Under the pieces are notes generated by a model. It ran no database searches, was not told where the DNA came from, and saw nothing but the letters and a program-made list of their open reading frames with translations. A program made the position numbers and the translations under genes. A stretch of DNA of 38,372 bases from an uncultured Lachnospiraceae bacterium (GTDB lineage: Bacteria > Bacillota > Clostridia > Lachnospirales > Lachnospiraceae), in the NCBI GenBank assembly GCA_947626365.1, contig CANQRW010000029.1, positions 1-38,372 of the forward strand, given 5' to 3'. Shown here piece after piece: positions 1 through 38,372 of this stretch (positions are counted from its first letter, which is position 1; each line of letters opens with the position of its first letter).

Positions 1-582
1 TCCAAACTGACCCCGCGCTGGTTTTACGCCGGGATGCTCAGCCAGCTCGGACTGGAGGCAAAGTATTACCGGAGCGCGGCCAAACGCCAGCTCCAGAAAG
101 AGATCGAGATCCTCCGCGGGGTCCATCACCAGAAGGTTGTCTGCGTGCTGGATGAAGCGCACCTTTTGGAAAAAGAGACCATTGAGGAATTCCGCTTCCT
201 GCTGAATTACCGGTTCGACTCCATGAGCCCGCTGGCACTGATCCTGGTAGGACAGTCGGAACTATGGGATGACAAGCTCCGGTTAAAACGGTACGACGCG
301 GTACGCCAGCGGATCGACCTGAACTGCGTCCTGCCGCACCTGAGCCGCTCAGAGACAGAAAAATACATCCAGGCACATCTGGATTACGCGCAGTGCAGGC
401 AGGAACTGTTTACTTCCCGGGCATTCGACGAGATCTATAAAGTATCATCCGGCATACCAAGGGTGATCAACCGGATCAGTGAAAAAGCGCTGATGTACTG
501 TTTCCAACAGCAGCACCGCCTGGTTGACGACCACACGGTCACCTATGTGGCGGAACATGAAATGCTCGGAGGTGACAGCTGA
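1..582 (+). CDS. ExeA/TniB-like AAA ATPase of a transposon (5' truncated by the window)
   Basis: The reading frame is open from base 1, so the start and the Walker A motif lie outside the window. The visible 194 residues carry a Walker B motif (VVCVLDEAHLL), a sensor-1-like segment (LALILVGQSEL), an arginine-rich RLKRYDAVRQRI stretch, and the C-terminal lid motif SSGIPRVINRISEKAL typical of the ExeA/GspA and TniB/MuB-like group. Such ATPases bind target DNA and activate a partner DDE transposase. The first in-frame ATG in the window (34) is internal. The next gene starts one base into this stop codon (TGATG), so the two are translationally coupled. A role in transposition is inferred from family and position. 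Confidence 0.8.
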   Translation, partial: SKLTPRWFYAGMLSQLGLEAKYYRSAAKRQLQKEIEILRGVHHQKVVCVLDEAHLLEKETIEEFRFLLNYRFDSMSPLALILVGQSELWDDKLRLKRYDAVRQRIDLNCVLPHLSRSETEKYIQAHLDYAQCRQELFTSRAFDEIYKVSSGIPRVINRISEKALMYCFQQQHRLVDDHTVTYVAEHEMLGGDS

Positions 583-827
583 TGAAAAAAACGAACGGGT
601 TAACCATCTGGGATGTCTTCAATGAATACGCGGATGTCCGCGATGACCTGGAAGATGTCCTTCTCTCCTATGAATGCCTTCAAAGCGAGATCGGGGATGC
701 CATGGACGCCATTGCGGAGGAATTAGAGGCCCTCCATAACAGGCTGGCTGCCTGTGACAGGATTTTCCGCCGTTACAAAATAACGTCTTCAGACCAGGCA
801 GGGGAAACGGAAGACTCCCTCATTTAG
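582..827 (+). CDS. Small acidic accessory protein of the transposon
   Basis: This encodes 81 residues with no domain I can name. It is strongly acidic and predicted helical in its middle (residues about 12-60, with regular leucine and alanine spacing), ending in a polar tail. It begins with an ATG overlapping the stop of the ATPase gene by one base, after a GGAGG ribosome-binding site within that gene's end. Small proteins of this kind commonly follow the ATPase gene in ExeA-type transposons, so I take it as an accessory factor. There is no direct evidence of function. Confidence 0.6.
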   Translation: MKKTNGLTIWDVFNEYADVRDDLEDVLLSYECLQSEIGDAMDAIAEELEALHNRLAACDRIFRRYKITSSDQAGETEDSLI

Positions 828-953
828 CAGCAAGTAAAGATACATTGGAGGTGGCAGTGGCAGCGCCGCCTCCAAACATCATGCACAATAAAGACAGCGA
901 AGTTAGCAGTTCAAGGACAAACCAGGTGATCTATTTATGGACTTCCTGGGAGA

Positions 954-1655
954 TCAGCAACAATATATGTCTTTGCTCCCTGCAACCAGATGATATTGAT
1001 TGCCAATAAATGCAAAATCACCGCCCATTTCTATTAAAAATGCCCGGATGTTATTTACCAGCTGCATTTCCAGTTCATGCTCTGAATACTCTGGAGAAAG
1101 CTCTGCGAAGTCAAACATATATTCATCTTTTATTGCCAATTTTGCCTGGGCCCTCCGTTCTTTCGGAAGTGTCAGATCAAAATTTGTCTGGCTCAGCAGA
1201 TATTTTTCATATGTCTGGGCTTCTATAAAATTGCTCAGTATGCGCTTCGTCCAGCCATATCGTTTTACCATTTGTATGTAAAATTCTTTCTGCAAGTCAT
1301 CCTTGCATCTCTCCATAATGATAATATTATTGCTCCAACTGATTTCTCGCACCAGTGGTGCGAGTTTTTCTGAATCGCGATATGTCAGATAAAAATTGCG
1401 CATTCTCCAAAGGTTTGCTGCGGAATATCCCCTGGCACCCGGAAATTCTTTTTGCAGTTCTTTCGATAATACTTGAACAATAGATTTTCCCCAGCCTTTT
1501 TCTTCCTGCTGTCTATATATTTCCTCCCCAATTTCCCAATAAAGATTTATCGTTTCAGAATTAACCATCTGCAATACACGATATTGTTTTTGTTGGATCA
1601 TTTGTTTTAGATAATCTACAAGAGGTTCATATCCTGTAATTTCATTCTTTCCCAT
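954..1655 (-). pseudogene. DUF1016 (YhcG-type) nuclease gene, 3' end lost at the transposon boundary
   Basis: The product resembles the N-terminal DUF1016 domain and the beginning of the PD-(D/E)XK nuclease domain of YhcG-like proteins. Visible signatures are NLYWEIGEEI, GYSAANLWRMRNFY, EISWSNNIIIMERC and FIGNQYHLVAG. Intact members run to about 340 residues and carry the nuclease residues after this point. Here the frame ends with DIYCC and a stop, so the catalytic part is missing. I choose the ATG at 1655 because AGGAGG-like GGAGG stands five bases before it; an upstream GTG at 1676 is in frame but has no site. The 3' end abuts the presumed transposon end. YhcG proteins are often encoded near restriction-modification genes, but none is visible here. 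Confidence 0.8.
1342..1370. repeat. Palindromic 29-bp repeat, copy 1 (inside the DUF1016 gene)
   Basis: This copy contains the near-perfect palindrome CTCGCACCAGTGGTGCGAG (1346-1364). It matches the copy at 1666-1694 at 26 of 29 positions. In the minus-strand reading frame it encodes KLAPLVREI. Confidence 0.75.
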
Positions 1656-1665
1656 GCGTACCTCC

Positions 1666-1694
1666 ATTTCTCGCACCAGCAGTGCGAGATTTTC
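1666..1694. repeat. Palindromic 29-bp repeat, copy 2 (between promoter and start of the DUF1016 gene)
   Basis: This copy contains CTCGCACCAGCAGTGCGAG (1670-1688) directly upstream of the ribosome-binding site. Its place just downstream of the predicted minus-strand promoter fits an operator. It also reads in frame as NLALLVREM, close to the peptide encoded by copy 1, so a segmental duplication is an alternative. Confidence 0.7.
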
Positions 1695-1701
1695 AAAAAT
1701 A

Positions 1702-1729
1702 TATTTACCACATATATATGGTCTGTCAA
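1702..1729 (-). promoter_or_regulatory. Predicted sigma-A promoter of the DUF1016 gene
   Basis: On the minus strand there is a perfect -35 TTGACA (1724-1729) and a -10 TAAATA (1702-1707) with a 16-bp spacer. The palindrome at 1670-1688 would begin near the transcription start. Confidence 0.5.
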
Positions 1730-1948
1730 ATTTAATTTTGTTTTATCCTTAAATAAGAGATTCCTCTTTCAGTCCCTACAGTTCTGTCTCATGTTATAAG
1801 CGATTGTGTGCCCCCGGAAAAACCCGATATTTCAAGGATTACGGAACTATTATGATTATCTATCTCCTGTCTCCATATTTAACCCGGCCCAGGCGAGGGC
1901 GGCAAATCCTTGAAAATCACTCTGTCTTGATTATAGCGAAACGTATAT

Positions 1949-1997
1949 AAAAAGTGAATACCCAACTTTGACGGACGTTCAAAAATGAATACCTGCC
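1949..1997. mobile_element. Possible remnant of an IS21-family end
   Basis: Two copies of AAAARTGAATACC, 31 bp apart, with CAACTTTGACG between them resemble the multiple terminal repeats of IS21-family elements from Clostridia as I remember them. No istA or istB gene is present, so this would be only an orphan end. The family assignment is tentative. Confidence 0.3.
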
Positions 1998-2314
1998 AAA
2001 AAGTTCTTATATTTTGTTTGGATTGCTCAAATACTTTGATGTCACAACATTTCCAGGCATTATATGAAAAGACAATGCGCCACGGAATATTGAGCTATCC
2101 AAACTCCTGCGGCAGGCATCTGGAAGGTGGGAAATTTCGACACCAGCAGGAAGTTCTACCGGCTGCGAAATTTCTGTAAAATGACCTTGACAGGAAGAGT
2201 TAGCGATAGTAAACTGAAATTGACTTAGAGTTAGCTAAAGCTAACTATAAAAAAGATGTGTCGAGGATTTCATTGAAGACGGTAAAGATGTGAGAAAAGG
2301 AGAACAGAAAAGCT

Positions 2315-3229
2315 ATGAAAACGAGCGCGAAACGTGCGATAGAACAGCTGACCCTGACGCCGAATGAGGAATTTACGATGAAAGAAAATGGTTTTGTAGG
2401 AACGCTCTACAGACCTGAGAAAGATGAATACCCCGGCAAAGCGGTCATCATGTTTGGCGGCAGCGATGGGATTTATCCTTTCACAAGGCTGATGGCAGAG
2501 AAGTACGTCAAGCGAGGCATGGCCATGCTGGCGCTGGCGTATTGGAACGAGCCTGGTCTGCCGGATTGCTTTGAAAAAATTCCGGTAGAGGTGGTGGAAA
2601 AAGCGGCTCTTTGGCTTTGGGAGCACGGATATGAGAAAGTAGGACTATGGGGCATTTCCATGGGGGCGGAGCTGGCGTTGTTGGCCGGAAGCCTGATGCC
2701 GGAACTGATCTCCTGCGTGACGGCGGTGTGCCCGATAAACATTTGCGGACAGGGATTTATCAAGAAAAAAGGCGTTATGCTGTTGGATTGTTCTGCGTTT
2801 AGCTGGCGCGGCAAGGAGATTCCCTGGGCCCGGCTGCGTTTTTCCAGAAGGCGGGTCCTTCGGGATAGTTTGCGGGAGAAAGGGGTGTGCCTTCGCTCCT
2901 GCTACGAGAACGCAGTGCTGTACGCGCCTGAGGAGGCACAAATTAAAGTGGAAAACATCGATGGCCCGGTGCTGCTGTTCTACCCGGAATACGATGTCAT
3001 GTGGCCCTCCGAACTGGCGGCGAAAAGAATTACGGAACGTCTGAAGAAGAAGGATTTCGCACACCTATATAAATGCGTTAGCTACCGATATGCCAGTCAT
3101 ATGCTTATTCCGGTGACTTCCCGCTTCTCGATGATGTTTAAGGCGGAGCGGAAATATCCGGAGAAATGCCGGCAGAGCGATACGGACGCTTTTGAAAAGA
3201 CACTGGTGTTCTGGAAGGAAGTCTGGTGA
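2315..3229 (+). CDS. Alpha/beta hydrolase of the BAAT / acyl-CoA thioester hydrolase C-terminal type
   Basis: The 304-residue protein has an alpha/beta-hydrolase core: an oxyanion-loop strand (AVIMFGGSDG, about residue 46), the nucleophile elbow GISMGAE (about 111), a likely acid in FYPEYDVMWPS (about 225) and a histidine in YASHMLIP (about 262). The region matches the C-terminal domain of bile-acid-CoA:amino-acid N-acyltransferases and acyl-CoA thioesterases. The N-terminal thioesterase-specific domain of the eukaryotic enzymes is absent, as is usual for bacterial members. The nucleophile is serine, so hydrolysis is more likely than acyl transfer; the substrate is unknown. AAAGGAGA lies before the ATG. 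It stands alone, with the convergent HAD gene downstream. Confidence 0.8.
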   Translation: MKTSAKRAIEQLTLTPNEEFTMKENGFVGTLYRPEKDEYPGKAVIMFGGSDGIYPFTRLMAEKYVKRGMAMLALAYWNEPGLPDCFEKIPVEVVEKAALWLWEHGYEKVGLWGISMGAELALLAGSLMPELISCVTAVCPINICGQGFIKKKGVMLLDCSAFSWRGKEIPWARLRFSRRRVLRDSLREKGVCLRSCYENAVLYAPEEAQIKVENIDGPVLLFYPEYDVMWPSELAAKRITERLKKKDFAHLYKCVSYRYASHMLIPVTSRFSMMFKAERKYPEKCRQSDTDAFEKTLVFWKEVW

Positions 3230-3284
3230 GATAGGGAAGACAGCAAGGTATTACAGCAGTTCTGCAGCGGCCTTTTGTATGTAT

Positions 3285-3938
3285 TTATTTCGAAAATAAA
3301 TAGTCCATCACCGCTGCAAGGGACGGCAGAATAATCTCGGAAAGCCGTTCCATCTCTTTCGTCGGCTCCGACAGGTCCGGCACCATGATGGGGTGAAGGC
3401 CGGCTGCCTGGGCGGAGCGGATGCCATTATAGGAGTCTTCTATGGCGTAAGCGTCTTCAGGCGCAACCTGTAGTTCCTCGCAGGCCTTCCGGAAGATATC
3501 CGGGGCCGGTTTGCTTTTTTCTACCATGTCCCCACAGATAATCTTGTGAAAATAGGAAATGATTCCGGCATCGGTGAGCTCTTCTACAACAACTTCCCTC
3601 CGGGTAGAAGAGGCCAAAGCGATAAGGACGCCGCGCGCCCTCAGGGTGGACAGAAGTTCTGTGACGCCGGGTTTCATGGGCAGACGGCCATTGCCGTATC
3701 GGGAGTGAAAGATGGAAGAGGCCTCGGCCCGGTAGGCATCATAGGGGAAATCGTCTCCGTAGCGGTTTTGCATGATACGTTTTGTGCCGGGAGCGTTAAC
3801 CCCCAGACAAGCCATATAGGTTGTCTCGATGTCCGGTATATCGTACCGATCGGCAATGATTTTCCAGCAATCCCGGACTGCGCGTTCGGAATCAAAGATA
3901 ACTCCGTCCATATCAAATACGACCGCTTTAAAGTTCAT
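3285..3938 (-). CDS. HAD-superfamily phosphatase, beta-phosphoglucomutase-like
   Basis: The 217-residue protein shows all four HAD motifs: FDMDGVIFDSE (motif I, nucleophile Asp with the +2 Asp, residues about 8-18), ASSTRR (motif II, about 108), the lysine in KSKPAPDIF (motif III, about 141) and AIEDSYNG (motif IV, about 162). A helical cap lies between motifs I and II, which places it in subfamily IA with beta-phosphoglucomutases and small sugar-phosphate phosphatases. The substrate cannot be read from sequence. It converges on the upstream hydrolase gene with a 55-bp gap. It is transcribed away from the partner-switching operon, so the 3939-4152 gap holds divergent promoters. Confidence 0.85.
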   Translation of the reverse strand: MNFKAVVFDMDGVIFDSERAVRDCWKIIADRYDIPDIETTYMACLGVNAPGTKRIMQNRYGDDFPYDAYRAEASSIFHSRYGNGRLPMKPGVTELLSTLRARGVLIALASSTRREVVVEELTDAGIISYFHKIICGDMVEKSKPAPDIFRKACEELQVAPEDAYAIEDSYNGIRSAQAAGLHPIMVPDLSEPTKEMERLSEIILPSLAAVMDYLFSK

Positions 3939-4045
3939 GGCAGCTGCTTCCTTTCTGAAAATGGTTGACTTTAAAGAGGACTATAACATATATTTGCGGA
4001 AAAATCCATAAAGCTTAGGGAAAATGATATTTTGTATCAGCAGCT

Positions 4046-4107
4046 GACACTTCTTTAATATTTCTTTAATATTTCTTTATTTTTTCTTTATATTTTTCTG
4101 CTATAAT
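4046..4107 (+). promoter_or_regulatory. T-rich upstream tract and extended -10 promoter of the STAS operon
   Basis: An extended -10 element, TGCTATAAT (4099-4107), precedes the STAS gene. No good -35 is present. Instead, tandem TTCTTTAATAT-like repeats and long T runs lie just upstream (about 4050-4095), an arrangement expected of an UP-element or curved DNA. The HAD gene's promoter would lie in the same 214-bp gap. Confidence 0.5.
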
Positions 4108-4152
4108 AATTATTCATTATTATCATGTAATAAATCAAGGAGGTTTATAAAA

Positions 4153-4449
4153 ATGACAATTAATAAAAACAAAGTTGGAACAGAAATGACCATAGCGCTG
4201 ACCGGGCGCCTGGATACGACGACGGCGCCGCTGCTGGAGCAGGAACTGCAGAACAACCTGGCGGGAGTGGAGAGTCTGATTTTTGACCTGCAGGCATTGG
4301 AGTATATTTCTTCCGCCGGTTTGCGGGTGCTTCTTTACGCTCAGAAGGTAATGAATCGGCAGGGCAGCATGGTGGTGCGGAATGCGAATGATATGATTCA
4401 GGAGGTTTTCGACATTACCGGATTTGCAGATATTTTGACGATTGAATAA
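4153..4449 (+). CDS. STAS-domain anti-sigma factor antagonist (SpoIIAA/RsbV-like)
   Basis: At 98 residues, this is a single STAS domain of usual length. The motif YISSAGLRVLL (about residues 57-67) carries the serine phosphorylated in SpoIIAA and RsbV relatives. In those systems the unphosphorylated protein captures an anti-sigma kinase, and a PP2C phosphatase reactivates it. A perfect AAGGAGG precedes the ATG by eight bases. It is first in an operon of three: an HATPase-like gene follows after 18 bp, then the phosphatase fusion. No sigma factor gene lies nearby, so the regulated target is unknown and may not be a sigma factor. Confidence 0.9.
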   Translation: MTINKNKVGTEMTIALTGRLDTTTAPLLEQELQNNLAGVESLIFDLQALEYISSAGLRVLLYAQKVMNRQGSMVVRNANDMIQEVFDITGFADILTIE

Positions 4450-4467
4450 GAAAGGGGTCAGTGTTGT

Positions 4468-5091
4468 ATGGAAACAGATAGAATTGTGATAAATAACCGC
4501 GGGATCGGAATGACAAAAGCGTATTCGGAGCTGGACAAATTCGCGCAGTATCAGGGTCTGACCTATAAAGAAGGCCTTCGTCTTCGTCTTCTGGCGGAAG
4601 AGATGTTCGGAATGGTTCAGGGAATCGTAGGCGATTTCGGCGCTTATTTCTGGCTGGAAGGTGAAAAAAAGGATGTGGAGCTTCACCTGGAAGCTTATGT
4701 AGATATGGATATGGATAAGCGGGAGGAGCTGCTTTCCGTATCCAGCAGCGGCAAGAATATGGCTGCAAAGGGCGTTATGGGAAAGCTTCGGGATCTGATG
4801 GAAAGTTATCTTCTGAATTATGAGGATATCAGCCGCTATGCATCGGATGCCGGAATTAATATGTTTCCCTACGATGACTGCGGTATGATGTATACCGGTA
4901 TGGACTGGAACAACCATTATTGGTCTTTGGAGAGATATAAAAGCGGCGTGGAAGAACATATGGCAGAGGCGTCGGCTGCTCAGGCGTGGGATGAGCTGGA
5001 GAAATCCATCGTGGGCAAACTGGCAGATGACGTGTTAGTTGGGATCCGTTCTGATAAAGTGGAACTGGTTATTAAGAAGAATTTCGCGTAA
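4468..5091 (+). CDS. Degenerate HATPase-like protein of the partner-switching operon
   Basis: The 207-residue protein sits between the STAS gene and the phosphatase, where RsbW/SpoIIAB-type kinases are expected. A helix reading LRLRLLAEEMFGMVQGIVG (about 33-51) resembles the N-box helix of GHKL kinases, but the invariant asparagine and the later DxGxG boxes are not evident. A conserved-looking central part (SVSSSGKNMAAKGVMGKLRD) and a long acidic helix follow. ATP binding is therefore doubtful, and it could act as a non-catalytic binder. It is soluble, with no signal peptide. The start is preceded by AAAGGGGT. I infer a role as partner of the STAS protein from gene order; the name is tentative. 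Confidence 0.6.
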   Translation: METDRIVINNRGIGMTKAYSELDKFAQYQGLTYKEGLRLRLLAEEMFGMVQGIVGDFGAYFWLEGEKKDVELHLEAYVDMDMDKREELLSVSSSGKNMAAKGVMGKLRDLMESYLLNYEDISRYASDAGINMFPYDDCGMMYTGMDWNNHYWSLERYKSGVEEHMAEASAAQAWDELEKSIVGKLADDVLVGIRSDKVELVIKKNFA

Positions 5092-5124
5092 TCCGCGCGC
5101 TGAAGTGAAAAGAGCATAAAAGAG

Positions 5125-7977
5125 ATGAATGTTTATTTCCCTTTGATTGTGATGGCCCTTATTACGGCAGCAGTGTCAGCAGGCCTGTATCTGGCGGAGA
5201 AAAAGACGGCCTTCGGCGTCTGGAGGCCGAAGACACGCCAGGTTCTTTACGGAGTTATTTTCGGTATTCTGTCAATATGCGGAACAGAATTCGGCGCTAA
5301 CGCAGGAGGCATTACCATGAATGAGAGTACGGCGGCTCCCCTATGCGCCGGACTTATTTTTGGTGCGCCGGCCGGTGTCATTTCCGGCCTTATAGGAGGC
5401 GTGGAACGCTACTTTGCAACCTATTGGGGAGCCGGGTATTACGGCCGCTATGCCGGAAGCATTTCCATCATGTTTGCCGGAGTTTCCGGGGCGGCTATGC
5501 GCCGATTCATGTTCGATGATAAGAAGCCGGCCTGGTATTACGGATTGGCAGCAGGCATTATCGCGGAGGTGGTGGATATGCTGCTTCTTTTGCTGACAAG
5601 GACAGATAATATTCGGGAGGCGTTTTATACGGTAGAACTGGGAACGCTGCCGCTGGCTCTGATGAATGGTCTGGCAGTAATGCTGGCGCTGTTTCTGGTA
5701 TCCGTTTTGGGAAAAGCCAGGGACGGACAGAATTCAGGAGGCAGCAGGGAAGGGCTGGTTCAAACCTTTCAGAAATGGCTTTTGGCCTGTGTAACCTGTG
5801 CCTTTCTTGCTACCAGTATTTTTACGTTCTGGGTAGAGGACGGTATTACCGACAGTCAGATTGAAAACACGCTGAAGCTGAATATCTCAGATGTAAGCCG
5901 GGATATTCTGGATGCTTCTGATGAGAATCTGCTGAAGGTGACCAGGGAAGCTGCGGTGCTGCTGCAGATGACGTCGAAAGATATCAGCAAAGTAAACTCG
6001 GAAACGCTGCGCAGAATCCGCCGATATCTTCATGTGGCGGAACTGGATCTGGTGAACGATCAGGGTATTTTGACAGCTACTACTTTGGACGGGGCAGAAG
6101 GCTACGACATGGCTTCTCAGGAGCAGTCTGCGTCGTTCCTTAAGCTTCTTGAGGGGGAGCAGGAGATGGTTCAGAGCTATCAGCCTACTGGTTTCGATTC
6201 TTCCATTTCCCGCAAATACGCCGGCATAGCTCTTGAAGGCGGCGGCTTTCTGCAGGTAGGATACGATGCGGTTCAGTTTCAGAGGGATATTGCCGATCAG
6301 GCGGCGGATGCCACCAATAACCGCCATGTGGGCGAGAGCGGCTTCATCGTGATCTGTGATGAAAACTGGAAGATTGTCAGTGATTCCAGCGGCCATGAGG
6401 GCCAGGACATGAAGGATCTGAACACTACAGGATATCGGCTGGACACGGAAAGCATGCCGGATTTTCAGGTGTTTCGGGCAGATATTTATGGTGTGCCTTC
6501 CCGCTGCATGTATATGCAGACAGAAGGGTATATTATCATGGGCGTGATTCCGGAATCGGAAGCCGTGTTTACCCGGAATGTGTCGGTTTATATTTCCATT
6601 TTCATGGAAGTTATCATATTCACCATACTGTTTGTCCTGATTTACATTCTGATCAAGTATCTGATCGTAGATAACATTCACCGGATCAATCAGTCCCTGA
6701 GTCAGATTACGGAAGGCGATCTGGAGGTGAAGGTAAATGTCCGGGCCAATGAGGAATTTGCATCCCTGTCCGATGATATTAACGCTACCGTTGATGTGCT
6801 GAAGCATTACATTGATGAAGCTGCCGCCCGGATTGACAAAGAACTGGCTCTGGCCAAGGCGATTCAGGCTTCGGCTCTTCCGTCAGTCTTTCCGCCCTAT
6901 CCTAACCGGACAGAATTTGATATCTGGGCAGGTATGCGGACAGCTAAGGAAGTGGGCGGGGATTTTTACGATTTCTATATGCTGGGCGATGAAAAACTGG
7001 TATTTCTGATTGCAGACGTGTCCGGCAAAGGAATTCCCGCAGCCATGTTTATGATGACGGCCAAGACGCTGATCAAAAGTCTGGCGGAGACCGGCCTGCC
7101 CGTAGAGCAGGTACTGACGGAGGCCAATGAGCAGCTGTGCGCCAATAACAGTGCCGGAATGTTTGTGACGGTCTGGATGGGCATTCTGGATCTGGAGACC
7201 GGCAGTTTGTCCTTCGGAAATGCGGGACATAATCCGCCCCTTCTGCGCAGGGCAGAAGGTACCTACGAGTATCTGAAATCCAGGCCGGGCCTGGTGCTTG
7301 CCGGTATGGAAGGAATTCGTTACCGGAAGAATGAAATCCGGCTGGAGCCGGGAGATATGCTTTATCTGTATACAGACGGCGTGACGGAGGCGACAGATGG
7401 GCAGGAGGAGCTTTACGGCGAAGAACGGCTGAACCGGTATCTGAACCGGCTGGGCAGCCGCGAACCGGAGACAATCTGTCGGGCTGTTCTGGAAGATGTG
7501 GACCGTTTTGTGGGAAATGCCCCGCAGTTTGATGATATTACCATGCTCTGCCTGATATATCGCGGCCACGGCCAGGAAATCACAGTGGAAGCTGTGACAG
7601 ACAATGTGAAGAAAGTCACAGAATTTGTGGAGGCACGGCTTGAGGAGGCCGGCTGTCCCTTTAAGGTGATCGCGCAGCTTGATGTAGCAATTGATGAGAT
7701 CTTCAGCAATATCGTCAGGTATGCTTACGGGGACAAATCCGGAGAAGCGACGGTTCGTATAGAAATTAATGAGAAGATTCCGGAGGCAGCCCTTACATTT
7801 ATGGATAACGGAAGTCCATTTAATCCGCTGGAGCGGGAAGATCCGGATGTAACGCTGTCCGCCGGTGAGCGTGAGATTGGCGGTCTGGGAATTTTCCTGG
7901 TGAAGAAGACTATGGATCAGATGGAATATGAATACAGGGAGGGAACCAACCGGCTGAAAATTGTGAAAAAGTGGTAA
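5125..7977 (+). CDS. Membrane sensor fused to a SpoIIE/RsbU-type PP2C phosphatase and a C-terminal HATPase
   Basis: The 950-residue protein has four parts. Residues 1-200 form a multi-helix membrane region like the 5TM-5TMR domain of LytS (NESTAAPLCAGLIFGAPAG, GLIGG). Residues about 240-485 form an extracytoplasmic cache-like domain between helices at about 217-232 and 488-512. A HAMP-like linker follows (about 513-570), then a PP2C phosphatase with GGDFYDF (about 611), DVSGKG, NAGHNPP and a final DDITMLCL (about 803). The C-terminus is an RsbW-like HATPase with DEIFSNIVRYAYG (N-box, about 857) and GGLGIFLVKK. It presumably senses a ligand outside the cell and dephosphorylates the STAS protein. 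Having kinase and phosphatase modules in one chain makes it a potentially self-contained switch. Confidence 0.9.
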   Translation: MNVYFPLIVMALITAAVSAGLYLAEKKTAFGVWRPKTRQVLYGVIFGILSICGTEFGANAGGITMNESTAAPLCAGLIFGAPAGVISGLIGGVERYFATYWGAGYYGRYAGSISIMFAGVSGAAMRRFMFDDKKPAWYYGLAAGIIAEVVDMLLLLLTRTDNIREAFYTVELGTLPLALMNGLAVMLALFLVSVLGKARDGQNSGGSREGLVQTFQKWLLACVTCAFLATSIFTFWVEDGITDSQIENTLKLNISDVSRDILDASDENLLKVTREAAVLLQMTSKDISKVNSETLRRIRRYLHVAELDLVNDQGILTATTLDGAEGYDMASQEQSASFLKLLEGEQEMVQSYQPTGFDSSISRKYAGIALEGGGFLQVGYDAVQFQRDIADQAADATNNRHVGESGFIVICDENWKIVSDSSGHEGQDMKDLNTTGYRLDTESMPDFQVFRADIYGVPSRCMYMQTEGYIIMGVIPESEAVFTRNVSVYISIFMEVIIFTILFVLIYILIKYLIVDNIHRINQSLSQITEGDLEVKVNVRANEEFASLSDDINATVDVLKHYIDEAAARIDKELALAKAIQASALPSVFPPYPNRTEFDIWAGMRTAKEVGGDFYDFYMLGDEKLVFLIADVSGKGIPAAMFMMTAKTLIKSLAETGLPVEQVLTEANEQLCANNSAGMFVTVWMGILDLETGSLSFGNAGHNPPLLRRAEGTYEYLKSRPGLVLAGMEGIRYRKNEIRLEPGDMLYLYTDGVTEATDGQEELYGEERLNRYLNRLGSREPETICRAVLEDVDRFVGNAPQFDDITMLCLIYRGHGQEITVEAVTDNVKKVTEFVEARLEEAGCPFKVIAQLDVAIDEIFSNIVRYAYGDKSGEATVRIEINEKIPEAALTFMDNGSPFNPLEREDPDVTLSAGEREIGGLGIFLVKKTMDQMEYEYREGTNRLKIVKKW

Positions 7978-8008
7978 GACAGTTACAAATGAAAAGAGGG
8001 AATGTATT

Positions 8009-8848
8009 ATGTATGAACCGATGTTTAAGGACGGACAGTCAGGAGTGCTGATCAATTATTTTACCAACAGGAGGGAGTACAATCCGCTTCACTGGCATTC
8101 CGCCATCGAGCTGATTTACGTTCTTACCGGAACAGCGCTGATTAAGGTTGAAAATAAAGAGATCCGTGTTGCCGCCGGCGAGTTCATTGTAATTGACACC
8201 AATCAGCTTCATGAATTTCGATACGAAAATATGGCAATGGTTGTAGTACTGCATTTTTCACGGAAAAATATGCGGGAGTTTGTCCCCAGCCTCCATGAAT
8301 ATTCGTTTGCCTGCCGGCGGGATGATCTGAAGGAGGTTCAGTATGAACCTTACATAAAGACCTGCAAACTGCTGATGGAACTGCCCCTTCTCCACGTCAC
8401 ACAGCCTCTGGGATATGAGATTCGGAGTCAGGCAGTCGCCATGGCGGTATTTTATGAGCTTCTGAATTATTTTACTTATAAGATTGAAGCCGACGGGCCT
8501 CGAACGGAGAAAGAAGATGTGCTTAAACGAATGGGAGAGATAGCGGCCTACATTGACTGTCATTATGCGGAACCGATTTCTCTTGAAGAGATTGCTTCGC
8601 ATTTCTACCTGAGCAGGGAGTACTTCAGCCGGTTTTTCAAGAAGCACATGGGAATTACATTCTCACAGTATCTGAATGAGGTGCGGATGGCCCACGTATA
8701 TTCCGATATCCGCAATACGCGCACCGGAATCATGGAGCTTGCGGAGCGTCACGGATTTGCAAGTTACAAGCTGTTCAATCAGATGTTCCGTGCCACCTAC
8801 GGCTGTACGCCCCGGCAGGTTCGCCAGGGCGGGTCAGAGGAAGAATAG
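8009..8848 (+). CDS. AraC-family transcriptional regulator with an N-terminal cupin
   Basis: The 279-residue protein has a cupin-type sensor half (HWHSAIELIYVLTG at about 29-42 and GEFIVIDTNQLHEF at about 57-70) and a C-terminal double helix-turn-helix (about 180-275). Signatures are EEIASHFYLSREYFSRFFKK, FASYKLFNQMFRATYG and the closing TPRQVR. Members of this layout usually bind a small ligand, often a sugar, and activate neighbouring genes. It starts 31 bp after the phosphatase on the same strand with GAGGG before the ATG, so cotranscription is possible. The ligand and targets are unknown. It converges on the histidine kinase gene. Confidence 0.9.
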   Translation: MYEPMFKDGQSGVLINYFTNRREYNPLHWHSAIELIYVLTGTALIKVENKEIRVAAGEFIVIDTNQLHEFRYENMAMVVVLHFSRKNMREFVPSLHEYSFACRRDDLKEVQYEPYIKTCKLLMELPLLHVTQPLGYEIRSQAVAMAVFYELLNYFTYKIEADGPRTEKEDVLKRMGEIAAYIDCHYAEPISLEEIASHFYLSREYFSRFFKKHMGITFSQYLNEVRMAHVYSDIRNTRTGIMELAERHGFASYKLFNQMFRATYGCTPRQVRQGGSEEE

Positions 8849-8858
8849 ATTTCAGAAG

Positions 8859-11813
8859 CTACAGCCATTTTTCCAGGGCTTCCAGAAGCTTGGGGACTTC
8901 TACCGGTTTGGCCACATGGTCGTTCATGCCGGCATCCTGGGCGTCTCTGATATCGTCATCAAATGCGTTGGCGCTCATGGCTACAATCGGAATATGAGCA
9001 GTGTCTTCACGGCCGATATTCCGAATACGCCTTGAGGCCTCGTAGCCGTCCATAACCGGCATCTGTATATCCATAAAGATCAGATTATAATATCCCGGCG
9101 GATTATTTTTAACCATGTTTACGGCAATCTGGCCGTCTTCCGCCTGCTCTACGGCGACGCCGATGTGGGAAAGCAGTTCTACGGCAATCTCACGGTTCAG
9201 TTCATTATCCTCCACAAGAAGCACACGTTTTCCTGAGAAATCGGCCTGCTCCAGTTCAGAGGCAGCCAGTTTCTTTTCCTTATTGTCCTGGTTCAGAACG
9301 GACTTGAGGGCATAGATCAGACGAGAGCGGAACAAAGGCTTCTCGATAAACGCCTGGATGCCGGCTTCCCGGGCCTCGGCTTCTATGTCAGACCAGTCAT
9401 AGGCGGACAGGATAATGATCGGGACATGGTCCCCGACTTTGCTGCGGATTTCTCTGGCCGTCTCGAGGCCGTCCTTGCCGGGCATCTTCCAGTCCAGAAT
9501 TACCGCTGAGAAATCATTCCCGGCCTTATAAGCATCCATGGTTCTCTGTACGGCTTCATCGCCGGTCAATACCCATTCGGCAGTCATTCCGATACTTTCC
9601 AAAATATCACAGGTGCTGACGCAGCAGTCCGGATCATCGTCGGCTACCAGTACGTGAAGGTCAGCCAGTTCATCCACGTTGTCGGCGCCCGGTTCCTGCA
9701 GCCGCAGGTGGAGCCGCACCGTGAATTTGGAACCGACGCCTAACTGGCTTTCCACATTGATGTCGCCGTCCATCATGAGCAGGATATTGCGGGTGATGGT
9801 CATGCCGAGGCCGGTGCCTTCGATGTTCTGGCTGACAGAATTCTGAGACCGGGCAAACGGATCGAAGATAGTCTTGATGAAAGCCTCGTCCATGCCGATA
9901 CCGGTGTCCTCGCATATGAATTCATAACATGCCATATCGGCAATCTGAGAAACACATTCCCGGATGGAAAATATGATGGTTCCGCCAACCGGTGTGAATT
10001 TTACCGCATTGCCGAGAATATTTACGAAAATCTGGCGGAGACGCAGGGTATCACCGATCACATCCTCATGTGTGATGTCGGAAATATGCACTTTCAGCTG
10101 CTGATGTCTGCTGTTGACCTGGGCCTGGATGATCGTTAGAAGGCTTTCCACCATATCTGCCATATTGAAGGGTTCTTCCGACAGAGTTACCTTGCCGCTC
10201 TCAATCTTGGACATATCCAGAACATCGTTGATCAGGGCAAGCAGATGTCGGCTGGAGATTGTAATCTTGCTCAGGCAGTCCGTCAGCCGCTCCGGATCAT
10301 CCATATGCATGGCGGCAACTGCGGTCATGCCCATAATGGCGTTCATGGGAGTGCGGATGTCATGGGACATGCGGGCCAGGAAATCTGATTTGGCGCGGTT
10401 AGCAGCCTCCGCAGCCTCAGAAGCGTTCTGAAGCGCAGCGCGGATCTGCAGCTCCTGTTCTTTCAGGGAAGTAATGTCCTGAATGGCGAACAGAACCCGG
10501 GAAGGCAGGCCGTTTTTCCGTTTCAGGCACAGAATAGAGATATTCTCCCAGCAGGTGCCGTCCATGTCAATCTGATATTCAAACTGCAGGTAGGGGACGT
10601 CCTCTGTCAGGTGCTTCTGCACGTATTCCCGGGAGATAACATCGCTCATTTTTTCACCGTTCCCGTTGTCTGACAGATATTTGGGCGTAAGATATTTTAT
10701 CAGTTCTGCATAGGCGCCTTTTTCCGGGGCGCCTTTTGTCTTATCTTTCAGGTATTCGTAAGTGTCATTTTCAAAGTCTACCAGGGCGAAGCGGGAGAAC
10801 AGATGGGTGACAGCTCCCACGATTCGAGAGATTTCCTGATTCTCCGAAGTCAGCTGCCTCTTCTGCTGCCAGTTTTTCATCAGAAGATACAGGATATAGA
10901 TCAGAAAAACAGCGAACAGCTTGACTTCCAGCCAGATTCCCGCGGAATCCGCCTGCTCTGTCATTTGTTTTGTCAGGGATGACGGAAAATTCTGAACCAG
11001 AAGCCATTCGCCGTCAGAAAGCGCCGTGATATAGGCGCTTCCGGCGCCGCTGAAACCCTTATAGTTAAAGTTATTGAAATCAATGTTATTGGTATCGTCC
11101 AGAACATCCTGAAAAGCCTGCAGGTCCTGCGGAGCCAGCTGGTTATTCGCTGTAAGAGATGTCAGCAGGTTCTCAGGGTTTGAATTGTCGCCGTGGGAAA
11201 GAATAACATTGCCGTTGCGCTCCAGAAGATATGTGCTGATCTCTGTTCCGAAATAGTCGGTATCGAGAACATTGTGTATGGTCTCACCCCGCATGATTCC
11301 GCTGAGGACACCAATGATTTCACCTTCGTAATAGAAGGGAGAATAGAAAATCAGAAGCGTTTCATGGGTAATTTTGGAATTATAGATAACGGTCTTGCCG
11401 CTTTTCCCCTGCATGCCCTGGATGAAATAATCCCGGTCGGATAAATCCGCCGTCTGTCCGCTGGCCGTCAGGTCGATTCCGTCTGCCGAAATGAATTCCA
11501 CGTAATCGAAAGTGGAGCGGTCCGTCATATCCTGCAGAAGGGCCTCGTCAACCACTGGCTTCGTCATCATGGAACCGTACAGATGAGTCATCATTTCCAC
11601 GTTGCTCTGAGCGGTGTCGAACAGGTCATCGATGCGGGCTTTGGTTTGATTGGTGGCAGCCTCGATAAAACTATTGTTCTGTTCCAGTATACGTTCATTG
11701 TTGTCCCGTATAAAAGAAATGAAAGACAGTACGATGAACGCCAGAAGCGCACCTATGAAAATAATCTCCCCAATTACAGTTCGTTTGTTATTTTTAGCGG
11801 CAGTATCCATCAA
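8859..11813 (-). CDS. Hybrid sensor histidine kinase with two receiver domains
   Basis: The 984-residue protein begins with a membrane helix (about 14-34), an extracytoplasmic cache-type sensor (about 40-290) and a second helix (about 292-312). A PAS-like region lies at about 330-455. The HisKA box is [14 protein letters not shown] with the phospho-accepting His near 480. HATPase boxes are [21 protein letters not shown] and GTGLGMT. Two receivers follow, with phospho-acceptor Asp in [11 protein letters not shown] (about 772) and [11 protein letters not shown] (about 912). No HPt domain or DNA-binding output is attached, so phosphotransfer must go to another protein or the receivers act as brakes. 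It begins 55 bp downstream of pilT on the same strand and may be cotranscribed with the pilus genes. Confidence 0.92.
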
Positions 11814-11868
11814 ATGCCTCCATTAGCCAGTTTAATATAGTTCCTGCGGCTCCCTGGAAAGAAAGACC

Positions 11869-12939
11869 TTAAATAAAAGCAGTTCTCCGGGGTTTGGCCG
11901 GCTCCGCGGGAGCAGGAGCGTAATTCTTGTAGGTTTCTTCCGTAATCTTACCCTCTTTTAGAAGATTCTCAAGATATTTTCCCATGCTGATCATGCCTTC
12001 ATCAGCCCCCTGGCTGATATCGCTGTCAATCTGATGGATCTTCCCGTCTTTATCCCGGATCTTATTGCGGATTGCCTTGTTCAGATTCATAATCTCAAAG
12101 GCAGGTATCAGCCTGCCGTCGGCAGAGGGCACCAGCTGCTGGGAGACGACCTTCTGCAAGGTCAGGGAAAGCTGAGTACGGATCTGGTCCTGTCCTTCCT
12201 CCGGGAACACACCGATAATACGGTTGATTGTATTGGCGGCGCCCAGAGTGTGAAGGGTGGAGAATACCAGATGGCCGGTTTCAGCGGCGGTTACTGCGGC
12301 TGAGATAGTCTCATAGTCTCTCATCTCGCCGACCAGAATGACATCAGGAGCCTGTCGAAGGGCTGCCCGAAGGCCGGTCAGATAGTTTTCCGTATCCAGG
12401 CCGATTTCACGCTGAGTCACCACAGATTTATCATGCCGGTAAAGGAACTCTATGGGATCTTCCAAAGTGATGATATGGGCATTCCGTTCGTGGTTGATCT
12501 TATCGATGATGCAGGCAAGAGTGGTGGATTTGCCGCTGCCGGCAGGGCCTGTCACCAGAACCAGGCCTTTTTTGATTTTAGCGGCGTTTAAAACTTCATC
12601 CGGGATATTGTAGGCAGCTGCTGACGGAAGCTCGAATTTAACCACGCGGATAACGCCGCCTAGGCTGCCGCGCTGCCGCATGATGCTGGCACGGAACCGG
12701 GACAGATTGGGAATGGCGAAGGAGAAATCATCATCGCCTTCTTCAATATACTCCATCTTTCTGTGGCCGCTGACTTCGTAGATTTCGGCGATCAGCCGAT
12801 CCATCTCCCTGGGAAAAATGCGCTCATCGCTCATTGGCTCAATCCGGCCGTTGACCTTCATGGAAACCGGAATGCCGGGAATCAGGAACAGATCTGACGC
12901 GCCGGCTTTAACTGCCTGCTCTAGGTATTTTTCTATCAT
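11869..12939 (-). CDS. pilT: PilT-type pilus retraction ATPase
   Basis: The 356-residue hexameric secretion ATPase is of usual PilT length. It has Walker A GPAGSGKST (131-139), the Asp box ITLEDPIEF (about 157-165), Walker B DVILVGEMRD (about 199-208) and the His box ETGHLVFSTLHT. The PilT-specific AIRNLIRE element appears as AIRNKIRDKDGK. PilT powers depolymerisation of type IV pili at the inner face of the membrane. Here it is the last gene of the pilus cluster, 12 bp behind the preceding gene. No PilB-like extension ATPase is in the window. The short proline- and alanine-rich tail (PAPAEPAKPRR) is not part of the ATPase core. Confidence 0.9.
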   Translation of the reverse strand: MIEKYLEQAVKAGASDLFLIPGIPVSMKVNGRIEPMSDERIFPREMDRLIAEIYEVSGHRKMEYIEEGDDDFSFAIPNLSRFRASIMRQRGSLGGVIRVVKFELPSAAAYNIPDEVLNAAKIKKGLVLVTGPAGSGKSTTLACIIDKINHERNAHIITLEDPIEFLYRHDKSVVTQREIGLDTENYLTGLRAALRQAPDVILVGEMRDYETISAAVTAAETGHLVFSTLHTLGAANTINRIIGVFPEEGQDQIRTQLSLTLQKVVSQQLVPSADGRLIPAFEIMNLNKAIRNKIRDKDGKIHQIDSDISQGADEGMISMGKYLENLLKEGKITEETYKNYAPAPAEPAKPRRTAFI

Positions 12940-12951
12940 GGCAAATCCTTT

Positions 12952-13386
12952 CTACTCGCCGCCAAGTACCGGCATGTGAGTGTCAATAATATATTCTTCG
13001 CTGTTATAAACATAGTAAGACAAAATCTCGGTTCCGTCAGAGGACAGTTCCATGCTGAGCCTCTGGCCGTTGCCCAGAGGAATTTCACAAAGAACCGTGT
13101 CATCCGAGGATACGGAGACCGTGCAGCCTTCCGGAAGCGGCTGCGCAGCTGTCTGCGCGGCAGTCATGGAATCTCCCGACTCAGAAAAGGCCCTTCGGAA
13201 GTCTCGGATAAAGGTCTGTCCGGCCGCATCTGCTTCGTAGTAGAGCTTGACGGAAGCCGCCCGCCGCTCGGAGAAAGACAGAGCAGTGTTGGCGTCACTC
13301 AAACTCAGCAGACTGAAAACAGCCAGGCAGAGAATGAGGAAAATCAATACGATGGAGGAGATACCAATGCTGATTCGGTTTTTCAT
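12952..13386 (-). CDS. Small membrane-anchored pilus-cluster protein (pseudopilin-like)
   Basis: The 144-residue protein has an N-terminal membrane helix (SSIVLIFLILCLAVFSLLSL, residues about 9-28) after a short basic start, then a soluble domain. A longer frame upstream exists (to 13761) but overlaps the preceding gene. I choose the ATG at 13386, which overlaps the previous stop in an ATGA arrangement and follows AGGAGG. No canonical G/FTLIE prepilin cleavage site is present. Position in the pilus operon and topology suggest a minor pilin or assembly component; the function is not established. Confidence 0.75.
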   Translation of the reverse strand: MKNRISIGISSIVLIFLILCLAVFSLLSLSDANTALSFSERRAASVKLYYEADAAGQTFIRDFRRAFSESGDSMTAAQTAAQPLPEGCTVSVSSDDTVLCEIPLGNGQRLSMELSSDGTEILSYYVYNSEEYIIDTHMPVLGGE

Positions 13387-13814
13387 GACTGGCCTCCTTC
13401 CGGTGAAGCTGCCCGTGCTCCGGTCAGCGTGATAAGTTCCTCCTGGCTGCGGTTGTCTATGGCCAGGACGGATACCTGAAGCAGTCCATCTCCCACTTCC
13501 GAGGTGATCTGAAGCGTGTACCCGCTGGCGGAATACTGCTCTGCAATCCGTGCAGAAGAGGATTCCATGTCGGCGCGGAGGCCGTCTTCGTCTTCTGAAG
13601 AAGCCGTGGCGGAACCATATGCGGCATAAAGTTCTTCCAGGGCGTTGGAAGCGGCCTGAACTGCCTGGTTGCGGGTATCGGCAGTCCGGCTCATCTGTTC
13701 GGCCTTGGCAAAGGCCATGACAAAGATACAGGCACAGATGAGAAAGAAGGCGCAGACCCACATCATCTCCATCAGAAAAGCGTAGGAAGTGCGTTCACGT
13801 CTTTGTCTTTTCAT
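13383..13814 (-). CDS. Small membrane-anchored pilus-cluster protein (minor pilin-like)
   Basis: The 143-residue protein has a basic N-terminus (MKRQRRERTSY), a membrane helix (about 12-35, with an acidic residue in FLMEMMWVCAF) and an extracytoplasmic part beginning with a coiled segment rich in A, Q and E. The charged residue near the helix start recalls the Glu5 of pilins, though there is no clear peptidase motif before it. It overlaps both neighbours by four bases (ATGA), so the genes are translationally coupled. It is likely a minor pilin or alignment protein of the pilus-like machine. Confidence 0.75.
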   Translation of the reverse strand: MKRQRRERTSYAFLMEMMWVCAFFLICACIFVMAFAKAEQMSRTADTRNQAVQAASNALEELYAAYGSATASSEDEDGLRADMESSSARIAEQYSASGYTLQITSEVGDGLLQVSVLAIDNRSQEELITLTGARAASPEGGQS

Positions 13815-14332
13815 GACCGGCCTCCTTCCTGGCTGCTTCTGAGAAGAAGTCTTGCCGTGTAGGTATCGGAACCGTCATTTAATTCCACAGACAGGATGCG
13901 TTCGGAGCCGGCGGTCTCTTCGATAGAAAACTGCAGATGTTCGCAGTCCATGATCTCCAATCCGGCGTCAATGCCCAGTCCGCTGTCGGTTCTGGAAAAA
14001 AGTTCCATCAGCTTCAGCTGGCCGTCCTGGGCATACAGCCAGGTCTCATAATCAGAACTGCTGTAGTGGGAAGTCAGGACCAGAACGGAACAGCCTTCTA
14101 TCTCACGAACGGAGACGGAGCCGGCCTTATCCCCCTGGCGGACTTTGTTGGTGATGTAGGCAAGGGCTGTATCCGTATGGAAAGAGGTATCATCGCGGGC
14201 GCGGATATTCTCATAAACACGGCTGCCGATCAATATGGTAAAGATTGTACAGATAAGAAACACAAAAAACAGCAGAGCCGGAAATAACTGCTCCGCACCG
14301 CCGGAAGAACGCTTAAAAGATCTGGCCGCCAT
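13811..14332 (-). CDS. DUF4860-type membrane-anchored pilus-cluster protein
   Basis: The 173-residue protein has one N-terminal helix (LFPALLFFVFLICTIFTILI, about 16-35) and a beta-rich outer domain (YITNKVRQGDKAGSVSVREI and ELNDGSDTYTARLLL). It matches my memory of DUF4860 proteins, which occur in type IV pilus-like clusters of Lachnospiraceae. Their biochemical role is unknown. It overlaps its upstream neighbour by one base and its downstream neighbour by four. The helix followed by a beta domain fits a minor pilin fold. Confidence 0.75.
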   Translation of the reverse strand: MAARSFKRSSGGAEQLFPALLFFVFLICTIFTILIGSRVYENIRARDDTSFHTDTALAYITNKVRQGDKAGSVSVREIEGCSVLVLTSHYSSSDYETWLYAQDGQLKLMELFSRTDSGLGIDAGLEIMDCEHLQFSIEETAGSERILSVELNDGSDTYTARLLLRSSQEGGRS

Positions 14333-14673
14333 TACTCAACCTCCTCCTTTTCTACAGGAATGATGGTAATATCCGGCATAATATTGCTTGCCCATCCGCT
14401 GTAGAATACGTTATAGTCATTTCTGTCAATGGAGATTCCGTAATGTTCTTCCAGATATTCCACGCTGGGAGGATAACGTCCTTCGATGGCGTAGCACTGA
14501 ACGGAAGCCCGTCGGACAGCCTCGACCAGGGAATTCAGATTCTCTTCCCTGGTGCGTTCTGCGACGCCGGCGGTTCCGACTGTGAATATGTAGAGACAGG
14601 CGGCTACCAGGCCGATTGAAACCAGATAGCCAATGAAGGAAAATTTTCTTTTATTGCCGGCTGTTTGTGTCAT
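14332..14673 (-). CDS. Small pilin-like protein of the pilus cluster
   Basis: The 113-residue protein has a helix at about 13-35 (FIGYLVSIGLVAACLYIFTV) and a helical stem leading to CYAIEGRYPPSVEYLEEHYG. A YPP..YLEEHYG element is common in the globular part of type II pseudopilins, where it places residues for calcium binding or assembly. A longer frame starts at 14739 inside the preceding gene. The ATG at 14673 is better because AGGAGG stands seven bases before it. This is the best candidate for the main pilin here, but it lacks a classic prepilin peptidase site. Confidence 0.75.
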   Translation of the reverse strand: MTQTAGNKRKFSFIGYLVSIGLVAACLYIFTVGTAGVAERTREENLNSLVEAVRRASVQCYAIEGRYPPSVEYLEEHYGISIDRNDYNVFYSGWASNIMPDITIIPVEKEEVE

Positions 14674-14683
14674 GACAGGCCTC

Positions 14684-15742
14684 CTAACCGATTGCTGACA
14701 AAATTCCCGCAAGAGGCAGCATGACGGAAAGAAGCACAAGGCCTACTGCCACAGCCAGTATGGTGACAATCGCAGGCTCCAGCTTGGACACCATGGAATC
14801 CAGAGCGTCCTGGGCCCGCTGGTCATAATCGTCAGCCAGCTTCTGGAGAACGGAAGATGTACGTCCCGCATCCCTGGCGGCACGAATCATCTGCAGGTCA
14901 AATCCGGAAAAAAGGCCGGATTCTTTTACGGATGAATAGAAAGAATTGCCTTCCAGAACCAGTTCCCGGGTCTTTTTGATCTGCTGGGATACCTGGGGAT
15001 GGTCAACCAGCCGTTCCGCCATATCCATGCCGTATTCCAAAGCCTCGCCGCCGCCGCTGGCCAAAGCGACAGAGACCGCGTTGCAGAATCTGCAGACAGC
15101 GGTCAGCCGGGTGATGGCGGAATGAGAATTGATGAAATTCAAAATGGCAGCGGCAAAAGCGGGCTGCTTTCCGTTATTGCCAAGAACCCGAATGAGAACG
15201 ATAAGGATTGCCAGGATTACGATAACGGCCAGAGCTGCACCGCTTAAGATGCCGCCGATATTGATGGCGGCCTGGGCCACAGGCGGAATAGTGGCGCCCA
15301 GCTGTTCGTATACGCCGGAAAAGATGGGCATAATCTTCACAAAAAGTACAAATAAAATAACGAGAAGCATAAAAACCATCATAGCGGGATAAGTCAGCGC
15401 CCTGCGCAGACTTTCCGCCAGACGGGTTTCACGCTCGTAGTATTCCGATAATTCTTTCAGGATCACATCAAGTTTTCCGTTCTCCTCGCCCATGGCGGTC
15501 ATCTCCACCATATAGGGAGGGAAGCAGTCCGCTTCGGCAATAACCTGGCTGACGGACTGGCTTTCATTTAATTTCTCCGCCATCTCGGTGAGGATTTTTT
15601 TCTCAACCTCACCGGCGGCATCCTCTGCCATAAAGGACACGCCTTCCGCCAGGTCGCCGCCGCCTGCCTGGCACAGCAGGGACAGCTGCATGCAGAAGCT
15701 GGCCAGGGCCATGCCCCTGAAAGGTGATTTGCTCTGCTTCAT
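14684..15742 (-). CDS. Type II secretion / type IV pilus inner-membrane platform protein (GspF/PilC)
   Basis: The 352-residue protein has two GspF domains. The first covers about 10-130 and contains FPPYMVEMTAMGEENGKLD, a signature of the family. The second covers about 210-330 (FNSH-type helix region, SGLFSGFDLQMIRAARDAGR and a C-terminal helix). Membrane helices lie near 120-140, 155-185 and 325-350. PilC/GspF forms the membrane platform that couples cytoplasmic ATPases to pilin assembly. It follows the transglutaminase gene by 21 bp with GGAGG before its ATG. It is shorter than the roughly 400 residues of proteobacterial PilC, as is usual in Clostridia. Confidence 0.9.
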   Translation of the reverse strand: MKQSKSPFRGMALASFCMQLSLLCQAGGGDLAEGVSFMAEDAAGEVEKKILTEMAEKLNESQSVSQVIAEADCFPPYMVEMTAMGEENGKLDVILKELSEYYERETRLAESLRRALTYPAMMVFMLLVILFVLFVKIMPIFSGVYEQLGATIPPVAQAAINIGGILSGAALAVIVILAILIVLIRVLGNNGKQPAFAAAILNFINSHSAITRLTAVCRFCNAVSVALASGGGEALEYGMDMAERLVDHPQVSQQIKKTRELVLEGNSFYSSVKESGLFSGFDLQMIRAARDAGRTSSVLQKLADDYDQRAQDALDSMVSKLEPAIVTILAVAVGLVLLSVMLPLAGILSAIG

Positions 15743-15763
15743 GATAGGATACCTCCGTCAGAT

Positions 15764-16651
15764 TTAGTATGTAAACTTCGCGGTGTAGTTGGCGGAGTTC
15801 TTGATGTGCTCGGTGACCGATGCGCTGCCCTTGCCGGTGGAAGCGAAGGTGGGATCCATGAATCTCCATTCATTGCCGTTGAAAAAGATTACATTGTCGA
15901 TCCAGCCCTGTTCATCCGTGTAGACGCTGACCCATGCGTGGTAAATATTGTTGGTATAACCGATCACCAGCTTGGCCGGGACATTCTGCAGTCTCAGCAT
16001 GGCAACCATGAGGGAAGCGTAGTCGAAGCATATGCCGGTTTTGGTAGCCAGGGTATTGTCGTTGTTGGGAAGGTAGCCGCTCTGGACTGTGGCCGCTTTA
16101 TTGTAATCGTAGGACAGGTTGTTGACGGCGTAGTTGTAGATTGCAGCAACTTTCTGCAGCGGGTCGGAGATTCCGCCGGCCACGGCGTCGGATACGCCCA
16201 CGACAGCGGACATGGCGTTATAATTGCAGAACTGATTGGGATACAAAAAAGGCGTCTTCTCGTCAGACAGATTCACAGAGATATTCTGGTGAACGGCCTG
16301 GGCGTACATGGTTCCTTCCACATGCTCAAAAACTGCTACCGTATAGGTTCCGCTGCCTTCTGTCAAAGGAAATGTCTCATAATTCCCTGATACGTTCAGA
16401 TCATAGGTATACTGGGTGTTCTTGGTTATACGAACCTTGATCCTCCTGGCGCTTCCGGAATATTTCACCATAATGTAGCCGTCAGAGGTGTGAGATGCGT
16501 CGATGACAGCAGTGCCGTTTCCATAGGTGACAGAGCCGGATGCCTGAGGTGACCGGACAGTAGCGGCCTGAGCGGTACAGACAGGTGATAACGCGCCCAG
16601 CGCAAATGAAAGCATAATAGCTAATGCAGGGCGAAAAATATGTTTCCGCAT
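15764..16651 (-). CDS. Secreted transglutaminase-like (papain-fold) protein
   Basis: The 295-residue protein begins with a signal peptide (MRKHIFRPALAIMLSFALGA, likely cut after AQA near residue 29). A beta-rich stretch precedes a transglutaminase-like core. The triad candidates are Cys in GICFDYASLMV, His in YHAWVSVY and Asp in WRFMDPTF. Bacterial members of this superfamily are mostly peptidases or cross-linkers of cell-wall or surface proteins. It is first in a tight row leading into pilC and pilT, so it may process or anchor surface pilus subunits; that link is inference. AAAGGA precedes the ATG. Confidence 0.85.
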   Translation of the reverse strand: MRKHIFRPALAIMLSFALGALSPVCTAQAATVRSPQASGSVTYGNGTAVIDASHTSDGYIMVKYSGSARRIKVRITKNTQYTYDLNVSGNYETFPLTEGSGTYTVAVFEHVEGTMYAQAVHQNISVNLSDEKTPFLYPNQFCNYNAMSAVVGVSDAVAGGISDPLQKVAAIYNYAVNNLSYDYNKAATVQSGYLPNNDNTLATKTGICFDYASLMVAMLRLQNVPAKLVIGYTNNIYHAWVSVYTDEQGWIDNVIFFNGNEWRFMDPTFASTGKGSASVTEHIKNSANYTAKFTY

Positions 16652-16697
16652 AGTATATGTTCCTTTCCCCTAAGTTGTAGAATGAGTTCTAGGCTAT

Positions 16698-16726
16698 ATT
16701 ATACAATTACTGGAAACAAATTACAA
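16698..16726 (-). promoter_or_regulatory. Predicted sigma-A promoter of the transglutaminase-pilus operon
   Basis: On the minus strand, -35 TTGTAA (16721-16726) and a perfect -10 TATAAT (16698-16703) are separated by 17 bp. It lies 47 bp before the transglutaminase start and is the only clear promoter ahead of the 16651-11869 gene row. Confidence 0.7.
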
Positions 16727-16916
16727 GAACGAAAGTATAAAGATGTTTTACGGCGTCCTTACGATATTTAAAGAGTTTTTAAGGGTTTCCAAAATCAGGC
16801 TGCCAAGGAACTGGAAGCTCTGCCAGCTATTACCGATAGATTTCCCAACTTCTGTATGTTAACATAAATCTGTAACAGAACTGTAAAAATTATGTAGCGA
16901 CAGGAGGAGAGAATTT

Positions 16917-17807
16917 ATGAAGAGAATGGCAAAATATGCAGCCTTAGCCGGACTGACGGTTTCCATGGCGGTGCCGATGACGGCTCAGGCTGCCGTGAGA
17001 GTTTATGTCATTGGAGGAAACTGCGGAGGAAATTTGTGGAGCGGAGGCGGAGACTGGAGTGTGCCGGATGAGCCGGAATGGTTCCCGGGCCAGGGAGGCA
17101 GCGCGCAGCCGGATACGCAGGGCAGGCCGGAGGTGCCTGACGAACCGGAATGGTTCCCAGGCCAGGGAGGCGGCGCGCAGCCGGATACACAGGGCAGGCC
17201 GGAGGTGCCGGATGAGCCGGAATGGTTCCCGGGCCAGGGAGAAGGCATGATGCCGGACCAACAGAACAAGCCGGATATTCAGTGGCCGGATATTCAGTGG
17301 CCGGATATTCAATGGCCAGACATCCAGTGGCCGGACATTCAGCAGCCGGATGTTCAGAAACCGGACGTTCAGAGACCGGATACGCAGAAACCGGACACAC
17401 AGCTTCCGGGTCAGGATACAGGTACAAATCAGGCGCGGGCATATATTGAAGGAGTCATTGAACTGGTTAACAGAGAAAGGACCGCGGCAGGCCTGTCTTC
17501 CGTAAGGGAAGATTCCCGTCTGACAGCGGCAGCTGCGATCCGTGCCCAGGAGATTGCCCGGAGCTTTTCTCACACAAGGCCCAATGGAAGTCATTTCAGT
17601 ACCGTGCTGAGCCAGAATGGAATTTCCTATATAAATGCAGGTGAAAATATCGCTTATGGTTTTTCCACTCCGGCAGCAGTTATGAACAGCTGGATGAACA
17701 GCGCAAGCCACAGAGCCAATATTCTGGACAGCAGATATGTTAATATTGGTATCGGATATTACCAGTCCGGCGGAACCATTTACTGCACGCAGCTGTTTAC
17801 ATATTAA
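16917..17807 (+). CDS. Secreted CAP/SCP-domain protein with proline-rich repeats
   Basis: The 296-residue protein has a signal peptide ending near AQA (residue about 25). A repeat region follows: three copies of a 24-residue unit starting VPDEPEWFPGQG, the last partial, then about ten PDIQW/PDxQx pentads to residue about 164. The C-terminal CAP domain has VNRERTAAGL, SHTRPNG, NAGENIAYG, NSASHRANIL and YCTQLF, including the two conserved histidines. This is the YkwD-like secreted CAP group, whose activity in bacteria is largely unknown. The proline-rich region is probably a wall-spanning spacer. AGGAGG lies about ten bases before the ATG. Low-complexity repeats also give a long antisense frame, which I do not count. 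Confidence 0.9.
   Translation: MKRMAKYAALAGLTVSMAVPMTAQAAVRVYVIGGNCGGNLWSGGGDWSVPDEPEWFPGQGGSAQPDTQGRPEVPDEPEWFPGQGGGAQPDTQGRPEVPDEPEWFPGQGEGMMPDQQNKPDIQWPDIQWPDIQWPDIQWPDIQQPDVQKPDVQRPDTQKPDTQLPGQDTGTNQARAYIEGVIELVNRERTAAGLSSVREDSRLTAAAAIRAQEIARSFSHTRPNGSHFSTVLSQNGISYINAGENIAYGFSTPAAVMNSWMNSASHRANILDSRYVNIGIGYYQSGGTIYCTQLFTY
17061..17240 (+). repeat. Tandem 72-bp repeats in the CAP gene
   Basis: Two full 72-bp units (17061-17132, 17133-17204) and a third partial unit (from 17205) are nearly identical. They encode the VPDEPEWFPGQG-type unit. Confidence 0.9.
17271..17408 (+). repeat. Tandem 15-bp repeats in the CAP gene
   Basis: Pentad repeats encode PDIQW five times in variants, then PDVQK, PDVQR, PDTQK and PDTQL. 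The first two or three copies are near identical, which suggests recent expansion. Confidence 0.9.
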
Positions 17808-17816
17808 AAACATTCC

Positions 17817-17845
17817 TATACAGAAGGGATATTCTATGTTATACT
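17817..17845 (+). promoter_or_regulatory. Predicted promoter placed directly before the exonuclease start
   Basis: A -35-like TATACA (17817-17822) and -10 TATACT (17840-17845) are separated by 17 bp. The ATG starts seven bases after the -10, where transcription would begin. Confidence 0.45.
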
Positions 17846-17851
17846 GTCTCC

Positions 17852-18823
17852 ATGAGTACGTATGTTGTGATGGATCTGGAGTGGAACCAGAGTCCCGAAG
17901 GCAAAGAATATTCCATAGACAATTTCCCTTTTGAGATCATTGAAATCGGAGCGGTGAAGCTGAACGAGCAGTTGGAGATGGTATCGGAATACCATCAGCT
18001 GGTGACGCCCCAGGTTTACCGGCATCTTCATTACAGGATTTCTCAGGTTACACATTTAAATATGAAGGAACTGCGAAGCGCAGGGAAACAGTTTCCGGAG
18101 GCAGTCCGGGAGTTTCTGGAGTGGTGCGGTCCGGACTGCCGGTTCTGCACGTGGGGTTCCATGGATGTGACGGAGCTTCAGCGCAATATGGCTTACTACG
18201 GACTTGACAATCCGTTTGCGTTTCCGCTGTATTACTATGATATACAGAAGCTGTACTCTTTCCGGGAAGGACTTAATAAAGAAAAGCCGGCGCTGGATTG
18301 TGCGATAGAGACACTGCGGATACAGAAGGACCGGCCTTTTCACAGGGCCCTTGACGACGCTTATTATACGGGACGCGTCATGCAGGCCATGGGATTTGAG
18401 AAATGGAAGCCATATGTATCGGTGGATTATTACCGGCTTCCGAAAAGCGCTGATGAAGAGATCTATCTGGAATTTCCCACGTATTCCAAGTATGTGTCCA
18501 GAATCTTTCCGTCGCGCGATGCGGCTCTGGCCGATAAGCGGGTTACGGATATGATCTGCGGGAAATGCAGGCGTATGCTGAGAAAGAAAATACAGTGGTT
18601 TACGTTGAACCAAAAGCAGTATTTCTGTCTGGCGGTGTGTCCGGAACATGGGTATGTCCGGGGGAAGCTGCGGGTAAAGAGAACAGAGGGAGAGAATGTT
18701 TACGTCATCAAAAAACTGAAGCATGCAGATGAAGACGGCGCCCGGAAGGTTTTTGAGAAGAAGGAGGAGCAGAGGAGCCGGAAAAAAGAGCGGGATCGGA
18801 AAAACAGGAAAAGAAATAGTTAG
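17852..18823 (+). CDS. DEDDh 3'-5' exonuclease with a zinc-ribbon-like C-terminal part
   Basis: The 323-residue protein has the DEDDh motifs MDLEWNQ (Exo I, residues about 7-13), a middle Asp in WGSMDVTELQ (Exo II) and FHRALDDAYYTG (Exo III, HxAxxDA). Together these resemble the KapD/ERI-1-like group acting on RNA or DNA ends. After residue about 200 comes a four-cysteine arrangement (CGKCRRML and CLAVCPEHG) that could bind zinc. The tail is very basic (about 285-323), suggesting nucleic-acid contact. No ribosome-binding site precedes the ATG; the putative -10 lies only seven bases upstream. The next in-frame ATG (residue 7) has no site either and would damage Exo I. Confidence 0.85.
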   Translation: MSTYVVMDLEWNQSPEGKEYSIDNFPFEIIEIGAVKLNEQLEMVSEYHQLVTPQVYRHLHYRISQVTHLNMKELRSAGKQFPEAVREFLEWCGPDCRFCTWGSMDVTELQRNMAYYGLDNPFAFPLYYYDIQKLYSFREGLNKEKPALDCAIETLRIQKDRPFHRALDDAYYTGRVMQAMGFEKWKPYVSVDYYRLPKSADEEIYLEFPTYSKYVSRIFPSRDAALADKRVTDMICGKCRRMLRKKIQWFTLNQKQYFCLAVCPEHGYVRGKLRVKRTEGENVYVIKKLKHADEDGARKVFEKKEEQRSRKKERDRKNRKRNS

Positions 18824-18831
18824 AAGCGCAT

Positions 18832-18874
18832 TGAGAAAGCGTCCCGGGCAGCTGCCTTCAGGGACGCTTTCTCA
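18832..18874. terminator. Strong stem-loop between convergent genes
   Basis: A perfect 14-bp stem (18832-18845 with 18861-18874) and a 15-base loop lie between the convergent exonuclease and carboxypeptidase genes. It overlaps the stop codon of the latter. No long T run follows on either side, so termination is likely but not textbook. Confidence 0.6.
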
Positions 18875-20371
18875 GTATCGGCGGCTGCGGGAACGGTTGG
18901 CAGACCGTCTGGCAGAACGCCGGTTCCGGCGTTTCTGCTCCATCTTCAAATCGAATTCCATGGAAGAGATGCCGCTGTTATTCAGACGCGCCAGGCGGCG
19001 CTGTCTCCGCAGCAGCCGCGCTTCCATTTCTTTTTTCTCCTGATAGGATTTGACAGCGATAATAATGACAATCAGGAGGGCCAGGGCAGCCAAAACACCG
19101 AAGATGATCCATACAATCGATGGGATTCGGAAGGGCGTCCGTTCAGAGCCGGTTTCGCCGTCCGGTGATTCCTCAGCTGCTTCTCCTGTAAGCAGTGTAA
19201 TATCGGCAATCTCAGCGATGGTGGTATCTGCAGGAAGCGTGCCGGTGCCTTCGACCGTGTTGATGGTCAGGTAGGCGGACCCCAGTTTTCGATCGCCCCA
19301 GCTGTAATCTACTTTGGCGATGGCTGAAGACGGCGCCGTATCCGGAAGCTCATAGGTAATCTGGGAAGTTACATAAGAAAAATCTCCGGATTTCGGCAGG
19401 GTCAGACGGCTGGAGGATTCCAGCTGCAGTCCGGACAGCTGAGAGGCAGGCAGCCCGGCAATGGTCATATCGTTCTGCACCGAAGCATAAGTCGTATCAA
19501 AATCAACGGTATTTACAGTCTGGAAATTTTTGAATCCGAAATCCAGAAGAGCTTTCGTGTCACGGTAGTGGGATTGATGGCCGTTTAAAATGACAGTGAT
19601 CAGCCGCATTCCGTCCCGCTCCGCAAAAGTGACCAGGGTATTGCCTGCCAGGGAAGTATATCCGGTTTTGCCGCCCAGGCAGCCCTCGTAATAGTCGGAG
19701 GTATTCCGCTTCAGCATACGATGGCCGGGATAGATGCGGGCGCCCTCCGGATTTCTTTTGGTTACCGGCAGATCGTAGTACAATGTGGAGTCAATCTGCA
19801 TGAAGGTGTCGTTCTGAAGAGCGGCCTGTCCGATCAGCGCCATATCGTAGGCGGAGGTGTAGTGTTCCGGATTGTTCAGGCCGCTGGGATTGGCAAAGTG
19901 GGAATCCTGGCATCCCAACTCCGCTGCCCGCTGGTTCATAAGGACTGTGAAATCCTCGATGGTTCCTGATACATGCTCTGCCAGGGCGTTGGCGACTTCA
20001 TTGGCGGATTTCAGGAGAAGGGCGTAGAGACAGTCCCGCACGCTGAGGGTATCACCCTCGTCCATGCCGGCGCTGGTGCTGCCTGCTTCCACATTGTAGA
20101 CCGCATTGTGGGAAAATGTGACCGTCTCATCCAAATTGCAGTGTTCAATAACGATAAGAGCGGTCAGTATCTTGGTGATGCTTGCAGGATAATAGGCGTT
20201 GTGGATGTTCTTTTCATAAAGGATGGCTCCAGTGGCTGCATCCATGAGAATACCGCCTTCCGCCTCGATGCTGACGCCTTCCGGCCATTCTCCGGCAGCG
20301 AAAGCCGGCATGTCAGGAGAAAATCCCAATATCAGCGCAAGGCAGAGGAGAAATGAAACGATTTTTTTCAT
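18872..20371 (-). CDS. D-alanyl-D-alanine carboxypeptidase (penicillin-binding protein, S11 type)
   Basis: The 499-residue protein trims the terminal D-Ala of peptidoglycan pentapeptides. It has a signal peptide (to about AFA at residue 25), the catalytic SxxK in PASITKI (about 62-68), SAN in LKSANEVAN (about 120) and KTG in GGKTGYT (about 224). A C-terminal beta domain follows. A membrane helix (about 418-440) leads to a long, highly basic tail rich in R. The usual DacA amphipathic anchor is replaced by this real helix and cytosolic tail. A longer frame reaches 20554, but the signal peptide fixes the start at 20371. It follows the TIGR01906 gene by 26 bp. Confidence 0.92.
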   Translation of the reverse strand: MKKIVSFLLCLALILGFSPDMPAFAAGEWPEGVSIEAEGGILMDAATGAILYEKNIHNAYYPASITKILTALIVIEHCNLDETVTFSHNAVYNVEAGSTSAGMDEGDTLSVRDCLYALLLKSANEVANALAEHVSGTIEDFTVLMNQRAAELGCQDSHFANPSGLNNPEHYTSAYDMALIGQAALQNDTFMQIDSTLYYDLPVTKRNPEGARIYPGHRMLKRNTSDYYEGCLGGKTGYTSLAGNTLVTFAERDGMRLITVILNGHQSHYRDTKALLDFGFKNFQTVNTVDFDTTYASVQNDMTIAGLPASQLSGLQLESSSRLTLPKSGDFSYVTSQITYELPDTAPSSAIAKVDYSWGDRKLGSAYLTINTVEGTGTLPADTTIAEIADITLLTGEAAEESPDGETGSERTPFRIPSIVWIIFGVLAALALLIVIIIAVKSYQEKKEMEARLLRRQRRLARLNNSGISSMEFDLKMEQKRRNRRSARRSANRSRSRRY

Positions 20372-20397
20372 AAAATAGAATCTCCGACAAAACAGTA

Positions 20398-21090
20398 TTA
20401 CGGTTTCCGATCCCTGCGAATCAGCACTGCGCAGATAATAAATATTATAAGAACGCTGATTCCATAGGTCAGACCAATGCGGGCTGCCGTATCCATGAAA
20501 AAGGGTTCCGGTACAATGTTGATCAGCAGATCTGTGCGCGGATCCAGAAGCCACAGGTCGTTGTTAAAGAAAATATGATGAAAAATAATAAAGTATTTGC
20601 TGAAATCGGATGCAATAATGGCAGCCAGACCGCAGATGATAAGAAAAAACAGTCCGGTGCCGGCGCAGATCGCCCGTGGCAGTACCTTTCTGAGAGGTGC
20701 CTTCATGATCACCAGAACGATCAGGCAGACTGCGGCGATCACGATACAGGAGGTACGCAGAGCCAATCCGCCCAGGAACAGACCGCGGACGTCCTCCATA
20801 TGGGCAATCTCCCTGTCGTTAAAGAACTCCCTGGGTTGTCCGTCCACGATAGCGGGCACATGAAGATCCGGCCGCCTGCCCCGCAGATAGGCCATCATCT
20901 CTGTAGTCACGTCAAGCAGATCATCCATCTCCATATGAACATCCGCGAGTACATTATACTTGGTGTATTCTTTTTCATAGTAACCCGGCGTCCAGTATGC
21001 CACGGCCTCAACAGAGGTAATTAAAAGGATAATCATCAGGCAGAAAGCGATTCCAATGCCAAGGATATAATGGATATATTTATTGTTCAT
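20398..21090 (-). CDS. TIGR01906-family (DUF1461) integral membrane protein
   Basis: The 230-residue protein has four membrane helices (about 8-30, 110-132, 140-162 and 205-225). A long outer loop holds the family's conserved stretch: MDDLLDVTTEMMAYLRGRR, FNDREIAHMEDV and FHHIFFNNDLWLLDP. The function of this Firmicutes family is unknown. It is upstream of and close to the carboxypeptidase on the same strand, so a shared envelope role is possible. The start follows an AGAGGT-like site. Confidence 0.85.
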   Translation of the reverse strand: MNNKYIHYILGIGIAFCLMIILLITSVEAVAYWTPGYYEKEYTKYNVLADVHMEMDDLLDVTTEMMAYLRGRRPDLHVPAIVDGQPREFFNDREIAHMEDVRGLFLGGLALRTSCIVIAAVCLIVLVIMKAPLRKVLPRAICAGTGLFFLIICGLAAIIASDFSKYFIIFHHIFFNNDLWLLDPRTDLLINIVPEPFFMDTAARIGLTYGISVLIIFIICAVLIRRDRKP

Positions 21091-21290
21091 ACAGATAACC
21101 TCTTTATTCCATCCCTTTATTTATCTATACAGTATAGAAGAAATGGGGACGTTTGTCAACGGCTGGGGAATCTGCCGGCGCAGATCCGCCGGTACAGACA
21201 AGGGTATCGGAAGAGTGTCGGAAGCGTATCGGCAGGAACAAAAGAGGGATACCGAAAGCGGCAGCCCTCCCTGTAAAATAACAGATATTA

Positions 21291-22166
21291 TCAATCGTGA
21301 ACCAGATATTGGCTGGACACGTAGGCCTCGGTTCCGTCGTAATTGATGATGGCCCATTCATCGTCATATGCATCAACATAATCTACGATCGTATCCGGAT
21401 CCAGAACGCCCAGCCGGCGCCCGCTGGTAGACGGCTCTGCGCGGACATTCAGATAATCATTGGTCTTGAATACGGCCGGCGGCGTAGTCTCAGCCATGGT
21501 TTCCAGAGCCGGCGTAGTCTCAGGAAGAGGCTCCTCGAATGTAGTCTCCGGCGCGGCGGATGTCTCCTCGTCCTCCGTCTTGCCGCCTCGGAAGAAGCGG
21601 ACGACTGCGAAAATGAGAATAACGACAATTACGATCAAGAGCAGTCTCATCAGGTCGGTACTGGTGAAAGGGAACCCCTGATTGGGACGTTTGCGGCTTC
21701 TGGCCTGACCGGAGGAGGCCCGGCTTCTGGTTTGTTCAGGTCTCTGCTGAGATTTCTGCGGCCTCTGTTGGGATTTCTGCTGCTGTCCCTGTCCCCTGCG
21801 GTTAAAGTCTTTGGAAAATGTATAAACTTCCTGAGTCAAAAGGTGATAGGCCTGGTTGGCATCGTAGGCATTATCGCTTCCGTCGTGAACTGCTTTATTG
21901 CCCAGCATGCGGATTTTATGGTAGTGTTCGCAGGTAGTCTTGCTGATCCAGCGGTTTGTATACAGTTCGTCGATCAGAGATGACATATCCTGATTCGTGT
22001 TCTGCGTGGTGATCATAGCTTTGTCACACAGATCCCGAATCATGTATTCCAAGGTCTGGCGGCATCTGACCATGGCCAGATTGTATTTCTTCTGATTGAT
22101 CAGGCTTTCGGCTTCCTGAACACCCAGGCGGATCTTATCCCAGCGGTTGCTTTGTGATACTGCCAT
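21291..22166 (-). CDS. Membrane protein with N-terminal DUF4145-like and C-terminal SH3 domains
   Basis: The 291-residue protein starts with a helical domain (about 8-125). The segment LAMVRCRQTLEYMIRDLC and then MLGNKAVHDG resembles DUF4145 domains often seen on nuclease or abortive-infection proteins. A glutamine- and arginine-rich linker (about 125-165), a helix (LMRLLLIVIVVILIFAVVRF, about 172-191), a threonine- and proline-rich spacer and a bacterial SH3 domain (DYLNVRAEPSTSGRRLGVL) follow. The domain order predicts a cytosolic N-terminus and a wall-facing SH3. A longer frame runs to 22406, but AAAGGAGG before the ATG at 22166 decides the start. It is divergent from trmB. Confidence 0.8.
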   Translation of the reverse strand: MAVSQSNRWDKIRLGVQEAESLINQKKYNLAMVRCRQTLEYMIRDLCDKAMITTQNTNQDMSSLIDELYTNRWISKTTCEHYHKIRMLGNKAVHDGSDNAYDANQAYHLLTQEVYTFSKDFNRRGQGQQQKSQQRPQKSQQRPEQTRSRASSGQARSRKRPNQGFPFTSTDLMRLLLIVIVVILIFAVVRFFRGGKTEDEETSAAPETTFEEPLPETTPALETMAETTPPAVFKTNDYLNVRAEPSTSGRRLGVLDPDTIVDYVDAYDDEWAIINYDGTEAYVSSQYLVHD

Positions 22167-22356
22167 AGATATCCTCCTTTGCGATATTAGACACGTTCGC
22201 ATGATTGATATTACAATTATACTATTTTTCGACAATTTATGCACTAAAAATTTTGCAATGTAAGAGAAAATTAAAAAACGGACGACAGATTCTATTGAAA
22301 TACGGGGATTCTGATGATAAAATGATGAAACACAGGAACATTCAGGGGGAAGAAGC

Positions 22357-23004
22357 ATGCGATTGCGCCATATTTCAGGGGCGGAACAGAAGATAGAAGA
22401 AAGCATACATGTGATTCAGGAGCCAAAGATGTGGAAAGGCCGCTGGGCAGAGCTGTTTGGCAATGAATATCCGATTCACATGGAGATTGGCATGGGAAAA
22501 GGGAAATTCCTCATGGAGATGGCGAAAGCGGCGCCCCGGATTAATTATGTGGGGGTGGAACGGTATTCATCCGTGCTTTTAAAAGCGGTTCAGAAGCAGG
22601 AAGAGCTTTTGCTTCCCAATATCCGTTTTCTTTGCATCGATGCTCTGGAGCTTCCGGAGATGTTTGCCGATGGTGAAGTGGGGCGGATTTATCTCAATTT
22701 CTCCGACCCGTGGCCTAAGGACCGGCACGCCAAGCGAAGACTGACCTCCCCCAGGTTTATGAAAGTATACGATCAGATTCTGGCGGCGGATGGTTCTGTG
22801 GAATTTAAAACGGACAACATGGAACTGTTCGATTATTCCCTGGAGTCGATTCCCGCTTCCGGCTGGAAGATCGAGATGGAGACCAGAGATCTCCATCACA
22901 GCCCCTATGCGGCGGGCAATGTGATGACGGAGTACGAAGAGAAATTTTCATCCCGCGGAAATCCCATCTGCAAACTGATTGCGGTTAGGGAAAGGATGAA
23001 GTAA
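22357..23004 (+). CDS. trmB: tRNA (guanine-N7-)-methyltransferase
   Basis: The 215-residue enzyme places m7G46 in the variable loop of tRNAs using S-adenosylmethionine. Family signatures are IHMEIGMGKGKFLMEMA (SAM-binding, about 41-57), YVGVERYSSVL, the catalytic-site NFSDPWPKDRHAKRRL (about 116-131), FKTDN and the closing HSPYAAGN plus TEYEEKF. The length is normal. The start at 22357 follows GGGGGAAG. Confidence 0.95.
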   Translation: MRLRHISGAEQKIEESIHVIQEPKMWKGRWAELFGNEYPIHMEIGMGKGKFLMEMAKAAPRINYVGVERYSSVLLKAVQKQEELLLPNIRFLCIDALELPEMFADGEVGRIYLNFSDPWPKDRHAKRRLTSPRFMKVYDQILAADGSVEFKTDNMELFDYSLESIPASGWKIEMETRDLHHSPYAAGNVMTEYEEKFSSRGNPICKLIAVRERMK

Positions 23005-23046
23005 AATAAAAAAGAGGGCATAGAATATTAGAAACCGGAAAAACTG

Positions 23047-23205
23047 GTGGTAAAGGTGTCGTTTAAGGAGTCATTTGTCAAGAAGCTTCAGCAGAGCACC
23101 TGCGACAAGACGGAGCTGAATCGGCAGGTGCTGCGAATTCAGAGATCTTTGAGAGAGATACAAAAGGTTCTCAGCGGAACGGAAAAGCACCATAAAAGCA
23201 AGTAA
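23047..23205 (+). CDS. Possible small helical protein, 52 codons
   Basis: Between trmB and trxA, a frame from GTG (23047) to TAA encodes a basic, helix-favouring peptide with FKESFVKKLQQSTCDKTEL and REIQKVLSG. No ATG is present and the ribosome-binding site is weak; GTG at 23056 is an alternative start. It has no recognised domain. The heptad-like spacing suggests a coil. It may also be the tail of a decayed gene. Confidence 0.35.
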   Translation: MVKVSFKESFVKKLQQSTCDKTELNRQVLRIQRSLREIQKVLSGTEKHHKSK

Positions 23206-23237
23206 GAATCAATATACAAGAAGGAGGAATGATGGTA

Positions 23238-23555
23238 ATGGCAATGGTATTGACAGACAGCAATTTTGAGGCAGAAGTGTATGAGGCGGATGTACCGGTA
23301 TTGGTAGACTTCTACGCAGATTGGTGCGGTCCCTGCAAGGCCATGGGTCCTGCGGTTGATGCGCTGACCAAGGAATATGAAGGCAGAATTAAGGTCGGCA
23401 AGATCAACGTGGACGACAACCAGGAGATTGCGGCCCAGTACGGCGTGATGTCCATTCCGACATTCATTGTGTTTAAAGGAAAGAACGTAAAGGCTAAGCT
23501 GGTGGGAATGCAGGATCGGAAAACACTGGCGGGAGCGCTGGACGGCGCACTGTAG
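23238..23555 (+). CDS. trxA: Thioredoxin
   Basis: The roughly 105-residue single thioredoxin domain has the active site ADWCGPCKAMGP (about 25-36) and the cis-proline SIPTFIVF. It reduces protein disulfides in the cytosol, recharged by thioredoxin reductase, whose gene is not in the window. Four in-frame ATGs (23229, 23232, 23238, 23244) follow an AAGGAGG at 23221-23227. The first is too close to the site; 23232 or 23238 are most likely. Confidence 0.93.
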   Translation: MAMVLTDSNFEAEVYEADVPVLVDFYADWCGPCKAMGPAVDALTKEYEGRIKVGKINVDDNQEIAAQYGVMSIPTFIVFKGKNVKAKLVGMQDRKTLAGALDGAL

Positions 23556-23610
23556 ATTTCGGTTTTTGCGGATGTTTGCGGAGAAGTTTCAAAAAAGTAC
23601 AAAAAAGGGG

Positions 23611-23639
23611 TTGACTTTTGTCAACCCCTGCGCTAAAAT
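23611..23639 (+). promoter_or_regulatory. Promoter of tRNA-Lys inside a stem-loop
   Basis: A -35 TTGACT (23611-23616) and -10 TAAAAT (23634-23639) are spaced by 17 bp. The -35 lies within a 9-bp inverted repeat, GGGGTTGAC / GTCAACCCC (about 23607-23628), which on the minus strand is followed by a T run and could also act as a reverse terminator. Confidence 0.65.
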
Positions 23640-23690
23640 ATGTGACGTGCTGGAGAGATGAGAGATTTGGCACTGAAATTGAACAAAAGA

Positions 23691-23763
23691 GCGCCCTTAG
23701 CTCAGTTGGTAGAGCAGTAGACTCTTAATCTATTTGTCCAGGGTTCGAGTCCCTGAGGGCGCA
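23691..23763 (+). tRNA. tRNA-Lys (anticodon CUU)
   Basis: The 73-base cloverleaf has a perfect 7-bp acceptor stem (GCGCCCT / AGGGCGC), a D-arm with AGCTCAGTTGGTAGAGC, anticodon loop CTCTTAA with CTT, and a T-arm with GGTTCGAGTCC. The discriminator is A, and CCA is not encoded. Its 3' half and downstream terminator are repeated at 25271 and, in decayed form, at 27321. Confidence 0.95.
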
Positions 23764-23813
23764 CGTAAAGTACTGGTTTTGCGGACGTATGAGCTGCGGG
23801 GCCGGTGCTTTTT
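23735..23813 (+). repeat. tRNA-Lys 3' end direct repeat, copy A
   Basis: This is the native copy: T-arm, acceptor 3' strand and the terminator behind the tRNA. It matches copy B (25271-25349) at all but about three of 79 positions. Confidence 0.9.
23769..23813 (+). terminator. Intrinsic terminator of tRNA-Lys
   Basis: The stem AGTACTGG (23769-23776) pairs with CCGGTGCT (23802-23809), allowing G-U pairs, and a TTTTT run follows. Confidence 0.7.
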
Positions 23814-23898
23814 CTTTATAGGAAATTCCGAGATTTGGGAAGGATTACAGATGTGGTAACAGGAAGACTCGGCTATGAACATTGGTGGAGTAAAGAGT

Positions 23899-24327
23899 AT
23901 GAGCGGAGAGAAGAAGCTGATCTATAATGTCATTGAGTTTAAAGTCAGCCCTTTTTCATACAGACTGGAGTTTAAAAGCAGGATTACACTGGTGCGGGGT
24001 GACAGCGCCACAGGAAAGACATACCTGTACCAGGTTATGGAAGATTTGAAAATGACAGAAGAATACAGTTGCATAAAGCAGTTTAATTATAAGAGTGAGG
24101 AATTTCACTCGGAGCTTAAAAGGTGCAAGGATAAGTTTATTGTAGTTGATAATGCGGATATCATTCTGGATGATGAAGACAGGGCATTTATCAATTTTGA
24201 AAAGAGTAACCAATACCTGCTCTTTTTACGGAATTGCGACGGATTAAATCTGTCAGCCGATAGTTTTATGATTCTGCGTGAGAAGGGATATCTGGTTACC
24301 TTGGAAAAGGAATTGGTGACAGGATGA
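23899..24327 (+). CDS. Small P-loop NTPase-like protein
   Basis: The roughly 142-residue protein has a Walker A motif VRGDSATGKTYLY (about residues 29-41) and a Walker B-like KFIVVDNADIIL (about 80-91), which is short for an ATPase. I do not recognise the family. ATG 23875 is in frame, but GGAG eight bases before ATG 23899 favours the latter. It overlaps the next gene by four bases (ATGA), so the two form a unit. It could be a sensor or nucleotide-binding subunit of an accessory system carried by the island; no function is assigned. Confidence 0.65.
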   Translation: MSGEKKLIYNVIEFKVSPFSYRLEFKSRITLVRGDSATGKTYLYQVMEDLKMTEEYSCIKQFNYKSEEFHSELKRCKDKFIVVDNADIILDDEDRAFINFEKSNQYLLFLRNCDGLNLSADSFMILREKGYLVTLEKELVTG

Positions 24328-24820
24328 AATATCTTTGGACGGAGGATCGAGGTGCCGGGCTGCATTTCTGGGAATTGGCGAATCAATACCTGTTCCAGAA
24401 CCGGCCGGCGGTTGAAAGTAAGTTCAGCAATCAGGGTTTGCTGGATGCGGTGAGGGCTTTGCGGCCGGAACCGGAAGGAAGGATAAAATTGCGATACGCA
24501 GGCATATTCTGGATGCGATAAAGGATCATAGGATAGATCTTGATGGTATCGAAGATGAAAAAGCCTTAGATTACGTAAAAGGGTTTAAGCGTTTTTCCAC
24601 GGAGAGAATCATCAAATCCCTTGCCTATGAATTGACGGATGGGGACGCCTGGAGCGTGAAGGGCGACCGGATGGGGGCGTGTTGGCATGAGGACTGCTGC
24701 GTTCTCGCTGTGCCGGAGCGTGCGCATTGTGGGATAGACGCCTTGTCCGGAGGGGAGAAAATGATGACTTTGTTACTGGATAATGAGACAAAACGTATTG
24801 TAAAAGATATCAAAGTATAA
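24324..24820 (+). pseudogene. Partner of the P-loop gene, split by a frameshift
   Basis: The first frame (24324-24521) encodes KYLWTEDRGAGLHFWELANQ and then runs out of frame near 24478. From about 24479 the -1 frame continues with coding character (IAIRRHILDAIKDH, GFKRFSTERIIKSLAYEL, IDALSGGEKMMTLLLDN) to a TAA at 24820. Joined, it would be about 165 residues. No slippery heptamer is visible at GGAAGGATAAAA, so a one-base loss or a sequencing error is likelier than programmed frameshifting. The family is unknown to me. Confidence 0.6.
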
Positions 24821-24884
24821 GTGATAGTGTACATATAGTGTACAAAAACGAAGTGCAGAGATATTTAGTCATCTAAGTCCAGAA

Positions 24885-25172
24885 TTGCGTCAGGCAACAA
24901 TGATGTATCCGTTCTTGACATTAGATGATGAGACAGAGATTGTACATTCTCAGATGCTGCCGGATGTAAGAGTGAGGGTATATATCGAGAAGCCAGATGA
25001 GAAAGACTGTTTCTACCATGCGACTTGCTACCTGCCCGGATATGAATGGGAAGATATCTATGGCTTTTCAGAGAGTGAGATGGAGCGATATCGGGAGATT
25101 GTCCGGTCAACGGCACACTTGGTTCTTGAATTTTCTCAAAAGGGAGGATTTGCAAATGCCTCAAATCGTTAA
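24885..25172 (+). CDS. Conserved-looking hypothetical protein of about 95 residues, start uncertain
   Basis: The frame holds MYPFLTLDDETEIVHSQML, CYLPGYEWEDIYGFSESEME and LEFSQKGGFANAS. This looks like a family I associate with mobile elements of Clostridia, with no known function. No ATG with a ribosome-binding site exists: TTG 24885 or ATG 24900/24903 are possible, and the open frame reaches back to 24828. It may be 5' truncated. Its end overlaps the DUF4160 start at 25156, as in paired genes. Confidence 0.5.
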   Translation: MRQATMMYPFLTLDDETEIVHSQMLPDVRVRVYIEKPDEKDCFYHATCYLPGYEWEDIYGFSESEMERYREIVRSTAHLVLEFSQKGGFANASNR

Positions 25173-25270
25173 GATCGGTTTTTATTGGGTGTATTTTGGT
25201 CCAATGAGGATCAGTTGAGTTTTATTGTTGAATGGCAGAATATGAAGATTAGCGGAGATTCAGGGCAAAA
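25156..25270 (+). pseudogene. DUF4160 gene, frameshifted and truncated at tRNA repeat B
   Basis: The start MPQIVKIGFYWVYF is typical of DUF4160 proteins (usual continuation: WSNE). After YF the frame is wrong. One extra T at about 25195 would restore WSNEDQLSFIVEW. The restored frame then runs into repeat B at 25271, so the gene is cut there as well. DUF4160 genes often stand beside DUF2442 genes in toxin-antitoxin-like pairs; no DUF2442 is visible. Confidence 0.65.
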
Positions 25271-25349
25271 TGTCCGGGGTTCGAGTCCCTGAGGGCGCAC
25301 GTAAAGTACTGGTTTTGCAGACGCATGAGCTGCGGGGCCGGTGCTTTTT
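25271..25349 (+). repeat. tRNA-Lys 3' end direct repeat, copy B
   Basis: This copy of the T-arm, acceptor strand and terminator stands 1536 bp after copy A and has no 5' tRNA half. The DUF4160 fragment ends at its left edge. Confidence 0.9.
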
Positions 25350-25627
25350 TTATGTGTTGAAAAATAATCCTTAGCTATCTTTTGGAAAAGGATATTGTTG
25401 ATGATATTTTAATTCTTAGTAAGTCTTATATAAAATCCCTCTTATTTATGCAATGATGAATTTTGCCGTATAGAAATTCAGTGGTGAAAGCTTGAATCGA
25501 ACTATGTTAAAAAACAGCAATCAATTGTATTTTTCTGGGCAAGATTCTTAAAATTCAGAATGTTATACTTGAATACAACAAAAAACTGAATTAAGCACAA
25601 CAAAAACTGAAAGGAGCGAACTGAAAC

Positions 25628-26275
25628 ATGAAAAAAAGCAACATCCATTTTGATGTATGCAATCTGCCGCTGAAGTACTTTGTACCATTTTTCGTAATGG
25701 TAATCATTGCGTCCTACCTTGGTTTTATACCAACGGTCGAGCTGGCAGACGGCCTGGTGGCATCGAACTATATTGCCACATTTGCATTCCTGATGTCTGT
25801 CGGAGGCCTCTTCTTCTGGCTGGGAGATACGATTCCTATTGTCAATAATTACCTGGGTGGCGCCTGTCTGCTGTCATTGTTTGGTATTTCCACATTGAAT
25901 TATTTTGGCCTGGTTCCGCAGGAACTGGTCCTGGGTACCAAAGTGCTGATATCCGGTGGCTTTCAAGATGCGTTCATGGCCTTCATTTTGGTTGGTTCTG
26001 TGCTTGTTATGGATCGCAAGCTCATCCTTAATGCCACAGCGCGCTACATTCCCACTGTCCTCGGCAGCCAGCTTTTTGCAATTCTTTTTGCCATGCTTGC
26101 TGGTGTTATCACCGGATTTGGACCGGTTAAAGCGCTGTTTGACATTGCCGCTCCCTGCATGTCCGGCGGTTCCGCAGGCGCCATTGCGACGCTTCCCAAG
26201 CTCTATAGTGATCTTTCCGGAACAGACCTGATGTCGGAAGCCGGTAAATTCCTCTGCTATGCTTCTATTGATTGA
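25628..26275 (+). pseudogene. 2-hydroxycarboxylate transporter (CitS/2HCT type), N-terminal half only
   Basis: The 215 residues match the first half of 2HCT-family sodium-coupled citrate/malate carriers: several helices, VGGLFFWLGDTIPIVNNYLG, LVGSVLVMDRKLILNATARY and the GGSAGAIATLP re-entrant-loop motif (family GGxG). Full members have about 430-450 residues. The frame ends with FLCYASID exactly where a LeuC-like fragment begins in another frame, so an internal deletion removed the second half. AAAGGAG precedes the ATG. Not functional as it stands. Confidence 0.8.
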
Positions 26276-26489
26276 GGCCGGAGCGATCATTCTGCAGACC
26301 GGATGTACGGTGTGTGTTGGAACGACCTGCGGTATTCTAAGTGCCGGTCAGACTATGCTTGGCACACATAACCGCAACTTCCTCGGACGATTCGGCTCCA
26401 AAGACGCGCTGGTTTATTTGGGTTCTCCGGCAACCGCGGCGGCTACAGCATTGACCGGTGTTATTACAAATCCGCAAAGCCTGCTTTGA
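26259..26489 (+). pseudogene. C-terminal fragment of a LeuC/aconitase-type dehydratase
   Basis: The 76 codons carry LIEAGAIILQTGCTVCVGTT, SAGQTMLGTHNRNFLGRFG and YLGSPATAAATALTGVITNP, the C-terminal signature of 3-isopropylmalate dehydratase large subunits and homoaconitases, with one cluster-type cysteine region. The roughly 330 N-terminal residues are missing. Homology begins near 26265, at the end of the transporter fragment. The stop at 26487 is followed in the same frame by the metallo-beta-lactamase fragment. Confidence 0.8.
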
Positions 26490-27209
26490 AAGAAGGGACT
26501 GCTTTCCCACATTCATTTTGACCATGCGCAGGATGTAAGCAGACTTATGGAAAAATTCCCCGGTGCCCGGCTGTTTGTGGGAGATCTCTCAACAGATCCG
26601 CTTTGCGCGTGGCAGCATATTAGCCTGAGTAATATTTATCGCGTGCATGGCGGAGAAGAGTATACTTTTGATGATGTAAACATTCAGGTTTTTTCAGGCC
26701 GGCATACGGAAAGTGCCAAAGGAACTTATCGCGATACTACAGTGAAAGGCGATTCCGCAAGTCTGAGCTACTGGTTTGGGTTTTTGGAATTGATGAATTA
26801 TTATGTTACTGTCAGCGACGGTACCCGTATTTTGGTGTGGGCGGGAATGACATCTCCTGACCAGAAGTATCGGCTGCAAGGCCTGAAACCTGATTTGGCG
26901 ATCATGCATTTAAGTCCCAAACAGGATCCATATATGTTGGCCGATCTGGTTAAGAGCATCGGCGCACAGGTCGTAATTCCACATCACCATGACCTTATTG
27001 GTCCTCTTGCGGAAAAGCACCCGGAGATGGTGGATCAAATGTTGTCCGCGCAAGCTAAAGACGCTTACTTTGTGGATGGGAAATTCAATAAAGAAGCCTT
27101 TATCGGTTATTTCAGCAGCGTACTTGAAGAGATGGTTCCTCATGTTAATATGATGGAACTAAAACACCACAAATGGTACCGCTTTGGGCTGGCATTTCAG
27201 CAGCTGTAG
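26490..27209 (+). pseudogene. Metallo-beta-lactamase-fold hydrolase, N-terminus missing
   Basis: Starting directly after the LeuC stop, the frame encodes the metal motif SHIHFDHAQDVS (HxHxDH) and continues with FSGRHTESAKG, WAGMTSPDQKY and VVIPHHHDL. This is the order of an UlaG-like lactonase or a related MBL hydrolase. About 60-90 N-terminal residues before the metal motif are missing. An ATG at 26547 lies after the motif, so any product would lack it. Confidence 0.75.
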
Positions 27210-27290
27210 CAAGCGTTGGTTTCCTCTGATTTCAAGTGCCGGTTCTTCGCTTTATTGCTGCTGTGATTCGGCCTGGTATGGTGTGAAAAA

Positions 27291-27345
27291 CGCCCTTAAG
27301 GGACTCTGAAACTGTTTATTCGGGTTTCGAGTCTCTGAGGGTGCA
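27291..27345 (+). pseudogene. Decayed tRNA-Lys pseudogene without D-arm
   Basis: The segment starts with CGCCCTTA, matching the tRNA-Lys 5' acceptor. It then jumps to GACTCTGAA (anticodon region) and continues with GGTTTCGAGTCTCTGAGGGTGCA. The D-arm of about 20 bases is gone, and several stem positions are changed. It cannot fold as a tRNA. Confidence 0.65.
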
Positions 27346-27365
27346 CGTAAAGTACTGGTTTTGCG
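27321..27365 (+). repeat. tRNA-Lys 3' end direct repeat, copy C (diverged)
   Basis: The segment matches copies A and B through the acceptor end and the following CACGTAAAGTACTGGTTTTG, with several mismatches. It then stops; the second half of the terminator is missing. Confidence 0.8.
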
Positions 27366-27455
27366 ATGCGAAAAGAGTTTCTTTGATATCCAAATGCGGG
27401 ACACTGAAGAAAAGAAATTGCCGGGCGCTGTGAAATAATGCGTCCGGCATAACCC

Positions 27456-28256
27456 TTAATTGACAGGCTGCTGAAGTTGCTTGTTCAGTTCCTCGATAAA
27501 CTGGCGGGACAAAGACGGAATGGATTTGGCAATTAAATCCACGGATACCCCATTGAGCAGTAAATTAGTTGCTGTCTGGATATGTTCCTTTTTGGTAGCT
27601 TCTTTAGCGAAATTAATCGCGTATTCCTGTACGGCCTGACACATAATCTGTACCCCCTTCTGATCTTCCTTAAAATATCTCACTCGGTTACAAAGCTTTA
27701 TAAAATTCTGGTGTTCTCCGACGCTGTTCTTGAAATACTGCATTAGCTCTGCGATATCGCTGTAATCATTCACTTCTGCATTTACATAAATTTCATGAAC
27801 CCCATTGTCCACCACAGAACCGGTTTCTTCGATTATCCGGTTGATATGGTAAATCGTCCGATCTTCCCCAAAGATGTCAAATTTGGAGATGAAAATAAGA
27901 TAAACGTCAGGTAGATCCTTGTAATCAAGTCCCTTTTCCACAAAGACGGTATCAATGTTTGAATGGTTGAATCGTACCCGCCGCTGGTGATCATCGTCAT
28001 CCGCCTTTTGAACCTCACAGTTGATGAGTGAATGGTCCTCATCCTCGCATAGCAGATCAAGGATTACGGAATGCGCGCCCACATTGCGAAGGAAGCGCTG
28101 AGTCTGACTATGGATGACTTTCAGATTGGGTTTTTCCAAAATGATTCGCAGGATTTCTTCAGCAACCGCTGGGTCTTCTGCCATCTTCTGAAAAAATATA
28201 TCATCTATGACATTCAGTTTGGCAATAACAGCCTTTTGTTCTTCGTAGGTCTGCAT
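27456..28256 (-). CDS. Rpn/PDDEXK-family putative transposase-type nuclease
   Basis: The 266-residue protein belongs to the Rpn-like PD-(D/E)XK proteins (PDDEXK_2). Visible marks are the start NVIDDIFFQKMAEDPAVAEE, the catalytic pattern VILDLLCEDEDHSLINCEVQ (Asp and ExQ) and a helical C-terminus (ATNLLLNGVSVDLIAKSIP). Rpn proteins cleave DNA and promote RecA-independent recombination; many clostridial genomes hold several copies. The length is normal and no break is seen. AAAGGA precedes the ATG. It lies between the tRNA-Lys debris and the damaged mod locus. Confidence 0.8.
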   Translation of the reverse strand: MQTYEEQKAVIAKLNVIDDIFFQKMAEDPAVAEEILRIILEKPNLKVIHSQTQRFLRNVGAHSVILDLLCEDEDHSLINCEVQKADDDDHQRRVRFNHSNIDTVFVEKGLDYKDLPDVYLIFISKFDIFGEDRTIYHINRIIEETGSVVDNGVHEIYVNAEVNDYSDIAELMQYFKNSVGEHQNFIKLCNRVRYFKEDQKGVQIMCQAVQEYAINFAKEATKKEHIQTATNLLLNGVSVDLIAKSIPSLSRQFIEELNKQLQQPVN

Positions 28257-28388
28257 ATGAAATCCTTTCGGTTCAATAAATAGCGTAAGTAATGTTGTTG
28301 TTTATAGTGTACCATGTCCTCCGGACATGATCCCTCCGGGGGATGCACACGGTTCGCTTGGGTGTCTGCCTTCCCTTTGGTCAGGCGC

Positions 28389-28483
28389 GAACCGGTGCTG
28401 ATATAATCTCTATCGAGATTATATCATAGAATTCGATGTATGAAAATAGAAATTTTCGAGCAGGAACCGGGCTGATATAATCT
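28389..28483 (+). repeat. Direct repeat GAACCGG(T)GCTGATATAATCT flanking 54 bp
   Basis: Copies at 28389-28409 and 28464-28483 differ by one missing base. Each contains TGATATAAT, an extended -10 element. The second stands directly before the truncated modA. Confidence 0.75.
28399..28426. promoter_or_regulatory. 12-bp-arm palindrome overlapping an extended -10, upstream of modA
   Basis: TGATATAATCTC (28399-28410), four bases, then its complement (28415-28426). The left arm contains an extended -10 (TGATATAAT). A repressor site covering a promoter is one reading, and a ModE-like molybdate operator would fit the neighbours. No regulator gene is visible to support it. Confidence 0.5.
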
Positions 28484-29198
28484 GAAAGAATTTAATTTGG
28501 AACATCTTACAGCGGCAAATTTCCGTACATCTTACATCTTACACACCTATAACGCGGACAGTTCCGGCACCCTTCTGACCCAGATCGAGGAAGGCTATGA
28601 GTGCGATATCTTCTTCTCTGCCGCCCAGAAGCAGATGAATCAGCTGGAGGAAGACGGATTTGTGGTAGAGGGAACCAGGGCCAACGTCCTGAATAATCAG
28701 CTGGTAGTGGTGGCGCTGAAGGACAGCGATACCAAGGTGACAGGACTGGAGAATCTGGGAGAGGCGGAGAGCATCGCCCTTGCCGGCGGCAGCGTACCGG
28801 CCGGAAAATATACGAGAGACGCCCTGATCAGTCTGGGAATCCTGGAGAAGACGGACGATTCCGCCAGCATTACGACTCAGCAGATTTCCGATGCCCTTGG
28901 CGGCGTGGAAATCAGCGAACAGGACAATGTGAGCAAGGTGCTGACGGCTGTGGCGGAGGGCTCCTGTGAGGTGGGAACCACCTACTATTCCGATACCTAC
29001 GGCTATGAGGATGATATCCAGGTTCTGGAGACCGTAAGCTATGACCTGACCGGGGACGTAATCTATCCCATCGCCCGGGTGGTCAATGAGGAAGCTGACG
29101 AGGCCCAGAACGCGGCAGCGGACGATTTCCTGGCCTATATCCTTTCCGATGAGGCCAAGGCGATCTTCGACAGCTACTATTTTGATACCGACGTATAA
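28476..29198 (+). pseudogene. modA: Molybdate-binding protein ModA, N-terminus missing
   Basis: The frame joins ModA homology at TYNADSSGTLLTQIEEG and continues through CDIFFSAAQKQMNQLEEDG, LAGGSVPAGKYTRDAL and DVIYPIARVV to a normal end. Molybdate-binding proteins carry a signal peptide and about 50-60 further residues before this point, including the first ligand loop. These are absent, and the open frame starts at a TGA (28473). The only starts are TTG 28497 or later, without a good ribosome-binding site. A product could not be exported or bind normally. modB and modC downstream look intact. Confidence 0.8.
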
Positions 29199-29293
29199 CA
29201 AAAGGATTGGTACCGGCGGTTAATAAAACGATGGGTACCGACGGTTAATAAAAGATACCAGCGTTTTGCAAAAAGGATACCTACGTTTAATAA
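29184..29293 (+). repeat. Tandem repeats derived from the modA stop-codon region
   Basis: Units related to GATACCGACGTATAA (the modA end) recur at about 29209, 29234, 29254 and 29276 with GGTACCGACGGTTAATAA-like sequence, 20-25 bp apart. They fill the modA-modB gap. Confidence 0.75.
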
Positions 29294-29312
29294 AGCAGGA
29301 AGGGAGACGGAT

Positions 29313-30017
29313 ATGGAAAATGTGGCGGAGCTGCTGAGAAATCTGGACTGGAGTCCGCTGTTTATCTCGCTGAAAACCGGGATCGTGGCGACGGTCATCT
29401 CCTTTTTCCTGGGCCTTTATACCGCCAGAAAGGTGGTGAAGGCCTCCCCCGGGAAAAAGGCGTTTATCGACGGGGTCCTGACCCTTCCCATGGTGCTTCC
29501 TCCTACGGTAGCCGGCTTCTTCCTGCTGCTTCTGTTCAGCAGGAGGAGGCCTTTTGGCATTTTTCTCTACGATCAGTTTGGGATCAAGGTAGTCCAGTCC
29601 TGGCTGGGCTGCATTACCGCCGCGACGGTGATCGCCTTTCCCCTGATGTACCGCAACGCCCGGGCGGCCTTTGAGCAGATCGATGTGAATCTGGTTTACG
29701 CCGGTCGGACTCTGGGCATGTCGGACTGGAAGATTTTCTGGACGGTGGTGGTGCCTACGGCCGGGCCGGGGATTGCCTCCGGGACGATTCTCACCTTTGC
29801 CCGGGCTCTGGGCGAGTATGGCGCCACCTCCATGCTGGCGGGAAATATTCCCGGCAAGACCGGAACCATTTCTCAGAAAATCGCCATGGTTATTCAGGAT
29901 GGAGATTACGGGACGGCAGGCGTGTGGGTGGCCATCGTTCTGCTGATCGCCTTTGGGGCCATCGTTCTTTTAAATCTGCTGTCCGGCAAAGCCATGAAGA
30001 ACGTGAAACGGTGGTAA
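29313..30017 (+). CDS. modB: Molybdate ABC transporter permease ModB
   Basis: The 234-residue permease has five to six helices: SLKTGIVATVISFFLGLYTA (about 20-39), LTLPMVLPPTVAGFFLLLLF, CITAATVIAFPLMYRNARAA, and the final pair near 165-225. The EAA loop that docks ModC reads ARALGEYGATSMLAGNIPG (about 164-182), the ModB form. The length is normal. GGAAGGGAG precedes the ATG. It delivers molybdate (or tungstate) into the cytosol with ModC. The missing ModA N-terminus leaves it without an evident binding protein. Confidence 0.92.
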   Translation: MENVAELLRNLDWSPLFISLKTGIVATVISFFLGLYTARKVVKASPGKKAFIDGVLTLPMVLPPTVAGFFLLLLFSRRRPFGIFLYDQFGIKVVQSWLGCITAATVIAFPLMYRNARAAFEQIDVNLVYAGRTLGMSDWKIFWTVVVPTAGPGIASGTILTFARALGEYGATSMLAGNIPGKTGTISQKIAMVIQDGDYGTAGVWVAIVLLIAFGAIVLLNLLSGKAMKNVKRW

Positions 30018-30087
30018 ATGAAAAATCGTGGCAAATGGAAAGCGGCGGCCCGCGGGAATCACGATTACAGGAAGGAGGAGACCCGGT

Positions 30088-31266
30088 ATGGAGATCGAGG
30101 CGAGGATTCGGAAATCTCTGGGGGATTTTAAGCTGGATGTGGAGCTGACCAGCCGGTGCGGCCGCATCGGCATCCTGGGCGCCTCCGGATGCGGGAAAAG
30201 CATGACCCTGAAATGCATTGCCGGCATTGAACGGCCGGATGAAGGGTTCATCCGGATCGGCGACCGGGTCCTGTTTGATTCCTCTTCCCATGTGGACATC
30301 AAGCCCCAGAAGCGAAATATCGGGTATCTGTTTCAGAATTACGCGCTGTTTCCCACCATGACGGTCCGGGCCAATATCGGAGCGGGACTGAAAGGAAGCC
30401 GAAAAGAAAACAGCCTCCGGGTGCAGGAGATGATTGACAAATTCCAGCTGTCCGGCCTGGCGGACCGGCTGCCGGGACAGCTGTCCGGCGGTCAGCAGCA
30501 GCGGGTGGCCCTGGCGCGGATCATGGCATACGAGCCGGATGTGATCCTGCTGGACGAGCCTTTTTCCGCCCTGGATGTGTTTCTCAAGGACCGGCTTCAG
30601 CGGGAGCTGATTGAGATGCTGGCGGATTATCCGGGGATCGTGATCATGGTATCCCACAGCCGGGACGAGCTGTACCGGTTCAGCGATGAGATTCTGGTCA
30701 TGGACAGCGGAAAGGCTGTGATACACGGACAGACAAAGGAGATTTTCGCCAGGCCCCGGTATCGGGAGGTGGCCCGTCTGACCGGCTGCAAGAATATCAC
30801 AGGGATCCGCCGGCTAGACGATCACACGGCAGAGATCACCGACTGGGGGGTCCGGCTACGCACGGAGAGAACCATTCCGGAGAAGGCCGCGGCCATCGGC
30901 TATCGGGCCCATGACTTTGTGCCGGTGTGGGGAAGCCGCCGGGAGAACTGCCTGAAATTCCGGCTGAAAAGCATAGCGGAGCTCCCCTTTGAGAATAATT
31001 ATTATCTCCTGCCGGAGACGGAACAGACTTCCCGGGCAGAAGGCGCAGATTGCGAAGCCGAGGATGTGGCTCACGAAGCCAGGAACACAGTTCACGAAGC
31101 GGTGGGCGCGGTTCCTGTGCCGGAGAACAGGACCTCCGGAGAAACGGAGCGGACCATCTGCTGGTTCGTGCAGCGTGACCGCCTGCCGGAACTGGAAGAA
31201 AGGGGAATGCCGGATTATCTGGAAATTCGGGAGGAGAAGATCATGTTCCTGGAAGACCAGGAATGA
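30088..31266 (+). CDS. modC: Molybdate ABC transporter ATPase ModC with an unusual C-terminal insert
   Basis: The 392-residue ATPase has Walker A LGASGCGKSMT (about 29-39), signature LSGGQQQRVALARI (about 132-145), Walker B VILLDEPFSALD (about 152-163) and the switch His in MVSHSRDE. The C-terminal part, where ModC proteins carry a molybdate-binding domain, holds a low-complexity stretch (about 307-354) with repeated AHEA/VHEA units (DVAHEARNTVHEAVGAV). That stretch is not typical of the family. The start at 30088 follows GGAGG; an upstream ATG (30028) lacks homology. It is encoded 70 bp after modB. Confidence 0.9.
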   Translation: MEIEARIRKSLGDFKLDVELTSRCGRIGILGASGCGKSMTLKCIAGIERPDEGFIRIGDRVLFDSSSHVDIKPQKRNIGYLFQNYALFPTMTVRANIGAGLKGSRKENSLRVQEMIDKFQLSGLADRLPGQLSGGQQQRVALARIMAYEPDVILLDEPFSALDVFLKDRLQRELIEMLADYPGIVIMVSHSRDELYRFSDEILVMDSGKAVIHGQTKEIFARPRYREVARLTGCKNITGIRRLDDHTAEITDWGVRLRTERTIPEKAAAIGYRAHDFVPVWGSRRENCLKFRLKSIAELPFENNYYLLPETEQTSRAEGADCEAEDVAHEARNTVHEAVGAVPVPENRTSGETERTICWFVQRDRLPELEERGMPDYLEIREEKIMFLEDQE

Positions 31267-31411
31267 CGAGAAGAATCGATTTTGCGGGTGACCGGGAATG
31301 ACGAGAAGAATCGATTTTTGGACGGCTGAGAATAACTGGAAGAACTGGTTTTGAGATGGTCAGAAATAATGAGAAAAATTAGTCTTTGGACGGTCAGAAA
31401 TGACGAATCGG
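31255..31411 (+). repeat. Tandem 34-35-bp repeats derived from the modC stop-codon region
   Basis: Unit 1 (31255-31289) spans the modC stop: GACCAGGAATGACGAGAAG. Unit 2 (31290-31324) is nearly identical. Units 3 (31325-31358), 4 (31359-31392) and partial 5 (31393-31411) are progressively diverged. The last contains the moaC ribosome-binding site. Confidence 0.8.
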
Positions 31412-31418
31412 AGGGAAA

Positions 31419-31898
31419 ATGGGACTTACACATTTTGATGAAAACGGGAAAGCGGTTATGGTAGATGTATCGGAGAAAGCGGACACGGCCCGGACGGCGA
31501 CAGCCACCGGTAAAATTACCGTAAATCATCAGGTATACCAGGCGATAACCGAGGGAACAGTGGAAAAAGGAGATGTCCTGGGCGTGGCGGCGACCGCAGG
31601 GATCATGGGGGCAAAACGGACCTCCGACCTGATCCCCATGTGCCACATCCTCCCCATCACCAACTGCCGGATTCGTTTTGAGATGAAGCCGGAAGAGTTG
31701 GCGATCCAGTGCTTCTGCACCGTGAAAGTGACCGGCAAGACCGGGGTCGAGATGGAGGCGCTCACTGGTGCAAGCGTGGCCCTTCTTACTATATACGATA
31801 TGTGCAAGGCGCTGGACAAGTTCATGCAGATCGGGGATATCTACCTTGTGAGCAAAACCGGAGGAAAAAGCGGCGATATCCATAATGAGCGGGCGTAA
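31419..31898 (+). CDS. moaC: Cyclic pyranopterin monophosphate synthase MoaC
   Basis: The 159-residue enzyme forms cyclic pyranopterin monophosphate with MoaA in molybdenum cofactor synthesis. It starts with [18 protein letters not shown], has the active-site MCHILPIT and ends with [28 protein letters not shown] and KTGGKSG. The length is normal. GGAGG stands close before the ATG. It follows modC with the repeat array between them and was probably in the same transcript. No moaA is in the window. Confidence 0.95.
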
Positions 31899-31998
31899 AT
31901 ATTATTGATATCTGTTCCGATATTTCCGAATGGTTTTGGACAGCTGATAATAACAGTTCCTGCTTTCGGATGAAAATACGTATTTTGCCCTAAAATTG

Positions 31999-32027
31999 TT
32001 TACACAATATAAAGCTTATGTTATGAT
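31999..32027 (+). promoter_or_regulatory. Predicted sigma-A promoter of the alpha/beta hydrolase gene
   Basis: -35 TTTACA (31999-32004) and -10 TATGAT (32022-32027) with a 17-bp spacer stand 69 bp before the start codon. Confidence 0.7.
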
Positions 32028-32095
32028 ATTATAGAAAGATGGACATCAGGATAAGCTGTATTGAAACGATATGAATGATTGAAGGAGGAATGAAG

Positions 32096-32953
32096 ATGGC
32101 AGGAACAAGAGACAATTATTTCCGCACAAGCGACAACGCGATCCTGTATTTTGAGGATCACAGTCCGGACAAGGGAAGCCCCATTGTGCTGGTGCCGGGC
32201 TTCTGCTGCAGCACCCGGTTTTTTGAAAATAATCTGGATGCCCTGGCAGAATCCCACCGGGTTATCAGTTTTGACCCGCGGGGTCAGGGCTGTTCTTCCA
32301 AGGGGCTGCAGGGCCATACCATCGAACGCAACTGCACGGATATTAAAGAGCTTCTGGATTATCTGGATGTGCGCGGCGCTACCATGCTTGGCTGGTCTAT
32401 GGCAGGGCAGTTCATCGTCAAGTATTTCGACATGTTCGGAGCTTATCGCATGAAAGCGCTGGGACTGATTGACTGTCCGCTGGGGGCTGCCTGGGATGAG
32501 CCCTGGAATGCCCACAGCCTGAAGGGATTCAATATGGATCTGTTCAATGAGCACCTGGCGATGTGCTATAACGGCAACGAGGGGTACTGCAATTTCTTTG
32601 CTCATATGATGTATGACGGCAATGACGATACGAAGATTGACTGGGCTACCAAAGAAATGATGAAGACTCCGCCGTGGATCAGTTTCGCCATCTACAGCGA
32701 TATGGTTATGCAGAACGGATATGAGCTATTGAAGAAGATTGATGTTCCCATGGTATTTTTCGGCGCCAATGGGCAGGTGACTGCCAACGGCAAGGATCTG
32801 GCGACCAAATGGTATCCTGAAGCGGCGGTTAATTCGCCCTACAAGGAAAGCTATCCATTTGAACATGGCGGTCATGTGTTCTTCCATTGTTTTGCCGATG
32901 AATTTAATGAGAAGCTGCTGCATTTTGTGGAGGCTGTAGATCGAAGAAACTGA
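32096..32953 (+). CDS. Alpha/beta hydrolase
   Basis: The 285-residue alpha/beta-hydrolase-1 type protein has IVLVPGFCCSTRFFE (oxyanion region, about 26-40), FDPRGQGCSS, the nucleophile elbow GWSMAGQF (about 100) and the histidine in FEHGGHVFFH (about 264). FFGANGQVTANG probably follows the strand near the acid residue, which is not obvious. It resembles haloperoxidase/esterase-like members; the substrate is unknown. Three ATGs compete (32075, 32090, 32096). GAAGGAGG is eight bases before 32096, which decides the start. Confidence 0.85.
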   Translation: MAGTRDNYFRTSDNAILYFEDHSPDKGSPIVLVPGFCCSTRFFENNLDALAESHRVISFDPRGQGCSSKGLQGHTIERNCTDIKELLDYLDVRGATMLGWSMAGQFIVKYFDMFGAYRMKALGLIDCPLGAAWDEPWNAHSLKGFNMDLFNEHLAMCYNGNEGYCNFFAHMMYDGNDDTKIDWATKEMMKTPPWISFAIYSDMVMQNGYELLKKIDVPMVFFGANGQVTANGKDLATKWYPEAAVNSPYKESYPFEHGGHVFFHCFADEFNEKLLHFVEAVDRRN

Positions 32954-32972
32954 AACGGATATTCTTTTATAA

Positions 32973-33001
32973 TTTACATTTAAGAATTTATCTGATATAA
33001 T
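32973..33001 (+). promoter_or_regulatory. Predicted sigma-A promoter of the GGDEF-EAL gene
   Basis: -35 TTTACA (32973-32978) and extended -10 TGATATAAT (32993-33001) with a 17-bp spacer. Confidence 0.75.
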
Positions 33002-33042
33002 CTATAGCGTGTTAAGGAATATACGTCCAGGGGGATAGATTT

Positions 33043-34422
33043 ATGGCATTATTTGGAAGAAAACAGCCGCCTATGGAGATTGAAGAGGCCAAGAGGCTGG
33101 CGGAAAGCCTGGCCAGTCAGGAGAGCAGGAAACAGCGTGACAGCCGCGTCTGCTATGATCATCTGGCGGCACAGTTTTTGCTGCACTATGAAGGTGTGGC
33201 GTTGAAGATTTACATTGAAAACTTTAAGCGCATGAACGCTTTGTTCGGTCATGAATATTGCGAAGAGCTGCTGGATGAGATTTTGTCTTATTTGGAGAAG
33301 AAGAGCGGCTGCACGGTGTACCGTTACGTAGGCGTGGAATTTATCGTGATCATGAGAGGGAAGACCATGAGCGAGGCGGTCGATCTGTGCGAGCAGGTCA
33401 TCGAGCGCTTCAATGAAAGCTGGAGTATTGAAGGTACCGACTGCCTTTGTACCGTTCAGATCGGTCTCTGCTCTTATCCCGGTTATGCCACTAATGCAGG
33501 CGAGATGCTGAAATGTCTGGATCTTGCGGTTTCCATGGCTTCTGAATTGGGAAGCAACCAGTACATAGAGTATGACGGCGATATGCATGCCAAGTTCCTC
33601 CGCAGACAGGCGATTGCCAGATATATGAGCACTGCCCTTGCCAAGAACGAGGTGGAGGTTCGTTATCGTCCCACGTTTAATACAAAGACAGGACTGTTTA
33701 CCAGGGCGGAATTTTACATGCGGATATTCATTCAGGATGTCGGCATGGTGGGCAGCATGGAGTTTATTCCCATTGCAGAGGACACGGGCCAGATCCGCCA
33801 GGTGGAATACTATGCCCTTGACAAGGCGGCATCCATGGTTGCCCGCCTGATAGAGGAAGGCAAGGAATTTGAGTCCATCGCTATTCCCATTTCCACGGCG
33901 CTGCTCCTTCAGGGAGATTTCCTTCAGGAGGTATCGAGGGTCATTGATAAATATAATCTGCCGGCCGGCAAACTGGCAATCGAAGTGGATGAGTACGCGG
34001 CCAGCGAAGCTTATTCCAATATCGCGGGACGCCTTCAGGCCCTCTCATGGCTTGGCGTGGAGCTGATCCTCAATAACTTCGGCTCCGGAAGTTCTGCCCT
34101 TGGCAAGATTTTCGAGCTTCCTGTCGATACGCTGAAATTTAACCGGATGTTTGTCTGGGAGATTGAAAATAACCCCAAGTCGGCGCCGGTTATGGAAGCG
34201 CTGGTTCAGGTAGCTGCCAAGATGGATAAGAAGCTGATTGCAGAGGGCGTCGAGACTCAGAAACAGAAATGGTTCCTGGAGAATTGCGGCTGCATTATGC
34301 AGCAGGGATTCTATTATGCTCCGACGATGCCGGAGAGCCAGCTGCCGAAGCTGTTAGAGACTCCGATCGAGAATGTGCGCGGACTGGTAGAGCAGGAGAA
34401 GAAGGCTCTGAAGAGACGGTAG
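33043..34422 (+). CDS. GGDEF-EAL protein with both catalytic sites lost
   Basis: The 459-residue soluble protein has a GGDEF-like fold at about 50-190 and an EAL fold at about 195-440. The GGDEF signature reads YVGVEF, without the two glycines and acidic pair needed for c-di-GMP synthesis. In the EAL part the EAL signature is replaced by RAEFYMRI, and the metal-binding DDFG is NNFGSG. EGVET and the fold remain. It therefore should neither make nor cleave c-di-GMP but might still bind nucleotide or protein partners. No membrane helix is seen. A ribosome-binding site GGGGG lies before the ATG. Confidence 0.88.
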   Translation: MALFGRKQPPMEIEEAKRLAESLASQESRKQRDSRVCYDHLAAQFLLHYEGVALKIYIENFKRMNALFGHEYCEELLDEILSYLEKKSGCTVYRYVGVEFIVIMRGKTMSEAVDLCEQVIERFNESWSIEGTDCLCTVQIGLCSYPGYATNAGEMLKCLDLAVSMASELGSNQYIEYDGDMHAKFLRRQAIARYMSTALAKNEVEVRYRPTFNTKTGLFTRAEFYMRIFIQDVGMVGSMEFIPIAEDTGQIRQVEYYALDKAASMVARLIEEGKEFESIAIPISTALLLQGDFLQEVSRVIDKYNLPAGKLAIEVDEYAASEAYSNIAGRLQALSWLGVELILNNFGSGSSALGKIFELPVDTLKFNRMFVWEIENNPKSAPVMEALVQVAAKMDKKLIAEGVETQKQKWFLENCGCIMQQGFYYAPTMPESQLPKLLETPIENVRGLVEQEKKALKRR

Positions 34423-34471
34423 GAGCTGAGACACCGCCGGCAGCAGGCGAGAGTATTACAAAGTTTATGAG

Positions 34472-34499
34472 ACCCGGAGGCGGCATGCTTCCGGGTTTT
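34472..34499 (+). terminator. Intrinsic terminator after the GGDEF-EAL gene
   Basis: Stem ACCCGGA (34472-34478) with TCCGGGT (34490-34496), followed by TTTT. Confidence 0.75.
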
Positions 34500-34540
34500 C
34501 CTGTAAGCTGCCTGCAAGCTGCTGACAGGGAAACAGCGGA

Positions 34541-34569
34541 TTGACATAAACAAAAAGCCCCTTTATAAT
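34541..34569 (+). promoter_or_regulatory. Consensus sigma-A promoter of the TM1266 gene
   Basis: Perfect -35 TTGACA (34541-34546), 17-bp spacer and perfect -10 TATAAT (34564-34569). It is the strongest promoter in the window by match. Confidence 0.85.
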
Positions 34570-34604
34570 ATTTGAGAAGAATGGGGCGAGAAAGGAGGAA
34601 TTCC

Positions 34605-34862
34605 ATGGAATCTCAGGAAAGCAGAATCGCAGTCATAGGTATTATTGTGGAGGACCGCAGCGCTGTGGAGGCGGTTAACCGGCTGCTTCATGATTACAGC
34701 GACGGTATCATTGGGCGCATGGGTCTTCCTTATGAGAAGAAAAGCGTAAATATTATCAGCGTGGTGGTGGATACCTCCCCGGACCGGATCAGCGCGTTGT
34801 CCGGGAAACTGGGGAAATTGCCGGGAGTTACGGCAAAGGCATTGTATCACAGACAGACGTGA
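34605..34862 (+). CDS. TM1266-type putative regulator of iron-only hydrogenase systems
   Basis: The 85-residue protein of ferredoxin-like fold matches the TM1266 family: RIAVIGIIVEDRSAVEAVN, IIGRMGLPY and VNIISVVVDTSPDRISALSG. The family was named from its gene neighbourhood with HydE/HydF/HydG of [FeFe]-hydrogenase maturation; its action is not shown. No hyd genes are in the window. The ATG at 34605 follows GAAAGGAGG. It is followed after 29 bp by the NlpC/P60 gene. Confidence 0.85.
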   Translation: MESQESRIAVIGIIVEDRSAVEAVNRLLHDYSDGIIGRMGLPYEKKSVNIISVVVDTSPDRISALSGKLGKLPGVTAKALYHRQT

Positions 34863-34891
34863 ACTGCGTTGAGGAAGGATATGAACGATAG

Positions 34892-36397
34892 ATGATGAGA
34901 TACAGAAGAGAGTTCTTTGTGACGGCTGCTCTGATGGCCGTTTCCTTGTTGGCAGGATGCGGTCAGCCTGCGGCGGCGCCGGAAACGGGCGCGGAGGAGA
35001 CCCAGGAAACGCCGGTGGCTGTTGTGGCGGAGACTCTGCCGGAAGAAAGTCAGGTAATACAGGGATTGGACCTGCTGACGATGGATGGTCCGGATTACGA
35101 TATTCTGAAGAATCTGCCGGTTCCGGAAACGAAGCCCGCGCCGGAATATCTTCGCGTGGGAACAGAGCATGAAGTTGTGGCGGACCTGCAGGAACGTCTG
35201 ATGGAACTGGGATTTATGGATAATGATGAGCCTACGGATTATTACGGTGAGATAACTAAGACGGCGGTGCAGGTTTTCCAGCGGCAGAACGGCCTGCCTG
35301 AGGATGGTATTGCGGGTCCGTCCACGCTGGAAGCCATCATGAGTCCGGACGCCAAATACTATGCGGCTTCCAAAGGAGAAGAGGGCGCTGATATCCAGAG
35401 AATTCAGGAACGTCTGTATGAACTTGGATATCTGGAGTCGGAAAATCTGGTGACCGGAAATTTCGGCGACCGGACAGAAGAGGCGGTGCTGAAGCTTCAG
35501 GAAATCAATGGAATCACCCAGGACGGCACGGTGGGACGCCAGACCACCAACCTGTTGTACAGTGATGTGGTCCAGCCCAATATGCTGACATTCGGGGAGC
35601 AGAGCCCTGTAGTCCTGGCGGCCCAGGAGCGTCTGAAGGCGTTGGGATACATGACGTCCACACCCGACGGCAATTATGGTCTTGATACAACCGCTGCCGT
35701 AAAGCAGTTCCAGTCTAAAAATGACCTGGTTGTGGACGGTTATCTCGGCCCTTCTACCCGTATGGCGCTGAACAGTTCGGATGCGGTGCCTAACGGTATC
35801 GGCCTTGGCGATCAGAATGAGACCGTCACCAGGATACAGCAGCTGCTGAGTAAGTACGGTTATCTTTCATCGGCAAATGTGACGGGATATTTTGGAGAGG
35901 TGACAGAGAAGGCCGTCAAGAATTTCCAGAGCAGCAACGGATTGTCCAGCGATGGTTCCGTGGGCGTGCAGACCATGGCAAAGCTGACCGGCAGCAGCGT
36001 AAACAAGTCTTCTTCTTCCGGCGGAGCGGTGGGCGGAAGCGCAAGCCGCCTGATTTCTATAGCCAAGTCCAAATTAGGCTGCCGCTATGTGTGGGGAGCC
36101 AAGGGCCCCAATCGGTTTGATTGTTCCGGCTTTGTGTACTGGTGCCTGAACCAGGCAGGAGTCAAGCAGAGCTATCTGACTTCCTATGGCTGGAGAAGCG
36201 TAGGCAAATATACGAAAATCACCAGCTTCAGCAAATTAAAGGCGGGCGATATCATCGTGGTCAGCGGTCATGTGGGAATCGTGGCCGAGAACGGCACCGT
36301 GGTAGACGCCTCATCCGGCCGCGGCAAAGTAGTCCACCGCTCCATGAGCAGCTGGTGGAAGCGAAATTTCATCTGCGGCTGGCGGATCTTTGGATAA
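34892..36397 (+). CDS. Lipoprotein with four peptidoglycan-binding repeats and an NlpC/P60 peptidase
   Basis: The 501-residue protein begins with a lipoprotein signal (lipobox LLAGC, Cys near 26) and a low-complexity acidic linker. Four PG_binding_1 repeats follow (about 87-150, 163-230, 232-300 and 305-370), each with a QxxLxxLGY-type helix. The C-terminal NlpC/P60 domain has Cys in NRFDCSGFVYWC and His in VVSGHVGIV. It cuts cell-wall peptides, probably gamma-D-Glu-diamino acid bonds, while held at the membrane. AGGAAGG lies about 14 bases upstream, and ATG 34895 is an alternative start. A terminator follows. Confidence 0.92.
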   Translation: MMRYRREFFVTAALMAVSLLAGCGQPAAAPETGAEETQETPVAVVAETLPEESQVIQGLDLLTMDGPDYDILKNLPVPETKPAPEYLRVGTEHEVVADLQERLMELGFMDNDEPTDYYGEITKTAVQVFQRQNGLPEDGIAGPSTLEAIMSPDAKYYAASKGEEGADIQRIQERLYELGYLESENLVTGNFGDRTEEAVLKLQEINGITQDGTVGRQTTNLLYSDVVQPNMLTFGEQSPVVLAAQERLKALGYMTSTPDGNYGLDTTAAVKQFQSKNDLVVDGYLGPSTRMALNSSDAVPNGIGLGDQNETVTRIQQLLSKYGYLSSANVTGYFGEVTEKAVKNFQSSNGLSSDGSVGVQTMAKLTGSSVNKSSSSGGAVGGSASRLISIAKSKLGCRYVWGAKGPNRFDCSGFVYWCLNQAGVKQSYLTSYGWRSVGKYTKITSFSKLKAGDIIVVSGHVGIVAENGTVVDASSGRGKVVHRSMSSWWKRNFICGWRIFG

Positions 36398-36430
36398 TAT
36401 GTTCGTTTAGTATTGAGCAGCGCAAAAAAG

Positions 36431-36481
36431 TGTCAGGGAAACGGCGTGTGTTTGCACAAACATTGTTTCCCTGGCATTTTT
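36431..36481 (+). terminator. Intrinsic terminator after the NlpC/P60 gene
   Basis: Stem TGTCAGGGAAAC (36431-36442) with GTTTCCCTGGCA (36465-36476), one G-U pair, then TTTTT. An A run before the stem makes it work in both directions. Confidence 0.85.
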
Positions 36482-36913
36482 CATAGGGCGCAGGTCCGCG
36501 GCTGAGCGGAAGCGAGGCTGACGCGGCACCGTAAATGAAGTGTGTGAAAGAGAAGGGCGCAGAAAGAAAAGAAAGTGCGGTAATCCCTGGAATCATGCGG
36601 ACTATGGTATTATGAGAAGGTTTTGTTTATCGCTTTTTTAAACTTCTATCAGAATTTTTAATGGACAGGAAGATGATAAATACATGCCATTTCAAGATGT
36701 AGTATAAAATCTCTTATAACTCTCGACTTTTTTAGAAAAAATAAGTATAATAGATTTTGTATTATTGTGCAGAGAAATATTAAGATGTTAGGGTCGAATA
36801 AAGTTTGATATTCGCCTCATCATTGATAGTACCTTGAAAATTTCACACAGCTATCAGATACTTTTAGTTCTCTGTCCCACTTTGTCTGAATAATTGGGGT
36901 GCTTTCCGCCAGA
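36482..36913. other. Gene-free stretch ending in the IS1182 right-hand end
   Basis: I see no gene. The middle (about 36610-36830) is AT-rich. From about 36870 the sequence CTGTCCCACTTTGTCTG looks like the non-coding margin of an IS1182-type element, leading into the transposase remnant. Confidence 0.5.
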
Positions 36914-38301
36914 TTAGGTCGCTAACACTGGATTTGGGGCATAATGCCCCCTTCCGGTCCGGAATGTTATTAATTTCCGGACATTCAATGCGGCCACTTT
37001 ACATCCGAAGAAAAACCGGCTTGGAATGCAGCCCCTCACCGGCATCCGGTCCGCCTGGTAGATCTGCCTTAGGATAGAAGGTACGGTTTCCACACCGTTC
37101 CGTATCCATGCCAGCTGTTTGTATTCTTCGGTTTTCATTTCCCGTTTGGCCTGCGCCCGAAACCGACCTTTTGCGGATATGGGGTTATGGAACATACTTT
37201 TTTGTATACCTTTACCCGGCATGCTTCCCTATGTGAGCAGTTCAGGCATTGCTCCCTTTGGAATGATGCGTAGATATGCCCGTTCCCATTGGCAGAACAG
37301 CTGCTGCCCTTGGGGGCATAACCTGCCGGGCACTCCAGAACCCGGTTCCCTGCAGTGTTCAGTTTGAAGTCCGCATAAATGTCCGGCACTTCCGTCCCGG
37401 TGATCGCTGTCGGAACCAGTTTGACATTTTGTCTTTCTGCCTCTTTTTGGTTAACCTCTCCAAAATAGGCGCCATCCGTGACAAGGATGGAAGCTTCTTC
37501 CTGATATCCATTCCTTTCAAGGCTATCCTTGAGAAACTGGCTGTCGGAATAGGTGTTTTGCTCGAATTGGTAATCCATGACGACAGAGCCGTTTTCGCCT
37601 ACGGATTCATTGACATTTGCTGTATATCCACGGTATTCCTTTCCAGCTTTTTTTCGGAAAGTTGCATCGTGATCAGAAGGGTTCTGCATCATGGAGGAAT
37701 CCGTTTTGCCTTCTCCTCTTTCTTTGAGGCGGCGCACAGCGTCTTCCACAACCGCTTGCTCGGAAAGGCATCTCACTAAAAGCTGGTATTCTGTGACATC
37801 ATCAAAATCCTGCCCGCATACGGCCAGCAGCTTATCCGCATCCTTCAGGATATCGGTCAGGCAGCCATCGGTTTTGCTGCTGTCATTGTAATAGAACGTC
37901 CTGTTGAAGTCGTTTGGGTCATAGTAATGCTCCATTCCCGCCAACAGGGCATCGTGCCCGTTTTTATTAATCATAGTAACGCTTCCGGAAACAGGAAAGT
38001 GTTTTATCGCTCAAAGGCTGTTCTTCATAACTGGTGGTATGGAGGGCATACTGGTAACGGATGTCAAGCATCAGGCTTTCTACGATATCATCGTCAGAAA
38101 TCTGGAACAGTTCTTTTATAATGAGGGCACCAACGCAAATGTTGACTGGGGTATTGAACTTGGACTGTGTCGTGTGGAATATAGGATACGGAAACGTTCT
38201 TCGTCAATTGCCGGGAAGATGTCATCGGCAAATATTTTCGCCCAGGAATTATCAAGAGCCTTTAGCTCCCTTGCAGTCAGCCCGGAAGCACTATCTTGTT
38301 A
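36914..38301 (-). pseudogene. IS1182-family transposase, several frameshifts
   Basis: Read from the right: SGLTARELKALDNSWAKIFA and FPAIDEERFRILYS form the N-terminus. Near 38170 the frame shifts to TPVNICVGALIIKELFQISD and LSDKTLSCFRKRYYD, then a TAA near 37980. The next frame (37135-37974) holds the DDE core region with SILVTDGAYFGEVNQKEAE, the LVPTAITG segment and the cysteine-rich HREACRVK. Near 37160 it shifts again to RAQAKREMKTEEYKQLAWIR and SRFFFGCKVAALNVRKL. At least three frameshifts make it inactive. It is a common clostridial IS. Confidence 0.85.
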
Positions 38302-38318
38302 AACAGCACAAAGAACGG

Positions 38319-38342
38319 TGCGGCGACTGCGCAGTCGCCGCA
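38319..38342. repeat. Perfect 24-bp palindrome
   Basis: The palindrome centres on GCGACTGCGCAGTCGC and spans 38319-38342 without mismatch. It lies just upstream of the transposase N-terminus. On the plus strand AGATTATAATCT, itself a palindrome, follows. It could be a terminator shielding the transposase gene from outside transcription. Confidence 0.8.
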
Positions 38343-38372
38343 GATTATAATCTCCATATAGAAAGGATTACT

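Follow-up and report, generated by a model that had tools for sequence, protein, structure and literature searches.

In the Islander collection, 2083 of 3919 genomic islands have anticodon-centred sites, and its table 1 counts tandem arrays, 125 with two or more and 4 with three or more (PMC4383910). Partial tRNA genes that arise through integration are described as widespread (PMC9897764), and the direct repeats of streptococcal tRNA-Lys elements overlap the flanking intergenic region (PMC4701971). Furthermore, the accretion of decayed elements at one attachment (att) site, including tRNA-Lys(CTT), has already been described; in Streptococcus agalactiae, IME_Sag2603_tRNAlys lies in tandem with a decayed ICE at this gene (PMC5704250). 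For Lachnospiraceae, no report of tRNA-Lys elements was found in a literature search limited to one collection. The locus described here adds a case from a Lachnospiraceae genus, placed there by its named trmB relatives, to this known class of decayed elements accreted at a tRNA gene. It lies in a window of 38,372 nucleotides, contig 29 (C29) of the 3.5-Mb draft genome (G000) of a gut bacterium.

As in the tDNA islands with anticodon sites (A-site) presented by Islander, an intact tRNA is followed downstream by a displaced cognate 3' fragment on the same strand; Islander islands also need an integrase inside the interval, whereas no integrase lies in the window and island 1 falls short of the 2-kb limit of that collection (PMC4383910). 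Such an integrase is found at the corresponding place in three relatives (G002, G008 and G023). The locus also resembles the S. agalactiae accretion of CIMEs and IMEs in its tRNA type and in having decayed elements in tandem at one site, but the review places integration at the tRNA 3' end, whereas copies in the window begin in the anticodon stem-loop (PMC5704250). The combination of an own integrase with a relaxase or oriT that marks an integrative and mobilizable element does not occur in the window.

The only tRNA of the window, according to ARAGORN and Rfam, is tRNA-Lys(CTT), and two displaced copies of its 3' end follow it in identical orientation (Table). Copy 2 agrees with 23735-23813 at 76 of 79 positions, at an offset of 1536 bp, as the first-pass annotation had claimed. 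Copy 3 had been reported as a diverged copy at 27321; it is present, and it starts at 27302, 19 bp longer than claimed, with 55 of 64 positions matching positions 30-93 of the tRNA locus. About 20 bases of this match lie past the tRNA 3' end, so it is specific to the tRNA-Lys locus, and the E values in a search of the own genome (3.4e-31 for copy 2, 5.7e-15 for copy 3) exclude a chance match for both. That search gave six matches in all, the remaining three being weak ones on other contigs (tRNA positions 4-78, E 2.2e-7 to 1.1e-4). Against tRNA positions 31-74, copy 3 retains 35 of 44 letters, with changes in the anticodon segment. It ends within the terminator after TTTTGCG, letters that, by inspection, G017 repeats just past its terminator, and its truncation may represent a deletion between short repeats. 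No further tRNA copy was found by alignment before the abhydrolase or EAL gene in the window. In agreement with the earlier statement that no integrase is left, none of the 13 PF00589 matches of G000 (E <= 1e-6) falls on C29.

Table. Features of the tRNA-Lys(CTT) locus in window coordinates.
Feature	Position	Strand	Remarks
tRNA-Lys(CTT), intact, integration target	23691..23764	+	ARAGORN, Rfam
tRNA-Lys terminator, belongs to repeat	23765..23813	+	repeat with copy 2; locus positions 1-123 same in G002, G017
Island 1, decayed	23814..25270	+	
nSTAND NTPase-like N-terminal piece, island 1	23875-24327		Pfam E 4e-4, below cut-off
Gene piece, island 1	24465-24827		92% identity to G002:C242 gene
orfC, right-end gene of element family, island 1	24885..25172	+	
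Element right-end remnant	25208..25273	+	84% to G008; 25242-25273 97% to G023
Copy 2: displaced tRNA-Lys 3' end and terminator, crossover segment (tRNA 31-44) absent	25271..25349	+	
Island 2, decayed	25350..27285	+	
2HCT/CitS-type symporter, N-terminal half, island 2	25628-26275		
Aconitase/LeuC-type protein, C-terminal piece, island 2	26259-26489		
Piece related to G023:C200 protein, island 2	26451-27209		
Final bases of element right end	27286..27301	+	match upstream of core to G008, G014, G020, G023
Copy 3: displaced tRNA-Lys 3' end, mutated, terminator shortened	27302..27365	+	
PD-(D/E)XK (Rpn-type) nuclease gene	27456..28256	-	adjoins tRNA-Lys in G017, G019
Segment 3: molybdate cluster modA, modB, modC, moaC piece	28497..31907	+	
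Abhydrolase gene, taken as resident flank	32075..32953	+	common to G023 and G041
GGDEF/EAL gene	33043..34422	+	directly after tRNA-Lys at near-empty sites

The tRNA-Lys locus was surveyed in 25 genomes of the genus (G000-G024), to which G041 was added later. In five of the 25 (G002, G008, G014, G020 and G023), a displaced 3' half starts within the anticodon stem-loop, at tRNA position 30/31. Four of these halves equal the window tRNA at 44 of 44 positions from 31 to 74; that of G020 does so at 42 of 44, and the tRNA of that genome shares the acceptor-stem form of its displaced half. G001 carries a half beginning at position 42, while a 42-bp fragment at G019:C54 (tRNA 49-90, 88%) and a match from tRNA 29 at a contig edge (G009:C40) were left uncounted. 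The three matches in G041 include a tRNA-Lys but no displaced half; in G012, element content and a left end are present and no displaced half was found. Near-empty sites are seen in G011, G018 and G021, with about 90-105 bp between the tRNA block and the GGDEF/EAL gene, and in G004 this gene follows after roughly 160 bp, including a short stretch resembling an element left end.

The fullest comparison is offered by G008, in which the tRNA and its displaced half are 19.6 kb apart on a single contig with an element between them, and the flank outside the displaced half aligns with the post-tRNA flank of the near-empty G011, G018 and G021. Pfam matches were obtained for 9 of 10 scanned proteins of this element: a tyrosine-type integrase of 463 aa (PF00589, 2.7e-16), helicase, resolvase, DUF5688, Rad52-like, YqaJ, DUF932, choline-binding repeats and a relaxase domain, the last in a protein of 166 aa. 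Like the window, the G008 element has the same site, right-end sequence, orfC and a displaced half; unlike the window, it keeps an integrase, a relaxase domain, paired repeats and other cargo. Of 26 genus genomes searched, three have a relative of the integrase at E <= 1e-40 (G008 itself, G023 at 82%, G002 at 60%), in every case adjoining a displaced tRNA-Lys half, and G000 has none at this threshold. In an alignment of the three proteins, the arginine, histidine and tyrosine residues of the motif expected of tyrosine recombinases appear conserved. None was found in 397 family genomes (E <= 1e-80, a search with no positive control, with 377 rows outside the listing and only G000 and G014 of the genus among the rows listed) or in the viral contigs searched; matches to 42 plasmid and 104 phage records all have <60% identity, the eight listed for each 21-27%. 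The genus thus contains the two kinds of comparison named in the first-pass annotation, (near-)empty tRNA-Lys sites and integrase-bearing elements with the same end, and these support the proposal that elements integrated site-specifically, one after another, at a single tRNA gene.

The ends of these elements share further features. In G008, two TGTTGCAG units 11 bp apart lie near each end: at the left, past the terminator, they stand about 130 bp inward, and at the right they precede the core by about 120 bp. The pair recurs at both ends of G020, at the left end of G012 and at the right end of G023, with one unit in G001 and only a related unit in G014. These paired repeats would be integrase arm sites. 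None was found on either strand of the window or in the G002 element, which is also without orfC. This gene stands shortly upstream of the displaced half in G001, G008, G014 (partial), G020 and G023, and its relatives also occur apart from displaced halves (G008:C71, G015:C58, G022:C82, G000:C53). Past the displaced half, G020 and G001 both have an element-like left end, that of G001 matching the left end of G002, and these sequences suggest tandem elements there too. The within-genome repeats run over positions 31-124 in G008, 31-119 in G014, 42-162 in G001 and 31-313 in G020, in which similar left ends follow both copies. A repeated core including the terminator had been called unusual, a view that is not supported: in the relatives, the core runs from tRNA 30/31 through the terminator, as anticodon-loop integration requires. 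Because a crossover in the anticodon segment obliges the element to supply the tRNA 3' half, the terminator is a natural part of what it brings.

Against this background, the displaced copies of the window look like damaged ends of the G008-type element family. The counterpart of the remnant at 25208-25273 normally sits about 120 bp before the core; in the window, its final part (25242-25273) meets the copy 2 core directly, and about 133 bp are absent relative to G023. The stretch lost contains the paired repeats and tRNA 31-44, so the copy 2 core begins at tRNA position 45. Similarly, the match of copy 3 extends upstream (from 27286-27288) into the right ends of G008 (82.5%), G014 (83.8%), G020 (80.8%) and G023 (85.9%), spanning 78-80 bp for G008, G014 and G023; these comparisons rest on pairwise matches, as a multiple alignment of right ends misplaced copy 2. 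Copies 2 and 3 are thus each preceded by right-end sequence, as in a tandem accretion array. The left end of island 1 did not match the left ends of relatives in the comparison.

Altogether, the locus is very probably an accretion scar of decayed integrative elements at tRNA-Lys(CTT). The elements, integrative and probably mobilizable, would recombine through the tyrosine integrase within the anticodon stem-loop segment, although both the exact crossover position and mobilization by conjugation are put forward here as the likely course. Each element would supply a replacement 3' half and terminator, keeping the tRNA intact, while the previous 3' half would end up at the far end of the incoming element; the 3' half of the present tRNA would accordingly be element-derived. 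At least two integrations (islands 1 and 2), and perhaps a third (segment 3), would have been followed by loss of integrase, mobilization genes, repeats and crossover sequence. Both islands indeed appear stranded, as had been proposed, with the crossover segment deleted in copy 2 and mutated in copy 3, no integrase and no paired repeats, and excision by this route is probably no longer open to them.

Sequence comparison shows the copies and their right-end remnants, the near-empty sites and, in relatives, the integrase and a fuller element; the order of integrations is inferred from geometry. In a site-specific integration, the original 3' end of the resident gene is left on the far side. Copy 3, the farthest, would therefore be its descendant and should be the oldest, and copy 2 would have arrived with the island 2 element. 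The first-pass suggestion that the farthest copy is the older one is therefore favoured by this geometry and by copy 3 being the most decayed, but the terminator loop fits it badly: the loop letters of the sister genome G041 (support 93/94) occur in copy 2, whereas copy 3 has another letter at the single such position it retains. As copy 3 is much mutated, this misfit with the simplest order is weak either way. Among the genomes searched, no strain has just one of the islands.

The inserted DNA probably extends beyond copy 3. Two decayed islands had been recognized, and both are seen, but the count was incomplete, with a third decayed segment, made up of the Rpn-type nuclease gene and the molybdate cluster, past 27365 to about 32060. 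Its modA has lost the first 107 residues, full-length alignments were obtained for modB and modC, and moaC aligns from residue 18. In G023 (G023:C175), a degenerate Lys terminator (81% over 54 bp) adjoins the end of the matching molybdate cluster, which hints at a third integration; no such terminator copy lies beside the cluster in the window. Sequence comparison places the inserted zone at about 23814-32060, the latter limit being chosen because the GGDEF/EAL gene at 33043 is preceded by the abhydrolase gene shared with G023 and G041. This gene lies 3' of the displaced half in G023, and in G041 it follows tRNA-Lys, beside it and inverted.

A different view of this region, which we consider unlikely, is that integration accounts for island 1 only and that the interval between copies 2 and 3 and everything beyond is ordinary chromosome shuffled in by rearrangement. 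No mobility gene was found in island 2, which is unmatched in the tRNA-Lys regions of the 24 relative loci compared; the molybdate cluster has relatives of 86-90% on other contigs of G041 and G023, with more distant relatives elsewhere in the genus, and the abhydrolase gene is resident in G023 and G041. Displaced tRNA ends nevertheless enclose island 2 on both sides, and copy 3 bears an element right end. It is far less probable that the whole tRNA-Lys gene was tandemly duplicated, two copies decaying while the intervening genes arrived otherwise. Two full tRNA-Lys matches, 134 bp to 4 kb apart, do exist at the locus in G007, G009 (on two contigs), G010, G015 and G022, and the letters before copy 3, ACGCCCTTA, resemble the 5' end of this tRNA. 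These letters, however, fit a G023-type right end over 15 bp better than the tRNA, copy 2 is preceded by an element right end instead of a 5' half, and duplication as a source was rejected on account of the halves cut at tRNA 30/31 in five other genomes, three of them beside an integrase. Relatives with the same three copies and tandem tRNA-Lys genes between them, which the first-pass annotation had regarded as the mark of duplication, did not appear; none of these five genomes with two full matches has the arrangement of the window. Least credible of all is a still cis-mobilizable element (CIME) whose copies serve as att sites for an integrase from elsewhere: the tRNA end (attL core) is intact and the genus has related integrases, but a CIME, as the review presents it, retains attL and attR (PMC5704250), whereas the far sites here are damaged and probably unusable, given the crossover segment missing from copy 2, the altered copy 3, the lack of paired repeats and the lack of a related integrase in the own genome at E <= 1e-40.

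Accretion at this site also bears on the tRNA gene itself. Positions 1-123 of the tRNA and terminator are identical in G000, G002 and G017, three species whose identities over the neighbouring genes (trmB+trx) are 74.5% (G000-G002), 71.0% (G000-G017) and 74.9% (G002-G017). This shared allele does not follow the hosts, because it needs 3 changes on the trmB+trx tree (shuffled mean 2.8) and 500 of 500 shuffles were as low. In part, alleles do follow hosts, since allele C clusters, with 2 changes against a shuffled mean of 4.1 (24 of 500 shuffles equally low), and the five alleles jointly need 5 changes (shuffled mean 6.6; 11 of 200 as low), with labels assigned by eye in twelve genomes from an informative stretch that is a short loop. 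We therefore suggest only tentatively, at slightly less than even chances, that the tRNA-Lys(CTT) 3' half and terminator are mobile DNA in the genus, repeatedly replaced and with alleles carried between species.

Within a single genus, the hotspot documented here spans near-empty, full, tandem and fossil sites, which together form successive stages in how integrative elements decay. Long direct repeats that include a terminator follow from integration in the anticodon loop. If the proposed mobility of the 3' half is true, the end of the tRNA-Lys(CTT) gene would no longer track host history; on a small scale, the allele shared by three species makes it possible to test whether elements rewrite this part of a tRNA gene.

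Two full-length matches to tRNA-Lys(CTT), spaced 134 bp to 4 kb apart, were found in each of four genomes of the genus (G007, G022, G010 and G015), and likewise in G009, where they are split over two contigs. Their terminators are different.

Coordinates at the tRNA-Lys loci of relatives (L handles) and in the window
Feature	Genome	Position
Two full tRNA-Lys(CTT) matches	G007	L054:3245-3661
Two full tRNA-Lys(CTT) matches	G022	L058:3087-3462
Two full tRNA-Lys(CTT) matches	G010	L057:2995-5684 (oriented)
Two full tRNA-Lys(CTT) matches	G015	L055:3278-7398
Right-end letters adjoining core	G023	L052:3818-3836
Right-end letters adjoining core	Window	27286-27302

In G012, approximately 12.8 kb separates tRNA-Lys from the EAL gene (L047:1619-14533, oriented); this stretch contains both the element left end and the repeat pair, and no displaced tRNA-Lys half was found. 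Beyond copy 3 in the window, a repeat of ~118 bp (28310-28429) has copies in many genomes of the genus, in some cases two head-to-tail, among the matches listed.

The G023 element encodes a ParE-type toxin, preceded by a small ORF (L052:2632-3296), between the integrase and orfC, the right-end gene. Immediately 5' of the core, the right end of this element reads ACGCCCTTAGGG, and others are similar. Judged by eye, base pairing may be possible between such right-end letters and the acceptor region of the tRNA, on its 3' strand.
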